Origin: Flavobacteriaceae bacterium
GTDB taxonomy: Bacteria; Bacteroidota; Bacteroidia; Flavobacteriales; Flavobacteriaceae
Direction of reading: 5' to 3'
Length of the DNA stretch: 64,000 bases
NCBI GenBank assembly: GCA_013215105.1
Contig: JABSPL010000193.1
Span: forward strand, 1 to 64,000
This document shows positions 1 through 64,000 of the stretch, in pieces (within the stretch, counting starts at the first letter, position 1; every line of letters begins with the position of its first letter). The translations under genes and the position numbers were made by a program. The notes beneath the pieces are model-generated. The model had not been told where the DNA came from. It saw only the letters and a list, made by a program, of their open reading frames with translations, and ran no database searches.

Positions 1-180
1 GTCATAAAAGAAATAGAATTATTTTTTTCTTTAGCAAGGCAAAAAATCTAAGCATAGCATCGCTATGGTTCTGTTTTTTAACGCAGATAAAGGAGAAAAG
101 AAACTATTTATATATGACAGATGGAGATTCAACTGGTATAACTAGCCATAGGTTAATTATATTTACAAGTAAGTGAACTA
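1..180. other. Intergenic sequence at window edge
   Basis: No gene is supported here. The plus strand shows only a 16-codon open stretch from the edge, and it ends at a TAA. A short GC-richer palindrome, around AGCATAGCATCGCTATG, lies near positions 50-67. The neighbouring gene on the minus strand ends at 181, so this is its downstream flank. Confidence 0.5.
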
Positions 181-831
181 CTAAGGTCTTAAATTATCAT
201 TAAGTAGTTCGACCAATTTATAGACTGTTGTTACGGGGTTTTGCTTATAAAAAGGTAAACCAGACTTAGCTTTATACAATTTCTTAGCTCTTTCTATAGC
301 TTTTGGTTGAAGAGAATTAATGCCTTTCCCTAACTTATCGTATATCGTTTTGCTAAAATCATCTTTCTTTCCGTTTCTTACATAATTAATATCCCATGTT
401 TTACTCAATTTCTCATAATAAAACGTCCTATGGTTCTCTTGATCGGTATAGTTAAAATGCAGATAGAACCATAACTCAAAAGCATCATTAGAGTAAGCTA
501 CTTTTAGATTGTTATTTTTGGCTTTTTGTATAGCGGCATCTAAGTCTGAGTATTCTTTACCTCCTTTGTTCATGTCCATATCAAACACACACCAAACTTC
601 TCCGTAGCTATTTTTGTTCTTAATATCCAAAGCTTCATCGACCAGCTGATAAGGATTCTGTCCTTTCATATCTCTAAACTCAACATCGAACCTAAGTCTC
701 AAATTGAAAGCTTTGAAATAATTAACTTCAGTCTGTCCTTCGCAAACTACCAGTATATCTTTGTAAACATTCCTAGTGTTTTTCTTAGGAGAAGAGCCTT
801 TTCTTCTTTCCCATCCTTTTGGTCTAGACAT
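181..831 (-). CDS. rloB: RloB-like TOPRIM-fold protein
   Basis: This 216-residue protein matches the RloB/AbiLii family, small TOPRIM-like proteins paired with an ABC-type ATPase and linked to abortive infection and restriction loci. The visible motifs are CEGQTE at residues 30-35 (the conserved acidic Glu), FDMD at 83-86 (the Asp-x-Asp of a TOPRIM fold) and NDAFELWFYLHF at 115-126. The N-terminus is rich in Lys and Arg. Its start overlaps the end of the ATPase gene by 8 bases, which indicates translational coupling. The family assignment rests on motifs and context. The nuclease role is known for related TOPRIM partners such as OLD and PARIS AriB, and is only inferred here. Confidence 0.8.
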   Translation of the reverse strand: MSRPKGWERRKGSSPKKNTRNVYKDILVVCEGQTEVNYFKAFNLRLRFDVEFRDMKGQNPYQLVDEALDIKNKNSYGEVWCVFDMDMNKGGKEYSDLDAAIQKAKNNNLKVAYSNDAFELWFYLHFNYTDQENHRTFYYEKLSKTWDINYVRNGKKDDFSKTIYDKLGKGINSLQPKAIERAKKLYKAKSGLPFYKQNPVTTVYKLVELLNDNLRP

Positions 832-2098
832 CTTTTTTGGTTATTAGCTTTTCAAAATCGCCCAAGAAAGGAATAGCTCCATACTTACCTTTAATATAAT
901 CTTTCTCAAAAGAAGAGTCGTTTCTAACCCCTTTAAACTCTACCAGAGAATATAAATGACTGGCTCCATATTTGTCTTTCTCGACAAAGTCTATTTGGTC
1001 TCTCCTTAGCAAATCATGAGATAATAAGTTAGTGTCATGAGTAACGAAAACCAGTTGAGAGCCTTTGTTTGCTTTCGAATTAAACAATTTAACTATTTTT
1101 TTGGTAAGCTCAGGATGGAGTCTAGCATCGAATTCGTCTATGAATAATGGCATATTATTATCAATAGCAGTTAATAATATCATACTTAAGTCGAATAACT
1201 TCTTAGTTCCTTCTGACTCAGAACTATCAAAGGCAAAAGGAATAGATTCTTTTAGCTTTAGGTTTTCATCGTATTTCTTTTTGTCAACAACAAGTATCTC
1301 TTCATTATCTATTTCAGAACCCTCTCTTTTGTTTTTTGGATTAACCTTATACATGTCTTCTATACCGATATCTCCGCTTTTTATAAACTGAAGCATGCTA
1401 CTACTCAAATCTTCGTAGTTTAGAGCTTTCATAGCTAGTTTTCTTAAGCCAGAATGTTCAAGTCCGTTAATCATAGCCATATGTTTAATGCTATAAACTA
1501 TTTTTTTAGACACTTCACTAAAACCAAAAGAAGCTAAAGTACTCAAGAATAAAGAGTGTTTATTGAAAACATCAGAATCATCTTCTTCTTTTTCAGAAAG
1601 ACTCAATAATTTAGAACCTTCTTTGAAGTTTGTTTTGTCTATTTTTATTATTTTCTGATTATCTCTTATGAATAGTGGAAGTTCTCTTTTGTCAGGCGTA
1701 ATATAAAGCCATTCACCTACTATTTCCTTAGTATTAGCTTCATAGCCATATCTATATTTGATATCGTCTATCCAGAAAATCAATTGAAAGAAGCTAGGTT
1801 CGTTTTCTGTTTCGGTAGATAGTTTGAAGTTAATTATTTCCTCCAATGTCTTTTCACTAGCCAAAGACCCTGTTATTGTTTTCTTTAGGCAATCCAAAGC
1901 CCTTATAACATTAGTCTTCCCACTAGCATTAGCTCCATATATGGCTTTAGACTTTAGTATATTATGGCCTTTTACTTCTATGATATTATTAATATCCATC
2001 ATCGAGTCTTTCGACTTTATCTTAGCTGCCGATAAGTTCAATGTTTGGATGTCTTTAAAAGACCTAAAGTTACCAAAGCTAAATTCCTGAATAATCAT
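824..2098 (-). CDS. rloA: RloA-like AAA/ABC ATPase of defence module
   Basis: This 424-residue protein is an SMC/ABC-type ATPase of the AAA_15/AAA_21 group. It has Walker A GANASGKT at residues 55-62, an ABC signature-like SSESEGTKKLF at 292-302, Walker B LFIDEFD at 318-324 and an H-loop His in FVTHD at about 354. The N-terminal FSFGNFRSFKD is typical of OLD/RloA/AbiLi ATPases. It is the first gene of a two-gene minus-strand operon with the RloB-like protein. In related systems the ATPase senses infection and licenses the partner effector. That role is inferred for this pair. Confidence 0.82.
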   Translation of the reverse strand: MIIQEFSFGNFRSFKDIQTLNLSAAKIKSKDSMMDINNIIEVKGHNILKSKAIYGANASGKTNVIRALDCLKKTITGSLASEKTLEEIINFKLSTETENEPSFFQLIFWIDDIKYRYGYEANTKEIVGEWLYITPDKRELPLFIRDNQKIIKIDKTNFKEGSKLLSLSEKEEDDSDVFNKHSLFLSTLASFGFSEVSKKIVYSIKHMAMINGLEHSGLRKLAMKALNYEDLSSSMLQFIKSGDIGIEDMYKVNPKNKREGSEIDNEEILVVDKKKYDENLKLKESIPFAFDSSESEGTKKLFDLSMILLTAIDNNMPLFIDEFDARLHPELTKKIVKLFNSKANKGSQLVFVTHDTNLLSHDLLRRDQIDFVEKDKYGASHLYSLVEFKGVRNDSSFEKDYIKGKYGAIPFLGDFEKLITKKDV

Positions 2099-2126
2099 TG
2101 TTAATCCTTTATTTGTTATATAATCA

Positions 2127-2134
2127 CAAATATA
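2127..2134 (-). promoter_or_regulatory. Candidate -7 box for the rloA-rloB operon
   Basis: The minus strand reads TATATTTG, a match to the Bacteroidota -7 consensus TAnnTTTG. It lies about 29 bases before the rloA ATG. No good -33 TTTG is seen at the expected distance, so this is a weak call. Confidence 0.35.
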
Positions 2135-2225
2135 TATATAATAAAGCTAATAAACCTAGTTTTAAAGAGTGTTATTGTGGTAAATAGTGCGGTTTCAGAT
2201 TAAAAACACCTGAAATATAGCTTAT

Positions 2226-2266
2226 GTGTTGTTTGTAAACGATATATACACAAGTGTTTACAACAC
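2226..2266. other. Inverted repeat between rnc and rloA
   Basis: The arms GTGTTGT-TT-GTAAAC and GTTTACAACAC pair over 11 bases with a two-base bulge and a loop of about 15 bases. There is no U-tract directly after either side, so it is not a clear terminator. It lies between the end of rnc and the start of the defence module, and could be an operator or an RNA hairpin. Confidence 0.4.
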
Positions 2267-2325
2267 TAATTAGAATTGTTTTTTAATTTAAAGAAAAGTA
2301 TATTTGATTAATGAGGTTAATTCTC

Positions 2326-3054
2326 CTACTTCAACTTCTTAATAATAGCAAAATAAGCCCTCTTAGCAGCCATTTCTTCGGCTTTCTTTTTAGACGTTGC
2401 TCTACCTTTGGTTACCGTTTTACCTTCTATATTTAATTTTACGCTAAAGTGTTTGGTTTTGTCATTACCAGAATCTTCATAAGTTTCGAAGATTAGATTC
2501 TTACGGTTTTTCTGACTCCACTCTATCATCACACTTTTATAGCTATCTATTCGGCCTTCCCAATTCCCTTGTTCTATCAAAGGTTTTACTATTTGGTTAG
2601 CAATAAACTTCTGGCAATATTTATTGCCAAGGTCTAAGTATATAGCACCTATAAGAGCTTCTAGTATATTTCCGTGTATATTAGTACCCATTTTACTCTT
2701 AGACATAGAGGTGTTAACTAACGATATAAGGTCTAGTTTCAGTCCTATTTCGTTAAGTGTTTTACGGTTTACTATCTTCGAACGCATTTGAGTCAAATAT
2801 CCTTCGTCACTATATGGATATTTATTGTACAAATAAAGAGCTATAGCAGAGCTCAGTAGAGCATCGCCAAGGAATTCTAGTCTTTCGTAGTTAAGAGGGT
2901 TACCTAAAGCGTCTTTTTTGTTGGTAGAAGAATGAATAAAAGCTGTTTTATATACATCTATGTATAGAGGGCTAAACCCTAAAACAGCTTTTATTTGTTT
3001 AAAGAAGTCAGTCTTTGACTCTTTTATATTTAATAGTTTTCTAACTATCTTCAT
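2326..3054 (-). CDS. rnc: Ribonuclease III
   Basis: This 242-residue endonuclease cuts double-stranded RNA in rRNA processing and RNA turnover. The signature NYERLEFLGDALL holds the catalytic acidic residues, and HGNILEALIGAIYLDLG holds the second metal-binding Glu region. A C-terminal double-stranded-RNA-binding domain covers about residues 170-240, ending in the Lys/Ala-rich stretch KKKAEEMAAKRA. The gene is last in the acpP-fabF-rnc operon and lies 9 bases after fabF. That order is common in Bacteroidota. Confidence 0.96.
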   Translation of the reverse strand: MKIVRKLLNIKESKTDFFKQIKAVLGFSPLYIDVYKTAFIHSSTNKKDALGNPLNYERLEFLGDALLSSAIALYLYNKYPYSDEGYLTQMRSKIVNRKTLNEIGLKLDLISLVNTSMSKSKMGTNIHGNILEALIGAIYLDLGNKYCQKFIANQIVKPLIEQGNWEGRIDSYKSVMIEWSQKNRKNLIFETYEDSGNDKTKHFSVKLNIEGKTVTKGRATSKKKAEEMAAKRAYFAIIKKLK

Positions 3055-3063
3055 AGAGGGCTA

Positions 3064-4314
3064 TTAATTTAGCTTCTTGAATACTAAACAGGCATTGTGC
3101 CCACCAAAACCAAAAGTATTACTCATGGCTACTTTGACGTCTCTTTTCTGAGCTTTGTTTAGAGTTAGGTTTAGTTTACTATCTATATTTTCGTCCACTA
3201 CCGAATGATTGATAGTCGGAGGTACTATTCCGTGCTTTATAGAAAGAATAGAAGATATAGATTCTATAGCCCCTGCAGCACCTAATAGGTGACCAGTCAT
3301 TGACTTCGTAGAATTTATATTAAGCTTATAAGCATGTTCTCCAAATACTTTAGTTATAGCTTTTAGTTCAGCGACATCACCCAGTGGAGTCGAAGTACCG
3401 TGCATGTTGACAGCATCAACGTCAGTTATTTCTAGTCCAGCATCTTTAAGACAGTTTTTCATAACAGCTATAGCACCTAACCCTTCGGGGTGTGGAGCCG
3501 TTATATGATAAGCATCTGCCGAAAGACCACCTCCAAGAAGTTCTGCATATATAGTAGCACCTCTTTTTACAGCATGTTCGTATTCTTCTAGTATTATTGC
3601 ACCAGCTCCTTCTCCCATAACAAATCCATCTCTGGTTTTATCAAAAGGTCTCGAAGCAGTTTCAGGACTATCGTTGTTGGTAGAAAGTGCTCTAAGTGCG
3701 TTAAAGCCTGCCAAAGAAGCTATATTGATAGGAGCTTCAGAACCACCTGCTATAAACAAGTCAGCCTGCCCTAGTCTTATATAGTTATAAGCATCTATAA
3801 GTGCGTTTGCCGAAGAGGCACAAGCAGAAACAGTACTAAAGTTAGGCCCTCTGAAACCGTATTTGATAGAAATATAACCAGGAGCTATATCTGATATCAT
3901 TTTAGGTATAAAGAAAGGGTTAAACTTAGGTGTACCATCACCAGCACAGAAGTTGATCATCTCCTCTTGGAAAGTTTCTAAACCACCAACACCAGAACCC
4001 CAGATAACTCCAGCTCTGTCTAAATCAATGTTTTCTAAGTCTAGTTTAGAATCGCCAATAGCCTCCTCGGCAGCTACCATAGCATACTGAGTAAACTTGT
4101 CCATCTTCCTAGAATCTTTTCTGTTTATATGGTCTAACACGTTAAAGCCTTTAAGCTCGCAAGCGAACCTAGTTTTGAATTTAGAAGCATCAAACCCTTT
4201 AATAGGAGCTGCACCACTTTTACCTTCAACCAGACCTTTCCAATATTCTTCTACATTATTTCCTATAGGTGTCAAAGCACCCAAGCCAGTAACTACTACT
4301 CGTTTTAATTCCAT
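3064..4314 (-). CDS. fabF: Beta-ketoacyl-ACP synthase II
   Basis: This 416-residue condensing enzyme of type II fatty acid synthesis elongates acyl-ACP with malonyl-ACP in the cytoplasm. The Cys-His-His triad is visible: Cys165 in TVSACASSAN, His in NMHGTSTPLGD and His in MTGHLLGAAGA. Length is standard for FabF. It lies directly after acpP on the same strand, so the carrier protein and its synthase are made together. The N-terminus MELKRVVVTGLGALTPIGN fits the family start. Confidence 0.97.
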   Translation of the reverse strand: MELKRVVVTGLGALTPIGNNVEEYWKGLVEGKSGAAPIKGFDASKFKTRFACELKGFNVLDHINRKDSRKMDKFTQYAMVAAEEAIGDSKLDLENIDLDRAGVIWGSGVGGLETFQEEMINFCAGDGTPKFNPFFIPKMISDIAPGYISIKYGFRGPNFSTVSACASSANALIDAYNYIRLGQADLFIAGGSEAPINIASLAGFNALRALSTNNDSPETASRPFDKTRDGFVMGEGAGAIILEEYEHAVKRGATIYAELLGGGLSADAYHITAPHPEGLGAIAVMKNCLKDAGLEITDVDAVNMHGTSTPLGDVAELKAITKVFGEHAYKLNINSTKSMTGHLLGAAGAIESISSILSIKHGIVPPTINHSVVDENIDSKLNLTLNKAQKRDVKVAMSNTFGFGGHNACLVFKKLN

Positions 4315-4342
4315 AGGATTATTGTTTTGTTTAAATATAAAA

Positions 4343-4371
4343 ACTACGAACAGCGATATGCCGTCCGTAGT
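4343..4371 (-). other. Intercistronic hairpin between acpP and fabF
   Basis: Imperfect arms ACTACGAAC and GTCCGTAGT enclose a short loop in the gap of about 80 bases between the two genes. There is no U-run typical of a full terminator. It may set the higher acpP:fabF ratio through partial termination or mRNA processing, which is an inference. Confidence 0.35.
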
Positions 4372-4395
4372 ATTACATAAATATTATTTAAATAC

Positions 4396-4632
4396 TTATT
4401 TTTTTGCGTCAGTTATGTAAGTTGTAGCATCTCCTACAGTCTTGATAACTTCTGCTTGATCGTCTGGAATAGCTATATCAAACTCTTTTTCAAATTCCAT
4501 TATTAATTCAACAGTATCTAATGAATCAGCTCCTAAATCTTCAGTGAAGCTTGCTTCCATAGTGATTTCGTTTTCATCAACACCTAATTTATCTACTATA
4601 ATAGCTTTTACTTTTGATGCAATGTCTCCCAT
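4396..4632 (-). CDS. acpP: Acyl carrier protein
   Basis: This 78-residue acidic protein carries acyl chains on 4'-phosphopantetheine during fatty acid and lipid A synthesis. The attachment Ser37 lies in the invariant [15 protein letters not shown]. It is the first gene of the acpP-fabF-rnc operon, with a well-formed Bacteroidota promoter just upstream. Confidence 0.98.
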
Positions 4633-4662
4633 AATTTTATGTTTTTAAATTTATTTACAAGG

Positions 4663-4692
4663 CAAAAATAATAAACTTTAATGTTAATGCAA
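4663..4692 (-). promoter_or_regulatory. Promoter of acpP-fabF-rnc
   Basis: On the minus strand a TTG (-33) is followed by 19 bases and then TATTTTTG (-7, consensus TAnnTTTG). The -7 box lies about 30 bases before the acpP ATG, which gives a short leader. Spacing and sequence match the vegetative Bacteroidota promoter. Confidence 0.7.
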
Positions 4693-4770
4693 CCATTATT
4701 AATGAAAAAATACTCTAAGCCGAATTAATAGCTGTTTATTATTTGGTATATTTACCCCAAAAACAATAGT

Positions 4771-5349
4771 ATGCTCAGTAAAACAAGACTTGTAGTGATG
4801 GCTTCGGGTAACGGAACTAATGCCCTAAATATAATTAAATATTTCGAAAACGACCAAAATATAGAGGTTAATAGTATTATTACTAACAAAAAAACAGCCA
4901 AAGTTATAGACAAAGCTGAGCTTTTGGGCGTAAAAACTACTTTTATGGGTAGAGGTGATTTTTATGAATATGATAATTGTTTACAATATTTGAAACAAAA
5001 TGCGGACTATATAATATTAGCTGGCTTCCTTTGGAAAATACCAGATAATATAATAAAAGCTTTTGAAGGTAAAATAATAAATATACACCCATCTCTTTTG
5101 CCCAAATATGGAGGAAAAGGCATGTATGGAGCTAATGTACATAAAGCTGTAATAGACAATAAATAAAAACAATCGGGGATTACTATACATTTGGTAAACC
5201 AAGTTTATGACGGTGGTAAAGTGTTGTTTCAGACCAAATGCAATATAAACAAAGAAGACAGCCCTAATGACTTGGCTGTCAAAATTCATGAATTAGAACA
5301 GGATAATTTCCCTTCAGAAATAAAAAAATATATATTAAGTAATGGGTAA
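4771..5349 (+). pseudogene. purN: Phosphoribosylglycinamide formyltransferase with internal stop
   Basis: PurN transfers formyl from 10-formyl-THF to GAR in purine synthesis. Residues 1-131 are a good match, with MASGNGTNA for phosphate binding and INIHPSLLPKYGG carrying the catalytic Asn104 and His106. Codon 132 is TAA at 5164-5166. The same frame then continues without a break as KQSGITIHLVNQVYDGGKV to a natural stop at 5347-5349. The catalytic Asp (D144 in E. coli, residue 147 here) lies after the stop, so the 131-residue product should be inactive. The full frame gives 192 codons, the usual PurN length, and overlaps the next start by 8 bases. A one-base change GAA to TAA is the simplest explanation. 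Sequencing error is the alternative. Confidence 0.85.
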
Positions 5350-5956
5350 AAAGAAGTTCTATGTAGTGTGGCAAGGCAGAGAAACAGGAGTTTTTAACAA
5401 ATGGAAAGACTGTAAAAAGAATACTGATGGCGTTGCTGCTAAGTTCAAATCGTTCGAAACCGAAGATGAAGCTAACAAAGCATATAAAGCAGGTTGGGAA
5501 AATCATATAATACGCAAGCCTAAGAAGAACGTAATATTTAACTCCGAAGATATAATAGCCGAAAGTATGTCGGTTGATGCTGCTTGTAGTGGTAATCCTG
5601 GAGCTATGGAATATCGTGGGGTTTATACTAAGACCAAAAAGGAGGTCTTTAAAATGGGAGTATTCAAAAACGGAACTAATAATATAGGGGAGTTTTTGGC
5701 ATTGGTTCATGGTTTAGCTTTGCTAAAGCAGAAAAACTCTGACTTACCTATATATTCGGACTCCAAAATAGCGATAGGTTGGATAGCTGGTAAGAAGTGT
5801 AGAACCAAATTACCCAAAACAGAGAAGAATAAAGATGTTTTTGACTTAGTAAAAAGAGCTGAATTATGGCTCAAAAACAATACCTTTACTACTAAAATAT
5901 ACAAATGGGAAACCAAACAATGGGGCGAAATACCTGCTGATTTTGGTAGAAAGTAG
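5342..5956 (+). CDS. rnhA: Ribonuclease H with viroplasmin-like N-terminal domain
   Basis: This 204-residue protein degrades RNA in RNA:DNA hybrids. Residues 1-50 form a caulimovirus viroplasmin (HBD-like) domain, MGKKKFYVVWQGRETGVF, which binds hybrids. Residues 75-204 are an RNase HI domain with Asp in SVDAACSGNPG, Glu in NIGEFLALVHGL, Asp in PIYSDSKIAI and a last Asp in IPADFGRK. The start overlaps the original purN stop, which supports an old purN-rnhA operon. Confidence 0.93.
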   Translation: MGKKKFYVVWQGRETGVFNKWKDCKKNTDGVAAKFKSFETEDEANKAYKAGWENHIIRKPKKNVIFNSEDIIAESMSVDAACSGNPGAMEYRGVYTKTKKEVFKMGVFKNGTNNIGEFLALVHGLALLKQKNSDLPIYSDSKIAIGWIAGKKCRTKLPKTEKNKDVFDLVKRAELWLKNNTFTTKIYKWETKQWGEIPADFGRK

Positions 5957-6095
5957 AATATTCATAGACTATTCTAAATATTGTTATCATTAATAGCCTG
6001 TATAGTTAGTTTCTGTACTAATTATCGTTTTTAACTTTATTTTATACAAAGGTGCTAATAATATTTATATATTTGGGCTTACTAATAACAACAAT

Positions 6096-7721
6096 ATGAG
6101 AAAACAGATATTTATAACAGTGATTATGGTTTTATTCTTTACAGATATAAGCTCTCAAACCAATGATTACTTGTCAGATAACTTAACTAAAGAGTTTTAT
6201 AAAGGAAGGAGAGATGCTTTGAAATCGAAACTTCCTAGTAATAGTGTAGCTGTTTTTTTCTCCAATCCTGTCAGGAATAGAGCCAACGATGTAGACTATA
6301 TATATCATCAGGATCCTGATTTTTATTATTTGACTGGTTATAACGAACCTAATTCGGTGTTATTTGTTTATTCTGACAAACAAACCAAAAACGGAAAACA
6401 ATATGACGAAGCTTTTTATGTGCAAAAACGTGACCCTAGCAAAGAAGTATGGACAGGTTACAGATTGGGTGTAAACGGAACTAAAGAGCAACTAGGAATA
6501 ATGAATACTTACAACGGTGAAGACTTTTTTGCTGCCGATATGGGTTTAGATAAACTAAATAAAATATACATATTAGGTTTTAACGATGATTACAGAGACG
6601 GTAAAAACACTGCTGATTTGTTTGATATAATAAAGTCGTTCAAACAAAAAGTAAACTACGACAACAATATATTTCAGAGAGAAGTAAATGATATATATGA
6701 GACTATCAACAATTCGAGTAGAGAAAATGTTGCCAATGTAGCTTATATAATAGGTAAGAAAATAGAGGCTAACCCTAATCTTAACGAAAACACTATAATA
6801 AAATCGTTTGCTCAAGCTAAGACTAATAAAGAAAAATTAAAGATAAGAAGACAAGCATTAGAAAGTATAAAAGAACTTCAGATAGACCAAGAGTCTTTAG
6901 CTAATGTAATGGCAGTATTGAGAGAAGTGAAAACGGAAGAAGAAGTTGTTCTTATGCGAAAAGCTATAGAGATATCGGCAGTAGGGCAGGTAGAAATAAT
7001 GAAAGCTATGCATCCTAATATGAGTGAAAGAGAAGTGCAAGGAGTACATGAGTTCGTTTATAAAAAATACGGAGCAGAGTATGAAGGTTATCCTTCGATA
7101 GTCGGAGCTGGTAATAATGGTTGTGTGTTGCATTATATAGAAAACAGTAAAATGGAAACCAATGGAGAGTTGATATTAATGGACTTAGGAGCCGAATACC
7201 ATGGTTATAGTGCCGATGTAACTAGAACTATTCCTGTTAATGGAAAGTTTAGCAAAGAACAAAAACTAATATACGATCTGGTTTATAGAGCACAAGAGGC
7301 AGGTATATTAATGGCTTTGGAAGGGAATACTCTAAGAGATATAGACTTCGCATGTAGAGAGGTTATAGGAAAAGGACTAGTAAAACTAGGATTGATAAGT
7401 AACGCTAATGAAAACAGAAAATACTTCTTACATTTCACTTGTCATTATTTAGGTTTGGACGTTCATGATAGAGGTACTTATGGTAAGCTAAAACCTAACA
7501 ATATAATAACTATAGAACCTGGTATTTATATACCTAAAGGAAGTGATTGCGATGAGAAATGGTGGGGAATAGCTGTTAGGATAGAAGATGATTTTCTTAT
7601 AACAAAAGGAGTTGTTGAAAACCTATCGATACTAGCGCCTCGAAAAAGTGAAGATATAGAAGCTATGATGAGACAAACTAGTGTTCTCTCTGGTTTTGTT
7701 CTTCCTGAATTGAGTAAATAA
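6096..7721 (+). CDS. Exported Xaa-Pro aminopeptidase, M24B
   Basis: This 541-residue aminopeptidase P-like protein has an N-terminal signal peptide (residues 1-20, ending DISSQ) and so acts in the periplasm or outside. An aminopeptidase P N-domain starts at about residue 30 (EFYKGRRDALKSKL). The pita-bread catalytic domain holds the five metal ligands Asp363, Asp374, His450, Glu474 and Glu497. A TATATTTG -7 box is at 6068-6075. It removes N-terminal residues before proline, and so fits a peptide-degrading lifestyle. The next gene follows after 28 bases. Confidence 0.9.
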   Translation: MRKQIFITVIMVLFFTDISSQTNDYLSDNLTKEFYKGRRDALKSKLPSNSVAVFFSNPVRNRANDVDYIYHQDPDFYYLTGYNEPNSVLFVYSDKQTKNGKQYDEAFYVQKRDPSKEVWTGYRLGVNGTKEQLGIMNTYNGEDFFAADMGLDKLNKIYILGFNDDYRDGKNTADLFDIIKSFKQKVNYDNNIFQREVNDIYETINNSSRENVANVAYIIGKKIEANPNLNENTIIKSFAQAKTNKEKLKIRRQALESIKELQIDQESLANVMAVLREVKTEEEVVLMRKAIEISAVGQVEIMKAMHPNMSEREVQGVHEFVYKKYGAEYEGYPSIVGAGNNGCVLHYIENSKMETNGELILMDLGAEYHGYSADVTRTIPVNGKFSKEQKLIYDLVYRAQEAGILMALEGNTLRDIDFACREVIGKGLVKLGLISNANENRKYFLHFTCHYLGLDVHDRGTYGKLKPNNIITIEPGIYIPKGSDCDEKWWGIAVRIEDDFLITKGVVENLSILAPRKSEDIEAMMRQTSVLSGFVLPELSK

Positions 7722-7749
7722 AATATTTGTAAATAATAATCAAAGTATT

Positions 7750-8526
7750 ATGAAGATGAAATTAAGTTATATAGTTTTGACCTTGCTGATGAGTCTGGCT
7801 AGTTTTTCGCAAGAGACTATAGCAGGAAAGGTTGTAGACAAAGACACTAAAGAAGCCTTAATTGGCTCACATATACTGAACCTTACCAGAGTACAAGGAG
7901 TTAGTGCCGACAAAGAAGGTGTTTTCTATATAGACGTTTCGATTAACGACACTATAATGATAACACGTGTGGGGTATAAGACTCTTAGGCTAGCTGTATC
8001 TAAAGACTTGATAAGTTCTAAAGGAATGTCTGGCGAGATAGATTTTTATCTTAGCCCTAAGATAGAAAAGCTAGAAGAAGTGGAAATAAGATCTCATAAC
8101 TTGGTAGGAGTGTTGGAATTAGATGCCAAATCGTTCCCTAAACGAGTTCAGAACAGGGTACATATAAACGGTCTGGCTCAGACTTACGAGATAGGTAAAC
8201 CAGCACCAGTAAACTACGGAAGTATAGGCTCTGCTATCTTTACTCCTGTTGATTTTCTTTATGCTAAGTTTGGTAAAAAACCTAAACAAATGAAGAAGAT
8301 AAAAGAACTAAAGAAGTCAAAAGAATTAAGACATCTTTTGAAAGGAAGGTTTGATAGGGAATATATGTTAGAATACCTTAAAATAACTGACAGAGAATTG
8401 ACGGATATATTAGAGTCTTGTAACTATTCTGAGTTTTTTATAAAGAGAGCTAACGATTTACAGATAATAGATGCCGTAATCGAATGTTATGAAAACTACA
8501 AGGCTTTACAGAACGGTGACTTATAG
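7750..8526 (+). CDS. Exported carboxypeptidase-regulatory-like domain protein
   Basis: This 258-residue protein has a signal peptide ending near residue 20 (LASFSQ). A CarboxypepD_reg-like beta-sandwich follows at about 22-105 (TIAGKVVDKDTKEALIGSH through SPKIEKLEEVEIRS). The C-terminal half, about 110-258, is charged and helical with no recognised enzyme motif. Such domains are common on Bacteroidota envelope proteins. The gene probably shares a transcript with the preceding peptidase. Its function is unknown. Confidence 0.75.
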   Translation: MKMKLSYIVLTLLMSLASFSQETIAGKVVDKDTKEALIGSHILNLTRVQGVSADKEGVFYIDVSINDTIMITRVGYKTLRLAVSKDLISSKGMSGEIDFYLSPKIEKLEEVEIRSHNLVGVLELDAKSFPKRVQNRVHINGLAQTYEIGKPAPVNYGSIGSAIFTPVDFLYAKFGKKPKQMKKIKELKKSKELRHLLKGRFDREYMLEYLKITDRELTDILESCNYSEFFIKRANDLQIIDAVIECYENYKALQNGDL

Positions 8527-8528
8527 AT

Positions 8529-9272
8529 CTATTGGTCTAACCATTTCTTGAATAAGCTATAATTCTTGGAACTAACCAGTACGTCTTCTTCGTTTTTTAA
8601 CAGAGGGTTTAAGGTTAGTTTCATTCTATTGTTGCTGTGTTTTTCTATGTTTTTTATCGATTTAGCAGACACTATATATTTTCTATTTACTTTTAAAAAA
8701 GAGGCTTTAGGCACTCTGTCTTCTGTTTTAGTAATAGTACTATCATATAAATGACCAATTCCTTTATGAGTAAATATAAACAACAGCTTTCCTTGTGCCA
8801 TAAAGTAGGCTATTTCCTGTATATTTATACTTATTAGCTTAGATCCTTCTTTTACCAAAAACCTTTCTTGTAAGTTTTCTGTATCTTGCTTATTCTGTAT
8901 TGGTGTTTTAAGTTTATTCTGATTATACATTTTAGTGAACTTACTAATTGCTGAGTATAGATTATCTTTGGTATATGGCTTCAATAGATAGTCTACCGCA
9001 AGTAACTTGAACGATTTTATGGCGTACTGATTGTGTGCTGTTGTAAATATTATTGGTGTTTCTATATTTTCTAATATCTCAAAACTATCTCCATCTCCTA
9101 AGTGTATATCGCTAAAAATAAGGTTGCAGCTATTGGTTTCGAACCATTTTTTGGCTTGTTTTACGCTTTCTAAAATAGCTATTATCTCTATGTCAAAAGA
9201 GCTATTGTTTATTTGTTTAGATAGTTGTTTAGATGCCAAATATTCATCTTCTATTATAATTACTCTTATCAT
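8529..9272 (-). CDS. LytTR-family response regulator
   Basis: This 247-residue protein has a receiver domain (1-120) with the acidic pair Glu8/Asp9 (IIIEDE), phospho-acceptor Asp55 (IFSDIHLGD) and Lys102 in YLLKPYTK. A LytTR DNA-binding domain covers about 140-247, with FLVKEGSKLISI and FLKVNRKYIVSAKSI. It is divergent from the histidine kinase gene 98 bases away, so the two form a two-component pair. The likely target is the protease/SusCD operon downstream of the kinase. LytTR regulators bind paired direct repeats. Confidence 0.92.
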   Translation of the reverse strand: MIRVIIIEDEYLASKQLSKQINNSSFDIEIIAILESVKQAKKWFETNSCNLIFSDIHLGDGDSFEILENIETPIIFTTAHNQYAIKSFKLLAVDYLLKPYTKDNLYSAISKFTKMYNQNKLKTPIQNKQDTENLQERFLVKEGSKLISINIQEIAYFMAQGKLLFIFTHKGIGHLYDSTITKTEDRVPKASFLKVNRKYIVSAKSIKNIEKHSNNRMKLTLNPLLKNEEDVLVSSKNYSLFKKWLDQ

Positions 9273-9370
9273 TTCTAGGTGGCTTTTCTCTAATAAAGCA
9301 TAAAAATAGTTTTTTTAAAGGAATTAACAAGACTAATGTTTAGTTTTACCAAGTATTAATTAATAGATAT

Positions 9371-10984
9371 ATGGTAGCGAGGTACAAAAGGTATATTAAA
9401 TTGAGGTCTATAATAAAAGAAAATAAGATTAGCTTATCGATAAGTTTACTGGGCTTGGTTGTTTTTATTTTTATTAACTATTCTGTTTATGAAAATATAA
9501 CCTTTGAAACCAATAAATTAATAGACGATGTAGCTAAAGCAAAATTGAGTAAAGAAATACTCTTTCTTGAAAGTTATTTATATAAAGCAGAATACGATAA
9601 AATAGAATCGTTATTTGTGTTAGGACGTAAAGATGTTAGTGATATTAATAATACTTACGCAAGGCTTAGAGCTATATGGAATAGGGGTAAAGCTAATGAT
9701 TATATAGTTAATAAAGCCATTATACATAGCATTGAAGGTGTTGTTGCTTATAAAGAAACTTCTGAATTTAAAGGACTACTTACCGACAAATGTATAAATG
9801 ATTATATATCGAGAGTAACAGGAGACTTAGGTTCTGCTAGGGCAGTTAGTTATTTCAAAAACGAAATGCCTTTTTATACCGAAATGGTATATATAAGGAT
9901 GTCTGAGAGAGAATTTATTATGTTTGTTTACGATATAGATATGGTCAAGCTTCAAGAAGAAGTAGCTGAATTTGGATCGGAAGGAAGTGGATATATCACC
10001 CTGACCCGAGAAGACGGGTTCTTAGTGTTGCATCCTGATATAGGTAGAATAGGAACTAGTAATCTCAAAGCGCTAACAAATATCAATTTATATGACGATT
10101 TTGAAGTTATTAAGAATATATCTATATCGAGTTATTTAGGCTTAGAAATTGTTTCTTATAGTAGGAAAATAAAAATATCAAACAACTACTTTTTATTTAG
10201 CATAAGCTATCCTGCTAGTATACTAGAAGAAAGTTTCTTTGGTTTAGGTAGATATATGTCTATTTTTTTCATGATTGCTCTATTTATGTTGGTAACTATG
10301 ATACTAGTGTATTTGTATAGATTGAAAAAGGAAATAGAGCAAATAAAAGAAAGAGAGAAGCTTACTGTACTGAATGAAAAATACCAAAAAGAAAACGCTC
10401 TATTACAATTAAATCAATTAAAAAAACAAATAAATCCTCATTTCTTGTTTAACAGTTTGAATTCGTTACATATATTAATAGACGAAGATAAAGAAGTTTC
10501 TCAAGATTTTGTGATTAAACTTTCTAATGTTTATAGATATATGTTAGAATATCGTAAGGACAGTGTAGTTCCCTTGGCCAAAGAATTAGAGTTTTGTAAT
10601 CATTATTTTTTCTTACATAAAATAAGGTTTGGAGATAGTTTGAATATATCTATAGCCGATAATGTAGAATCTGATGAGAGTGTTAATAAAGATATACCTG
10701 TATTATCTCTTCAAATACTTATAGAAAATGCTATAAAACACAATGTAGTGAGTAAAGACTCTCCTTTGCTTATAGAAGTAAAGATAGAAAATGGATGTTT
10801 GAGAGTTAAAAACAATTACAATCCTAGGGTTAAACAAGTAGCTAAAGGCTACTATGTAGGGCTTAATTATATAGAAAATAATTATAACTACTTTAATAAG
10901 AAAGGATTTGAATACGGCTTAAAAGAAGGCTTTTTTATAGTGAATTTACCCTTATTAAACCAAAAAACACATTCCACTCTATAA
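9371..10984 (+). CDS. LytS-type sensor histidine kinase
   Basis: This 537-residue protein has a first membrane segment at about 19-36 and a second at about 297-316. The periplasmic sensor region between them, about 40-290, looks Cache-like (EGSGYITLTREDGFLVLHPD). A coiled linker leads to a His_kinase domain (PF06580) with the phospho-acceptor motif KKQINPHFLFNSLN and an N-box, QILIENAIKHN. The final G-box is weak. It is paired with the divergent LytTR regulator and lies just upstream of the metalloprotease/SusCD operon, so an extracellular nutrient signal is the likely input. Confidence 0.9.
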   Translation: MVARYKRYIKLRSIIKENKISLSISLLGLVVFIFINYSVYENITFETNKLIDDVAKAKLSKEILFLESYLYKAEYDKIESLFVLGRKDVSDINNTYARLRAIWNRGKANDYIVNKAIIHSIEGVVAYKETSEFKGLLTDKCINDYISRVTGDLGSARAVSYFKNEMPFYTEMVYIRMSEREFIMFVYDIDMVKLQEEVAEFGSEGSGYITLTREDGFLVLHPDIGRIGTSNLKALTNINLYDDFEVIKNISISSYLGLEIVSYSRKIKISNNYFLFSISYPASILEESFFGLGRYMSIFFMIALFMLVTMILVYLYRLKKEIEQIKEREKLTVLNEKYQKENALLQLNQLKKQINPHFLFNSLNSLHILIDEDKEVSQDFVIKLSNVYRYMLEYRKDSVVPLAKELEFCNHYFFLHKIRFGDSLNISIADNVESDESVNKDIPVLSLQILIENAIKHNVVSKDSPLLIEVKIENGCLRVKNNYNPRVKQVAKGYYVGLNYIENNYNYFNKKGFEYGLKEGFFIVNLPLLNQKTHSTL

Positions 10985-11003
10985 AAAAGAGTATTCACTC
11001 TAT
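10975..11003 (+). promoter_or_regulatory. Candidate LytTR operator (21-base direct repeat)
   Basis: The 8-mer CACTCTAT occurs at 10975-10982 and again at 10996-11003, a period of exactly 21 bases or two helical turns. That is the layout used by LytTR regulators. The second copy ends a few bases before a T-run at 11008-11012, followed by 19 bases and CATATTTG (11032-11039), a plausible weak promoter for the gene at 11067. The binding role is inferred. Confidence 0.5.
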
Positions 11004-11031
11004 TCTGTTTTTCTATCATTTAAAGATATAT

Positions 11032-11039
11032 CATATTTG
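11032..11039 (+). promoter_or_regulatory. Weak -7 box of protease/SusCD operon
   Basis: CATATTTG differs from TAnnTTTG at its first base. The only -33 candidate is a T-run 19 bases upstream with no G. A weak core promoter next to a putative activator site fits regulated expression. Confidence 0.4.
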
Positions 11040-11066
11040 TTCTGTAATAATTAAGATATTAAGGAA

Positions 11067-13544
11067 ATGAAATTTGTTGTAGGAGTATCTTTTAAGTGTT
11101 TTGTTGTTTTATTAATGTGTTTTAAAGGTTTTTCGCAAGAAAAAGATAGCATTAGTGAAAAGGAAACTCTAAAATTTGAAGAATTTAAGTCTAAAGCCAA
11201 AATACAAAAAGGACTATTTAATATATATCGTCATAAAAAAGATATTTACTTCGAAATACCTGACAGTTTGTTAGCTAAAGATATGCTTATAGTTAATAAA
11301 ATATCTAAGGTACCTTATTCTTTGAATGGTCATGGATTAAACAAAGGTATGGTTTACGAAACTAAAATGGTTCGTTTCTATAAAGATACCTTGTTAAATA
11401 AAATATGGTTAAAAATTATAAACCCTAAAGCCATCTCTCCTAAACAGGATGCTATTAGCTTATCGGTAAAAGATAATTTTATAGAAGCTACTATAGAAGA
11501 ATTTGATATTAAATATTATAATACAGACTCTACAGCAGTACTTATAAAAGTAAATAAAGTTTTTAACGGAAAACAAAAGAGTTTTAGTGATTTGCTAAAT
11601 AATATAGGCTTAGGTGGTAGTATTAAAACTAAGCTTTCTAAAATAGATAAAGTCAAAGCATTCCCCCTGAATGTAATAGTGAAGTCGGATATGAGTACGG
11701 AAGTTAGTGAAGGAGCAGGACCGGCTTTACCTTTATCAATAGGAGTAACCATAAATATAGTATTATTACCAGAAACGCCTATGCAGCCTAGGTTTGCAGA
11801 CGATAGGATAGGTTATTTTAGTAATTCTAAACTTTATTTTAACGATGAACAACACCAAGTTGAGCAACGTAACCTAATAACAAGATGGAGACTTGAACCT
11901 AAAACTTCAGATATTGAAAGATATAAAAAAGGTGAATTAGTAGAACCTAAAAAACAAATAGTTTACTATATAGACCCGGCTACTCCTCTAAAATGGAGAA
12001 AAGCAATAAAACAAGGTATCGAAGACTGGCAAAAAGCATTTGAACAAGCTGGTTTCAAAAATGCCATAATAGCAAAAGAAACTAATGATGATGATTTCGA
12101 TGGTGACGACGTTAGGTACTCTATGATTACTTACGCAGCTTCGGAGCGAAAAAACGCAATGGGACCTTCGGTTATTGACCCCAGAACAGGAGAAATACTA
12201 GAAGCTGATGTTATATGGTGGCACAATCTTATGGTTTCGTTACATTCTTGGATGAGAGTGCAAACGGGAACTATAGATCCTAATGCTAGAGCTAATAAGT
12301 TTAGCGATGAGCATATGGCTTCGGCTATACGTTTTGTGTCTTCTCACGAAGTAGGGCATACTTTTGGGCTTAAGCACAATATGGGAGCTTCTTATAGTTT
12401 TCCTGTAGATTCTCTGCGTTCTAAAACTTTTACTGACAAAATGGGAGGTACAGCACCTTCTATTATGGATTATGCTAGGTTCAATTACGTAGCTCAGCCT
12501 GGCGATAATATAACTAGTATAACTCCCAAAATAGGTATTTACGATACTTATGCCATTAACTGGGGCTATCGTTGGTTAGGTTTAGAAAGCCCTAAAGATG
12601 AATTACCTATAGCTAAACAATGGATAAGAGACCACGAAAATGATCCTTTGTATTTCTACGGTTCTAGATCGGGGATAGACCCTAGGTCACAATCCGAAGA
12701 CTTGGGCGACGATGCCGTTAAAGCTAGTGAGTACGGAATTAAAAACCTTAAGATAATAGTTCCTAATATAATTAATTGGTCCGCAGAAACAGGTGAAGAT
12801 TATTATCAAAGTGCTAAATTGTACAAATCGGTAATAGATCAATGGGATACTTATACTTATCATGTAATGATGAATATAGGAGGGGTTTACTTAAACAATA
12901 CCGTTTATGGAGATAATAAAAAATCGTATGAAGCTGTACCTAAACATAAGCAAGAAAAAGCTTTAGACTACTTATTGCATAATGCAATAGCTCCTCAGAA
13001 ATGGTTATTTACTCCTGAGCTGATCGGAAAAACTTATTTTGTAAAAGATGCTCCTGACGGAAAAAGGTACTATTCTCCATATTCTGTAATGAGGTCTAAG
13101 CAATCATATGTTCTGTATAATCTGCTTAAAACAGATAGATTGTTAAGAATGATAGAGAACGAAATGATTATTGAAAATGATTTGGTGTTTACGGCTCAAA
13201 ATTTGCTAGACATCTTGAGTTCATATGTTTTTAATAAAACTAAAAAAGGGAAGACTTTAGATATATATGATAGAATGACTCAGAAAAACTATATAGATAT
13301 ACTTATAGTAGAGATGGAAAAACTTTCGAGAAAGAAGAGTTCTTCTAAAAAACTTTCGGGAGATAAAAACATAAATATACACTATAGTTCTATGACAAGA
13401 ATATCAGATGTCAGCTCACTAAAAAGAGGAGCTTTGTCTGACGCTTTGACATTGCTAAACAAAAAGAAAAACAAGGGAGATAGAGCTACTAAGATGCATT
13501 ATGCAGATTTAATAGCAAGAATAAAATATAGTTTAAATAACTAA
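11067..13544 (+). CDS. Exported zinc-dependent metalloprotease (DUF5117/DUF4953 type)
   Basis: This 825-residue secreted protein has a signal peptide of about 23 residues (FKGFSQ). A DUF5117-like N-terminal region comes first, then a metzincin-type catalytic core HEVGHTFGLKH with His427, Glu428, His431 and His437, and a Met-turn-like SIMDYARF near residue 468. A long C-terminal DUF4953-like region follows. These large proteases are common beside SusC/SusD genes in Bacteroidota. It is the first gene of the operon, one base before susC, so cleaved peptides could be passed to the transporter. Substrate unknown. Confidence 0.88.
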   Translation: MKFVVGVSFKCFVVLLMCFKGFSQEKDSISEKETLKFEEFKSKAKIQKGLFNIYRHKKDIYFEIPDSLLAKDMLIVNKISKVPYSLNGHGLNKGMVYETKMVRFYKDTLLNKIWLKIINPKAISPKQDAISLSVKDNFIEATIEEFDIKYYNTDSTAVLIKVNKVFNGKQKSFSDLLNNIGLGGSIKTKLSKIDKVKAFPLNVIVKSDMSTEVSEGAGPALPLSIGVTINIVLLPETPMQPRFADDRIGYFSNSKLYFNDEQHQVEQRNLITRWRLEPKTSDIERYKKGELVEPKKQIVYYIDPATPLKWRKAIKQGIEDWQKAFEQAGFKNAIIAKETNDDDFDGDDVRYSMITYAASERKNAMGPSVIDPRTGEILEADVIWWHNLMVSLHSWMRVQTGTIDPNARANKFSDEHMASAIRFVSSHEVGHTFGLKHNMGASYSFPVDSLRSKTFTDKMGGTAPSIMDYARFNYVAQPGDNITSITPKIGIYDTYAINWGYRWLGLESPKDELPIAKQWIRDHENDPLYFYGSRSGIDPRSQSEDLGDDAVKASEYGIKNLKIIVPNIINWSAETGEDYYQSAKLYKSVIDQWDTYTYHVMMNIGGVYLNNTVYGDNKKSYEAVPKHKQEKALDYLLHNAIAPQKWLFTPELIGKTYFVKDAPDGKRYYSPYSVMRSKQSYVLYNLLKTDRLLRMIENEMIIENDLVFTAQNLLDILSSYVFNKTKKGKTLDIYDRMTQKNYIDILIVEMEKLSRKKSSSKKLSGDKNINIHYSSMTRISDVSSLKRGALSDALTLLNKKKNKGDRATKMHYADLIARIKYSLNN

Positions 13545-13545
13545 T

Positions 13546-16500
13546 ATGATGAAAAGAGTTTTATTGAGTTTAATATTGTTAATACCAATGCTTTTATCTG
13601 CTCAGTCTGATATCAAAATCACAGGGCAGGTAATTGATGCCTCCGATGGGGTTCCTGTAATGGGAGCTTCTATTTATCTGTCGTCAGCTATAATAGGTAG
13701 TAAAACTAGTCAGGAGGGAATTATAGATAGTTCTATGAGAGGTACTACTACCGATTTTGATGGTTATTTTACTTTCAAAGTTTCAAAAGATATCAAAAAT
13801 ATAACTATATCTTATATTGGTTACCAAACTAAAGTGATAGATATAAGTATTAATACCCAAAACCTAATAATAAAACTACAGCAAGACTCTCAGAGTCTTG
13901 AAGAGGTGGTGCTTACTGGTTACCAAAAAATAGAGAAGCGTAAGATGACATCGTCTTATGTGAGTATAAAACTAGACGATATAGAGCAAGTAGGTGTTGC
14001 TAATGTAGATCAGCTTTTGTCAGGGCAGATAGCTGGTTTGTCTACTACCACTACTACTGGAGCACCTGGCTCACCAGTTTCTATCCAGATAAGAGGTATA
14101 GCTAGCCTTAGTGGTTCTTCGGAGCCTCTTTGGGTTTTGGATGGTATACCTCTGGAAGGTAACGAAATACCAAAAGACTACGGAGATAAAGACAATATAG
14201 ATCAATTACAATCTTATGCTATTGGAGGATTAAATCCTTCGGATATAGAAAGTATTACAGTACTAAAAGACGCCTCAGCAACTGCCATATACGGTGCTAG
14301 AGCCGCTAATGGAGTTATAGTTATTACTAGTAAAAGGGGTAAGAAGGGACCTATGCGTATAAGTGCTTATGTAAATAGCTTTATTACTCAAAAGCCTGAT
14401 TTTGACAAGTTGAATTTGATGAACTCTTCCGAAAAAATAGATTTTGAACTGTTTTTGGCTAGTAGATCGGATCTTAATTATAGAACTAAAGGAGGTGAAG
14501 TTTACCGTATATTAGATAAGTATAATGATTACGCTGAATATCAAAATAACGGATTTTCGGCTATAAGCTTATCGGCTCAGCAAGAAATAAACCAATTGAG
14601 GAAGGTAAACAATAACTGGAATGATTTGTTTTATCAGACAGCGGTAAACAGCCAATACGGGCTTAGTATCTCTGGAGGTGGTGATGATAGTGACTATTAT
14701 TTCTCGGCAGGTTTTTTTAAAGAAAAAGGAACAACTATAGGTACTCAATTGCAAAAAGTAAACCTTACTCTTAAAAACAATTTTAAGATTAATGATAAAC
14801 TAGATGCTGGAATATCTATTTTCTTGAACCAAAATAAGACTGATTCGTATATAACAGGTGCAGATTCTTATACTAATCCTTCTAATTATTCCAGAAATGT
14901 GAATCCTTATTTACAGGTTTTAGACTCTGATGGTAACTATATTTACGATCCTGATTTGGGTGAGCGTCAGGATGAATTTACGACTATGGATTACAATATT
15001 TTGGAAGAAAGAGCTAACACAGACCACAACCTTACAAATACAGGAATTAAGGCTATAGCTAATGTAGGATACGATATAAATGATAATTTGCGTATAGAAA
15101 CTCAGCTAGGAGTACAGTTAGATAAAGATAGCACCGAAAAATACGCTTCTGAAGATAGTTATTTTGCCAGAAAAAAAATATTTTCTACACAATATACAAA
15201 TCCTGATACTAATGAATATGATTACAGGTTGCCTGATGGAGGAATGATACAGAACTGGGAGTCTACATTACAGCAGTATAATTGGAAAAACAGTCTGAAA
15301 TACAGTGTTGAACTTAACGATATACATGAAATAGACATATTATTAGGAACCGAATTAAGAGCTAACCAAAAAACAATTATAGCTACCAAGGCTTATGGAT
15401 TTAATTCAAAATCTCTGACTTCTATACCTTTGCCTGAGGAATTATCTTCGCTATCTAGCTATAGACCTTATCAGAAGAGTTTTACAGAGAATAGATTTGT
15501 ATCGTTTTTTGCAACAGCATCTTATACTTACGATTACAAATACACCGTTTTCGGTAGTATTCGCTACGATGGTTCTAACCTGTTTGGAGTGAGTAATAAG
15601 TACAGATATTTGCCATTATGGTCTTTGGCAGGTTCTTGGAATATACATAAAGAAGATTTTATGGAAAACCTAAGCTTTGTTCAAAACCTTAAGTTGAGAG
15701 TTTCTTATGGAGTGCAGGGTAATATAGATAGATCCACTTCTCCTTTTGTAATAGGGGGATATAATACGGCAGAAATATTACCAGGAGTTAGTGAAGACGT
15801 GTTAGACATAGACAGTCCTCCTAATGCTGATCTTAGATGGGAAAAAACCACCTCTAGCAATATAGGTCTAGATTTCGGTTTGTTCAGCAATAGGTTGACT
15901 ATTGTAAGTGATTTTTATTTCAGAGAAAGTTCAGATCTTATAGGTATTAAAACTATACCTCTAGAGACTGGTTACCGTTATACTAATACCAATTGGGCTA
16001 CAGTAACTAACAAAGGTTTCGAGTTAGCGTTTAGTTTTAAGGTTATACAGAAAAAAGATTTCAATTGGATAACAAACCTTAATATATCTGCAAATAAAAG
16101 TGAGATAAAACAAATAGAAATAAGAAAAGACGACTTTAAACCTTCTAGGCAAGGAGATGCTGTGAATGCCGTGTATGCTATAAAGACAGCAGGAATAGAC
16201 GAAGCAGGTTTGCCACTATTCTGGAAAGATGGAGAAAAAGTAAGTGCTATAGAGTTTTATAACTTATCAGAATCAACTACTGGTAGTCAGCTAGAAAGAG
16301 AAGATTATAGAAAGATGTATTCTGTAGTGGGGAATTCCGATCCCAAATATACAGGAGGGATAATTAATAGATTCAAATACAAAAATTTCTCTCTTAACAT
16401 ATCGGCTAATTTTAATATAAAGAGAACGGTTACTAGAAATATCCCATATCATCCTACCAGAGTAGAACCGGGAATCAACTATACTACCGAAATATTAAAT

Positions 16501-16848
16501 CAAGGAACTAGTCTGCCTTCTATAATAGGATTAAATTCTCCCGGGTCAGATACTTCGAAGGTATATCAATGGTTTACTTATGATGTTGCTAGAACATACG
16601 AGTCTTTAGATATTTGGGTAAAAGATATTTCTTATATAAGAATAAATAGTATAAAGCTTAATTATTCGTTAGATAAAAAAATATTAAAGGCTCTTAAGAT
16701 GTCGAGAGTACAGGTTTATGTAGAAGGTAGAAACTTATTTGTTTTTGGAACAAAGCACGACGGCTATTTTGATCCTGAAACTTATGGGAATGTATATTCT
16801 CAACCGATACCTAAGGTAGTAGCTATGGGTATAAACGTATCATTCTAA
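13546..16848 (+). CDS. SusC/RagA-type TonB-dependent outer membrane transporter
   Basis: This 1100-residue protein is a TonB-linked 22-strand barrel that imports oligomers across the outer membrane. After a signal peptide (1-19, LLSAQ) comes a CarboxypepD_reg-like domain at about 24-110 with an unusual insertion near residues 47-67. A plug domain follows at about 115-270 (VVLTGYQKIEKRKM, VWVLDGIPLEG-like and TVLKDASATAIYGARAANG). The barrel runs to the terminal Phe of INVSF. susD follows after 18 bases. The preceding protease suggests peptide cargo, as for RagAB. Confidence 0.93.
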   Translation: MMKRVLLSLILLIPMLLSAQSDIKITGQVIDASDGVPVMGASIYLSSAIIGSKTSQEGIIDSSMRGTTTDFDGYFTFKVSKDIKNITISYIGYQTKVIDISINTQNLIIKLQQDSQSLEEVVLTGYQKIEKRKMTSSYVSIKLDDIEQVGVANVDQLLSGQIAGLSTTTTTGAPGSPVSIQIRGIASLSGSSEPLWVLDGIPLEGNEIPKDYGDKDNIDQLQSYAIGGLNPSDIESITVLKDASATAIYGARAANGVIVITSKRGKKGPMRISAYVNSFITQKPDFDKLNLMNSSEKIDFELFLASRSDLNYRTKGGEVYRILDKYNDYAEYQNNGFSAISLSAQQEINQLRKVNNNWNDLFYQTAVNSQYGLSISGGGDDSDYYFSAGFFKEKGTTIGTQLQKVNLTLKNNFKINDKLDAGISIFLNQNKTDSYITGADSYTNPSNYSRNVNPYLQVLDSDGNYIYDPDLGERQDEFTTMDYNILEERANTDHNLTNTGIKAIANVGYDINDNLRIETQLGVQLDKDSTEKYASEDSYFARKKIFSTQYTNPDTNEYDYRLPDGGMIQNWESTLQQYNWKNSLKYSVELNDIHEIDILLGTELRANQKTIIATKAYGFNSKSLTSIPLPEELSSLSSYRPYQKSFTENRFVSFFATASYTYDYKYTVFGSIRYDGSNLFGVSNKYRYLPLWSLAGSWNIHKEDFMENLSFVQNLKLRVSYGVQGNIDRSTSPFVIGGYNTAEILPGVSEDVLDIDSPPNADLRWEKTTSSNIGLDFGLFSNRLTIVSDFYFRESSDLIGIKTIPLETGYRYTNTNWATVTNKGFELAFSFKVIQKKDFNWITNLNISANKSEIKQIEIRKDDFKPSRQGDAVNAVYAIKTAGIDEAGLPLFWKDGEKVSAIEFYNLSESTTGSQLEREDYRKMYSVVGNSDPKYTGGIINRFKYKNFSLNISANFNIKRTVTRNIPYHPTRVEPGINYTTEILNQGTSLPSIIGLNSPGSDTSKVYQWFTYDVARTYESLDIWVKDISYIRINSIKLNYSLDKKILKALKMSRVQVYVEGRNLFVFGTKHDGYFDPETYGNVYSQPIPKVVAMGINVSF

Positions 16849-16866
16849 ATAAATAAAAAATAAAAA

Positions 16867-18183
16867 ATGAAAAAAATAACATACATATTATGCTTGGTTT
16901 TACTAGCCTCTTGTAACGGTTACTTAGACGTTACTCCCGTAGGAAAAGTAATACCAGGATCTTCGCAAGAATATAGAGATTTGCTTACTAGGGCGTATTC
17001 ACAATCTAACGCCAGTAAGGTTCTTACGGCGTATAGAACCGATGATATATTCCTTACGGAAGATTCTTCTATAGGTGTTTATTATAACGATATTTATATA
17101 TGGAACGATAATGCTTCTAGTTTCGAAACTACTGTTTTTCCTTATGTAATATTCTATACTTCTATATTCTATGCAAATCATATAATAGACAATGTGCCAG
17201 ATATAGAAGACGATATAGAAACTATAGAGCAAATACTAGGAGAAGCCTACGCTTTGAGGGCTATACAATATTTCAGCCTTATCAATTTATATGCTGATAT
17301 GTATAACAAAGATACGGCAGATATGACTGATGGAGTTCCTATGAATTTGAATAATGACTTGGAGCAGGACTTTGTAAAGAAGTCGGTAGGTGTTGTTTAT
17401 AAGCAAATACATGAAGATATAGAAAATGCAAAGAAGTATCTGAATATAGATAGTCAAGAGTTAGGGCTTAATTACCGATTCTCAAAATCAGCATTATTGG
17501 CAATGCAAAGCAGAGTTTATCTATATCAGAAGAATTGGAGTATGGTACTAGAACTTAGTCAAGCGGCTTTAGACATCAGAAGTGAATTGATGAACTTAAA
17601 CAATGATACCAGTAAAATACCAAGCGACTACGATTCGGTAGAGAATATATTAGCATTAGAAAAAGTCACAAATGCCGATTTGGTAAACTATGCATACATG
17701 TCTAATTCTTTGATTAATCTTTATGATAAGAACGAAGACTTGCGTTTCGATTTGTATTATAGATATACTTCTAATAGGTATAAATCTAAAAAAAGCACTG
17801 TGGCTACAAGGTCTAAAACATCGTATCGTACGGCAGAACTATACTTAAACATGGCAGAGGCTTACTCTGAACTTGGGCAAGATACCGAAGCTAGAGAAAG
17901 CTTGTACATATTGGCACAAAACAGATATACAACTCAAGGATATATAGACTATACAACTAGAGTAGATTTGCTAAACGGAGCAGATTTATTAGAAGAAATT
18001 CTTAAAGAAAGAAGAAGAGAACTATCTATGGAAGGGCATAGGTGGAACGACCTTAGGAGGGTAGAGGATAAACAGGTAATAGAAAAGGAATTGAATGGAA
18101 CAACATATAGTTTGATACCTACAGATAGTAGATATACTATACCTTTTCCTGCTGAGGCGAGAACAAATAACCCTAATTTATAA
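16867..18183 (+). CDS. SusD/RagB-family surface lipoprotein
   Basis: This 438-residue lipoprotein has its lipobox LLASC at Cys16 and lids the SusC barrel, capturing substrate. Typical SusD features are the N-terminal YLDVTPVGKVIP, TPR-like helices (EAYALRAIQYFSLINLYADMY) and the C-terminal ERRRELSMEGHRWNDLRR. It is shorter than most SusD proteins of 500-600 residues, which suggests reduced loops. It is translated from the same operon as the SusC. Confidence 0.93.
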   Translation: MKKITYILCLVLLASCNGYLDVTPVGKVIPGSSQEYRDLLTRAYSQSNASKVLTAYRTDDIFLTEDSSIGVYYNDIYIWNDNASSFETTVFPYVIFYTSIFYANHIIDNVPDIEDDIETIEQILGEAYALRAIQYFSLINLYADMYNKDTADMTDGVPMNLNNDLEQDFVKKSVGVVYKQIHEDIENAKKYLNIDSQELGLNYRFSKSALLAMQSRVYLYQKNWSMVLELSQAALDIRSELMNLNNDTSKIPSDYDSVENILALEKVTNADLVNYAYMSNSLINLYDKNEDLRFDLYYRYTSNRYKSKKSTVATRSKTSYRTAELYLNMAEAYSELGQDTEARESLYILAQNRYTTQGYIDYTTRVDLLNGADLLEEILKERRRELSMEGHRWNDLRRVEDKQVIEKELNGTTYSLIPTDSRYTIPFPAEARTNNPNL

Positions 18184-18200
18184 ATTAAACTATAATAATC

Positions 18201-19520
18201 ATGAAAACAATTAAAACAATGAAAATTTATTCTATCCTAGCAATATTTATTGCTTTATTTAGCTTTATTTCCTGTTCTGAAGACGAGATAAAGTCTAATT
18301 TAAACTCTATGGAGTCATTTGCAATAGAGAACATCGATTTAACATTTAGTGGAAACGATATTACTGCTACAGTACCATTCGGAACTGATATTTCAGCTCT
18401 TATAGCTACAATAGAAATTAGCGAAGGAGCTACCGTTAGCCCAGCTAGTGGAGAAGCTGTTTCTTATACTGATGGAGTAGTTACATTTACTGTTACTGCC
18501 GAAGATGGTACTCAGCTAGAATATATGGTAACTATAACAGAAGTACCAGCATCTGGACTTAAGACTATATCTGCTTTTACTATTGAAGGACTAGAATTGA
18601 CTTTCGATGGTAACGAAATAACTGCTAATGTCCCTTTTGGTACAGATAGTTTGACTTTTGCAGCAGCTATAACTTCTAGTGCAAACTCTACTGTTAGCCC
18701 TGCTAGCGAAGTAGAAGTAACCTACGTAGACGGAGAAGCTACAGTATTTACTGTTACTGCTCAAGATGGAACAGAAGCAGAATATAATGTTACTATTACT
18801 GTTTTAGGAGAAGAGACTACTACTGGAACTAAATTGATCACTTATGTTTATACATCAGTATATACAGGGGGTTCTAACGAAGTTGAAACAAAAACTATAA
18901 AATTCACTTATGGAGATAATGGATTTCTAGCTACTCAGGCATCTTATGGCGATTATTTTGGAGAAGAGGATGTAAAGACTACGACTTATACATATGATTC
19001 AGATAATAATATAACCAAATCTGTTACAGTTAGGTCAATAGGAGGAGCAGCTGCTACAGATTTAAGTTCTACTGTATATGTATATGAGGATGGTAAAATG
19101 AAAAGCTCTGACTTTGTAGATGTAACAGATGATTGGAATACTATAGCTAAAGCATACACATATGATGAAGTAACTGGACACTTAGCTTCTTCGATACCTA
19201 CATACTCTGATGGTTATGTAGGAAGTACTAAATTATACAATTTAAATTCTGATGGAAATGAAGTGTCTTATGAAGAACCTTACGTTGGAACTATAGAAAT
19301 AACCTATGATGACAAGATGAACCCTTATAGAAACATGTATCCTGAGACTTATATAATGGCGTATTTAGTTTCAAGTAATAATGAAATTTCTAAAACTTAT
19401 GCTGTAGATACGACTATATCTTACTTGTATAATCGAAGTGATTATCCTATTTCTTCTGGATACACTTACTATTCAGAAGATTTTACTATAACAGAAACTT
19501 TCGCTTACGCAGCAGAGTAA
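18201..19520 (+). CDS. Lipoprotein with tandem DUF5018-like domains and YD-like tail
   Basis: This 439-residue lipoprotein has Cys25 in FISCSEDE. Two DUF5018-like beta domains occupy about 35-115 and 118-200. Each carries a version of VPFGTD, then VSPAS, then FTVTAxDGT. The C-terminal half has Tyr/Thr-rich YTYDSDNN-type repeats like YD or DUF4595 repeats. It directly follows susD, so it is probably a surface accessory protein (SusE/F position) that may bind substrate. No enzyme motif is seen. Confidence 0.75.
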   Translation: MKTIKTMKIYSILAIFIALFSFISCSEDEIKSNLNSMESFAIENIDLTFSGNDITATVPFGTDISALIATIEISEGATVSPASGEAVSYTDGVVTFTVTAEDGTQLEYMVTITEVPASGLKTISAFTIEGLELTFDGNEITANVPFGTDSLTFAAAITSSANSTVSPASEVEVTYVDGEATVFTVTAQDGTEAEYNVTITVLGEETTTGTKLITYVYTSVYTGGSNEVETKTIKFTYGDNGFLATQASYGDYFGEEDVKTTTYTYDSDNNITKSVTVRSIGGAAATDLSSTVYVYEDGKMKSSDFVDVTDDWNTIAKAYTYDEVTGHLASSIPTYSDGYVGSTKLYNLNSDGNEVSYEEPYVGTIEITYDDKMNPYRNMYPETYIMAYLVSSNNEISKTYAVDTTISYLYNRSDYPISSGYTYYSEDFTITETFAYAAE

Positions 19521-19550
19521 CAATTAAAATTAAAACAATCGACAATCATT

Positions 19551-19583
19551 AAAAGGTTCTTGTTTTAGGATGAGGACCTTTTT
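19551..19583 (+). terminator. Hairpin with T-run before first HExxH gene
   Basis: AAAAGGTTCTTG and TGAGGACCTTTTT form a stem with G-U pairs, then a T-run. It follows the lipoprotein gene by 30 bases and ends only 14 bases before the next ATG. It may be a terminator, an attenuator or a translation-control hairpin. A related hairpin precedes the next paralogue. Confidence 0.6.
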
Positions 19584-19597
19584 ATTTAACAATTTAT

Positions 19598-20287
19598 ATG
19601 AAAAGATTAAAATTATTAAGTTTAGGACTGGTATTCTCTTTATCGACCTTTTACTTTATGAGTTTTAAAGATGCAGAGGAAAAAACACCATTGTTAGGTG
19701 AAGATTCTGTAGAACAAGAAGGTGAAGGATGTGATATAAAGAAAGTATATACCAATAATGTATTACCTATGTATTATACTTACGATTCTAATATGCCTAA
19801 AGATTTGGTTATAGACTCTAAAGACAAATCTATTAATGCAGGTGCTGCTTTTGGTTATATAGAGGTTAGTCAAGGATTGGCAAACCATCACGATGTGTTC
19901 GTACAAGCCTTTGCTTTAACTCACGAAGCTTCGCATATAGCTACTGGGGAGCAATTGAAGAAGTTTGGTATAGAAGGTGGTATTCCTGAAGGTAAGAATT
20001 TTAATTCTTATAAAAAAGCTGAATTATTAGCCGACCTTATGGCTACCCATCTGTTAGGTGCTAACTATTATGATGCGATGCCTAATTTTATAGAGTATCT
20101 CGATGAAGATTCAGAATGCTTTAATTGTTCTGTCTTTAGTAAAGAAGGAGATTTTTCACATCCTTCTGCCAAAAGACGTGTAAAGTATATAAAAGAATAT
20201 GCTGCTAAAATATTAGTTACCGAAATAGAAGACTTAAACGACTTGTTCGAAGAGTATTTTAAGTATATACTATATTTAGATGAGTAA
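19598..20287 (+). CDS. Exported HExxH protein, predicted gluzincin-like peptidase
   Basis: This 229-residue protein has a signal or anchor segment at 1-22 (LLSLGLVFSLSTFYFMSF). The motif THEASH places His109, Glu110 and His113 as a zinc site. Downstream KAELLADLMATH gives Glu142 and Asp146, the HExxH...ExxxD layout of M48-like gluzincins. Two cysteines lie near residues 173 and 176 (ECFNCS). It is a close paralogue of the next gene. A family name cannot be given with confidence, and peptidase activity is a motif-based inference. Confidence 0.65.
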   Translation: MKRLKLLSLGLVFSLSTFYFMSFKDAEEKTPLLGEDSVEQEGEGCDIKKVYTNNVLPMYYTYDSNMPKDLVIDSKDKSINAGAAFGYIEVSQGLANHHDVFVQAFALTHEASHIATGEQLKKFGIEGGIPEGKNFNSYKKAELLADLMATHLLGANYYDAMPNFIEYLDEDSECFNCSVFSKEGDFSHPSAKRRVKYIKEYAAKILVTEIEDLNDLFEEYFKYILYLDE

Positions 20288-20425
20288 TATAGGTTTAATA
20301 ATATAGACCTATACGACTAATATCAATTGTATTTCTAAATATCATAAATAAATTATTTATATATGATTAACGGATATTCAAATGATATAATCATATTAAT
20401 AAATTAAAAACAATCAACAATCATT

Positions 20426-20457
20426 AAAAAGTCCTTGTTTTAATATAAGGACTTTTT
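20426..20457 (+). terminator. Hairpin with T-run before second HExxH gene
   Basis: AAAAAGTCCTT and AAGGACTTTTT form a strong stem followed by T-rich sequence. It ends 16 bases before the next ATG. The 16-base stretch in front of it (from 20410) is nearly the same as that before the hairpin at 19551, so leader and gene were duplicated together. Confidence 0.65.
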
Positions 20458-20473
20458 ATATAACCTATTTGAT

Positions 20474-21172
20474 ATGAATAGAATCAAATTATTAAGTTTA
20501 GCAGGTCTATTAACCTTGTCTGCTTTCTACTTTATGAGTTTTAAAAACTTAGAAGGCAATAGATATACAGGAAATATAGATTTCGATAATATACAAAAGG
20601 TATATAAAGAGAATGTGTTACCTATGTATTTTACCTATAAGTCTGAAATGCCTAAGGAAGTAAAAGTAGACTATAATGATGAGTCTATAAATGCGGGAGC
20701 TTCTTTTGATTATATAGAGGTAAGTAAAGGATTGGCTGATCATGCAGATGTATTTGTACAGGCGTTTGCTTTAACTCATGAAGCTTCACATATAATTACT
20801 ATGGAGCAAATGGAGATATTTGGTATAGAAGGCGGTATCCCAGAGGGTCAAAACATAAACTCTTATCAAAAAGCCGAGTTGTTAGCTGACCTTATGGCTA
20901 CTCACTTACTAGGAGCTAATTATTACGATGTAATGCCTAGTTTTATAGAACGTGTAGAAGAGGAAACTGTCGAATGTAAAGGATATACTATATTTGGGAA
21001 AGGTGATTTCTTACATCCTTCTGCCGAAATACGTATAAAGCATATCAAAGAATACGCTACTAAAATATCTATGACCGAAATAGACGATTTGGAAGCATTG
21101 TTTAAAGAATACTTTATATATATAGTAAACTTAGACGAATCAGAGCTAGACGAATCAGAGCTAGACGAGTAA
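20474..21172 (+). CDS. Exported HExxH protein, paralogue
   Basis: This 232-residue protein is a paralogue of the preceding gene, with the same signal segment (FYFMSFK) and conserved core. The motif THEASH gives His102, Glu103 and His106, with KAELLADLMATH at Glu135/Asp139. It differs at the C-terminus, where ESELDE is repeated twice, encoded by a 15-base direct repeat. The catalytic layout is intact in both copies. Role unknown, possibly an extracytoplasmic peptidase serving the SusCD locus. Confidence 0.65.
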   Translation: MNRIKLLSLAGLLTLSAFYFMSFKNLEGNRYTGNIDFDNIQKVYKENVLPMYFTYKSEMPKEVKVDYNDESINAGASFDYIEVSKGLADHADVFVQAFALTHEASHIITMEQMEIFGIEGGIPEGQNINSYQKAELLADLMATHLLGANYYDVMPSFIERVEEETVECKGYTIFGKGDFLHPSAEIRIKHIKEYATKISMTEIDDLEALFKEYFIYIVNLDESELDESELDE

Positions 21173-21191
21173 AACTAAAAGTAAAACCCTA

Positions 21192-21225
21192 AAAAGCTCC
21201 CTTATCTAAAAATAAGGGAGCTTTT
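21192..21225 (+). terminator. Rho-independent terminator
   Basis: AAAAGCTCCCTTAT, a six-base loop and ATAAGGGAGCTTTTG form a near-perfect stem downstream of the second HExxH gene. The rest of the 320-base gap to 21492 is AT-rich, with no gene seen. Confidence 0.8.
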
Positions 21226-21492
21226 GTTATTATAAATGTTTTTGTTTATATCCAACAAAGAGTGTTCTATCATTCTTAAGGTATAAGTATAGAGGGTTTC
21301 TTATATTGTTTTGTTTATTAATCTGATAATGATAGGTTAACAGATATTTATTATGTATATTTATACTGAAAAAGAAAACATAATATTTGCTATGGAAGTT
21401 TTTAAAATCAAATACTAAAAATTGGTTTTACAATAATACAAAGTAAGTCTGTGTTTTACTATTAATATATTAATCTTAAACAAACAATAACT

Positions 21493-22530
21493 ATGAAAAA
21501 AACTTATTTTATTACAGCTATATTGATAGCTGTATTTGGCTTTACGTCTTGCTCTGACGAGGATCCAGAAGTCTATGGTAATATCCTTACCTTTGCGGTC
21601 GATGGAGCTAATATAAACCTAAGTGGACAAGATGTAACTATATCATTGCCTTTTGGTACCGATATCTCAGCACTTAAAGCTACTATAGAACTAAGCGAAA
21701 ACGCAACTATAGAGCCTGCTAGTGGTACTGCTAGTACTTATGTAGAGCTAGCAGCTAAAGAGTTTGTGGTTACTTCCAAAGACGGAGATTCCAAAACATA
21801 CAATGTCAAGGTAGACCTAAGAGGAGAAGAGGCTAGCGGAGCTAAATTGACTAGTCATATGCTTACTAATCCTGGTGGCTACGACTTGACATATACTTAC
21901 GAATATGGCGACAATGGTTTTATGTCTAGCTCTAAAATGATTAAGAATAATACTATTTATAATACAGAATATTCATACGATTCCAAAAACAGACTAATAA
22001 GAAGTGTTATAACGCCTCTAGGTAGCGAAGAAGAAGAAGTAAGGGTGTTTACCTATGGTAGTACTGTTGCATCTGCCTATATAGTTAGTTCGGTAACTAC
22101 TATCAGTGAAAAAGATACTTATGAATACACTTATACTTACGACACTAATGGTTATCTTAATAAAATGACTCGGAAAGATCTGAACGAAGAAGGAGACGCT
22201 GGTGATGTTATTCATACTTATACCTACAGCGATGTTGGTAATATGCTTTCTTCTACTTTAGACAATACAACATACGAGTTTGTTTTCGATGATAAAACTA
22301 ATGCTTTTTCATCACTATATCCTATAGCATATGACAAAGTAAAAAGAATAGGTCCTAATAATAGGACTTCTTTACCCGACCCTAGTAGTGTAAGTTATAC
22401 TTATGGGCATACTTTCAAAGATATAAAAGATATAAAGTATATAACAGAAATGGCGTATACTATTAATTCAGGAGCAACGTCTGTAACCGAAAAATTCACT
22501 TATGAGATAATAAAATCAGAAGAAGAATAG
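21493..22530 (+). CDS. DUF5018-like lipoprotein with YD-like repeats
   Basis: This 345-residue lipoprotein has Cys20 in FGFTSCSDED. One DUF5018-like domain covers about 28-110 (SLPFGTDISALKATIELSE, then EPASGT). A C-terminal region of YEYGDNG, YSYDSKNRL and YTYDTNGYLNKMT repeats resembles YD/DUF4595 proteins. It is related to the lipoprotein at 18201 but has one DUF5018 unit instead of two. It ends the locus, ahead of a strong two-way terminator. Confidence 0.72.
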   Translation: MKKTYFITAILIAVFGFTSCSDEDPEVYGNILTFAVDGANINLSGQDVTISLPFGTDISALKATIELSENATIEPASGTASTYVELAAKEFVVTSKDGDSKTYNVKVDLRGEEASGAKLTSHMLTNPGGYDLTYTYEYGDNGFMSSSKMIKNNTIYNTEYSYDSKNRLIRSVITPLGSEEEEVRVFTYGSTVASAYIVSSVTTISEKDTYEYTYTYDTNGYLNKMTRKDLNEEGDAGDVIHTYTYSDVGNMLSSTLDNTTYEFVFDDKTNAFSSLYPIAYDKVKRIGPNNRTSLPDPSSVSYTYGHTFKDIKDIKYITEMAYTINSGATSVTEKFTYEIIKSEEE

Positions 22531-22543
22531 GAAATATATTATG

Positions 22544-22593
22544 AAAACAAGAACTCCCTCTTTGGTAATTACCAAAGAGGGAGTTCTTGTTTT
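22544..22593. terminator. Bidirectional terminator, 50-base perfect palindrome
   Basis: A perfect palindrome with centre GGTAATTACC and outer arms AAAACAAGAACTCCC and GGGAGTTCTTGTTTT. It lies between the convergent lipoprotein and arginase genes, and both strands end in T-runs, so it can stop transcription from both sides. Confidence 0.85.
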
Positions 22594-22604
22594 TTGAGAG
22601 TCTA

Positions 22605-23564
22605 TTAAACCAAATTACTCTCTATAACGGGAGTTATCTTGTTCATTATATCAAATGCAGTTTCTGCCATTACATTACCTTTTTCGTCAAGTAATGGGTT
22701 AACTTCTACAAACTCCAAGCAAGAAACTTTTTTGGTTCTTATAAAAGCTGTCATTATCTCTAATATTTCTTCAGGGTCAAAACCTTTCGATACAGGTGTA
22801 CCAGTTCCTTTCGATATTAGGTCACAATCCATACTGTCAACGTCGAACGATATATATATAGTATCACAATCTTTAAGCTTCTCTACAGCTTCATCAAGAC
22901 ATCTTCCAAAGGTTCTGTATCTCATCTCAGCAACGCTGTAGTTTTTGATGCTTTTCTTAGCTATTATGTTATTTTCGGGAGTTTCAGTATCTCTTACCCC
23001 AAAATATACAAGGTCTTCAGCTTTTATTTTAGCCCCGTCTACACCTATGTTTTTCATCATATCCCAATGTTTTTTGGTCGATGAGTCTATATCGCTTACT
23101 TTGTCGTCCATATTGTCTTCGGACAAAGCTGCTGCTAGTGGCATACCGTGTATATTTCCCGAAGGAGAGGTGTGTGGCGAATGAATATCAGCATGAGCGT
23201 CTATCCAAACTACACCAAGCCTTTTACTCGGTTCAGAGGCTTTTATTCCGCTTATAGTACCAAGTGCCGAAGAGTGATCGCCCGATATAACTAAGGGGAA
23301 CATACCTTGATTCATAGTTTTTTCTACATTTTCTGATAACACTTTACATTGATTATATACATTTTTGATTCTCAATGCCGAAGGACTTATGGTTTTATCA
23401 TAAATACTCTCGTTTTGGGTAGGTACGTCAACAAAATTATAACGGTTAAAAAAATCATTATTAACATTGATAGCTGCTATTTCTATAGCGTCTATACCTA
23501 AGTCAGCTCCCCTAGTTCCTGCACCTATATCGGAGCGATGCTTTATTATTTTTATTGTTTTCAT
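22605..23564 (-). CDS. rocF: Arginase
   Basis: This 319-residue ureohydrolase cuts arginine to ornithine and urea. The binuclear Mn ligands are visible: His97 (SGDHSSALG), Asp122, His124 and Asp126 (WIDAHADIH), and Asp241 and Asp243 (SFDVDSMD). SGNIHGMPLAAAL is typical of arginase rather than agmatinase. Formimidoylglutamase is the main alternative. It stands alone between two hairpins. Confidence 0.85.
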   Translation of the reverse strand: MKTIKIIKHRSDIGAGTRGADLGIDAIEIAAINVNNDFFNRYNFVDVPTQNESIYDKTISPSALRIKNVYNQCKVLSENVEKTMNQGMFPLVISGDHSSALGTISGIKASEPSKRLGVVWIDAHADIHSPHTSPSGNIHGMPLAAALSEDNMDDKVSDIDSSTKKHWDMMKNIGVDGAKIKAEDLVYFGVRDTETPENNIIAKKSIKNYSVAEMRYRTFGRCLDEAVEKLKDCDTIYISFDVDSMDCDLISKGTGTPVSKGFDPEEILEIMTAFIRTKKVSCLEFVEVNPLLDEKGNVMAETAFDIMNKITPVIESNLV

Positions 23565-23579
23565 ATTTATATAAAAAAC

Positions 23580-23612
23580 AAATTCTCAAACGATACTATC
23601 GCTTGAGAATTT
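23580..23612. terminator. Hairpin between gltA and arginase gene
   Basis: AAATTCTCAA and TTGAGAATTT, with an inner CGAT/ATCG pair, form a stem of about 15 pairs around a three-base loop. It lies just downstream of the citrate synthase gene on the minus strand. Confidence 0.6.
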
Positions 23613-23630
23613 ATATTAAATTATCAATTT

Positions 23631-24902
23631 TTATTTTATAGTCCTGTCTACTTTTCCTTGATACAATTGTCTTGGTCTCCCTATAGGTTCTTGGTTAGCT
23701 CTCATTTCTTTCCATTGAGCTATCCATCCTGGTAGTCTTCCTATGGCAAACATTACTGTAAACATTTCGCTAGGTATACCTAAAGCCTTATATATTATTC
23801 CTGAATAGAAATCGACATTAGGGTAAAGATTTCTAGACTTGAAGTATTCGTCTTCCAATGCTATTTTCTCTAGCTTTTCGGCTATTTTAAGAGTTGGATC
23901 TTCTATATTTAATTCTTTTAACAAGTCATCAGCTGCTTTTTTGATAATAGTAGCTCTAGGGTCAAAGTTTTTATAAACTCTATGCCCGAATCCCATTAAC
24001 CTAAAAGGGTCACTCTTGTCTTTTGCCTTAAGTATAAACTTATCTACATCTCCTCCATCATTAGATATTTCGTCAAGCATTTCTATAACCGCTTGGTTTG
24101 CTCCACCATGTAGTGGGCCCCAAAGTGCGGATACTCCTGCCGATATAGATGCAAACAAACCTGCGTGAGAAGAACCTACTATTCTTACTGTCGAAGTAGA
24201 ACAGTTTTGCTCATGGTCAGCATGTAATATAAGTAATTGATCTAAAGCATTGATTACTGTAGAACTACATTTGTATTTTTCTGTAGGTATGCGGAACATC
24301 ATCTGTAGTATATTCTCTACATATCCTTTAGAATTATCTGCATAATTCATAGGGTAACCTTGGTTTTTACGATAAGTCCATGATGCTAGTAAAGGAAACT
24401 TAGCCATTATTTTAACAACAGCTTTGTACAAGTCTTTATCTGAAGAAACATTTACCGAACTAGGGTTAAAAGAGGTCAATGCACTAGTAAGTGCCGACAA
24501 TACTCCCATTGGATGTGCTGCACGAGGGAAACCATCTAGGATATCTTTCATTTCTTCGTTAACCATTGACTCGTCTTTTATATCCGAAACAAATGTGTCT
24601 AACTCTTCCTTAGTAGGCAGATCTCCGAAAATCAACAAATAAGCAACATCTAAGAAGCTTTTCTTTTCGGCTAATTCCTCTATCGCATAACCTCTATATT
24701 TTAAGATACCTTTTTCTCCGTCCAAAAAAGTAATATCACTATGACAAGAACCTGTGTTTTTGAAACCAGGATCCATAGTAATAACTCCACCAGTCATAGC
24801 TCTCAATTTACTAATATCAATAGCAACCTCGCCTTCTGTACCCTTTATTATAGGTAATTCATATTTCTTTCCATCTATTTCTAACAGTGCTTTTTTCGAC
24901 AT
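23631..24902 (-). CDS. gltA: Citrate synthase
   Basis: This 423-residue enzyme condenses acetyl-CoA and oxaloacetate to citrate in the TCA cycle. The active-site segments are LLILHADHEQNCSTSTVR, WGPLHGGANQAV and MGFGHRVYKNFDPRA (catalytic His), with ARGLPGW-type IGRLPGWIAQWKE near the end. The N-terminal beta domain (GKKYELP-like) and the length match the hexameric NADH-sensitive type found in Gram-negative bacteria. Monocistronic as far as seen. Confidence 0.96.
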   Translation of the reverse strand: MSKKALLEIDGKKYELPIIKGTEGEVAIDISKLRAMTGGVITMDPGFKNTGSCHSDITFLDGEKGILKYRGYAIEELAEKKSFLDVAYLLIFGDLPTKEELDTFVSDIKDESMVNEEMKDILDGFPRAAHPMGVLSALTSALTSFNPSSVNVSSDKDLYKAVVKIMAKFPLLASWTYRKNQGYPMNYADNSKGYVENILQMMFRIPTEKYKCSSTVINALDQLLILHADHEQNCSTSTVRIVGSSHAGLFASISAGVSALWGPLHGGANQAVIEMLDEISNDGGDVDKFILKAKDKSDPFRLMGFGHRVYKNFDPRATIIKKAADDLLKELNIEDPTLKIAEKLEKIALEDEYFKSRNLYPNVDFYSGIIYKALGIPSEMFTVMFAIGRLPGWIAQWKEMRANQEPIGRPRQLYQGKVDRTIK

Positions 24903-25027
24903 ATCTTAAATTTTATCTTGTTATTTTTCCAACTACGAATATACGAAAAAAGATACTTAATAACACTATATAAACCCTTTTAAATAATGGTTATCGTAAA
25001 AATGGAAAATAACTATATATTTTTGCG

Positions 25028-25801
25028 TTAATCGTAAATAAAGCTACTATTATTCTCTTTTTTGTATTTTTTAAGGTGTATTTCGCCTTTCTCAAGCCAT
25101 GCGTAAGTAAAGTGGTTTATCCAATCTCCTGTGTTTATATAAGTGCTTCGCTCGTTTAATTTAACTTCCATTGGTAGGTGTCTGTGCCCAAAAATCATAT
25201 AGTCATAGTGTTTGTCCTTCAGTTTATGGTGGCAATAAGAAACTAACCACTCATTTTCTAATCCTCTGAACTTAAAATCGTCTATCCCAGATATTAATTT
25301 ATTCCTCAACGAAAGATAATTAGCAAAACCGATACTCACGTTTGGGTGAGTCCATCTAAACAAAAACTGTGCTATTTTACTTACAAATACCTTTTTTATA
25401 ATCTTATAACCTCTGTCTCCAGGGCCTAAACCATCTCCATGGCCTATAAGGAAGTTCTTTCCCTGAAAAGTGAATTCGGTAGGCTTTCGGTATATTTTTA
25501 GGTTTATCTGCTCAACCAGATAGTCCTCGAGCCATAAATCGTGGTTTCCTACAAAAAAATGTATAACTATGCCCGAATCACTAAGCTCAGCTAATTTGCC
25601 TAGGAAACGAATAAAACCTCTAGGAACTACTGTCTTGTATTCGAACCAGAAATCGAACATATCACCTATCAGAAATATCTGATCAGCATCGTGCTTTATG
25701 GTCTCTAGCCACTCTACAAAAAGTAATTCTCTCTTAAAACTATCCTGAGCATTAGGTGCTCCCAAATGTAAATCGGAAGCAAAATATATTTTCTTTTTCA
25801 T
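25028..25801 (-). CDS. lpxH: UDP-2,3-diacylglucosamine diphosphatase
   Basis: This 257-residue calcineurin-like phosphoesterase makes lipid X in lipid A synthesis. Metal-binding motifs are SDLHLGAPN (D/H), LIGDMFDFW, VGNHDLW, LIGHGDGLG and FGHRHLPME. The Bacteroidota type is slightly longer than E. coli LpxH. It follows the S41 peptidase gene by 4 bases in a three-gene minus-strand operon. lpxD, lpxC and kdsA for the same pathway lie elsewhere in the window. Confidence 0.88.
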   Translation of the reverse strand: MKKKIYFASDLHLGAPNAQDSFKRELLFVEWLETIKHDADQIFLIGDMFDFWFEYKTVVPRGFIRFLGKLAELSDSGIVIHFFVGNHDLWLEDYLVEQINLKIYRKPTEFTFQGKNFLIGHGDGLGPGDRGYKIIKKVFVSKIAQFLFRWTHPNVSIGFANYLSLRNKLISGIDDFKFRGLENEWLVSYCHHKLKDKHYDYMIFGHRHLPMEVKLNERSTYINTGDWINHFTYAWLEKGEIHLKKYKKENNSSFIYD

Positions 25802-25805
25802 TGGT

Positions 25806-27347
25806 TTATTGTTGTTGGTTTACTGCTTCTAGCATATTATCTACATCTTTTAATCCTTTGTAGTACTGATTCATACCAAACAAATGTCTTGCTAGTAAGG
25901 CTCTGAAATAAACATGAGTAAGCTTGTTGCTTTTGTCTATACTTATATCTGAAACCATTTTATTATAAAAAGAGTTATCCTGATCGAACAGTTCATAGAA
26001 ATTATCAGCATTGTATCTGTCAAAATACAACCTATTATTGTCTATTATTCCAAAAGTGTAGTGGTTAATGTATTCAAAACTAACCAAATCTAAGTGTAGC
26101 TCGTCTACAGCTACAAAAACATCGGGATGTATTCCCCCGCCTCCATAGACTATTTTGCCTTTAGGAGTAGTGTATTTTAGACTGTCGACTATCTTCATGC
26201 TTTCTTCGTAGTCTAGCTCTCCTTCGTTTATTCGGTTTATATAGTCAGACTCGTAATCTTCTTTCTCACCCAAACTATAAGGTCGCTGTATCGACCTGCC
26301 TGTTGGAGTGTAGTAGCGAGCTACGGTAAGCCTCATTGCTGAGCCGTCTTTGAAATTTATCTCTTGTTGCACTAGTCCTTTGCCGTAAGACCTGCGTCCT
26401 ATTATGGTAGCTCTGTCGTTGTCTTGCAATGCTCCTGCGAGTATCTCACTTGCCGATGCAGAATTTTCGTCTATAAGTATATATAAATTACCTGTTTTAA
26501 AGCTACCTGCTTTGGTAGAATAAGACTCCTCTATATCGCCTTTGTTGTTCTTGGTGAATACTATAAGTTTGTTTTCTTCCAAAAGCTCATCGGCTATATC
26601 TATTGCTATACCAAGATAACCGCCAGAGTTATCCCTTAGGTCTATAACTAACTCTTTGGCGTTTTTACTAAGCAAAGTGTTTATTGAAGCTTTGAACTCG
26701 TGGTTACTAGTCTTCGAAAATCGTTTTAGTTTTATATAACCAGTAATAGAGTCTAACATAAAAGTAGCTTCTATACTAGGTACTGGTATGCTTGCTCTTA
26801 CTACACTTACCGAAAAAGTGTTTTTATCTTTTTTACGGTACAATGTCAAGACTATACGACTGTCTTTTTTTCCAGATAATTTCTTTATGATATATTCCGA
26901 ATTATAATTTTTGCCATACAAAGTATCTGTACCTGACATAAGTATTCTGTCTCCTCTAAGTATTCCCGATTTCTCTGAAGGACCTCCTTTGATAACACTT
27001 GTTACTAAGATGCTGTCTGATCTCATCATAAACTGTATACCTATACCTATAAACTCACCGCTCATAGTTTTCTTTATTTCATCTATCTTGTCCTCAGGGA
27101 TATATACCGAATGAGGGTCTAGCTTGTTGAGTATATAAGTAATAGTCTGGTCTAGTATTTTGTTAGGGTCTACATTGTCTACATAGTTGTAGTCTATATA
27201 GTTTATTAGGTTTTTTATCTTTTGCTCTCTAGGGTTTTTTACAAATATACTTTTTGCTTCTTTACTATAGTTGAGCATAGAGCCTATCATAACACCTAGT
27301 ATCATAGCTATAGATAGAAATAAAGGGGTGTATTTTGTATTATTCAT
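25806..27347 (-). CDS. ctpA: S41-family C-terminal processing peptidase
   Basis: This 513-residue envelope protease has an N-terminal membrane anchor at 7-25. A PDZ domain covers about 85-170 (GIGIQFMM through GGPSEKSGILRGDRIL). The S41 fold has the catalytic Ser in DENSASASEILAG and Lys in SYGKGLVQQ. A C-terminal extension of about 130 residues is typical of the Bacteroidota form. It degrades or trims periplasmic proteins. Its start overlaps the dCMP deaminase stop by 8 bases. Confidence 0.9.
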   Translation of the reverse strand: MNNTKYTPLFLSIAMILGVMIGSMLNYSKEAKSIFVKNPREQKIKNLINYIDYNYVDNVDPNKILDQTITYILNKLDPHSVYIPEDKIDEIKKTMSGEFIGIGIQFMMRSDSILVTSVIKGGPSEKSGILRGDRILMSGTDTLYGKNYNSEYIIKKLSGKKDSRIVLTLYRKKDKNTFSVSVVRASIPVPSIEATFMLDSITGYIKLKRFSKTSNHEFKASINTLLSKNAKELVIDLRDNSGGYLGIAIDIADELLEENKLIVFTKNNKGDIEESYSTKAGSFKTGNLYILIDENSASASEILAGALQDNDRATIIGRRSYGKGLVQQEINFKDGSAMRLTVARYYTPTGRSIQRPYSLGEKEDYESDYINRINEGELDYEESMKIVDSLKYTTPKGKIVYGGGGIHPDVFVAVDELHLDLVSFEYINHYTFGIIDNNRLYFDRYNADNFYELFDQDNSFYNKMVSDISIDKSNKLTHVYFRALLARHLFGMNQYYKGLKDVDNMLEAVNQQQ

Positions 27348-27762
27348 CTTTTAAGTGTATTGTTTTTACTTTTGCATCTTTCAAAAAATCTAATCCCGAA
27401 CTTTCTCGGTATTTGTCTTTGTAAACGACCGTGGTTATACCTGCCTGATGTATTAGTTTACAACATTCTTTACAGGGAGAAAGAGTTATATAAAGAATAG
27501 AACCTTTACACGATTGAGTCGACGAAGCTACCTTCAATATAGCATTAGCCTCTGCATGAAGAACATACCAGTAGGTGTTGTCCTGCTCATCTTCGCATTT
27601 GTTGTCTATACCACTAGGGCAACCGTTATAGCCGTCAGATATTATCATGCCGTCTTTTACTATCAGAGCTCCTACCTTCTTTCGGTGGCAATGCGATAAG
27701 TTTGACCATTCTATAGCCATCTTCATATAGGCTATATGGTAGCGCCTGTCTTTAGTTATCAT
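27340..27762 (-). CDS. dCMP deaminase-family protein
   Basis: This 140-residue zinc deaminase has HAEANAI (zinc His and catalytic Glu) and SPCKECCKLIHQAG (the PCxxC zinc cysteines). It most likely turns dCMP into dUMP for dTTP supply, as in ComEB/DCD families. YNGCPSGIDNKCED is a conserved extra zinc-binding segment. It is the first gene of the operon with ctpA and lpxH. Confidence 0.9.
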   Translation of the reverse strand: MITKDRRYHIAYMKMAIEWSNLSHCHRKKVGALIVKDGMIISDGYNGCPSGIDNKCEDEQDNTYWYVLHAEANAILKVASSTQSCKGSILYITLSPCKECCKLIHQAGITTVVYKDKYRESSGLDFLKDAKVKTIHLKDE

Positions 27763-28016
27763 TCGTTTATAAAATTACAAAGTGCAATTTAATGTTTTTA
27801 TGATTAAAATAACACATAGAATAAATATTATTTAATACGAGCTTAGTTGCTATGTATTAGGAGTTTTACGCTGTTTTATATAGAATGAATATGTTAAAAA
27901 AAATATATATATGTTAATATTGATACCTTTATAAGTAAAAAAACATAAATTCCATACCCTTAGTATATATTTTTTTTATATTTGCCTATTATAATTAACT
28001 TATACATTTAACTATT

Positions 28017-28859
28017 ATGAAGAAATTACTCTTTGTTGTTGTAGCATCAGCACTTACGTTGTCTTCTTGTATCTCTAAGAAAGATCACGAGGCGTTACAA
28101 AACAAGCAAAAACAAACCCAGCAAGAATTATTAGCATCTAAGTCGGCTTACGAAATTAGCGATACCGAAAGAAAATCTTTAGGGATACAAAACAAAAGCC
28201 TTTTGGAAAGAATAGCATTGTTAGAAAAAAACAATACTCACTATTCTGACCAAATGGACAAAATGTCGTTGCTTGCTCAGATAACTTCTGAAAACTTAGG
28301 GAAAACCCTTAATAAAATTGACGAAAACGAAGCTAAAATAGACGCTCTTAACAGTAGTATAGCTAAGAAAGATTCACTAAACCAAATACTTGTTGCTAAC
28401 CTTAAAGGTTCTTTGTCTGATATTAACGACGATGACCTTAATATACAAGTAGAAAAAGGTGTTGTTTTTGTTTCTATATCTGACAAACTTTTGTTTAGCT
28501 CAGGTAAATACGATGTTTCTAAAAAAGCAATAAGCGTACTAGGAACTGTTGCCAGAGTATTGAACAATAATCCTGATTTCGAAATAATGGTCGAAGGACA
28601 TACCGATGATAAATCAGTAATAAGCAACGATAAAATTTCAGATAACTGGGACCTTTCTGTAAGAAGAGCTACTGCTGTTGTAAGAATACTTACCGATAAA
28701 TACGAAGTAGACGCTCAGAGAGTAAGTGCTGCAGGTCGTGCTCAATACAAGCCTATCTATAGTAACGAAACTAACGAAGGTAGAGCAAAAAATAGAAGAA
28801 CCAAAATAATATTATTGCCTAAAACTCAAGACTTTCTTGAACTTTGGAAAAAGAAATAA
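28017..28859 (+). CDS. OmpA-family lipoprotein
   Basis: This 280-residue lipoprotein has its lipobox SSCISKKDH at Cys18. A coiled-coil region (about 20-125) links it to a C-terminal OmpA peptidoglycan-binding domain (about 150-275) with MVEGHTDD and GRAKNRRTKIIL. It probably ties the outer membrane to the cell wall. A TATATTTG -7 element lies at 27977-27984 without a clear -33 box. Confidence 0.9.
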   Translation: MKKLLFVVVASALTLSSCISKKDHEALQNKQKQTQQELLASKSAYEISDTERKSLGIQNKSLLERIALLEKNNTHYSDQMDKMSLLAQITSENLGKTLNKIDENEAKIDALNSSIAKKDSLNQILVANLKGSLSDINDDDLNIQVEKGVVFVSISDKLLFSSGKYDVSKKAISVLGTVARVLNNNPDFEIMVEGHTDDKSVISNDKISDNWDLSVRRATAVVRILTDKYEVDAQRVSAAGRAQYKPIYSNETNEGRAKNRRTKIILLPKTQDFLELWKKK

Positions 28860-28872
28860 TATATTTCAAACA

Positions 28873-28917
28873 TATAAAAAAAGCCTCAATTCTTAACGAA
28901 TTGAGGCTTTTTTTATA
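28873..28917. terminator. Bidirectional terminator
   Basis: AAAAAAAGCCTCAATTC, a five-base TTAAC loop and GAATTGAGGCTTTTTTT form a perfect stem with T-runs on both sides. It separates the convergent OmpA-family and rsmG genes. Confidence 0.92.
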
Positions 28918-28928
28918 TACTATATTGT

Positions 28929-29558
28929 CTATTTCTTATACTTCAAAGGCAAATAAACAACCTTCTTAGTCTCGAAAAACTCATTGTAGAAAAACTCTGA
29001 TATATTGTATTGCTCAGCTTTAGGATAGTCTTTTAACTCCTCTGTCAAGTCTCCGCCTTTTAGGTACAAAATACCGTTTTTGAAAGTATTTCTGTCTTTC
29101 TTAAGTGTCTTACCTCTTACCCACGATATAAAGTCAGGCATATTGGTCACTGCTCTACTAACTATAAAGTCAAAGTTGTCTTTTACGTTCTTTGCTCTTA
29201 TCTGCTCTGCATCTACGTTTTTTAATCCCAAACTATCAGCTATAGCTTGTACTACTTTTATCTTCTTTCCTATTATGTCTATTAACTTAAACTTACAGTT
29301 AGGGAACATTATAGCTAGTGGTATTCCTGGAAAACCTCCTCCTGTACCTACATCCATTATCTTAGAGCCGTCTGTGAACTCTATCATTTTGGCTATAGCT
29401 AACGAATGCAATATATGACGAGTATATAACTGGTCTATATCTTTTCTCGATATTATATTTATCTTACTATTCCACTCTGTATATAATTCCTTTAACTGAG
29501 CAAACTGACTCTTTTGTAGTTCGCTAAGGTCTTTGAAATGTTCTAATAATTCCTCCAT
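28929..29558 (-). CDS. rsmG: 16S rRNA (guanine527-N7)-methyltransferase
   Basis: This 209-residue SAM-dependent methyltransferase modifies G527 of 16S rRNA. The SAM-binding motif is MDVGTGGGFPGIPLAIMFP, followed by LIDIIGKKIKV and FIVSRAVTNMPDF. Length and N-terminus (FKDLSELQKSQFAQLKELY) match the GidB family. Single gene on the minus strand. Confidence 0.95.
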   Translation of the reverse strand: MEELLEHFKDLSELQKSQFAQLKELYTEWNSKINIISRKDIDQLYTRHILHSLAIAKMIEFTDGSKIMDVGTGGGFPGIPLAIMFPNCKFKLIDIIGKKIKVVQAIADSLGLKNVDAEQIRAKNVKDNFDFIVSRAVTNMPDFISWVRGKTLKKDRNTFKNGILYLKGGDLTEELKDYPKAEQYNISEFFYNEFFETKKVVYLPLKYKK

Positions 29559-29731
29559 CTTATTGTTTTAGTTCTGCAAATATAAACTTAGATGCGATGA
29601 TAGGCAATATTAGTGTCGCTTTTTTGTTCTGAAAATGTTTTTACCTAAAAAAAGCCAAGCCCACAAACCCTTAACTATAACTATTTATAGCTGGGTGTAT
29701 AGGGCTCCTAACTCAGCTAGCTCTAATAATA

Positions 29732-30047
29732 TTAAGTATTTATACGCCGTTTGTTGACCGCTTTGGTAAGCTGATTGTTTATTTCCTTGTGAGAACTTTT
29801 TAGAATATCATAGTCACCACTAGTTATATATACTGATTTTACACGGGTATCTTGTGTCTTTTACTAAAAGTAAGGTTGTCATCAACGAGAGAGTGGTCAT
29901 TCAAAGGGACTTCATTTATGATTTCTATGTCAATATCTTGATTGTCATTATCAGGCTTAATCCTCCTTGACCTGATGTATTTTGAGTTTGAGATTTTTTA
30001 TTTTAGTTGTGTTTATTTAGCTCTATTTGATGTTTAGCTTCTTCCAT
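29732..30047 (-). pseudogene. Decayed reading frame, unknown protein
   Basis: Three open pieces on the minus strand read like one broken gene. An ATG at 30047 gives MEEAKHQIELNKHN then a stop. A second frame, 29997-29839, reads IRSRRIKPDNDNQDIDIE and on to KRHKIPV. A -1 shift continues it at 29842-29732 as VKSVYITSGDYDILKSSHKE. Composition and continuity suggest a small hydrophilic protein. The xSVYIxxxxYD piece faintly recalls DUF3408 conjugation proteins of Bacteroidota, which I cannot confirm. The rest of the 700-base gap (29559-30258) holds no intact gene. Confidence 0.35.
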
Positions 30048-30207
30048 ATTCGTTTTTGAAGTTAAAATTAACTTATTAAACCAGTAATAGTAAACTATAT
30101 ACCTCCTTATGGGTTGGTGTAGTTAGCTGTTGTTTAACACAAAGATACGGCTCGTAAACCTTGAGAAATTGTATATTATGAACATTATCATGTCCTTTAG
30201 CAAATAC

Positions 30208-30239
30208 TTTGTATTTATTATTATAATAATGTACATTTG
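30208..30239 (+). promoter_or_regulatory. Promoter of kdsA-cdaA-priA
   Basis: TTTG at 30208-30211, then 20 bases, then TACATTTG at 30232-30239, match the Bacteroidota -33/-7 consensus well. The predicted start of transcription is about 13 bases before the kdsA ATG at 30259. This favours that ATG over the longer frame from 30130. Confidence 0.7.
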
Positions 30240-30258
30240 TTTTACTAAAATATATAAT

Positions 30259-31080
30259 ATGAACCTTAACGAGATACCCAATATAAAGCATGCAGATAGT
30301 GATAATTTCTTTTTATTAGCTGGTCCTTGTGCTATAGAAGGAGAGCAAATGGCTATGGAAATAGCTGGTAAAATAAAAGAATTGTCCGACAAATATGAAA
30401 TACCATTCATATTTAAGGGTTCTTTCAAAAAAGCTAACCGCTCACGTATAGATAGCTTTACGGGTATAGGCGATATAAAAGCTCTGGAAATATTAAAAAA
30501 AGTAGGCGAAAAATATAATATACCAACAGTAACCGATATCCACAGCGTAGCAGATGCGCAGATGGCTGCAGAATATGTTGACGTATTGCAAATACCAGCA
30601 TTCTTAGTAAGGCAAACCGACTTGCTAGTGGCTGCCGCAAACACAGGTAAAGTGGTAAACCTAAAAAAAGGACAGTTTATGAGCCCTGAGGCTATGAAGC
30701 ATGCCGTAACCAAAGTAAAAGATAGTGGTAACGACAAAGTGTGGATAACCGACCGTGGTACTATGTTTGGCTACCAAGACATGATAGTTGATTTCCGTGG
30801 TATCCCCGAGATGAGAAAATATGCACCAACTATACTCGATATTACTCATTCGTTACAACAGCCTAACCAGTCAAGTGGAGTTACAGGAGGTAAGCCCGAG
30901 CTAATAGAAACTATAGCTCGTGCAGGTATAGCTACAGGAGTTGACGGATTGTTCCTAGAGACTCACCCTGACCCAGCTAATGCAAAATCTGATGGAGCTA
31001 ATATGTTAGATATAAAGCATCTTGATAAGTTATTGTACAACCTTACTGCTATACGAAAGACTATAAACGAACTGAAATAA
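30259..31080 (+). CDS. kdsA: 3-deoxy-8-phosphooctulonate synthase
   Basis: This 273-residue enzyme condenses PEP with arabinose-5-phosphate to Kdo-8-phosphate for lipopolysaccharide. Motifs: LLAGPCAIEGEQMA at the PEP site, FKGSFKKANRSR, the metal and substrate segment ITDRGTMFGYQ, and DITHSLQQPNQSSG. The frame is open further upstream to 30130, but those 43 extra residues have no family match. The MNLNEIP start sits just after a promoter, so 30259 was chosen. It leads an operon with cdaA and priA. Confidence 0.95.
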   Translation: MNLNEIPNIKHADSDNFFLLAGPCAIEGEQMAMEIAGKIKELSDKYEIPFIFKGSFKKANRSRIDSFTGIGDIKALEILKKVGEKYNIPTVTDIHSVADAQMAAEYVDVLQIPAFLVRQTDLLVAAANTGKVVNLKKGQFMSPEAMKHAVTKVKDSGNDKVWITDRGTMFGYQDMIVDFRGIPEMRKYAPTILDITHSLQQPNQSSGVTGGKPELIETIARAGIATGVDGLFLETHPDPANAKSDGANMLDIKHLDKLLYNLTAIRKTINELK

Positions 31081-31087
31081 TATATTT

Positions 31088-31861
31088 ATGCTCGATTTTA
31101 TAAGCTTCTCTTTACTCGATTTCTTAGATATATTGCTAGTCGCAGTCTTGCTGTACTATGTATATAATTTGCTGCGAGGTACGGTTGCTATCCCTATAGT
31201 TATAGGGATATCGATACTAGCATTGGTTTGGCAAGTTACTTCTACTCTAAAGATGGAGATGATAAGTAATATATTGGGCACTCTTATAGGTACAGGGGTT
31301 ATAGCGATACTGATAGTCTTTCAGCCCGAAATACGCAAGTTTTTACTTATGTTAGGTTCGTCTAAGTTTACTTCCAAAAAGGGTCTTATAGATAGGTTTA
31401 AGTTTCTTAAAACAGAGATAAGTTCGGAAATAGATGGTAAAAGTATAGCTAAGGCTTGTTTCGATCTTTCTAGTACCAAAACAGGCTTGTTAATAGTGTT
31501 GGAGCGTATCAATAGTTTAGACTTCGTAAGACAAGAGGCCGATATAATGAATGCAGAGGTTAATACTGTTATTTTGGAGAGTATTTTTTTTAGAAACAGT
31601 CCTTTGCATGATGGAGCAGTTATTATAAAAGACAATTTTATAACCGCTACTAGGGCTGTTTTGCCGCTTTCTAGCTCTAGTTTACCTCCTAGGTACGGTT
31701 TGCGTCATAGGGCTGCAGTAGGTGTTTCCGAAAGAACTGACTGCGTTTGTTTGGTTGTTTCCGAAGAAACGGGAGGAGTCTCGTATGTGAAAAATGGGGA
31801 GATAATTACTGTAGCTAATTATTCTCAGTTAGTAGAAAAAATTAATATTGATTTTAGTTAA
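31088..31861 (+). CDS. cdaA: Diadenylate cyclase CdaA
   Basis: This 257-residue membrane enzyme makes c-di-AMP from two ATP. Three hydrophobic segments fill about residues 1-80. The DisA_N domain (about 85-250) has the DGAVIIK motif and LRHRAAVGVSERTD, both needed for catalysis. c-di-AMP controls osmotic and wall balance. It begins 7 bases after kdsA and is followed by priA. No CdaR partner is next to it. Confidence 0.93.
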   Translation: MLDFISFSLLDFLDILLVAVLLYYVYNLLRGTVAIPIVIGISILALVWQVTSTLKMEMISNILGTLIGTGVIAILIVFQPEIRKFLLMLGSSKFTSKKGLIDRFKFLKTEISSEIDGKSIAKACFDLSSTKTGLLIVLERINSLDFVRQEADIMNAEVNTVILESIFFRNSPLHDGAVIIKDNFITATRAVLPLSSSSLPPRYGLRHRAAVGVSERTDCVCLVVSEETGGVSYVKNGEIITVANYSQLVEKINIDFS

Positions 31862-31873
31862 AAACATACTGTT

Positions 31874-34321
31874 ATTTATTTTGTAGATATAATATTGGCT
31901 ATGCCTATCGATAATATTTATACCTATTCCATCAGCGAATCGGAGTATAAATACATAAAACTGGGTATGAGGATAGCTGTGCCTTTTGGTAAAAATAAGG
32001 TGTGTACTGGCTTGGCTTATAAGTTGCACAACAACGAGCCATCGGCATATCAGACCAAAGATATTTACCAAATACTAGACGAAAAACCTATAGTTAACCA
32101 AAAACAAATAGAGCATTGGCTTTGGGTTTCCAAATACTATATGTGTAGTGTTGGCGAGGTGATGCGTGCTGCTTTGCCTAGTGCTTTTGTAATAGAAAGC
32201 GATACTATGGTTCAGCTGATAGACACTAGTCAAGACACCAGCACTCTTACCGATAATCAGTATATTGTTTATGAGGCTTTAGAACAAAGTATTAGTCTTT
32301 CTATAGCTGATATATCTAAAATACTAGGCAAGAAAAATGTATTTACGACTCTTAATAAAATGATAGATGCTAAAATAATAGCACTAAAAGAGGAGGTTTA
32401 CGAAAAATACAAGCCCAAAATAGTCAAATATATAAGACTACATAGCAAATGGAATATAAGAACTGATATAGGAGCTGTATTGGGAGAGGTAGCCGATAGA
32501 GCAGTAAAGCAAAAAGAGGTTGTTATGTCTTATTTTGCTCTTAATTCGGTAAGTAAGAAGCCTATTTCGGTAAAAGGCTTGAGCGAAAAAAGTAATTGTT
32601 CTTCAGTAATCATAAGCGGACTTATCAAAAAAGAAATACTAGAAACTTACGAAATAGTAACCGATAGAGTGGTCTTTGATGGTGATACTTATGGCTTGTC
32701 AGAGCTTAGTAAAGACCAATCCGAGGCTTTTGTTCAAATAAAAAAAGAGTTTGAACAAAAAAATATTTGCTTGCTTCATGGGGTTACGGGTAGTGGTAAA
32801 ACCGAGATTTATTGTCACCTTATACAGCAGTGTATAGACTCTGGTAAGCAGGTTTTGTTTATTCTTCCCGAAATAGGTGTTACTACTCATTTATTGTCTA
32901 AATTACAGAAGTATTTCGGAGAGTATACATCGGTTTATCACTCTAAATATTCTATAAATGAGAGGGTAGAGGTGTGGAATAATGTTTTGAATAAGCAAAA
33001 GAAGGCACGAATAATAATAGGAACTAGGTTGTCTGTTTTTTTGCCTTTTGATAATTTGGGCTTAGTAATAGTTGACGAAGAGCATGATAGTTCTCATAAG
33101 CAGATAGAGCCTTCTCCTAGGTTTCATGCTCGCGATGCGGCTATAGTGTTAGCTTCTATGCACGGAGCTAAAACGTTGCTAGGCTCTGCAACTCCTGCGC
33201 TGGAGACTTATTACAACGCTAGTAAAGGTAAATATTCGCTGGTTAGTCTCAACAAGAGATACAAAGGGATACAGTTGCCCGAAGTAGAATTGATAGATAT
33301 AAAACAGAAATTCAGAAAAAAAGAAATGACCAATTTCTTCTCAGATACTCTTATTTCGGAAATAGAGAAAACTGTAGAAAAGAGGGAGCAGGTTATCATT
33401 TTTCAGAACAAAAGAGGTTATGCTTCTAAGATAGAATGCCAGACCTGTAACAATATACCTTATTGCCCTAGTTGCGATGTAAGCCTTACTTTACATAAGT
33501 TTAGGAAAGAATTACGTTGTCATTACTGTAGATATAGGCAGTCGGTTCCTCATAAATGTTCGGCTTGTGGTAGTGCCGAGTTAGACTCTAAAGGAGTAGG
33601 TACAGAACAGATAGAAGTAGAGTTAAAGAAAATATTACCCAATATTAATATAGGTCGTATGGACTTAGATACCACCAAGGGGAAATATGGTTACCAGAAG
33701 ATATTTGAGTCGTTTATAAAGCGAGAAATAGATGTGTTGATAGGTACTCAGATGGTTTCTAAAGGTCTCGATTTCGAAAATGTATCGCTAGTAGGTATTA
33801 TTAATGCCGATGATATGTTGCATTTTCAGGACTTTAGGGCTCACGAACGAACTTTTGATACTTTGGTGCAAGTTGCAGGGCGTTCGGGTAGGTTTGGCAA
33901 AAGAGGAAAAGTCTTACTTCAGTCTTACAATCCTTATCATCAGATATTACAGCAAGTTACCGTTAATGACTATAAGACTATGTATGAGCAGCAGTTATAC
34001 GAGAGAAAGCAGTTTGCTTATCCTCCATTTTTCCGAATGATAAAGATAACATTAAAGCATCGTAATTATAATGTTTTAGAGTCTGCAGCTAATTGGCTTA
34101 ACACCTCGTTACGTAACACTTTTAACGATAATGTCTTAGGCCCGTCTATGCCAGCGGTTTCTAAAGTAAGAAACTTACATATAAAATACCTAATATTAAA
34201 ACTGCCTAACGATAAAGCCCTTATAACTAGTAAGAAATATATCCTGAAAATAAAAGATAGCTTTATGAGTATATCTGCATTTAGAAGTGTTAAAATGGTT
34301 ATAGATGTCGATTTTTATTAG
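31874..34321 (+). CDS. priA: Primosomal protein N' (replication restart helicase)
   Basis: About 815 residues. This 3'-5' helicase reloads the replisome at stalled forks. Helicase motifs are HGVTGSGKTEIY (Walker A) and IVDEEHDSSHKQ (DEEH). The Zn-binding region holds paired CxxC motifs (CQTCNN, CPSC, CHYC, CSAC). The first usual start codon is TTG at 31895 (LAMPIDNIYTY), but the conserved PriA N-terminus YFVDIILAMPIDNIYTY begins earlier. The only feasible start between the in-frame stop and it is ATT at 31874, chosen here. The start is an inference. Confidence 0.92.
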   Translation: MYFVDIILAMPIDNIYTYSISESEYKYIKLGMRIAVPFGKNKVCTGLAYKLHNNEPSAYQTKDIYQILDEKPIVNQKQIEHWLWVSKYYMCSVGEVMRAALPSAFVIESDTMVQLIDTSQDTSTLTDNQYIVYEALEQSISLSIADISKILGKKNVFTTLNKMIDAKIIALKEEVYEKYKPKIVKYIRLHSKWNIRTDIGAVLGEVADRAVKQKEVVMSYFALNSVSKKPISVKGLSEKSNCSSVIISGLIKKEILETYEIVTDRVVFDGDTYGLSELSKDQSEAFVQIKKEFEQKNICLLHGVTGSGKTEIYCHLIQQCIDSGKQVLFILPEIGVTTHLLSKLQKYFGEYTSVYHSKYSINERVEVWNNVLNKQKKARIIIGTRLSVFLPFDNLGLVIVDEEHDSSHKQIEPSPRFHARDAAIVLASMHGAKTLLGSATPALETYYNASKGKYSLVSLNKRYKGIQLPEVELIDIKQKFRKKEMTNFFSDTLISEIEKTVEKREQVIIFQNKRGYASKIECQTCNNIPYCPSCDVSLTLHKFRKELRCHYCRYRQSVPHKCSACGSAELDSKGVGTEQIEVELKKILPNINIGRMDLDTTKGKYGYQKIFESFIKREIDVLIGTQMVSKGLDFENVSLVGIINADDMLHFQDFRAHERTFDTLVQVAGRSGRFGKRGKVLLQSYNPYHQILQQVTVNDYKTMYEQQLYERKQFAYPPFFRMIKITLKHRNYNVLESAANWLNTSLRNTFNDNVLGPSMPAVSKVRNLHIKYLILKLPNDKALITSKKYILKIKDSFMSISAFRSVKMVIDVDFY

Positions 34322-34426
34322 TTTATGACTGATGTTTAATGCTAATTGTGTTTCTGTAGAGATAGTTAGAATCATAAATGGTATAAAGTAGTTTTTATGT
34401 GAATTATCCGTTTTGTTCTTAGCTGT

Positions 34427-35653
34427 TTAATTTAGTTTTTTGAGCCAAATAAAACTATCTATAACCCATGGTATAGCTGCACTGGAATGATCTAGCCCTT
34501 CCAGTTCGATAAGCTCCACATTATACATACTCCCTCCTTTGGCATCTCTTAGTTTTATCACCATACTTTTGCTTATGGTTATAGGTACACTAAGGTCGGC
34601 AGTTCCGTGGTATAGTCTCAATTCTGATTTGTTGTTCCATGCTTTTATGCTATTTTGATCGAGTAAAATCTTAAAATCACTGTATTTTTCAGAATCTAAG
34701 TTGGTTAGTATTTCTTCGCTCATTAATTCGTTAATGTTTTGGGTAAGCTGACTGTTTATTTGTGAACTATCATTGATGCCGTCAAACAATTCGGGGATTC
34801 TACTAGAATAAGGTTCTTTAAAAAAAGCATCTAAAGGCTTATCTGTGAAACCATTTCTTATTTGTGACTCTACGATATATGCTAAGTAATATGGTTGTGG
34901 ATATTGTTGAGATTGTAGTGTTATTTCTAGCATCTCGTTTAAATCATATGCTCCTGCTCCGACAGAAGCTCCTATTAATGATAATCCAGGGAGGGGGTTG
35001 TTTTTCTCTATGTGTTCTAAAACTGATAATGTAGCCCACCCTCCTAAGGAGTACCCTAGTATAAATAATTCACCATTACTATTGGCTTTGGTTTCTTTTA
35101 GTAGATCCTGTGTTGCTTTTATCATATCTATTACAGCATTGTTACTCGATTCTTTGTGGTGATAAGGGTGGAATATATCAGACGATTTTCCGAAACCTAT
35201 TCCGTCGGCAATCATAGATATATTACCAGTGCTGCTCGACGATATTAGAGCTTTCTCTATATCGGAAGGAGTGCTGGTGTTTAGACTAGGTGCGTTTTTG
35301 TTTTCGACATTAGTACCTATTTGTAAACTTACAAGGGGGAACTCTTGGTCCGAAACAGGTATATAAACAACTCCCGAAGCTATTATTTCAGAACCTTTAA
35401 AGCTTGTTTTATATTCTATAGTGTATACGTCAACATCATATTTTATATCTTTGACTATTTCTGATATTTCAGGATAAAAATCTAAAGAAAAACTAATTAA
35501 AGATGTAGTCTGTTCTTTGGTTTGTGTTTTTTTCTTGGTATATCTAACAAGCTTTGTGTTTTCAGGCTCTTCATTACTCTCTGTTTTATCACAAGATATA
35601 ACACTTATAAAAAATGAAAGTAAAATCATTTTAAAAAGAATACTGTTTTTCAT
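34427..35653 (-). CDS. Alpha/beta-hydrolase lipoprotein (secretory-lipase-like)
   Basis: This 408-residue lipoprotein has Cys21 in VISCDKTES. An alpha/beta hydrolase fold is shown by the nucleophile elbow LGYSLGGWA (Ser), the acid in HGTADLSVP and the His near LEGLDHSSAAIPW. It resembles secretory lipase or prolyl-oligopeptidase-type esterases. The substrate cannot be read from sequence. It stands alone on the minus strand, and its start is the only ATG with a lipobox. Confidence 0.75.
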   Translation of the reverse strand: MKNSILFKMILLSFFISVISCDKTESNEEPENTKLVRYTKKKTQTKEQTTSLISFSLDFYPEISEIVKDIKYDVDVYTIEYKTSFKGSEIIASGVVYIPVSDQEFPLVSLQIGTNVENKNAPSLNTSTPSDIEKALISSSSTGNISMIADGIGFGKSSDIFHPYHHKESSNNAVIDMIKATQDLLKETKANSNGELFILGYSLGGWATLSVLEHIEKNNPLPGLSLIGASVGAGAYDLNEMLEITLQSQQYPQPYYLAYIVESQIRNGFTDKPLDAFFKEPYSSRIPELFDGINDSSQINSQLTQNINELMSEEILTNLDSEKYSDFKILLDQNSIKAWNNKSELRLYHGTADLSVPITISKSMVIKLRDAKGGSMYNVELIELEGLDHSSAAIPWVIDSFIWLKKLN

Positions 35654-35750
35654 AATAAAGCAATTTTAAATTATATAACATCCAAGGTAAGTATTAAAAG
35701 TCTAATAAACAAAGATGTATGTATTTTATTTATAAAAAGCAAAATATTTA

Positions 35751-35817
35751 GAGTAGGGCTATTTACAATATTATAAGCTTTTAGGTTTGTAATATTGTAA
35801 AAGTAAAGCCCTCTTTT
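35751..35817. other. Long inverted repeat downstream of helicase gene
   Basis: Outer arms AGGGCT/AGCCCT and inner arms TTACAATATTA/TAATATTGTAA form a long interrupted stem. It lies in the gap between the helicase gene and the lipase-like gene, 15 bases past the helicase stop. It is probably a terminator or mRNA-end stabiliser. Confidence 0.5.
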
Positions 35818-35832
35818 GAGTAAGAATATCGC

Positions 35833-37131
35833 TTAGATTAAAGATATCCTTACTTTCTTTTTCTTTAATCTGGTGTTGTTTACTTTTTCTATAAGTCCGA
35901 AAACTTCGGACTTATGTACCGACACAAAAGCACAGTCTTGTTTTAGTTCTATAGTACCTAGTTTATCGTTATCTAATCCAGCTTTTTTCAAAAACATACC
36001 GACTATATCTCCTTTCGATATTTTATCTTTTCGACCTCCCGATATAAATAGAGTTGCCCATAAAGGCTCTTGAGGTAAAGGTTTTCTCTGTAGAATTTCT
36101 TCTTTGTAGTTCTCTATAAATTCAGGTAGGTTTTCGTCTTTATGGGTAAACACATAAGCAGTTCCCTTGCTATTCATCCTCGCTGTTCTACCGTTTCGGT
36201 GAGTAAACTCTTCCTTTTTTAGCGGAAGTTGATAGTGTACTATATAGTCTAAGTCTTGTATATCGATACCTCTTGCCGCCAAATCGGTTGCTATTATTAT
36301 ATTATGAGTTCCGTTTCTGAATTTTATTAAGGCTCTTTCTCTATCTTTTTGCTCCATACCTCCATAAAAACAACCGTGAGATACACCTTTTTTGTCTAAA
36401 TACTCACTAACTCGTTGTATAGTGTCTTTATAGTTGCAAAATATAATTCCTGACTTATCGCCTATATGACAAAGAGTTTTTACTAGTATATCTAGTTTGT
36501 CCTTGGTAGGTGACATTACTGTTTTTATTTTCAGTAATGATTGTTTTTTTTGTAAGAAATTGATTGTTTTACAATCCTTCATATTGACAAAACTTGGTAT
36601 TTCTACCCCTTGTGTTGCCGAAGTTAATATTCTTCTCTCTAAATTAGGTAGAGACGATATTATATCTATCATTTCATCTTCAAAACCTATTTCTAGTGAT
36701 TTGTCATATTCGTCTAATATTATTGTTTTTATATTAGAGACATCAAAAACTTCTCTACGGATATGGTCAGATATTCTCCCTGGAGTACCTATAAGTATAG
36801 CAGGTCTGTGTTTTATTTCTATCTTGTCTTTTGATCCGGCTCTACCTCCGTAGACTGCATTTATCTTAAAACCGGAACCCATATTTCGGGCTACTTGTTC
36901 TATTTGTATAGCTAACTCTCTTGAGGGAACTACTATTAAGGCTTGTATCTCTCGGTTTTTTTCGTCTAAAATAGATATTAAAGGCAGTAAGAAAGCCAAG
37001 GTTTTACCCGAACCTGTAGGTGATAATATAACTGTGTTTGGGTTGTTGCTAATAGTATCCATAGCCTGAGTTTGCATCGGATTAAGCTTAGCTATATTTA
37101 GTTTATCGAGTATCTGGGGTATATTTGCCAT
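35833..37131 (-). CDS. DEAD-box-type RNA helicase with DbpA-like C-terminus
   Basis: This 432-residue helicase has motif I SPTGSGKT (37-44), Ia PSRELA, motif II as DEYD (140-143) instead of DEAD, motif III SAT (171-173) and motif VI HRNGRTARM. A DbpA-type RNA-binding domain occupies about 355-432 (LFISGGRKDKISKGDIVG). In DbpA this domain targets helix 92 of 23S rRNA, so a role in 50S assembly is likely but inferred. The DEYD form keeps both acidic residues. Confidence 0.9.
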   Translation of the reverse strand: MANIPQILDKLNIAKLNPMQTQAMDTISNNPNTVILSPTGSGKTLAFLLPLISILDEKNREIQALIVVPSRELAIQIEQVARNMGSGFKINAVYGGRAGSKDKIEIKHRPAILIGTPGRISDHIRREVFDVSNIKTIILDEYDKSLEIGFEDEMIDIISSLPNLERRILTSATQGVEIPSFVNMKDCKTINFLQKKQSLLKIKTVMSPTKDKLDILVKTLCHIGDKSGIIFCNYKDTIQRVSEYLDKKGVSHGCFYGGMEQKDRERALIKFRNGTHNIIIATDLAARGIDIQDLDYIVHYQLPLKKEEFTHRNGRTARMNSKGTAYVFTHKDENLPEFIENYKEEILQRKPLPQEPLWATLFISGGRKDKISKGDIVGMFLKKAGLDNDKLGTIELKQDCAFVSVHKSEVFGLIEKVNNTRLKKKKVRISLI

Positions 37132-37220
37132 TATCTGTTTTATTTTATGGCAAAAATAGGATTAAATAACCAACCTCAACGCCAATTATTTGTAAAATTA
37201 TTCAAAGATACAATGTGGTA

Positions 37221-38672
37221 TTAATCAATAATAAATTTAAACCCTAAAGAGATTATATAAGAATTAAAATCGATGTTCCGCTTATACATACTATAGTCTA
37301 AACTAATATTCTTGAGTCCTAAAGCTTTGAAAATATGTTTTTCAACAAAAATATCGGTGTATTTTAATCCTAAACCATATTGGCTAGAATTGAATTCTGA
37401 CAAGTCATAATCGGAAGTATAATAAAGGGAGGTAGATATATTTTTGTTATAAGCCGAAAAATAATCAGACTTAGTTTGATTGTAGTATCTATAAGAAGGG
37501 TATAGGGTCCATTTATCATTTAACTTTATAGGTAACTCTATACTTAGAGTGTTAGAAACAATACCCCAATCGTCAAAATAGTATCTGTAATAGGTTTTAA
37601 ATATCAAAAATTCATTGATATAATGATTATATCTAAACCCTATTGGTGTTTTTAATCGACTATCAGGTAGTCTCTCTACAGCATCGGCTAAGTGAAACAC
37701 ATCAACATTGCTAGGATTGGTGTAGTTGGGGATATTTGAGGGATTACCTATGTAAAAATCATCTTTATCTTCAAAATAAACTCTTTGCATAGGGCTAGAT
37801 AATAGTCCGTTTTGCATGATAATATCAGAAAATATAGAGAATTGTGAATTCTTACTAAGTATCTGAGAGAGACTCAGCGAAACAGAATATGTATTCCTGT
37901 TAGTATTTGTTATTTCATTGTATTGTGTAGCTACCCAAGTGGTATTACTGTTTTTGTCAGTTTCTAGTCCTTCACTGTTCAGTATATCTACATTAGCAAA
38001 AAAACTACTATTAAGACTACCTTCGGTCCTTCTGTATGTTTCTATTTCTGTCGGATAAATAGGTGTTACCTTGTCTAAGAAAAGACCTAAATTAATCCCT
38101 ATTTCAGTGTTTTTCTGATTAAATAATTTAGTAAAACCGGTATTGAAACCTATAGAAGTATAGTCATACTCATCAGAGATGCTAAAGCTAGCAGTATATA
38201 TCTCATTTCGATCATCTGACCAGTGGCTGTAACTTACATTGCAACTAAGCCAAGTGTCTTGTCCAGAGGCCCCTGATGAAGCAAGCCAAGGAGTACCTAT
38301 TACGGTTTTAGTCTCGGCAGAAGTAGATGTTGATGCTCCACTAGTGTTACTTGTGCTACTTGTAGAGTGTTTAAAAGGATTCAAATTACTAGACGAAGCA
38401 GACGTATATGCCGATACCGTAAAACCAATAGACAATATGTCATCGGCATTCATAGGTATCAAAATATCGATACTTCCAGCAATATCGGTTAATTCTTCTG
38501 TTCCAATACCTCCGTTTACTGCTGAATTCTTACCTTTTTGACTGTAAAAACTAGATAATACGTCTATTTCCACATTATCTAAAACTCTTCTTTTATATTC
38601 TTTGTTGTCTTTAGTCTGAGATATAGAAGCTACCGAAAATCCAAAAAACATATACAATATTAAATTCTTCAT
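37221..38672 (-). CDS. DUF3570 outer-membrane beta-barrel protein
   Basis: This 483-residue protein has a signal peptide (1-19) and a predicted barrel of alternating strands, ending in a C-terminal aromatic-rich strand (ISLGFKFIID). A Ser/Thr-rich linker at about 90-120 is typical of the DUF3570 family. It is the last gene of a minus-strand cluster coding for a haem-motif lipoprotein, thioredoxin, ApbE, DUF4266 and then this protein. It could be the outer-membrane part of that system. Function unknown. Confidence 0.85.
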   Translation of the reverse strand: MKNLILYMFFGFSVASISQTKDNKEYKRRVLDNVEIDVLSSFYSQKGKNSAVNGGIGTEELTDIAGSIDILIPMNADDILSIGFTVSAYTSASSSNLNPFKHSTSSTSNTSGASTSTSAETKTVIGTPWLASSGASGQDTWLSCNVSYSHWSDDRNEIYTASFSISDEYDYTSIGFNTGFTKLFNQKNTEIGINLGLFLDKVTPIYPTEIETYRRTEGSLNSSFFANVDILNSEGLETDKNSNTTWVATQYNEITNTNRNTYSVSLSLSQILSKNSQFSIFSDIIMQNGLLSSPMQRVYFEDKDDFYIGNPSNIPNYTNPSNVDVFHLADAVERLPDSRLKTPIGFRYNHYINEFLIFKTYYRYYFDDWGIVSNTLSIELPIKLNDKWTLYPSYRYYNQTKSDYFSAYNKNISTSLYYTSDYDLSEFNSSQYGLGLKYTDIFVEKHIFKALGLKNISLDYSMYKRNIDFNSYIISLGFKFIID

Positions 38673-38682
38673 AGTCTATAAT

Positions 38683-38892
38683 TTAGTTACAGCCACAGCC
38701 ACCTCCTGTTTTCCCTCCGTTTGCCCCCATGGCAGATTCTCTGTAAATATGAAAACTAGTTTCAAATTTCAAAGATTTTCTTTTTGTCAATGTCATATCA
38801 GGGTCATTTATGTTTATTTTCTCATATTCCTTCACCATAACACACGATGACATGCTTATAGCTATAGTAAGGAATGCTATTTTATTTTTCAT
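38683..38892 (-). CDS. DUF4266 small lipoprotein with Gly/Cys tail
   Basis: This 69-residue protein has a lipobox MSSCVMVKEYEK at Cys17, a DUF4266 body (KFETSFHIYRESAMGANGG) and the terminal motif GGGCGCN with two cysteines. The signal and tail leave only about 50 residues outside the membrane. Overlap with the end of apbE by 11 bases shows tight coupling. The conserved tail suggests a metal, flavin or modification site. No function is proven. Confidence 0.85.
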   Translation of the reverse strand: MKNKIAFLTIAISMSSCVMVKEYEKININDPDMTLTKRKSLKFETSFHIYRESAMGANGGKTGGGCGCN

Positions 38893-39862
38893 ATATGTTT
38901 ATGTTGTCAGAACTATGAATTTTGCCTTTATTATCTATTAGCAGACATTCTGTATTAGGTAGTTGGTTTATCCTATCCAGACCTGCTTCAATACCCATTA
39001 CAAAAACCGATGTTGCTAATGCATCTGCTAGTTCGGCTTTTTCGGCAAACACACTAACACTAACTATTCCTTCGGAAGGATACCCTGTCCTAGGGTCTAT
39101 TATATGAGAATATTTACGTCCCTCGAAACTAACAAACTTCTCATAATTTCCAGAAGTAACTACAGCTCCTTTTTTAAGAGATAAGGTGGCGAAATTCTTG
39201 TTTTTATTCATAGGGTTGATTATTGCAACCTTCCAATAATCGCCATTCAATTGCTTTCCCCAGGTGTTCATATCTCCCGAAGCGTTTACAATCCCCGATA
39301 TAACTCCTTTGCTTATCAATAATTGCTTAGCCATATCTGCAGCATAACCTTTACCTATCGACCCGAAACCTATTTTCATCCCTCTTGTAGGTAAGTAAAC
39401 GGTACTTTCCGACTTATCTAATATTATATTAGTATAACCAACTTTAGAAACCGATTTAGCAATAATTTCCTCAGAAGGTTTTTTTTTCATACTTCCATCA
39501 AATTTCCAAACTTTATCCATAGAAGCATAACTAATATCGAAAGCACCGTCTGTTAGTCTCGATAAAACAATGCTTCTCTCTATGAGTCTATAAAGTTCTT
39601 TACTTACTTTAACTGGTTTTATACCAGAGTTTCTGTTTATTTCAGATGTTTCAGAATTCACATCCCAAGAGGAAATAATTCTTTCTATTCTTTTTATTTC
39701 AAAAACAGCTAAATCTATGTATTTGTCAGCCTCAGAATAATCTTTGGCAACAACAGATATTTCGAAACCACAGCCCATAAGTATCATTTTTCGAGTAAAA
39801 AAACTCTGAGAATGTAAGACGTTAGTTAGTGTAAATACACATATGTATATGTATAGTTTCAT
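38882..39862 (-). CDS. apbE: FAD:protein FMN transferase
   Basis: This 326-residue ApbE-family enzyme has a signal peptide (1-18). Family motifs are FDISYASMDKVWKFDG, IGFGSIGKGYAADMAKQLL (FAD binding), GDMNTWGK, GAVVTSGNYEKF, HIIDPRTGYPSEG and LADALATSVFVMG (the Mg/FMN-transfer site). It attaches FMN to Ser/Thr in exported redox proteins. No obvious S/T-G-A-T acceptor was seen in its neighbours. It follows the thioredoxin gene by 3 bases. Confidence 0.93.
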   Translation of the reverse strand: MKLYIYICVFTLTNVLHSQSFFTRKMILMGCGFEISVVAKDYSEADKYIDLAVFEIKRIERIISSWDVNSETSEINRNSGIKPVKVSKELYRLIERSIVLSRLTDGAFDISYASMDKVWKFDGSMKKKPSEEIIAKSVSKVGYTNIILDKSESTVYLPTRGMKIGFGSIGKGYAADMAKQLLISKGVISGIVNASGDMNTWGKQLNGDYWKVAIINPMNKNKNFATLSLKKGAVVTSGNYEKFVSFEGRKYSHIIDPRTGYPSEGIVSVSVFAEKAELADALATSVFVMGIEAGLDRINQLPNTECLLIDNKGKIHSSDNINIYEK

Positions 39863-39865
39863 TTA

Positions 39866-40294
39866 TTAAAATGATTTTAAGATTTCTATATATTCACTAG
39901 GAGATACTTTGGAATAACCAGTAGTGCCTAATACCTTTTGGTTATAATCAAGGACTACGACTAGAGGGAAAAAACCTTTTTGATTATATTTCTCAGCTAA
40001 AGCATTGTTTTTGGCTTGTACGTCTTTAGTTAGTTTGTTTTTTCTTTTCCTAGGGAAATCTAATTTTAATAGAGTCCAATTGTCTTTTGAATGGTTTTTA
40101 AAAAGCTCAGAATTCCATATTTCTTTTTCTAATTTCATACAAGGAGCACACCAGTCTGAGCCTTGAAAAACCATTATAATATTAGTTTTTCTTTTTTTAG
40201 ACTCTTCTAAGGCTTTATCGAAATCGGTATGCCATTGTTGAGCATTAGAGAATATGCTTGTAGTTAGGAAAAGTAAAAAAATCACTTTATTCAT
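39866..40294 (-). CDS. Exported thioredoxin-like protein
   Basis: This 142-residue protein has a signal peptide (1-18, SNAQ) and a thioredoxin fold with the active site DWCAPCMKLEKEIW (CAPC). It would run dithiol-disulfide exchange in the periplasm. Neighbours with exposed cysteines, the DUF4266 tail and the CxxCH lipoprotein, are possible substrates. Second gene of the cluster. Confidence 0.88.
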   Translation of the reverse strand: MNKVIFLLFLTTSIFSNAQQWHTDFDKALEESKKRKTNIIMVFQGSDWCAPCMKLEKEIWNSELFKNHSKDNWTLLKLDFPRKRKNKLTKDVQAKNNALAEKYNQKGFFPLVVVLDYNQKVLGTTGYSKVSPSEYIEILKSF

Positions 40295-40344
40295 ATTATT
40301 TGTATTTGTATAGATTTTAAAATAGTAATCATCAATAATAAGGG

Positions 40345-40716
40345 TTATTCGAGGTACCCATCATCTTTCCATTTAGATATAAGTTCTCTATTTGATGTGG
40401 ATAATTTATTGTTTGGAGGCATGAAGTTAGTTTCGGCATTTATTCTTTCCAATAAATTTCCGTTCTCAATAGCATCTTTTAAATTAGAGTAATTGGATAA
40501 GTCTAAATTTGCTTTGGGACTGTTTCCGCTATGACACGATAAACAATTGTTTGATATTATAGACTTTATGGGAGAACTGTATTTGGTTTTTGTATCCTCT
40601 CCTTCTCCTTGATCATCTACTACTTCTTTAGGAGCCAGATCTTCATTGTTTTCTTTTTCACTACAAGCGAAGAAGAAAATAAATGTTATAAATAAAATTA
40701 TTTTGCAATTATTCAT
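40345..40716 (-). CDS. Lipoprotein with c-type haem motif
   Basis: This 123-residue lipoprotein has Cys18 in FFACSEKEN, an acidic linker at about 25-48 and a single CLSCH haem-binding motif (NNCLSCHSGNSPKANLDL). A Met in FMPPNNKL near residue 100 could be the axial ligand. It resembles the short cytochrome c domains called planctomycete-type. It is the first gene of the cluster and makes an electron-transfer role plausible. Confidence 0.8.
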   Translation of the reverse strand: MNNCKIILFITFIFFFACSEKENNEDLAPKEVVDDQGEGEDTKTKYSSPIKSIISNNCLSCHSGNSPKANLDLSNYSNLKDAIENGNLLERINAETNFMPPNNKLSTSNRELISKWKDDGYLE

Positions 40717-41033
40717 AAGTTTAAGTATTTGATAGTAATATAGGTTTTTATAATTATATATGCAAGGAAGGTGTTGTTTTTTGTGATTTTTCTTAGTCTT
40801 TTAAAGACTATTAACCGTGTGTTTTTAGTTGTAGTTTAAAGAATTTATAATTTTGTTGTTTTTATTAGTCTTTGATTGATATGTTGTTATATGGTATATT
40901 GATGGTTTTAATAGGTGTTGACTTAATTTTAACTAGGTATAGGGCTTGTATATGTGTTAATATTTTTATATTTTTACTTTTGTATTTGTTAAATCCAATA
41001 CAACTAATATTTAATAATTTTAATGATAAACAA
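40717..41033. other. Intergenic region before M16 pair
   Basis: This 317-base AT-rich gap separates the redox cluster (minus) from the M16 peptidase pair (plus). TAATTTTG (40848-40855) and TACTTTTG (40975-40982) both match the -7 box, the latter about 51 bases before the ATG. The reading frame of the peptidase is open from 40872, but the residues before 41034 are a hydrophobic run with no family match and were left out. Confidence 0.45.
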
Positions 41034-42368
41034 ATGAAAAAAAAAATTTATTATGCAATTTCTCTTTTATTGCTTACAGCCACGGTTGTAGCTCAGAAGG
41101 TAGAATTCGAAGAGTATAACTTATCTAACGGACTACACGTTATATTACATCAAGACAACACAGCACCTGTGATAACTACTTCGGTAATGTATCATGTAGG
41201 AGCTAAGGACGAAAACCCTGAAAGAACAGGATTTGCACATTTTTTTGAGCATTTATTGTTTGAAGGAACAGAAAACATTGGAAAAGGTGAGTTTTTTAAA
41301 ATAATAAGCTCTAATGGTGGTACTAACAATGCTAATACTACTCAAGATCGTACTTATTATTACGAAGTTTTTCCTTCTAACAAGCTAGAGTTAGGTCTTT
41401 GGTTAGAGTCTGAAAGAATGCTACACCCAGTAATAGATCAATTAGGTGTTGACACTCAAAACGAGGTGGTAAAAGAAGAAAAAAGGATGAGGTACGATAA
41501 TTCTCCTTACGGAATGTGGATGCCTACTACTTTTAAAAACATTTTCAGTAAACATCCTTACCGTTGGACTACTATAGGTTCTATGGAGCATTTGGATGCT
41601 GCTACTTTAGAAGAATTCATGGCTTTTAACGATAAATTTTATGTTCCTAACAATGCTACTTTGGTAGTTGCAGGAGATATCGATGTTGTTAAAACCAAAA
41701 AGATGATTGAGGACTATTTTGGTACTATTCCTAGAGGACAAGATATAAAAAGAGAGACTTTTGTAGAAGATCCAATTACCGAAAAAATATTGGTAACTCA
41801 ATACGATGCTAATATACAAATACCAGCTACTTTCAATATTTTCAGAACTCCTTCTATGAAGACAAGAGAGTCTAGAGTATTAGATTTCATATCTACGTTG
41901 TTAAGTGAGGGTAAAAGTTCAAGACTTTACAAAAAACTGGTTGATGACAAAAAGAAAGCTATGCAAATAGCAGCTTTTAACTTTTCACAAGAAGACTATG
42001 GAGTTTATATAATATTAGCTTTGCCTTTGGGAGATGTTACTCTTGAAGACCTAAACGCTGAAATAACCGAAGAAATAGTAAAACTACAGACCGAATTAAT
42101 TTCAGAAAGAGAATTTCAGAAATTAAAGAATATCTACGAAAACAATTTCGTGAGTTCTAACTCAGGAGTAGAGAATATAGCTAACTCTTTAGCTAAGTAT
42201 AATATGCTTTTTGGTAATACAGATCTTATAAATACTGAAATAGAAATATACAATTCTATAACAAGAGAAGATATAAGAAATGTAGCTAAAAAATATTTGA
42301 ACGCTAATCAGAGTATGGTTATGGAATATTTACCTAAAGAAGCAGCTGTACTAGAAGCTAAAAAATAA
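41034..42368 (+). CDS. M16 zinc peptidase, catalytic subunit
   Basis: This 444-residue pitrilysin-type protease has a signal peptide (1-21, TVVAQ) and the inverted zinc motif HFFEH (His69, Glu72, His73), with the third ligand Glu in NEVVKEEKRMR. The ATG at 41034 was chosen because it gives a clean signal peptide. It pairs with the next gene, 13 bases downstream. Periplasmic breakdown of peptides is the usual role. Confidence 0.92.
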   Translation: MKKKIYYAISLLLLTATVVAQKVEFEEYNLSNGLHVILHQDNTAPVITTSVMYHVGAKDENPERTGFAHFFEHLLFEGTENIGKGEFFKIISSNGGTNNANTTQDRTYYYEVFPSNKLELGLWLESERMLHPVIDQLGVDTQNEVVKEEKRMRYDNSPYGMWMPTTFKNIFSKHPYRWTTIGSMEHLDAATLEEFMAFNDKFYVPNNATLVVAGDIDVVKTKKMIEDYFGTIPRGQDIKRETFVEDPITEKILVTQYDANIQIPATFNIFRTPSMKTRESRVLDFISTLLSEGKSSRLYKKLVDDKKKAMQIAAFNFSQEDYGVYIILALPLGDVTLEDLNAEITEEIVKLQTELISEREFQKLKNIYENNFVSSNSGVENIANSLAKYNMLFGNTDLINTEIEIYNSITREDIRNVAKKYLNANQSMVMEYLPKEAAVLEAKK

Positions 42369-42381
42369 AATAAAAAAACAA

Positions 42382-44424
42382 ATGAAAACTAAATTATTTT
42401 CAATAATACTAGCTTTTGTATCGATAGGTATGATAGCTCAGATAGACAGAACTAAGCAACCTAAATCGGGAGCTTCGCCTGTTATAAAATTAAAAACACC
42501 AGTTAGTTTTGAGCTTAAGAACGGGCTTAAAGTACTAATAGTCGAAAATCATAAGCTGCCTACGGTAACTATATCTATGTCTTTAGATAATAAGCCATTT
42601 GCTCTTGGCAACAAAAAAGGAGTAAAGTCTCTTTTGGGAGGCTTATTAGGTGCTGGTAGTACTAATATGAGTAAAACCGAGTTTGACGAAGAAATAGATT
42701 TCTTAGGAGCCTCTATAGGTTTTAGTTCGCAGTCAGGTTATATGACTACATTGACTAAGCATCTACCTAAAGTATTAGATATGTTTGCTGACTCGGCACT
42801 TAATCCTTTGTTCTCTCAAGATGAGTTTGATAAATTGATGAAGCAAAACATAGAAGGGATAAAAAGTGGCGTTAATAGTGTTAAAGCTATAGCATCAAGA
42901 AATCAAAGCTTCTTAACTTATGGTTCTAATCATCCTTTTGGAGAGTTCGATACCGAAGAGAAAATGAGTAAAATAACTTTAGCAGATGTTAAAGATTATT
43001 ATGCTAAATACTTCTTGCCGAACAATGCTTATATGGTTATAACAGGTGATGTTAATCCTAAAAAAATAAAAAAGCAAATAAAGAAATTGTTTAAAAAGTG
43101 GAAAAAAGCAGATTTAGAAATCACAAGTTTACCAGTAGTAAACGATGTAGCTAAAACTGAAATAAACTTTATAAACATGGCTAATGCAGTACAGTCTGAA
43201 ATAGCTGTTATAAACACTGTGACTCTTAAAAAAGGAGATTCTGACTATTTTGCAGCTCTTTTGGCTAACAAAATATTAGGTGGCGGTGGTACTGCTAGGT
43301 TATTTATGAACTTAAGAGAAGATAAAGCATTTACTTACGGTGCGTATTCTTCTTTGGGAGCTAGCAGGTATATAAGTCGTTTTAAAGCTTCTGCAAGTGT
43401 TAGAAACGAAGTTACCGATAGTGCTGTAGTTGCATTTTTGGAAGAAATAAAAAACATAAGAGACCTTAAAGTTAGTGAAGAAGAGTTGAAAAACGCTAAA
43501 GCTGAATACTTAGGTAAGTTTATAATGGCTACTGAAGAGCCTAGTGTTACTGCTGGTTATGCTCTTGATATAAAAATCAATAACCTGCCTGCAGATTATT
43601 ATGAAAAATATATAGAAAATATAAATGCTGTAACTGTAGAGCAAATACAAGCTGTAGCTAACAAATATATAAAAGCTGATAATTTACGTATAGTAATAGT
43701 TGGTAAAGGTAGTGATGTAGTTAATGGTCTTGAGACTCTTCCTTATGAAATCAAATATTTTGACAAGAAAGGTAATCCTATAGAAAAACCAGTTTTTAGT
43801 TTAGATATACCAGAAGGTGTAACTGTAGAGACTATAATGGATGCTAGTCTTAAAGCTATGGATCCTTCTTCTAAAGTAAAAAGTATTTCTTATAAGTACA
43901 AAGCAGAAATGCAAGGTCAAGTTTTGGAGTTGGACATGAAAACAAAGGCTCCTAATAAGCTAAGTGTTTCTATGTCTATGATGGGTATGGTTATGAGTAA
44001 GCAAGTTTTTAACGGTACTATTGGTTATAATGAGGCTCAAGGACAGAATATTCCTTTTACTCAGGAACAATTAGATGAGTATTTGGCTTCTTCTTTTCCT
44101 TTTAACGAAATCAGCTACAAAAAGACTGCTACTCTATCTTCTTTCGAGATGCTTGATGGTAAAAAAGTTTATTTAGTAAAAACTAAAAAAACAAAAACAG
44201 TGTTTTACGATTCTGAAACTTTCTTTAAAGTAAAAGAAGTCGAAGTGCAAAAAGGACCAGGAGGTCAAGAAATGGAAACTATCGTAATGTATTCTGACTA
44301 CAAAGAAGTAGATGGAGTTATGATACCTCATACTTACAAGATGTTCTTCGGGCCACAAGAAATAAACTTCGAACTAGTTAGTGCTACTATAAACGCTAAA
44401 ATAGAAGATAAAGTATTTGAATAA
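42382..44424 (+). CDS. M16 family protein, non-catalytic subunit with extra C-terminal domain
   Basis: This 680-residue protein has a signal peptide (1-20). Residues about 35-450 are M16-like, but the HxxEH motif is missing (LLGGLLGAGSTNMSKTEF at that place), so it should be inactive and partner the preceding subunit. SEIAVINTVTLKKGD and GGGGTARLFMNLREDKAFTY are the substrate-binding half. Residues about 470-680 form an extra LolA/LppX-like beta domain (MQGQVLELDMKTKAPNK). Such two-gene pairs are common in Bacteroidota. Confidence 0.88.
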   Translation: MKTKLFSIILAFVSIGMIAQIDRTKQPKSGASPVIKLKTPVSFELKNGLKVLIVENHKLPTVTISMSLDNKPFALGNKKGVKSLLGGLLGAGSTNMSKTEFDEEIDFLGASIGFSSQSGYMTTLTKHLPKVLDMFADSALNPLFSQDEFDKLMKQNIEGIKSGVNSVKAIASRNQSFLTYGSNHPFGEFDTEEKMSKITLADVKDYYAKYFLPNNAYMVITGDVNPKKIKKQIKKLFKKWKKADLEITSLPVVNDVAKTEINFINMANAVQSEIAVINTVTLKKGDSDYFAALLANKILGGGGTARLFMNLREDKAFTYGAYSSLGASRYISRFKASASVRNEVTDSAVVAFLEEIKNIRDLKVSEEELKNAKAEYLGKFIMATEEPSVTAGYALDIKINNLPADYYEKYIENINAVTVEQIQAVANKYIKADNLRIVIVGKGSDVVNGLETLPYEIKYFDKKGNPIEKPVFSLDIPEGVTVETIMDASLKAMDPSSKVKSISYKYKAEMQGQVLELDMKTKAPNKLSVSMSMMGMVMSKQVFNGTIGYNEAQGQNIPFTQEQLDEYLASSFPFNEISYKKTATLSSFEMLDGKKVYLVKTKKTKTVFYDSETFFKVKEVEVQKGPGGQEMETIVMYSDYKEVDGVMIPHTYKMFFGPQEINFELVSATINAKIEDKVFE

Positions 44425-44450
44425 TATTTTATAGAGTTTAATAATAAAAT

Positions 44451-44485
44451 AAAAAAGGGTTCATCAATAAAGATGAACCCTTTTT
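44451..44485 (+). terminator. Rho-independent terminator
   Basis: AAAAAAGGGTTCATC, a six-base loop and GATGAACCCTTTTTC form a strong stem downstream of the M16 pair. It could also serve the convergent hemN from the other side. Confidence 0.88.
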
Positions 44486-44567
44486 CGGTTTATAAACTTA
44501 GTCTAGACTACTAGATGGGGAATTGCTAGGTTTATTTTTATAATAACGCGAATATCGTATATATATA

Positions 44568-45929
44568 TTATATAGTCATAGAAAACAATTTCTTGCTAGG
44601 TGTGCTTTTGTGCAAATGTAAATCGAAAGCCATACATATATTTCTTACAAATGGTCTAGCAACTTCGGGTATTTTAAGCCCGTTTTCGCTAACAAACACT
44701 AGCTTGTCGTCTATAAGAGGTTTTAGTCTTTCTAAACATATTTGCAATAACTCAAATTTCATGCCATTGTCTTGCCAAGAGGTTTCGAAATGACACATCA
44801 TGTTTAGTATATGTTTTCTGATTATAAGGTCCTCTTTATTTAATATATGACCTCTTAGTAAAGGGAATTCATTCTTATTAAGGCAAGCGTAGTATTCTTT
44901 GTTCGATTTTACGTTTTGTCCAAATCCATACCAAGAATCACCTATTGCCGACATACCTAAGCCTACCATTAGTTTGGTTTTGTTAGCTGTATATCCCATG
45001 AAATTACGGTGAAGATTTTTGTTGTCTATAGCTTTGCATAAACTGTCCTGAGGAGTAGCAAAATGATCCATTCCTATTTCTTTATATCCCATAGAGTCAA
45101 AAGTGGTTTTGCCATAAGAATAAAATTCTCTTTTCTGGGTTTCTTTAGGTAAATCTGAGTCGCTAAAGCCTCTTTGTCCTACTCCTTTTATCCAAGGAAC
45201 GTGAGCGTAACTATAGAAAGCTATTCGGTCAGGTTTCAACTCTTTTGTTTTCTCTATAGTGTGTATTATATGTTTTTTTTCTTGAAAAGGTAATCCGAAA
45301 ATAAGATCGTGACTTACCGATTTGTAACCGACTTCTCTGGCTAGTTCGGTGACTTTCTTTACTTGCTCAAAAGTTTGTATTCGGTTTATAGATTTTTGTA
45401 CTTTTAGGTTGTAGTCCTGTACTCCAAAGCTTACCCTATCAAAGCCTAAAGCGTATAAAGTTTCTAAATGTTCTCTGGTAGTGTTACTAGGATGTCCTTC
45501 GAAGCTGAAATCTTTTTGGGGATGTATTTCCGATTTCTCAAATATAGCTTCTATTAGCTTTTTAAGATTTCCGGGGCTAAAAAAAGTAGGTGTTCCTCCT
45601 CCTAAATGCAATTCTTTTATTATAGGTTTTTGATCGAACAAATCAAGATACAAACTCCATTCTTTTATTACAGCGTCTATATAGTCAGGTTCTACTTCGT
45701 GGCGTTTGGTTATATGTTTGTGACAAGCACAAAACGTACATAAACTCTCACAAAAAGGGAGATGTATATATAAACTTATACCTTCCGATTGGTTCGATTC
45801 TTTGAAAGAAAGCAATGTTTTCTCTTTCCAAATTTCTGTATTAAAAGTGTCATTGTCCCAATATGGAACGGTCGGGTAGCTAGTGTATCTGGGTCCAGGT
45901 ACATTGTACTTTTTTATTAAATCATTCAT
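44568..45929 (-). CDS. hemN: Oxygen-independent coproporphyrinogen III oxidase
   Basis: This 453-residue radical-SAM enzyme decarboxylates coproporphyrinogen III in haem synthesis without oxygen. The iron-sulfur ligands are Cys60, Cys64 and Cys67 in CESLCTFCACHK, with the extra HemN Cys69. Conserved PGPRYTSYPTVPYW at the N-terminus and the HLGGGTPTF SAM motif distinguish it from HemW. The HemN_C domain covers about 360-430. It suggests growth at low oxygen. Confidence 0.95.
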   Translation of the reverse strand: MNDLIKKYNVPGPRYTSYPTVPYWDNDTFNTEIWKEKTLLSFKESNQSEGISLYIHLPFCESLCTFCACHKHITKRHEVEPDYIDAVIKEWSLYLDLFDQKPIIKELHLGGGTPTFFSPGNLKKLIEAIFEKSEIHPQKDFSFEGHPSNTTREHLETLYALGFDRVSFGVQDYNLKVQKSINRIQTFEQVKKVTELAREVGYKSVSHDLIFGLPFQEKKHIIHTIEKTKELKPDRIAFYSYAHVPWIKGVGQRGFSDSDLPKETQKREFYSYGKTTFDSMGYKEIGMDHFATPQDSLCKAIDNKNLHRNFMGYTANKTKLMVGLGMSAIGDSWYGFGQNVKSNKEYYACLNKNEFPLLRGHILNKEDLIIRKHILNMMCHFETSWQDNGMKFELLQICLERLKPLIDDKLVFVSENGLKIPEVARPFVRNICMAFDLHLHKSTPSKKLFSMTI

Positions 45930-46011
45930 GGTGGTGGTTTTGTAGCAAAACTACAGCACCTTAGTTACTTTTAAAATGATAAAAGTCATACTTGTATTGT
46001 TTATAATAGTT

Positions 46012-46941
46012 CTAAACATATCTTCTGGCGTATTTTTTAAGCTTATGTATGGTTGCATTTAGTTCGAAACCAAGTAGTAGTATTATAGAGTTTAGCCAGA
46101 TAAAAAGCATTATTATAAGTAAGGCTCCTACAGCTCCGTATAGCTCATTGTATTTGGCGAATTCGTTTACATAAATACCGAATATGTAAAAAGTAACTAT
46201 GTATAAAAAGGTGGTCAATGTAGATCCTGGTGAGAAAAAAGATGTGTTTTTGCCTTCTCTGGTTCCGAAGTAAAACAGTAGTGATACTATGGTGAATATC
46301 ATAAAAATAAACAATACAAATATACCTGCTTCGGTAAGTATAGTGTCCTCAGATAGTATATGTCGAGCTTTTAGTTTACTGATACCTATTTTGTACAGAA
46401 TAGTAGCCGAAATAGTAGTAAACAGAGCAAAACACATAATAAGAGATATCCCTATAGATATTATATAAGACCTGAATACATTTCTTTTTTTTGTAACATG
46501 ATATGAGTATTCGAAGCCTCCAAATATAGCACTAACTCCATTAGTCATAAGAAAAATAGACATTATAAAACCAAAAGACATAAGTCCTCCGTATCGGTTT
46601 TCGGATATGTCTAACACTACTTCATTTACTACTTCAAAAGTTTTAGGAGGTAGTAATTCGGAAATAAGATCCATAAAATCGACCTGAAAATCGTCTATGG
46701 GGATAAACGGGATAAGGGTAAACATAAAAAGTAAGAACGGGAAAATAGCCATAAAAAAGCTATAAGAAATACCCCCAGCTCTAGAAGTAAGAGCTCCTTT
46801 TCCTATGCCTATAATGTACATTTCTATAATATCGTAAAGCGACATTCCGCTAAGCCCAGGTATTTTGATACCCTTTATGGCTTGATAAAAATACTTTATA
46901 ATAGGTATTCTAGAAATTTTATTTTCTATTGATTTTATCAT
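46012..46941 (-). CDS. YihY/BrkB-family membrane protein
   Basis: This 309-residue protein has about six transmembrane helices and the family motif AGGISYSFFMAIFPFLLFM near the N-terminus, with YGAVGALLIIMLFIWLNS near the end. Earlier naming as RNase BN was wrong for this family. A transport or lipid-related role is suspected but unproven. It lies 10 bases after nadC on the same strand. Confidence 0.9.
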   Translation of the reverse strand: MIKSIENKISRIPIIKYFYQAIKGIKIPGLSGMSLYDIIEMYIIGIGKGALTSRAGGISYSFFMAIFPFLLFMFTLIPFIPIDDFQVDFMDLISELLPPKTFEVVNEVVLDISENRYGGLMSFGFIMSIFLMTNGVSAIFGGFEYSYHVTKKRNVFRSYIISIGISLIMCFALFTTISATILYKIGISKLKARHILSEDTILTEAGIFVLFIFMIFTIVSLLFYFGTREGKNTSFFSPGSTLTTFLYIVTFYIFGIYVNEFAKYNELYGAVGALLIIMLFIWLNSIILLLGFELNATIHKLKKYARRYV

Positions 46942-46951
46942 TTAATATTTT

Positions 46952-47812
46952 TTAGTCTATTGCTTTTAAGCTCAAATCCATATTGTAAACAGAGTGAGTT
47001 AAGGCTCCTGACGATATGAAATCAACCCCACACTTAGCGTATTGTACTACTGTATCGTCCGATATGTTTCCTGATGATTCTGTTAAGGTTTTGTTACCTA
47101 TTATGTCAACAGCTTTTTTAGTGTCTGAGTAGTTGAAATTGTCAAGCAATATACGATAAATATTATCGAATTGTAATATTTCTTTAACTTCTTTTAGGTC
47201 TCTAGCTTCTACTATTATTTTCAAGTCTAGATTGTTTTCTTTTAAGTAATTTGTTGTCTTTTCTATAGCTTTAGATATACTTCCGCAAAAGTCTATATGG
47301 TTGTCTTTTAGCATTATCATATCATATAATGCAAATCGGTGGTTTTCGCCTCCTCCTATTTTTACCGCCCATTTTTCTATAGCTCTTATCCCAGGTGTTG
47401 TCTTACGTGTGTCGAGTATTTTGGTGTTATGTCCGTCTAAAAGCTCTACAAAAGAGTTGGTTTTAGTAGCTATAGCACTCATTCTTTGCATAGAATTAAG
47501 AAGGAAACGTTCGGCTTTTAATATGTCTTGAGAATTTCCTTCTATAGTAAAAACTATATCTCCTATTTTTACTTTTTCGCCATCTTTTATTTTTACATCT
47601 ACGACCATTTCGGGGCTTATATATTCTAATATCATGATAGCAAACTCTACTCCAGCTATTATTCCATCTTCTTTAACTAATAGTTTAGCTTTTCCTTTGG
47701 CTTCTTTTGGTATACATGCCAAAGCGCTATGGTCTCCTGAGCCGATATCTTCTCTTAAGGCATTTTCTATTATTAATTTTAATTCTTGAGCGAATATATT
47801 TGCTGAAATCAT
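46952..47812 (-). CDS. nadC: Nicotinate-nucleotide pyrophosphorylase
   Basis: This 286-residue enzyme turns quinolinate and PRPP into nicotinate mononucleotide in NAD synthesis. Motifs: REDIGSGDHSALACIP, LNSMQRMSAIATKT, LDTRKTTPGIRAIEKWA, GGGENHRFALYDMIMLKDNH and the end SSGALTHSV. The frame is open to 47878, but the ATG at 47812 gives the usual length and lies just past a TATTTTTG box, so it was chosen. Confidence 0.94.
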   Translation of the reverse strand: MISANIFAQELKLIIENALREDIGSGDHSALACIPKEAKGKAKLLVKEDGIIAGVEFAIMILEYISPEMVVDVKIKDGEKVKIGDIVFTIEGNSQDILKAERFLLNSMQRMSAIATKTNSFVELLDGHNTKILDTRKTTPGIRAIEKWAVKIGGGENHRFALYDMIMLKDNHIDFCGSISKAIEKTTNYLKENNLDLKIIVEARDLKEVKEILQFDNIYRILLDNFNYSDTKKAVDIIGNKTLTESSGNISDDTVVQYAKCGVDFISSGALTHSVYNMDLSLKAID

Positions 47813-47831
47813 TGTTTCTAATTTTATATTG

Positions 47832-47839
47832 CAAAAATA
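47832..47839 (-). promoter_or_regulatory. Candidate -7 box of nadC
   Basis: The minus strand reads TATTTTTG, a full match to TAnnTTTG, ending about 20 bases before the nadC ATG. The -33 position holds a T-run with no G. It lies back-to-back with the MFS promoter. Confidence 0.45.
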
Positions 47840-47856
47840 GAATAATTTTAAAAAAA

Positions 47857-47886
47857 TTGCACATAAATAAAAAAACATTAGTTTTG
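47857..47886 (+). promoter_or_regulatory. Promoter of MFS transporter gene
   Basis: TTG at 47857-47859, a 19-base spacer and TAGTTTTG at 47879-47886 match the Bacteroidota consensus exactly. The leader to the ATG at 47956 is about 60 bases. Confidence 0.7.
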
Positions 47887-47955
47887 GGAATGTTTTGTGA
47901 TAAACGACAATATCAGAAAGACTAAATTATAAAATAATTCAAAATAAACCAAATA

Positions 47956-49269
47956 ATGAATTTAGTATTAAAAAAAGGGGATAAGAAATTAATAAGATCA
48001 TGGGCTTTTTATGACTGGGCTAATTCGGTATATTCGTTAGTTATATCAACTGCGATATTTCCTATATACTATAATAGTGTTACGGGAGGAGACGATTCTA
48101 TGGTTGAGTTTTTTGGTTTCAAAATAACCAATATAGCCTTATATGATTATGCTTTGTCATTTTCATTTTTGATAGTAGCTCTTATTTCTCCTATATTGTC
48201 GAGTATAGCCGATTATACAGGCCAGAAAAAGTTTTTTATGAAAGTTTTTTGTACTATTGGTTCTGTTTCTGTAGCGGCTATGTTTTGGTTCGAAGATGCT
48301 AGTGATATCTATATTGCGATATTTGCTACTGTATTTGCTTGTATAGGTTTTTGGGGTTCGTTGGTGTTTTATAACGCTTATCTACCCGAAATAGCCTATC
48401 CAGAACAACAAGACGATGCTAGTGCTAAAGGGTTTATTTATGGTTATACGGGTTCTATTCTGTTGCTTTCTTTTAACTTATCTATGCAGTTGAAACCCGA
48501 ACTATATGGTATAACCGACTCTACTTTGCCTGCACGTATTTCGTTTTTGTCAGTAGCTATTTGGTGGTTTGTTTTTGCTCAAATAGCCTTCAGAAGACTG
48601 CCAGATAATGAGTTCAAAAAGAAAAGAAGGAGGAATTTTATGTTCAAAGGTTATCAGGAATTAAAAATAGTAATCAACGAAATAAAGCATCTTAAAGCTT
48701 TAAAAATATACTTAATTTCATTTTTCCTGTTTAGTGTAGGGGTGCAGACTATAATACTTATAGCCGCAATATATGGTAGTCAGGAGTTGGGTTTGCCTAC
48801 GGGTAAGTTGATAATAACAATACTACTAGTTCAGATAGTCGGTATATTTGGAGCGTTTTTGTTTTCTAAAATATCCAAAAAATTAGGTAATCTTAAAGCT
48901 CTTAGGATAACTATAGTATGTTGGGCTATTATAAGTTTAGGAGCGTATATGTTAGATAAGTCTCATCCTGATGTAGAGTTGCATTTCTTTATTTTGGGAG
49001 GCGCTTTAGGTTTGGTTATGGGAGCTATACAGTCTCTTTCTCGCTCGACTTATTCTAAGATGATTCCAGAAAACTCTAGAGATAATGTTACTTATTTTAG
49101 TTTTTTCGATGTTACTGAAAAAATAGCCATAGTAGCAGGTACTTTTATCTTTGGTTCTGTTGTTCTTATTACTGGTTCTATGAAGATATCTATACTAGTA
49201 TTGGCGCTGTTTTTTGTAGTGTCTTATATAACTATACTGTTTATACCTAAAACTAAGTATGTTAGTTAG
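47956..49269 (+). CDS. MFS transporter, UMF1/Atg22-like
   Basis: This 437-residue protein has about 12 membrane helices. The start IRSWAFYDWANSVYSLVIST is the hallmark of the UMF1 (Atg22-like) family. SSIADYTGQKKFFMK and SRSTYSKMIPENSRDN are the loop motifs. The family is linked to amino-acid efflux in yeast vacuoles. The bacterial substrate is not known. Confidence 0.9.
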   Translation: MNLVLKKGDKKLIRSWAFYDWANSVYSLVISTAIFPIYYNSVTGGDDSMVEFFGFKITNIALYDYALSFSFLIVALISPILSSIADYTGQKKFFMKVFCTIGSVSVAAMFWFEDASDIYIAIFATVFACIGFWGSLVFYNAYLPEIAYPEQQDDASAKGFIYGYTGSILLLSFNLSMQLKPELYGITDSTLPARISFLSVAIWWFVFAQIAFRRLPDNEFKKKRRRNFMFKGYQELKIVINEIKHLKALKIYLISFFLFSVGVQTIILIAAIYGSQELGLPTGKLIITILLVQIVGIFGAFLFSKISKKLGNLKALRITIVCWAIISLGAYMLDKSHPDVELHFFILGGALGLVMGAIQSLSRSTYSKMIPENSRDNVTYFSFFDVTEKIAIVAGTFIFGSVVLITGSMKISILVLALFFVVSYITILFIPKTKYVS

Positions 49270-49381
49270 TTTGTAAATAAATTAAATAATTAATTGGTAT
49301 TTCGCCAAATGTTGATAACTTTGTTGATAACTTTTGCTCAGTGTTGTGAAAGCTGTAAAAAAATATATTTAAACATTTTAT

Positions 49382-50332
49382 ATGAAGGAAATACCTAGCG
49401 TAGATTTAAACGATTTTATATCTGGAAGTCCAGAAATAAAGCAGAAGTTCGTAAAAGAATTGGGAGAGGCTTATGAAGAAATAGGATTTGTAGCTCTTAA
49501 AGGTCATTTTTTGGACGATGAGTTAACTGAAAATATATACAAAGAAGTAGAAAGCTTTTTCTCTCTGTCTGACGAAGTAAAAGATAAATACTGTATAGAA
49601 GGTATAGGTGGTCAAAGAGGGTTTACTTCTTTTGGTAAAGAAAGTGCTAAAGGTAGGTCTGAAGGTGATTTAAAAGAATTCTGGCACTTTGGACAAGAGG
49701 TAGATAATGACGATAAGCTAAAAGCAGAATATCCTGAAAATGTAATAGTAAGTGAGTTACCTGATTTTAATAAAATAGGTATGTCAGCTTATAAAAACTT
49801 AGAAAAAACTGCTATTTACGTATTGAGAGCTTTGTCTTTATATATAGGTAAAGATGAGTTTTATTTCGATAAATACGTAAAAAACGGAAATAGTATATTG
49901 AGACCTATATATTATCCGCCTATACAAGGAGAACCAAAAGGAGCAGTAAGGGCTGCCGAACATGGAGATATTAATTTGATTACTTTGCTAATGGGAGCTT
50001 CTGCTTCTGGTTTGGAAGTTAAAAACAAACAAGGAGAGTGGATAGGTGTTACTTCGTTACCAGAGCAACTAGTGGTTAATGTTGGTGATATGTTAGAGCG
50101 TCATACTAATAATAAACTTCGTTCGACTATACACAGAGTCGTTAACCCACCTAAAGAGGAGTGGGGTTCTCCACGTTTTTCTATACCTTTCTTTACTCAC
50201 CCAATAGGTGATATGCCTCTTGATTGTATGGATGAATGTATAGAAAAAGACGGTGTTAAACATCATGAAGATATAACTGCAGGAGATTTTTTACACGAAA
50301 GATTAATTGAATTAGGTTTAGTTAAAGAATAA
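49382..50332 (+). CDS. 2-oxoglutarate/Fe(II) oxygenase, isopenicillin-N-synthase-like
   Basis: This 316-residue protein has a non-haem DIOX_N domain (EIPSVDLNDFI) and a double-stranded beta-helix. The iron ligands are His194 and Asp196 (AEHGDINLITLL) and His251 (RSTIHRVVNP), with the RxS co-substrate motif at Arg265/Ser267 (SPRFSIPFF). Such proteins are widespread in Bacteroidota with no settled substrate. No biosynthetic cluster surrounds it, so antibiotic synthesis is not implied. Confidence 0.9.
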   Translation: MKEIPSVDLNDFISGSPEIKQKFVKELGEAYEEIGFVALKGHFLDDELTENIYKEVESFFSLSDEVKDKYCIEGIGGQRGFTSFGKESAKGRSEGDLKEFWHFGQEVDNDDKLKAEYPENVIVSELPDFNKIGMSAYKNLEKTAIYVLRALSLYIGKDEFYFDKYVKNGNSILRPIYYPPIQGEPKGAVRAAEHGDINLITLLMGASASGLEVKNKQGEWIGVTSLPEQLVVNVGDMLERHTNNKLRSTIHRVVNPPKEEWGSPRFSIPFFTHPIGDMPLDCMDECIEKDGVKHHEDITAGDFLHERLIELGLVKE

Positions 50333-50377
50333 TTTATTATTGTATTTTTGAGCTTTTAAAACACTCAATATTACAAT

Positions 50378-52240
50378 ATGAAGGCAATTTATAGTAGGTT
50401 AATTTTTATAATAGTTTATATGACCTCTTGGGTCTGTTATTTTATTATCTCAAAAATAATATTTTTACTGTTTTATATAGATAAAACTAGTGAATTAGAC
50501 TTTAGTACAATTGCTAATATCATAATTAAGGGATTAAAGTTAGATTTGTCATTTTCGGCATATTTGACTATAATCCCTTTTTTGTTTATGAGCCTGTATG
50601 TTTGGAATCATAAAAAGGTGCATTCGGTATTTATAAAAACGTATACTTATATATTTATTTTTATAATTAATTGGCTTCTACTTACCGATTTGGAATTGTA
50701 TCAGCACTGGGGAACTCGCTTAGACACTACTCCTTTATTATATTTGTCTAAACCTAAAGAGGCAATGGCATCGGTTTCGTACAGTCTTATATTTACTTAT
50801 TTATTGGTTTGGATTGTAGCTTCTTTGGTGTTTTGCAAGATTTTTAATAAAATAATTTTCAGAAAAATAAATAACATTAAGAAAATACATATACTACATA
50901 TACCAGTGCTTATTGTTTGTACAGGCTTACTTATACTACCTATGAGAGGAGGTTTACAAACGATGCCGATTAACCAGAGTAATGTTTATTTTTCGGCCAA
51001 TATGTTTGCTAACCATGCAGCTATTAATTTCGCGTGGAATCTGTTACATTCTTTAGACCATAATTCTCAGAGTAAAAAGAACCCGTTTGTAAAGTTAGCA
51101 AACAAAGCTGCCGATGAGGTAATATCTAAATATAGTGTAAAAGATACTTTGTCTTATAATTTGTTAAAGATAGATAAGCCTAATGTGTTATTAGTTATTT
51201 GGGAAAGCTTACCTGCTAAAGCAATTGAGAAATTAGGAGGGCAAAAGGATGTGGTTTATAATTTTAACAGTTTAACTAACGAGGGGTTGTTGTTTACTAA
51301 CTATTATTCTAACGGAGATAGAACAGATAAAGGACTTATAGCTATACTTAGTGGTTATTATCCTCAACCAAACACTAGTATTATCAAAATACCTAGTAAG
51401 GTTAATAGTTTGCCTATTTTGTCCGAAAACATGTACGATTTGGGTTATGAGAGTTCTTTTTATTACGGAGGTGACCTTAATTTTGCAAATATGGCAAGTT
51501 ATTTATACGGCAAGAAAATAAGTAATTTTATAGATGGTAGTTTCTTTGATAAAGATAATTGGAATTCGAAATGGGGTGCTCATGATGAGTATTTATTAGA
51601 TAAATTATTGTCAGATACTAATGATCGTAAAAGTGAGAAGCCTTTTTTTAATACTATATTGACTCTAACTAGTCATGAGCCGTTTGAGTTTCCTGGGGAA
51701 TATAAATTTGGAAAAAATAATAATATAGATAAGTTTAAAAGCTCATTGGCTTATACTGATAAATGTTTAGGTGATTTTATAGAAAAGGCAAAGAAACAAG
51801 ACTGGTGGGACGACACTTTGATTGTGATAATGGCAGACCATGGGCATGTGATGACTCAAAAAGGATACAAAACACACAATGGACCCGAGAAGTATAATAT
51901 ACCTATGTTGTGGTTAGGCGGAGCGTTAAACGATGAGTATATAGGTGTTGTAAATGATAATATTTCGTCACAGGTAGATTTTTCATATACTCTGTTAGAT
52001 ATATTGAAAGCTGATAATAGTGAATATTCATTTAGTCAAAATATTTTCAATAAATCAGATAAAAAATATGCTCATTATATATTTAATAGAGGTTTTGGAA
52101 CTATTAATAAAGACGGCTTCTCTGTTTATGATTACACAGGTGAAAGGCATATACATCAGCAGGGAGACTCTAAAAATGAAATGGATGAGCTAGGTAAAGC
52201 TATTACTCAAAAGGCGTATCAAGACTTTTTGGATAGGTAG
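50378..52240 (+). CDS. LTA-synthase-family sulfatase-fold membrane protein
   Basis: This 620-residue protein has five membrane helices in about residues 1-190, then a sulfatase/phosphoglycerol-transferase domain. The likely nucleophile Thr lies in NGDRTDKGLIAILSG, with metal ligands in VIWESLP and MADHGHVM. Gram-negative bacteria lack lipoteichoic acid, so it probably transfers phosphoglycerol or phosphoethanolamine to envelope glycans. A TATTTTTG -7 box lies at 50343-50350. Confidence 0.88.
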   Translation: MKAIYSRLIFIIVYMTSWVCYFIISKIIFLLFYIDKTSELDFSTIANIIIKGLKLDLSFSAYLTIIPFLFMSLYVWNHKKVHSVFIKTYTYIFIFIINWLLLTDLELYQHWGTRLDTTPLLYLSKPKEAMASVSYSLIFTYLLVWIVASLVFCKIFNKIIFRKINNIKKIHILHIPVLIVCTGLLILPMRGGLQTMPINQSNVYFSANMFANHAAINFAWNLLHSLDHNSQSKKNPFVKLANKAADEVISKYSVKDTLSYNLLKIDKPNVLLVIWESLPAKAIEKLGGQKDVVYNFNSLTNEGLLFTNYYSNGDRTDKGLIAILSGYYPQPNTSIIKIPSKVNSLPILSENMYDLGYESSFYYGGDLNFANMASYLYGKKISNFIDGSFFDKDNWNSKWGAHDEYLLDKLLSDTNDRKSEKPFFNTILTLTSHEPFEFPGEYKFGKNNNIDKFKSSLAYTDKCLGDFIEKAKKQDWWDDTLIVIMADHGHVMTQKGYKTHNGPEKYNIPMLWLGGALNDEYIGVVNDNISSQVDFSYTLLDILKADNSEYSFSQNIFNKSDKKYAHYIFNRGFGTINKDGFSVYDYTGERHIHQQGDSKNEMDELGKAITQKAYQDFLDR

Positions 52241-52263
52241 AGCCTTTATTTTGATGCTGTAAG

Positions 52264-52303
52264 AAATGCGTAAAAACAACCATATAGGTTATTTTTACGC
52301 ATT
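52264..52303 (+). terminator. Rho-independent terminator
   Basis: AAATGCGTAAAAA and TTTTTACGCATTT with an inner AACC/GGTT form a long stem followed by a T-run. It stops transcription of the LTA-synthase-like gene. Confidence 0.85.
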
Positions 52304-52344
52304 TTTTTATGCCTTTAAAATCCTTCCTTCAAGGTATCTTATTA

Positions 52345-52360
52345 ATAACTAATTAGTTAT
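52345..52360. promoter_or_regulatory. 16-base perfect palindrome, possible operator
   Basis: ATAACTAATTAGTTAT is a perfect palindrome about 100 bases before the small ORF at 52457. Its form suits a dimeric winged-helix regulator such as a MarR type. It is AT-only but one G/C pair per arm, so chance is possible. Confidence 0.3.
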
Positions 52361-52456
52361 ATGATTTATTGAGAAATAAATGATTACTTTTACCTGAGAG
52401 TAATTTAAAAACCTATACGATGGGTATGGTTTGTTTATAGTGTTAAAAATAAAGAT

Positions 52457-52765
52457 ATGGAAAAGGAATTGTGTTTGGTAGAAGAAGTGGTGGTAAATAC
52501 ACCTAAGAGATTAATAAATTTGTGTTTATATGAATTAGATTTGGCTTCTGCATTGATTTTAGATGTGGAAATGGCTAGATTGGTTTATCTTAAAGATAAA
52601 AAAAACATGACAGTTGATGGTATTGTAAAGGAGGATTTGGAATGTTGGATGGGAGGTGTTGTAGCTATTGCAGAAGTACAATTAGGTGACGGGCCCGATT
52701 TGTTTAATTTATTAAATGATCTGAATAAAAAAAAGCCATTCAAATATTTGAATGGCTTTTGTTAA
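52457..52765 (+). CDS. Small hypothetical protein
   Basis: This 102-residue ORF has no recognised family. It has a mixed hydrophobic/acidic composition (ELDLASALILDVEMARLVYL, LECWMGGVVAIAEVQLGDG) with no signal peptide. The last eleven or so codons fall inside the palindrome that ends the tRNA-Asn transcript. That may mean an old gene now truncated or a chance ORF. Its codon use resembles its neighbours. Whether it is real is uncertain. Confidence 0.45.
   Translation: MEKELCLVEEVVVNTPKRLINLCLYELDLASALILDVEMARLVYLKDKKNMTVDGIVKEDLECWMGGVVAIAEVQLGDGPDLFNLLNDLNKKKPFKYLNGFC
52731..52760. terminator. Bidirectional terminator of tRNA-Asn
   Basis: AAAAGCCATTCAAAT and its exact complement form a 30-base perfect palindrome with T-runs on both sides. 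It lies 7 bases past the tRNA-Asn 3' end on the minus strand, and within the 3' end of the small ORF on the plus strand. Confidence 0.8.
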
Positions 52766-52767
52766 TG

Positions 52768-52841
52768 CTCCTCCTCTTAGGCTCGAACTAAGGACCCTCT
52801 GATTAACAGTCAGATGCTCTAACCAACTGAGCTAAGGAGGA
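52768..52841 (-). tRNA. tRNA-Asn (anticodon GTT)
   Basis: 74 bases. Acceptor arms TCCTCCT/AGGAGGA pair fully. The anticodon stem TCTGA/TCAGA encloses the loop CTGTTAA with anticodon GTT. The T-loop reads TTCGAGC. The 3' CCA is not encoded. A TATCTTTG -7 box lies upstream at 52856-52863 on the minus strand. Confidence 0.96.
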
Positions 52842-52855
52842 CTTTGTTGCGGTTG

Positions 52856-52863
52856 CAAAGATA
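52856..52863 (-). promoter_or_regulatory. -7 box of tRNA-Asn promoter
   Basis: TATCTTTG on the minus strand matches TAnnTTTG. A TTT lies 19 bases upstream as a partial -33 box. The tRNA starts about 15 bases downstream. Confidence 0.55.
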
Positions 52864-52931
52864 GTTCTTTTTTAGAGTTTAGAAAGGTTTTTATGTCTTT
52901 TTTTTACATTTTTTTTAATCAAAAAAATAAA

Positions 52932-52964
52932 CCCTGAAAAACAGTTGGTTAAGTTTTTTCAGGG
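52932..52964 (-). terminator. Terminator of rnr
   Basis: CCCTGAAAAA and TTTTTTCAGGG form a stem 13 bases past the rnr stop. On the minus strand it is followed by TTTATTTTTTTG, the expected T-run. Confidence 0.8.
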
Positions 52965-52976
52965 CTATGAATTTAT

Positions 52977-55346
52977 TTAAAATATTTTATCAGCATCAAT
53001 ATCTGTCTTAATATCTGTCTCAATATCTTTATCAATGAATATAAAGTCTAAATGCTTTCGTTCTATATCGGTCTTTTTAACCTTTATCATAACGTCGTTG
53101 CCTAGCTGATACTGTTTGCCGTTTCTTTTGCCTACTATAGCATATAATTTTTCATTGAAATAGTAAGAGTCGTCTTTCAGGTCTCTAATACCTACCATTC
53201 CCTCACATTTATTAGCTTTTATTTCTACATATATACCCCATTCTGTAACTCCTGAAATTACTCCTTCAAAAACTTCATCTTTGTGGTTGTCCATGTATTT
53301 TACTTGCATATATTTTATAGAATCCCTCTCTGCCTTGGCAGCAGTGTTTTCCATTTCAGAACAATGCTTACAGTATTCGTTGTATTTCTTGCTATCAGTA
53401 GACTTTCCTTGGTCTATATAGTGCTGAAGTAAACGATGCCCCATCACGTCAGGATAACGACGTATAGGAGATGTAAAGTGACTGTAATGCTCAAAAGCCA
53501 AACCGTAATGCCCTATGTTTTCAGTGCTGTATTCTGCCTTACTCATAGTTCTTATCACCAAAGTTTCTATCATATTAGACTCAGCTTTTCCGTGTACTTG
53601 TTTCAATAATTCATTCAAAGAACTAGTGATGCTTTCTTTTGTTGATAGATCTATTTTATAGCCAAATTTTTCTACAAACTCTTTCAAATCGGCTAATTTG
53701 TCTTCTTTCGGATTGTCATGAGTTCTATATATATAAGTCTTTTTAGAATCTTTGTTTTCAGGAGTTAAACTTATGAATTCCGAAACTTTTCTGTTAGCGA
53801 GCAACATGAATTCTTCTATTAGCTTATTAGCGTCTTTAGATTCCTTGAAGTTTACTCCTATTGGTTCGTTTTCTTCATCCAAATCAAACTTAACCTCTAT
53901 TTTGTCAAAAGATAAAGCACCGTCATCCATACGTTGTTTCCTTAGTATTTTGGCTAGTTCATCCATTTTTAATATAACATCTTGTAAGTCGTCTTGCTTA
54001 CCTTCTATTACATCTTGAGCTTGTTCGTAAGTATACCTTTTGTCTGAATATATTACAGTTCTACCAAACCATTTGTTCTTAATATTAGCCTTGTCATCTA
54101 ATTCGAATATAGCCGAAAAAGTTAATTTTTCTTCGTTAGGTCTAAGTGAACAAACTTTATTAGATAGTATTTCGGGTAACATAGGTATTACTCTGTCTAC
54201 CAAATAAACAGAAGTAGCTCTCTGGTAAGCCTCGTCGTCAAGTATACTACCTGTCTTTACATAATGAGAAACGTCAGCTATATGTATACCTATTTCGTAG
54301 TTCCCGTTTTCTAAAACCTGATAAGACAAAGCATCATCAAAATCTTTAGCATCTTTAGGATCTATAGTGAAAGTACAGATAGATCTCATATCTCTTCTCT
54401 TAGATATTTCTTCTTCCGATATTGTAGTATCTATATTTTCTGCCTCTAACTCCACTTCTTTAGGAAATTCGTAAGGCAAGTCGTAGCTCGCAAGTATCGA
54501 ATGTATTTCGGTATTGTGTTCACCAGGTCTTCCTAAGCAATTTTTTATTTTTCCTGAAGGGTTTTTAGAGTGTTTTGCCCATTCCGTTAGTTCTACCACA
54601 ACTTTATCTCCGTCTTCTGCTGAGTTAAAATTGTTTTTAGAAACAAAAATGTCTGTATTCATTTTGTAATCATCTACTATTACAAAACCAAAATCTTTAC
54701 TTATTTTCAAAACTCCTACGTAATTAGTTCTAGCTCTTTTTACAACTTCTACAACGTCTCCTTCTTGCTTGTCTTTATTACCTCTTTTAAAAACATGAAC
54801 TTTTACAGTGTCACCGTTAAGTGCTCTGTTTATATTTTTAGAATGTATAAAAACATCATCTTCTAGCTCGTCACATACCAAATATCCGTTTTTACTAGAG
54901 TTTATATCTATAGTTCCTTCGTAGTATTTAGCATTGTCTCCTTTTGGAGTGTTTACTTTAGAACTGTTGTTCTTGTTGTCAGAAACAGTTTTTTTGTTCG
55001 AAGGGTTTTTACTTTTCGTTCTTCTTGGTTTAGCTTTTGCTTCTCCTTTTATTTCCTCTTTTGTGTCACTTTGGGCTTTCACCTCTTTATTAGCTATACG
55101 AGCTTCTCTTTCTTCTTTTTTCTTAGCGTTGTATATTCTCTTTTCTTTAGCAGTGTATTTCTGTTTATTGTTTACTCTTGCTTTGTTATTGTTCTTTTTA
55201 GAACCGAAATCAGTTTTTGTCTTGTTTCCTTTACTTTTGTTGTTTTTTTTAGCCGAAGTGTTTTTACTTTTAGGCTTTTTAAAAAAACTTAGAAGAGAAT
55301 TTGTGATTTTTCTTACTATTCCTTCCTTTTTATTCTTTTTTGTCAT
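52977..55346 (-). CDS. rnr: Ribonuclease R
   Basis: This 789-residue 3'-5' exoribonuclease degrades structured RNA. Cold-shock-like domains cover about 140-290. The RNB catalytic domain carries TIDPKDAKDFDDAL with the magnesium-binding aspartates. GLAFEHYSHFTSPIRRYPD closes the active site, and an S1 domain ends the protein (FEGVISGVTEWGIYVEIKA). The first 130 or so residues are an unusually Lys/Asn-rich disordered tail, probably RNA-binding. Confidence 0.94.
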   Translation of the reverse strand: MTKKNKKEGIVRKITNSLLSFFKKPKSKNTSAKKNNKSKGNKTKTDFGSKKNNNKARVNNKQKYTAKEKRIYNAKKKEEREARIANKEVKAQSDTKEEIKGEAKAKPRRTKSKNPSNKKTVSDNKNNSSKVNTPKGDNAKYYEGTIDINSSKNGYLVCDELEDDVFIHSKNINRALNGDTVKVHVFKRGNKDKQEGDVVEVVKRARTNYVGVLKISKDFGFVIVDDYKMNTDIFVSKNNFNSAEDGDKVVVELTEWAKHSKNPSGKIKNCLGRPGEHNTEIHSILASYDLPYEFPKEVELEAENIDTTISEEEISKRRDMRSICTFTIDPKDAKDFDDALSYQVLENGNYEIGIHIADVSHYVKTGSILDDEAYQRATSVYLVDRVIPMLPEILSNKVCSLRPNEEKLTFSAIFELDDKANIKNKWFGRTVIYSDKRYTYEQAQDVIEGKQDDLQDVILKMDELAKILRKQRMDDGALSFDKIEVKFDLDEENEPIGVNFKESKDANKLIEEFMLLANRKVSEFISLTPENKDSKKTYIYRTHDNPKEDKLADLKEFVEKFGYKIDLSTKESITSSLNELLKQVHGKAESNMIETLVIRTMSKAEYSTENIGHYGLAFEHYSHFTSPIRRYPDVMGHRLLQHYIDQGKSTDSKKYNEYCKHCSEMENTAAKAERDSIKYMQVKYMDNHKDEVFEGVISGVTEWGIYVEIKANKCEGMVGIRDLKDDSYYFNEKLYAIVGKRNGKQYQLGNDVMIKVKKTDIERKHLDFIFIDKDIETDIKTDIDADKIF

Positions 55347-55667
55347 TTATTGTGTTTTGTTATATCATATTAGTAGAACAAATAAAATACATTTTTAAGT
55401 TTTCTATATTTGTAAAATGTTATTTTAAAGTATATTGTTGTACTTAAGCTACAAATATATTAAGATAGTTCCGAAAAACAATATTAAGATTGCTAATTAA
55501 ATTCTTTTATTATTTAAATAATTAATAATCAATACATTGTACTTTGACTTATATTTTCTATTTTTACTTGTTTCATTGTTTTTTGTCTGTTTTAATTATT
55601 TTTAGATATAAAAGAGCAAAAAAGTTTGTAGAGCTGTAAAAAAGAACTACTTTTGCCTAGCACTTTT
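55347..55667. other. Intergenic region before tRNA-Pro
   Basis: 321 bases between the rnr start and tRNA-Pro. Apart from the tRNA promoter near its end it is AT-rich, and no gene or strong hairpin is seen. Confidence 0.5.
55625..55655 (+). promoter_or_regulatory. Promoter of tRNA-Pro
   Basis: TTTG at 55625-55628, a 19-base spacer and TACTTTTG at 55648-55655 match the Bacteroidota consensus. The tRNA begins 12 bases later. Confidence 0.8.
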
Positions 55668-55742
55668 CGGGGTGTAGCGTAGCCCGGTCATCGCGCCTCG
55701 TTTGGGACGAGGAGGTCGCAGGTTCGAATCCTGCCACCCCGA
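55668..55742 (+). tRNA. tRNA-Pro (anticodon TGG)
   Basis: 75 bases. Acceptor arms CGGGGTG/CACCCCG pair fully. The anticodon stem CCTCG/CGAGG encloses TTTGGGA, with anticodon TGG. The T-arm is GCAGG-TTCGAAT-CCTGC. The 3' CCA is not encoded. Confidence 0.97.
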
Positions 55743-55743
55743 C

Positions 55744-55781
55744 AAAAACCGCCAATTTCATATGATATTGACGGTTTTTTT
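55744..55781. terminator. Terminator after tRNA-Pro
   Basis: AAAAACCGCCAAT and ATTGACGGTTTTTTT form a stem with one mismatch, just after the tRNA. It also lies 5 bases past the stop of the convergent gene. Confidence 0.85.
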
Positions 55782-55785
55782 ATGC

Positions 55786-57273
55786 CTATATTTTTATTTT
55801 CTTATACTCCTTCATCTGTTTTGTAGGCTCTATAGTAGAGTGGTTTGCCCATATTTTGTCATCAAACTCGTCTACATGTATTATGTCAATATGTTCTTTT
55901 TGTTTGAAGTTATCAAATTCACTATCGTTTATTTTATTTTCTTTAATCACAAAAAACTCTACAGATTCCTCCGTTTTTACAGATAGATTAAGTTTTATTT
56001 TTAATTCGCTTAGCTTTTTGTCGAATAGAAATCTATCCTTTTTCTTCTGAAGAGATATCTTTCTCTTTACTCCTGTGGAGATTACTTGCTTGTAAGAAAA
56101 ATATTTTAATTCGTAATTACCATCTATCTTCTCAAATGCTATAGATGCTTTAAATTGTTCTTGCTTAAAACTTAGCCCCATAAGGCTAATGTCTACCCCC
56201 GACTTACCTTCTGCATATTGATAATCGGCTTTTATAAGAGCAAAGGTTTCTGTAGAAACGTATATTTCACCTATGTATCTGCCTTTTCTTTTTGGCTCAA
56301 AATCTATTATATAAACTTCTTCATCGTCAACTTCTGTTATTCCTATTACTGTATAGTCATATCTTTTTGGCTTGTATAAAAACTCCCATTTTTTTTCATC
56401 TTCAAAGCTAGTGAATCTCAATTTATCTACTACAGATTTGGTTTTGTCGCTTGTAGGCATTCTGTCATCTCTCTCAATTTCCACGATACTATCTTTATCT
56501 TCATTTACATCTATTTTGCTTCCGAAAATACCGCTTTTTATTTTCCAATATTCTTTTTCGTTAATGTCTTCAAATGCACTTTTAAAAAGTGTTTCTATCT
56601 GTTTAGCATCGGCTATGTCTTTTTCTTTAAGAGCAACTAATTTGATAGGGTTTGTTTTTATTTCAGAGTTATTTTTAATATATATGTCTGCCAAAAAATC
56701 ATCGTATGATGTTGTTTGTCTTGGAATCATTTTTTCAATCCTTCTAATAACACTTTCGTCTATATTATCAATATTACTTTTTTTATAGTCTAGTTTAAAT
56801 CTTTCAATATCGACTATTTGTCTATTACGTACGAAAATTTTCTTTTTACTGGTTAAGGTCTTGTAGTTTGTGCTTTGGTTTAATAGTATTTTTTCGACTA
56901 TTTCCATAAGATCAATCTCTCTATTAGTAAGTACAACCTCATCTAAACTCATAGGTTCCTCGGTAAGTTTTATGGTGATTCCATTGATTAATTCACTTAC
57001 TTTTAGTTCCGAATATTTATATCCGATATATTTAAAGAGTATTATTTCATCTGCTTCCAATTCGGATGTGTTTATAGCAAATACACCTTTTTCATTACTC
57101 AAAATACCAGTATTATTACTTATTATATGTATAGTGGCATAGGGAAGTGGGCTATTGTCTTTACTGTCAAGTATTGTTCCTGTTATTTTTGAAGATTCGA
57201 CGTTTTTACTTTGAGCATTTATAGTTATACTTATAAGTAATAGTATTATTGCTAGTATTTTTCTGATATTCAT
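55786..57273 (-). CDS. Exported carboxypeptidase-regulatory-like protein, copy 1
   Basis: This 495-residue protein has a signal peptide (1-21, ITINAQ). A CarboxypepD_reg-like domain covers about 28-110 (KITGTILDSKDNSPLPYAT). A large unassigned C-terminal region holds charged helices and a YIIDFEPKRKGRYIGEIYVS segment typical of Bacteroidota outer-membrane lipid-sorting-like folds. It is the product of a tandem duplication, with its paralogue at 57960. Function unknown; its link to porX suggests an envelope or secretion role. Confidence 0.82.
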   Translation of the reverse strand: MNIRKILAIILLLISITINAQSKNVESSKITGTILDSKDNSPLPYATIHIISNNTGILSNEKGVFAINTSELEADEIILFKYIGYKYSELKVSELINGITIKLTEEPMSLDEVVLTNREIDLMEIVEKILLNQSTNYKTLTSKKKIFVRNRQIVDIERFKLDYKKSNIDNIDESVIRRIEKMIPRQTTSYDDFLADIYIKNNSEIKTNPIKLVALKEKDIADAKQIETLFKSAFEDINEKEYWKIKSGIFGSKIDVNEDKDSIVEIERDDRMPTSDKTKSVVDKLRFTSFEDEKKWEFLYKPKRYDYTVIGITEVDDEEVYIIDFEPKRKGRYIGEIYVSTETFALIKADYQYAEGKSGVDISLMGLSFKQEQFKASIAFEKIDGNYELKYFSYKQVISTGVKRKISLQKKKDRFLFDKKLSELKIKLNLSVKTEESVEFFVIKENKINDSEFDNFKQKEHIDIIHVDEFDDKIWANHSTIEPTKQMKEYKKIKI

Positions 57274-57320
57274 TTTAAGATTTTAGTTACTGACGATTGA
57301 CTTATAGTTTTGTTTCCGTT

Positions 57321-57955
57321 TTACTTTTTAGGTTCTAATACTATTATAGGAATCAGTATTTCTTCCATAGAAACCCCTCCGTGTTGGTAAGTGTTTTTGA
57401 AGTAATTAGAATAATAATTGTTATTGTAAGCGAAAAATAACCTTCTTTTGCAAAAATAAATGTTTCGTTAATAGAACTGGTTGGTGAAAATATGTCTTTA
57501 GGCTTTTTACTTCAAATACATTCTTACTTTCAAAAGTCATTTTAGTAGACTTTTTATATCTTATATTAGAGTTTATTTCTTTATTAGATATTACTTTGGT
57601 GCTTTTTTTACAATTTATAGTGCTATGGTCGGTTGTTATTATCAAGGTTGGGTTTTCTTCTTTAGCTTTCTTTATTAGTTCAAGTATAGGTGAGTTTTTT
57701 AAACCAAGAATATGTAAATGAACGATGCGATTTGTCGTCGGTTACCAGCTTTTTTATAAAATATATTTCTGTTTTAGAATGAGATATTATATCTATAAAA
57801 TTATAAACTAATACCGTCAAATCATTTTCAGACATTGATTTTAAATTGTCGGTTAAGCTATTGCTTTTTTCAAATTACTAATTTTCTAATATCCTATCTT
57901 AAGGTTACTTCTCTGTAGTTGTAGTTTGAGTGGCTCCTCTTCGTTCTTATTTTTA
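57321..57955 (-). pseudogene. porX: Truncated, frameshifted porX copy
   Basis: The minus strand repeats the last 210 or so codons of porX (residue 300 onward). A long open piece at 57645-57421 reads IITTDHSTINCKKSTKVISN, differing from porX at about five of the first 50 positions. Single-base losses near 57497 and 57440 break the frame. The end HGGVSMEEI and stop at 57321 still line up. The receiver domain and most of the PglZ domain are absent, so this is a duplication remnant. Confidence 0.85.
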
Positions 57956-57959
57956 CTGC

Positions 57960-59480
57960 CTATATTTTTATTTTTTTATACTCCTTCATCCGTTTAGTAG
58001 GTTCTATAGTAGGGTGATTTCCCCATATGTTGTCGTCAAACTCATCTATACGTATTATATCTACATATTTTTCTTGTTTGAAATTGTCGTACTCACTATC
58101 AGTTATCTCCTCTCTGTTAATTACAAAAAACTCTACAGAGCTCTCCCTCTTTATAAGCATATTTAGTTTTATTTTAAGTTCTCTTAGTTTTTTATCTATC
58201 AAAAATCTATTTCTTTTTTTCTGAAGAGCTAGTTTTCTTTTCGCACCTATGGAAAAAATTGTTTTCTCAGAAAAATATTTTAATTCATAATTACCGTTTA
58301 TTTTTTCGAAAGCTATAGATATTTTAGATTGTTCTTTCTTATAGATGAATTTCAGAAGACTAATGTCTATACCTGATTTACCTTCGGCATATTCGTAGTC
58401 AGCCTTTATTAAGGCAAAAGTTTCTGTAGAAACGTACATTTCGCCAATGTATAGACCTTTTCTCTTCGGCTCAAATTCTATTATATATACTTCCTCGTCA
58501 TCTACTTCTACTGTTCCTATTAAGGTGTAATTATATCTTCTGGGTTTGTGTAAAAATTCCCACTCAGTTTCTTTTAGAAACTGAGTATCCTTAATATGGT
58601 TTAGTATATCGTAACTCATGTTACTTGTTAATTTCGTGTCTCGATTAACGTCTTTTTTAACGTCTGTTTTAACGGATATGATACTGCCCTTGTCTTCATT
58701 TATGTCTATTTTACTTCCAAAAATGCCACTTTTTATTTTCCAGTATTCTTTTTTGTTAGTGCCTTCAAATTCATTTTTAAAAAGAGTTTTTATCTGCTTT
58801 ATCCCGGCTATGTCTTTTTCCTTAAGTGCTACAAATTTTATCGGTTTTGTTTTTATTTCTGACTTTTGTTCTGAGTCGTTTCTAATATATATATCTGCCA
58901 GAAAATCATCGTAATAAGTTGTATCTGTTATCAATTCTTCTTCTATTTTATTTATGACACTCTCATCTATATTGTCTATAGTGCTCTTTTTGTAATTTAA
59001 TTCAAATTTATCAATATCGGCAAAGCGCTTATGGCGTAAAAATATTTGTTTTTTACTTGTTAAGGTTTTGTAGTTTTCACTTTGGTTCAGTAGTATTTTT
59101 TTAACTATTTCTCTAGGGTTTATATTTTTGTTAGTCAGTATCACTTCGTCTAAACTCATAGATTCTTCGACAAGTTTTATTGTAATACCGTTGATCAATT
59201 CACTTACCTTCATATCTGAAGACTTGTAGCCTATACGTTTGAAGCGTATTATTTCATCTGCTTCCAATTCAGATGTGTTTATAGAAAACACTCCTTTTTC
59301 ATTGCTAAAAACCCCGGTATCACTACTTATTATGTATATAGTAGTGTAGGGTAGAGGGCTATTGTCTTTGCTGTCAAGTATAGTTCCTGTTATTTTTGAA
59401 GATTCGACGTTTTTACTTTGAGCATTTATAGTTATACTTATAAGTAATAGTATTATTGCTAGTGTTTTTCTGATATTCAT
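57960..59480 (-). CDS. Exported carboxypeptidase-regulatory-like protein, copy 2
   Basis: This 506-residue protein is the paralogue of the gene at 55786. Its first 48 residues are nearly the same (MNIRKTLAIILLLISITINA, then KITGTILDSKDNSPLPY). It shares the domain layout: signal peptide, CarboxypepD_reg-like domain, and YIIEFEPKRKGLYIGEMYVS late in the protein. An extra segment near residue 260 (KTDVKKDVNRDTKLTSNM) is missing from copy 1. It follows porX by about 40 bases on the same strand, so it is probably the ancestral position. Confidence 0.82.
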   Translation of the reverse strand: MNIRKTLAIILLLISITINAQSKNVESSKITGTILDSKDNSPLPYTTIYIISSDTGVFSNEKGVFSINTSELEADEIIRFKRIGYKSSDMKVSELINGITIKLVEESMSLDEVILTNKNINPREIVKKILLNQSENYKTLTSKKQIFLRHKRFADIDKFELNYKKSTIDNIDESVINKIEEELITDTTYYDDFLADIYIRNDSEQKSEIKTKPIKFVALKEKDIAGIKQIKTLFKNEFEGTNKKEYWKIKSGIFGSKIDINEDKGSIISVKTDVKKDVNRDTKLTSNMSYDILNHIKDTQFLKETEWEFLHKPRRYNYTLIGTVEVDDEEVYIIEFEPKRKGLYIGEMYVSTETFALIKADYEYAEGKSGIDISLLKFIYKKEQSKISIAFEKINGNYELKYFSEKTIFSIGAKRKLALQKKRNRFLIDKKLRELKIKLNMLIKRESSVEFFVINREEITDSEYDNFKQEKYVDIIRIDEFDDNIWGNHPTIEPTKRMKEYKKIKI

Positions 59481-59520
59481 CTTAAAATTTTAGTTACTGA
59501 CGATTGACTTATAGATTTTT

Positions 59521-61059
59521 TTATGTTTTAGGATCTAATATTATTAAAGGAATCAACATTTCCTCCATAGAAACCCCTCCGTGTTGATAAGTGTTTTTGA
59601 AGTAATTAGAATAATAATTGTAATTGTTATTGTAAGCGAAAAAATAATCTTCTTTTGCGAAAATAAATGTTTCGTTTGCCGAATTGGTAGGTAAAAAAAC
59701 ATCCTTAGGGCTTTTTATTTCAAATACATTTTTGTCTTCAAAGGTCATTTTATTAGACTTTTTATATCTTATATTAGAGTTTATTTCTTTATTAGATATT
59801 ACTTTGGTGCTTTTTTTGCAATTTATAGTTCCATGGTCGGTTGTTATTATCAAGGTTAGGTTTTCTTCTTTAGCTCTTTTTATTAGTTTGAGTATAGGGG
59901 CGTTTTTAAACCAAGAATATGTAAGAGAACGATACGATTTGTCGTCGGTTACTAGCTTTTTCATAAAATCTAATTCTGTTTTAGAATGAGATATTATATC
60001 TATAAAATTATAAACCAATATAGTTAAGTCGTTTTCAGAGATAGATTTAAGATTGTCTGCCAAATCATTACTTTTCTTAAGGTTACTAACTTTGTGGTAT
60101 CCTATTTTTAGTTTACTTTTGGATAACTGTAGTCTTAATAGCTCTTCTTCATTTACATTTTTACCTCCTTCTTCGTTTTCATCTATCCATAATTCTGGAT
60201 GATCTTTTTTTATGTCTATAGGGTGTTTTCCTGCGAAAAAAGAATTACGAGCATACTGAGTCGTAGTAGGCAATATGCTAGTGTACATGTGCTCTTCTCT
60301 TATATTATAATGCTCAGTTATTATTGGCGATATTGTCTTCCATTGGTCATATCTTAAATTGTCAATTACTATGCAAAGTGTTTTTTCTTTTTGAGCTATA
60401 GGGTTTATTATAGTTTTAAACACGTTAGTAGAATTTATGTTTTGCTTGTCTTTAACTATTTCTTTATAGTTGTTTTTTATGTATTTAAAAAAGTTTTTAT
60501 TAGCTTCTTCCTTTTGCGATTTTAATATATTAGATAACGATTCTTCTTGTATCAAATCAATATCAAGTTCCCATTTGGTTAATGTTTTATGTATTTGATG
60601 CCATTCTTCTAAGGAATCGGCAGTTTGTATGTCGTCAGATATTTTAATGAATTCTTGAGTGTAACTACTGGTCGTTTTCTGGTGTATAAGGTCGTTTAAA
60701 TCTAAATGTTTTTTAAGACAAAGTAATATTTGACTAGGTTTTACTGGTTTTATCAGGTAGTCACTTATTTTAGAGCCGATAGCCTCTTCCATTAGGTTTT
60801 CTTCTTCACTTTTGGTTACCATAACTACAGGAGTCTCGGGTTGTATTGTCTTTATTTCGGTGAGAGTTTCTAGCCCCGATAAGCCAGGCATATTTTCGTC
60901 CAGAAAAATAAGGTCGAATTTTTTAGTTTTACAAAGTTCTAAAGCATCAGAACCGTTAAACGATTTTTCGACATCATAGTTCTTTTTTTCTAAGAATATT
61001 ATGTGAGGTTTCAAAAAATCTACCTCGTCATCGACCCAAAGAATTCTAAATTTATTCAT
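59521..61059 (-). CDS. porX: PorX-type response regulator with PglZ phosphatase domain
   Basis: This 512-residue regulator of the type IX secretion system has a receiver domain (1-120) with Asp11/Glu12 (ILWVDDEVD), phospho-acceptor Asp54 (LIFLDENMPG) and Lys104. A helical linker leads to a PglZ/alkaline-phosphatase-like domain, about 220-512, with the Asp of VIDNLRYDQW, a nucleophile Thr in LPTTTQYARN and the metal site TTDHGT at 407-412. In Porphyromonas it works with PorY and SigP. Its 3' third has been copied downstream. Confidence 0.95.
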   Translation of the reverse strand: MNKFRILWVDDEVDFLKPHIIFLEKKNYDVEKSFNGSDALELCKTKKFDLIFLDENMPGLSGLETLTEIKTIQPETPVVMVTKSEEENLMEEAIGSKISDYLIKPVKPSQILLCLKKHLDLNDLIHQKTTSSYTQEFIKISDDIQTADSLEEWHQIHKTLTKWELDIDLIQEESLSNILKSQKEEANKNFFKYIKNNYKEIVKDKQNINSTNVFKTIINPIAQKEKTLCIVIDNLRYDQWKTISPIITEHYNIREEHMYTSILPTTTQYARNSFFAGKHPIDIKKDHPELWIDENEEGGKNVNEEELLRLQLSKSKLKIGYHKVSNLKKSNDLADNLKSISENDLTILVYNFIDIISHSKTELDFMKKLVTDDKSYRSLTYSWFKNAPILKLIKRAKEENLTLIITTDHGTINCKKSTKVISNKEINSNIRYKKSNKMTFEDKNVFEIKSPKDVFLPTNSANETFIFAKEDYFFAYNNNYNYYSNYFKNTYQHGGVSMEEMLIPLIILDPKT

Positions 61060-61131
61060 ATTTTTAATTTTTTATAACAATCTTAAAAATAGATTATTAT
61101 TTTTGTATAAAATAATTTATTCTAATAAAAG

Positions 61132-62370
61132 ATGACTAACAAATTAAAAACCATTAACGACCCTGTTTATGGCTTCGTGAATATAACTTTCGATATAGTT
61201 TTTGATGTAATGGAACACCCTTATTTCCAGAGGTTAAGGCGTATTACTCAGATGGGTTTGTCGCATTTGGTTTACCCTGGAGCTTTACATACTAGGTTTC
61301 ACCATGCTATAGGTTGTATGAATTTAATGGTCAAAACAGTTGCTAGTTTAAGGTCTAAAAATATAGAAATAAGCCGAAAAGAAGAAGAAGCTCTCTGTTT
61401 GGCTATACTTTTACACGATATTGGACATGGTCCTTATTCTCATGCTCTGGAATATTCTATACTTGTAGATATTAGTCATGAGTATATGTCTGTAAGGTTT
61501 ATGGAAGAATTAAATATAGTTTTCGACAATAAATTAGACTTAGCTATTAAAATATTTAAGAACCAATATGATAGACCTTTTTTTAACCAGCTTATATCAG
61601 GACAATTAGATTTGGATAGGTTAGATTATTTAAAAAGAGATAGTTTTTATACCGGAGTGACCGAAGGAAATATAAATACAGAAAGGATAATAAGTATATT
61701 AAATGTCAAAGACGAGATGTTGGTTATAGAAGAAAAAGGAGTTTATTCTGTAGAGAAATTTTTGTTAGCTAGGCGTATGATGTATTGGTTAGTTTATTTA
61801 CATAAAGCAGGTCTTGCAGCCGAAAACACATTGGTTAAGGTTCTGAAAAGAGCTAAATATTTGATTTCTATAGGACGTGATTTACCAGCGACTTCTAGCT
61901 TTAAATATTTTTTAAAAAGAGATATTAAAAAAGATGATTTAACTAAAAAAATTATTGGCGTTTTTGCTCAAATAGATGATTTTGATATAATGACATCTAT
62001 TAAGCAGTGGGTTTTTGATAAGGATATTGTTTTATCTAGTTTGTCAAAGATGATTGTTAATAGAGATCTGCCTTATTTGCATTTGAGAAATAAAGAATAT
62101 AGTGAAGATGAATTGAAAAAACATAAAAAAGAATTGAAGTCTAGGTGTAAAATGACAGATGAGGAATTAGATTATTTTGTTTATAAAGGAGTAGTTAGTA
62201 ATACACTTTATGATACGGGAACTAAAACTCAACAAATAAATATAGTCAAAAAATCAGGAGAATTAGTAAATATAGTTGATTCTTCCGATTCTTTAGTTTT
62301 AGAATGGACTGATAATAAGGTAGAAAAGTATTTTATTATTTATCCCAAATCAGAAAGTATGATATTTTAA
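61132..62370 (+). CDS. HD-domain phosphohydrolase (dNTPase-like)
   Basis: This 412-residue protein has HD-superfamily motifs RFHHAIGCMNLM, LLHDIGHGPYSHALE (the HD pair) and the distal Asp in GQLDLDRLDYLKRDS. It resembles SAMHD1/YwfO-type dNTP triphosphohydrolases of about 400 residues. A TATTTTTG -7 box lies at 61098-61105. It is followed by lpxD after 24 bases, a common Flavobacteriia order. Confidence 0.9.
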   Translation: MTNKLKTINDPVYGFVNITFDIVFDVMEHPYFQRLRRITQMGLSHLVYPGALHTRFHHAIGCMNLMVKTVASLRSKNIEISRKEEEALCLAILLHDIGHGPYSHALEYSILVDISHEYMSVRFMEELNIVFDNKLDLAIKIFKNQYDRPFFNQLISGQLDLDRLDYLKRDSFYTGVTEGNINTERIISILNVKDEMLVIEEKGVYSVEKFLLARRMMYWLVYLHKAGLAAENTLVKVLKRAKYLISIGRDLPATSSFKYFLKRDIKKDDLTKKIIGVFAQIDDFDIMTSIKQWVFDKDIVLSSLSKMIVNRDLPYLHLRNKEYSEDELKKHKKELKSRCKMTDEELDYFVYKGVVSNTLYDTGTKTQQINIVKKSGELVNIVDSSDSLVLEWTDNKVEKYFIIYPKSESMIF

Positions 62371-62394
62371 AGAATTTTAGTACTTTTGCAAGCA

Positions 62395-63426
62395 ATGAAT
62401 TTTACGATAAATCAAATAGCGGAGGTTTTAGAAGGCGAAATAGAAGGTAATTCGGACATTACTTTAAATAGTTTATCTAAAATAGAGGAAGGTGGCGAAG
62501 GGTCTTTGACCTTTTTGTCTAACCCTAAATATACTAATTTTGTTTACACTACTAAGGCATCAGCAATAATAGTGTCTAAAACTTTTAAGTTAGATAAAAA
62601 AATAGGTCCTACTTTAATCAGAGTTGAAGATCCTTATAAATCATTTGCCAAATTATTGGCTTTTTATCAGGAATCTAAAGTTTCAAAAGTAGGGATTGAG
62701 CAACCTAGTACGATTAATGACAGTGCAAAGATAGGTTCTGACTTATATTTGGGAGCTTATTCTTATATAGGAGATAATGTAGTTATAGGAGATAATGTAA
62801 AAATATATCCTCAGGTTTATATTGGCGACAATGTATCTATAGGAGATAATACTATTCTATATTCTGGTGCAAAAATATATTACGACTGTGTTATTGGTAA
62901 TAATTGCATAATCCATTCTAACGCTGTTATAGGTGCTGATGGTTTTGGTTTCGCTCCCAATAAAGATGGTAGTTACAGTAAAATACCTCAGATAGGAAAT
63001 GCAGTTATAGAAGATAATGTAGAAATAGGTAGTTGTACTGCTGTCGATAGAGCTACTATGGGGTCTACAATTATAAAACAAGGCGTTAAGTTGGATAATT
63101 TGGTTCAAATAGCACATAATGTAGAGGTCGGCGAAAATACTGTAATAGCATCTCAATCGGGAATAGCAGGCTCTACTAAGATAGGAGAAGGCTCTATGAT
63201 AGGAGGTCAAGTAGCTGTGGCTGGACATCTAAAGCTAGGAAAAAAAATTATATTACACGCTAGAACAGGAATATCGAAAAACATAAAAGACAACAGTAAT
63301 ATCAGTGGGTATCCTGCTGTAGAATCTTCTAAATGGAGAAGAATTCAGGTTATTATAAAACAATTACCTGATTTACTAAATAGAATAAGTATTATTGAGA
63401 AAAGTATTAATTCCAAAACACAATAA
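62395..63426 (+). CDS. lpxD: UDP-3-O-acylglucosamine N-acyltransferase
   Basis: This 343-residue enzyme adds the N-linked acyl chain in lipid A synthesis. A UDP-binding N-domain (MNFTINQIAEVLEGEIEGN) precedes a left-handed beta-helix of hexapeptide repeats (IGDNVVIGDNVKIYPQVYIG, about residues 105-300). The catalytic His lies in NLVQIAHNVEVGEN. The ATG at 62395 fits the family start better than the TTG 9 bases earlier. Confidence 0.95.
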   Translation: MNFTINQIAEVLEGEIEGNSDITLNSLSKIEEGGEGSLTFLSNPKYTNFVYTTKASAIIVSKTFKLDKKIGPTLIRVEDPYKSFAKLLAFYQESKVSKVGIEQPSTINDSAKIGSDLYLGAYSYIGDNVVIGDNVKIYPQVYIGDNVSIGDNTILYSGAKIYYDCVIGNNCIIHSNAVIGADGFGFAPNKDGSYSKIPQIGNAVIEDNVEIGSCTAVDRATMGSTIIKQGVKLDNLVQIAHNVEVGENTVIASQSGIAGSTKIGEGSMIGGQVAVAGHLKLGKKIILHARTGISKNIKDNSNISGYPAVESSKWRRIQVIIKQLPDLLNRISIIEKSINSKTQ

Positions 63427-63435
63427 ATTGGATTT

Positions 63436-64000
63436 ATGAATAATAAACAAAAAACAATAGTAAACGAGGTAACTATTTCGGGAGTAGGCTTACATACAGG
63501 TGATAAGGTTAATATGACTTTTAAACCAGCTTTAGAAAATAGCGGTTTTGTATTTGTAAGAACAGATATAGAAGGTAATCCTTCTATAGAAGCAAAAGCT
63601 AAATTTGTGACTTACACCCAACGAGGAACTGTTATAGAAAACAATAATATTAAAGTTCAGACTACAGAGCATGTATTAGCAGCCGCTGTGGCTTTGGGCT
63701 ACGACAATCTTATCATAGAACTTGATGCTGTAGAGCCTCCTATTATGGATGGGTCGTCTAAATTCTTTATAGAAGCTTTCGAAAGAGCAGGTATTAAAGA
63801 ACAGAATGCAGAATCAGATGTTTATGTTGTAAAAGAGGTTGTAACATTTAAAGATGAACAAAGTGGAAGCGAAATAACACTTATTCCTTCTGATGAATAT
63901 CAGATAACCACGATAGTTGATTTTGGAACTAAAATATTAGGGACTCAAAATGCTAGTTTGTCTAAATTATCTGATTTTAAAGAAGAAATATCAGAAGCTA
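63436..64000 (+). CDS. lpxC: UDP-3-O-acyl-N-acetylglucosamine deacetylase, 5' part
   Basis: The first 188 codons lie in the window and the gene runs off the end. LpxC removes the N-acetyl group, the committed step of lipid A synthesis. Visible motifs are TIVNEVTISGVGLHTGDKV at the start, the zinc His in TTEHVLAAA (QTTEHVLAAAVALGYDN) and ELDAVEPPIMDGSSKFF. In Bacteroidota this gene is usually fused to fabZ, which would lie beyond the window. It starts 10 bases after lpxD. Confidence 0.93.
   Translation, partial: MNNKQKTIVNEVTISGVGLHTGDKVNMTFKPALENSGFVFVRTDIEGNPSIEAKAKFVTYTQRGTVIENNNIKVQTTEHVLAAAVALGYDNLIIELDAVEPPIMDGSSKFFIEAFERAGIKEQNAESDVYVVKEVVTFKDEQSGSEITLIPSDEYQITTIVDFGTKILGTQNASLSKLSDFKEEISEA

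Follow-up and report, generated by a model that had tools for sequence, protein, structure and literature searches.

A Bacteroidota copy of the four-gene DUF3570/DUF4266 flavinylation system, with two predicted flavins on an outer-membrane barrel and a heavy-metal efflux neighbourhood recurrent among relatives

The window, i.e. the whole 64,000-nucleotide stretch of DNA analysed here, comes from a genome assembled to 3.05 Mb in 224 contigs, and contains five open reading frames between positions 37221 and 40716, all on the minus strand and all coding for exported proteins (Table 1). Pfam searches confirmed the names under which the original prediction had listed them. A haem lipoprotein gene lies upstream and is separated by 50 bp from the gene for a thioredoxin-like protein (hereafter Trx), which is followed by those for ApbE, DUF4266 and DUF3570. 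The gaps among these last four range from -11 to 10 bp (3 bp between Trx and ApbE, an overlap of 11 bp between ApbE and DUF4266, and 10 bp between DUF4266 and DUF3570), bearing out the tight packing that had been claimed. DUF4266 is likewise the Cys-tailed lipoprotein that it was taken for, with a lipobox cysteine (Cys17) and an exact GGGCGCN end. The source genome has two ApbE genes, one of them in this operon, and the closest relatives of the window DUF3570 are found in Flavobacteriaceae (Aureibaculum, Lutibacter).

Table 1. Genes and sequence features of the locus (positions in the window)
Feature	Position	Strand	Remarks
Haem lipoprotein gene	40345..40716	-	PSCyt1 PF07635, 25.6 bits (cut-off 22)
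CLSCH haem motif of the haem lipoprotein	40531-40545	-	single motif, monohaem c-type
Exported thioredoxin-like protein (Trx)	39866..40294	-	Thioredoxin_7 PF13899, 45.3 bits; WCAPC, Cys49 and Cys52
Exported ApbE, FAD:protein FMN transferase	38882..39862	-	PF02424, 270 bits
DUF4266 small lipoprotein, mature form about 50 residues	38683..38892	-	PF14086, 69.9 bits
DUF4266 C-terminal GGGCGCN, proposed CxC redox or metal-thiolate site	38686..38706	-	
DUF3570, 16-strand outer-membrane beta barrel, two covalent FMN predicted	37221..38672	-	PF12094, 135 bits
DUF3570 flavin site 1, Y89-T-S-A-S93	38394..38408	-	
DUF3570 flavin site 2, S132-S-G-A-S136, then Asp139	38256..38279	-	

Among 80 loci of named genomes, picked by the closeness of their DUF3570 to that of the window, 78 keep the order Trx-ApbE-DUF4266-DUF3570, and the remaining two begin at a contig end. 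DUF3570 and DUF4266 are present in an identical set of genomes (17 of 60 related genomes), and with few exceptions the core begins with Trx. These four genes form a fixed operon. The co-occurrence of the five families, proposed as a check on the cluster, is thus far beyond chance for Trx, ApbE, DUF4266 and DUF3570 and fails for the haem lipoprotein. No relative of DUF3570 was found on viral contigs, and plasmid records yielded a single weak match to DUF4266, from Hymenobacter. In Flavobacterium cheniae (L091) two tandem DUF3570 genes occur within one operon.

The DUF3570/DUF4266/thioredoxin/ApbE gene set has already been described by Méheust et al. (eLife 2021; PMC8238504). Among their 285 DsbD-linked flavinylation clusters DUF3570 occurs in 227, DUF4266 in 221, a PF13899 thioredoxin in 183 and VIT1 in 25, and 316 further clusters combine ApbE, DUF3570, thioredoxin and DUF4266 without an adjacent DsbD (PMC8238504). 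The same authors pointed out the CxC tail of DUF4266, gave an acceptor consensus of the form [S/T]GA[S/T], and demonstrated that the DUF3570 of C. luteolum, the only one for which covalent FMN has been shown, is flavinylated by its own ApbE at two motifs, the modification being abolished only when both serines were changed (PMC8238504). The original prediction was aware of no experiment that defines what the DUF3570/DUF4266 pair does; in fact DUF3570 is a proven ApbE substrate and the cluster is in the literature (PMC8238504). A known function of the cluster had been named there as a refutation, and this applies in part: the gene set and its flavinylation have been known since 2021, which largely fills the supposed gap. 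In the literature collection searched, no later paper names DUF3570 or DUF4266, and two later papers on flavinylation do not deal with the system.

The window operon is accordingly one Bacteroidota example of this published flavinylation system of four genes. It shares with the published DUF3570 clusters an ApbE beside DUF3570, two acceptor serines, a PF13899 thioredoxin and a PF14086 DUF4266 with a C-terminal CxC, but differs from them in its first acceptor site, which is TSAS rather than [S/T]GA[S/T], and in the haem lipoprotein gene that adjoins it; in contrast to the DsbD-containing subset, its DsbD is encoded on another contig. Loci from other lineages (L143-L146) cluster the same families in the order DUF4266-DUF3570-ApbE-DsbD, but unlike the window lack a separate Trx gene and have DsbD adjacent. 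The chemistry is that of the ApbE substrates with FMN-binding (PF04205) and DUF2271 domains, in which ApbE attaches FMN to a serine or threonine as a phosphoester, though these are small soluble domains whereas DUF3570 is an outer-membrane barrel.

Acceptor motifs for the flavin, which the original prediction did not see near ApbE, are in fact present: the window DUF3570 carries two, YTSAS93 and SSGAS136. The search for conserved Ser/Thr that had been suggested for this family gave a clear answer: in an alignment of 96 sequences Ser93 and Ser136 are invariant in all, as are Tyr89, Ser91 and Ala92 of the first site, while Asp139 of the second is kept in 99%. Site 2 fits the [S/T]GA[S/T] consensus, and in site 1 a serine replaces the glycine, the motif having the form [ST]SAS, not SGAS, throughout the window lineage. 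From established knowledge of FMN-binding domains we take the last serine of each motif to be the FMN carrier. A further SGAS in the window protein (residues 111-114) was considered as site 1 and rejected, as it falls within a variable insertion and lacks conservation, whereas TSAS93 is conserved. DUF3570 of the window is very probably a doubly flavinylated outer-membrane barrel.

The AlphaFold2 model of the window DUF3570, built from 15 sequences, is a barrel with an N-terminal signal-like helix (pLDDT 72) and is weak in loop 2; hence L107, a relative in which this loop is short, was modelled from 43 sequences, giving a pLDDT of 90.3 and 16 strands, as counted by hand. In this model strand 3 ends with site 1 and strand 4 is immediately preceded by site 2, so that the two flavin serines bracket loop 2. 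Outer-membrane proteins follow the rule that their ends are periplasmic and their periplasmic turns short, and by this rule loop 2 faces outward. Across the family the inward turns have 2-15 residues, and the outward loops 2, 4 and 5 reach 71, 125 and 49 residues, respectively. Positions that are at least 95% identical amount to 27% in the outward loops versus 20% in the strands, and such frequent near-invariant loop residues are compatible with a conserved cap that holds the flavins. Thus, with the orientation taken from the general rule and the positions from a model, the flavin serines probably flank a single long cell-surface loop, which would put covalent flavins at the bacterial surface; an outward position would require ApbE to modify the protein ahead of barrel insertion. 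The PDB fold matches of DUF3570 are general outer-membrane barrels and give no functional hint, and neither DUF3570 nor the haem lipoprotein has a sequence relative among the solved structures. In one relative (L017) the outward loop 4 bears a long, almost pure Asp insertion that could bind cations.

Cys49, Pro51 and Cys52 of Trx are invariant in 79 sequences, and Trx resembles DsbH and the thioredoxin domains of DsbD; in DUF4266 all 96 sequences keep the lipobox Cys17 and the terminal CGCN. The source genome has a single DsbD, with a C-terminal thioredoxin domain, on contig C166, and DsbD adjoins the cluster in L027, L111 and L143-L146. We infer a route in which this DsbD would carry electrons across the inner membrane to the CAPC thioredoxin of the operon, from which they would pass to the CxC tail of DUF4266 and on to two FMN placed by ApbE on Ser93 and Ser136 of DUF3570. 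As both serines flank a long loop where the barrel opens outward, the flavins would then hand on electrons close to or at the surface of the cell. We regard this route as somewhat more likely than not, its order and its direction of flow being the presumed parts. If confirmed, it would constitute a haem-free, thiol-and-flavin electron route to the outer membrane. The original prediction of a complete extracytoplasmic redox pathway is sound insofar as the genes do make up a co-inherited redox module acting outside the cytoplasm, but it does not extend to completeness in five genes: the haem lipoprotein gene is not conserved with the others, and DsbD is encoded elsewhere in the genome.

To characterize the genomic context, all neighbouring ORFs of 95 loci were clustered (1.42 Mb scanned). 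In 18 of the 95 (19%) a CzcA/CusA heavy-metal efflux pump is encoded no more than about 9 kb away from the operon, whereas the density of such pumps in 60 related genomes (about 195 Mb), where a hand count gave roughly 100 members above the cut-off, predicts about 0.7; the 18 loci are not independent, many being from Flavobacterium or Maribacter, though they span several genera and two arrangements. All 19 scanned pump-like proteins match TIGR00914, and among them L109 and L117 have one distant RND relative each in addition to a true member. In the first arrangement, pump-adaptor-core, seen in Cyclobacterium, Maribacter and F08102, the pump genes are upstream (L050, L103, L105, L108, L109, L117, L155), with the adaptor 3-105 bp from Trx in six loci and a Rieske gene between pump-adaptor and core in L155. 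In the second, core-regulator-kinase-pump-adaptor, seen in Flavobacterium, pump and adaptor genes are downstream; such a position occurs in L073, L077, L081, L082, L087, L090, L091, L093 and L113. A metal-type two-component pair often accompanies the pump, its best models being cztR_silR_copR and cztS_silS_copS with scores below the curated cut-offs. The window copy has no metal gene beside it. The recurrent efflux genes and regulators point to metals as trigger or substrate of the system.

As to which metals, the closest solved relative of the pump is ZneA, and the consensus of the pump's fourth helix is DFGxxxDGA; together these suggest divalent metals such as Zn. Zn is a divalent metal that cells do not reduce, and the pump may for this reason mark metal stress rather than the substrate of the flavins. 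The words "efflux", "heavy metal", "copper" and "Rieske" are all absent from the main text of the 2021 paper (PMC8238504), and both the metal-efflux link and the probable outward placement of the flavin sites go beyond it. These two features make the end function of a known gene set testable.

Given the above, the chances seem to us about even that the system relays electrons from thiols to flavins at the outer membrane, with a metal ion as the likely acceptor. Such an acceptor is suggested by the repeated joining of the operon to CzcA/CusA and metal-type regulators, and sometimes to the iron transporter VIT1; taken by itself, the proposal that a metal ion is the end acceptor is plausible but tentative. 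It is more doubtful that DUF3570 acts as a metal oxidoreductase with two flavins at the cell surface, receives electrons from periplasmic thiols by way of the DUF4266 CxC, and forms one metal-handling unit with CzcA/CusA and metal-sensing regulators. The VIT1 genes lend themselves to another explanation, already proposed by the eLife authors for the VIT1-linked clusters (PMC8238504), namely that the surface flavins reduce ferric iron and ferrous iron is then taken up. VIT1 is indeed next to the cluster in L027, L034, L093 and L152, besides the 25 published cases, but it is rare in our set (3 of 95 loci), members of its family also remove or store iron, and efflux pumps are far commoner near the operon than uptake systems. 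We consider an assimilatory iron reductase unlikely. The resemblance of Trx to DsbH and DsbD, along with the dependence on DsbD reported for a part of the family (PMC8238504), could alternatively indicate repair of the envelope, with Trx and DUF4266 reducing oxidised outer-membrane proteins and the DUF3570 flavin serving as sensor or electron sink. This would explain neither the two covalent flavins on the barrel nor the link to metal pumps, and appears to us the least probable of the explanations weighed here.

A further alternative, closer to the original prediction, is a respiratory or extracellular electron chain made up of all five genes, with the haem lipoprotein feeding or draining the flavins. 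The haem gene is on the same strand as Trx and close upstream, and a scan of the interval between them detected no terminator-like site; it may be co-transcribed with the Trx operon. The slot that it occupies is empty of carriers in most relatives, but in other lineages a small exported Rieske [2Fe-2S] protein is encoded directly upstream of Trx in eight loci (L025, L031, L033, L073, L151-L153, L155) and a multihaem cytochrome in L149 and L150, some of these being among 20 wider loci (L143-L162) that were hand-picked from the matches and are not a random sample. The slot may hold exchangeable one-electron carriers. Against a five-gene chain, none of 90 close relatives has a CxxCH gene in this slot, and in none of 95 neighbourhoods does a relative of the haem lipoprotein adjoin the operon. 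The family is also about equally common in genomes with DUF3570 (10 of 17) and without it (24 of 43), showing no association by genome. The lipoprotein itself has one c-type CLSCH motif and a PSCyt1 match just over the cut-off; it is not part of the conserved system, and the five-gene chain is quite improbable.

The haem lipoprotein has two paralogues in the source genome, and the surroundings of one of them also speak against the five-gene chain: in this genome, as beside a relative in another, a YceI-like protein (named by eye from its sequence) and then a barrel-like protein follow. The paralogue loci at L139:2760-4912 and L140:4769-6867 combine the haem lipoprotein with YceI-like, small membrane-anchored and barrel-like proteins, and possibly represent a haem/YceI/barrel module. 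Elsewhere, downstream of the DUF3570 operon of L033 (L033:10596-14782), two adjacent genes encode proteins with 23 and 31 CxxCH motifs.
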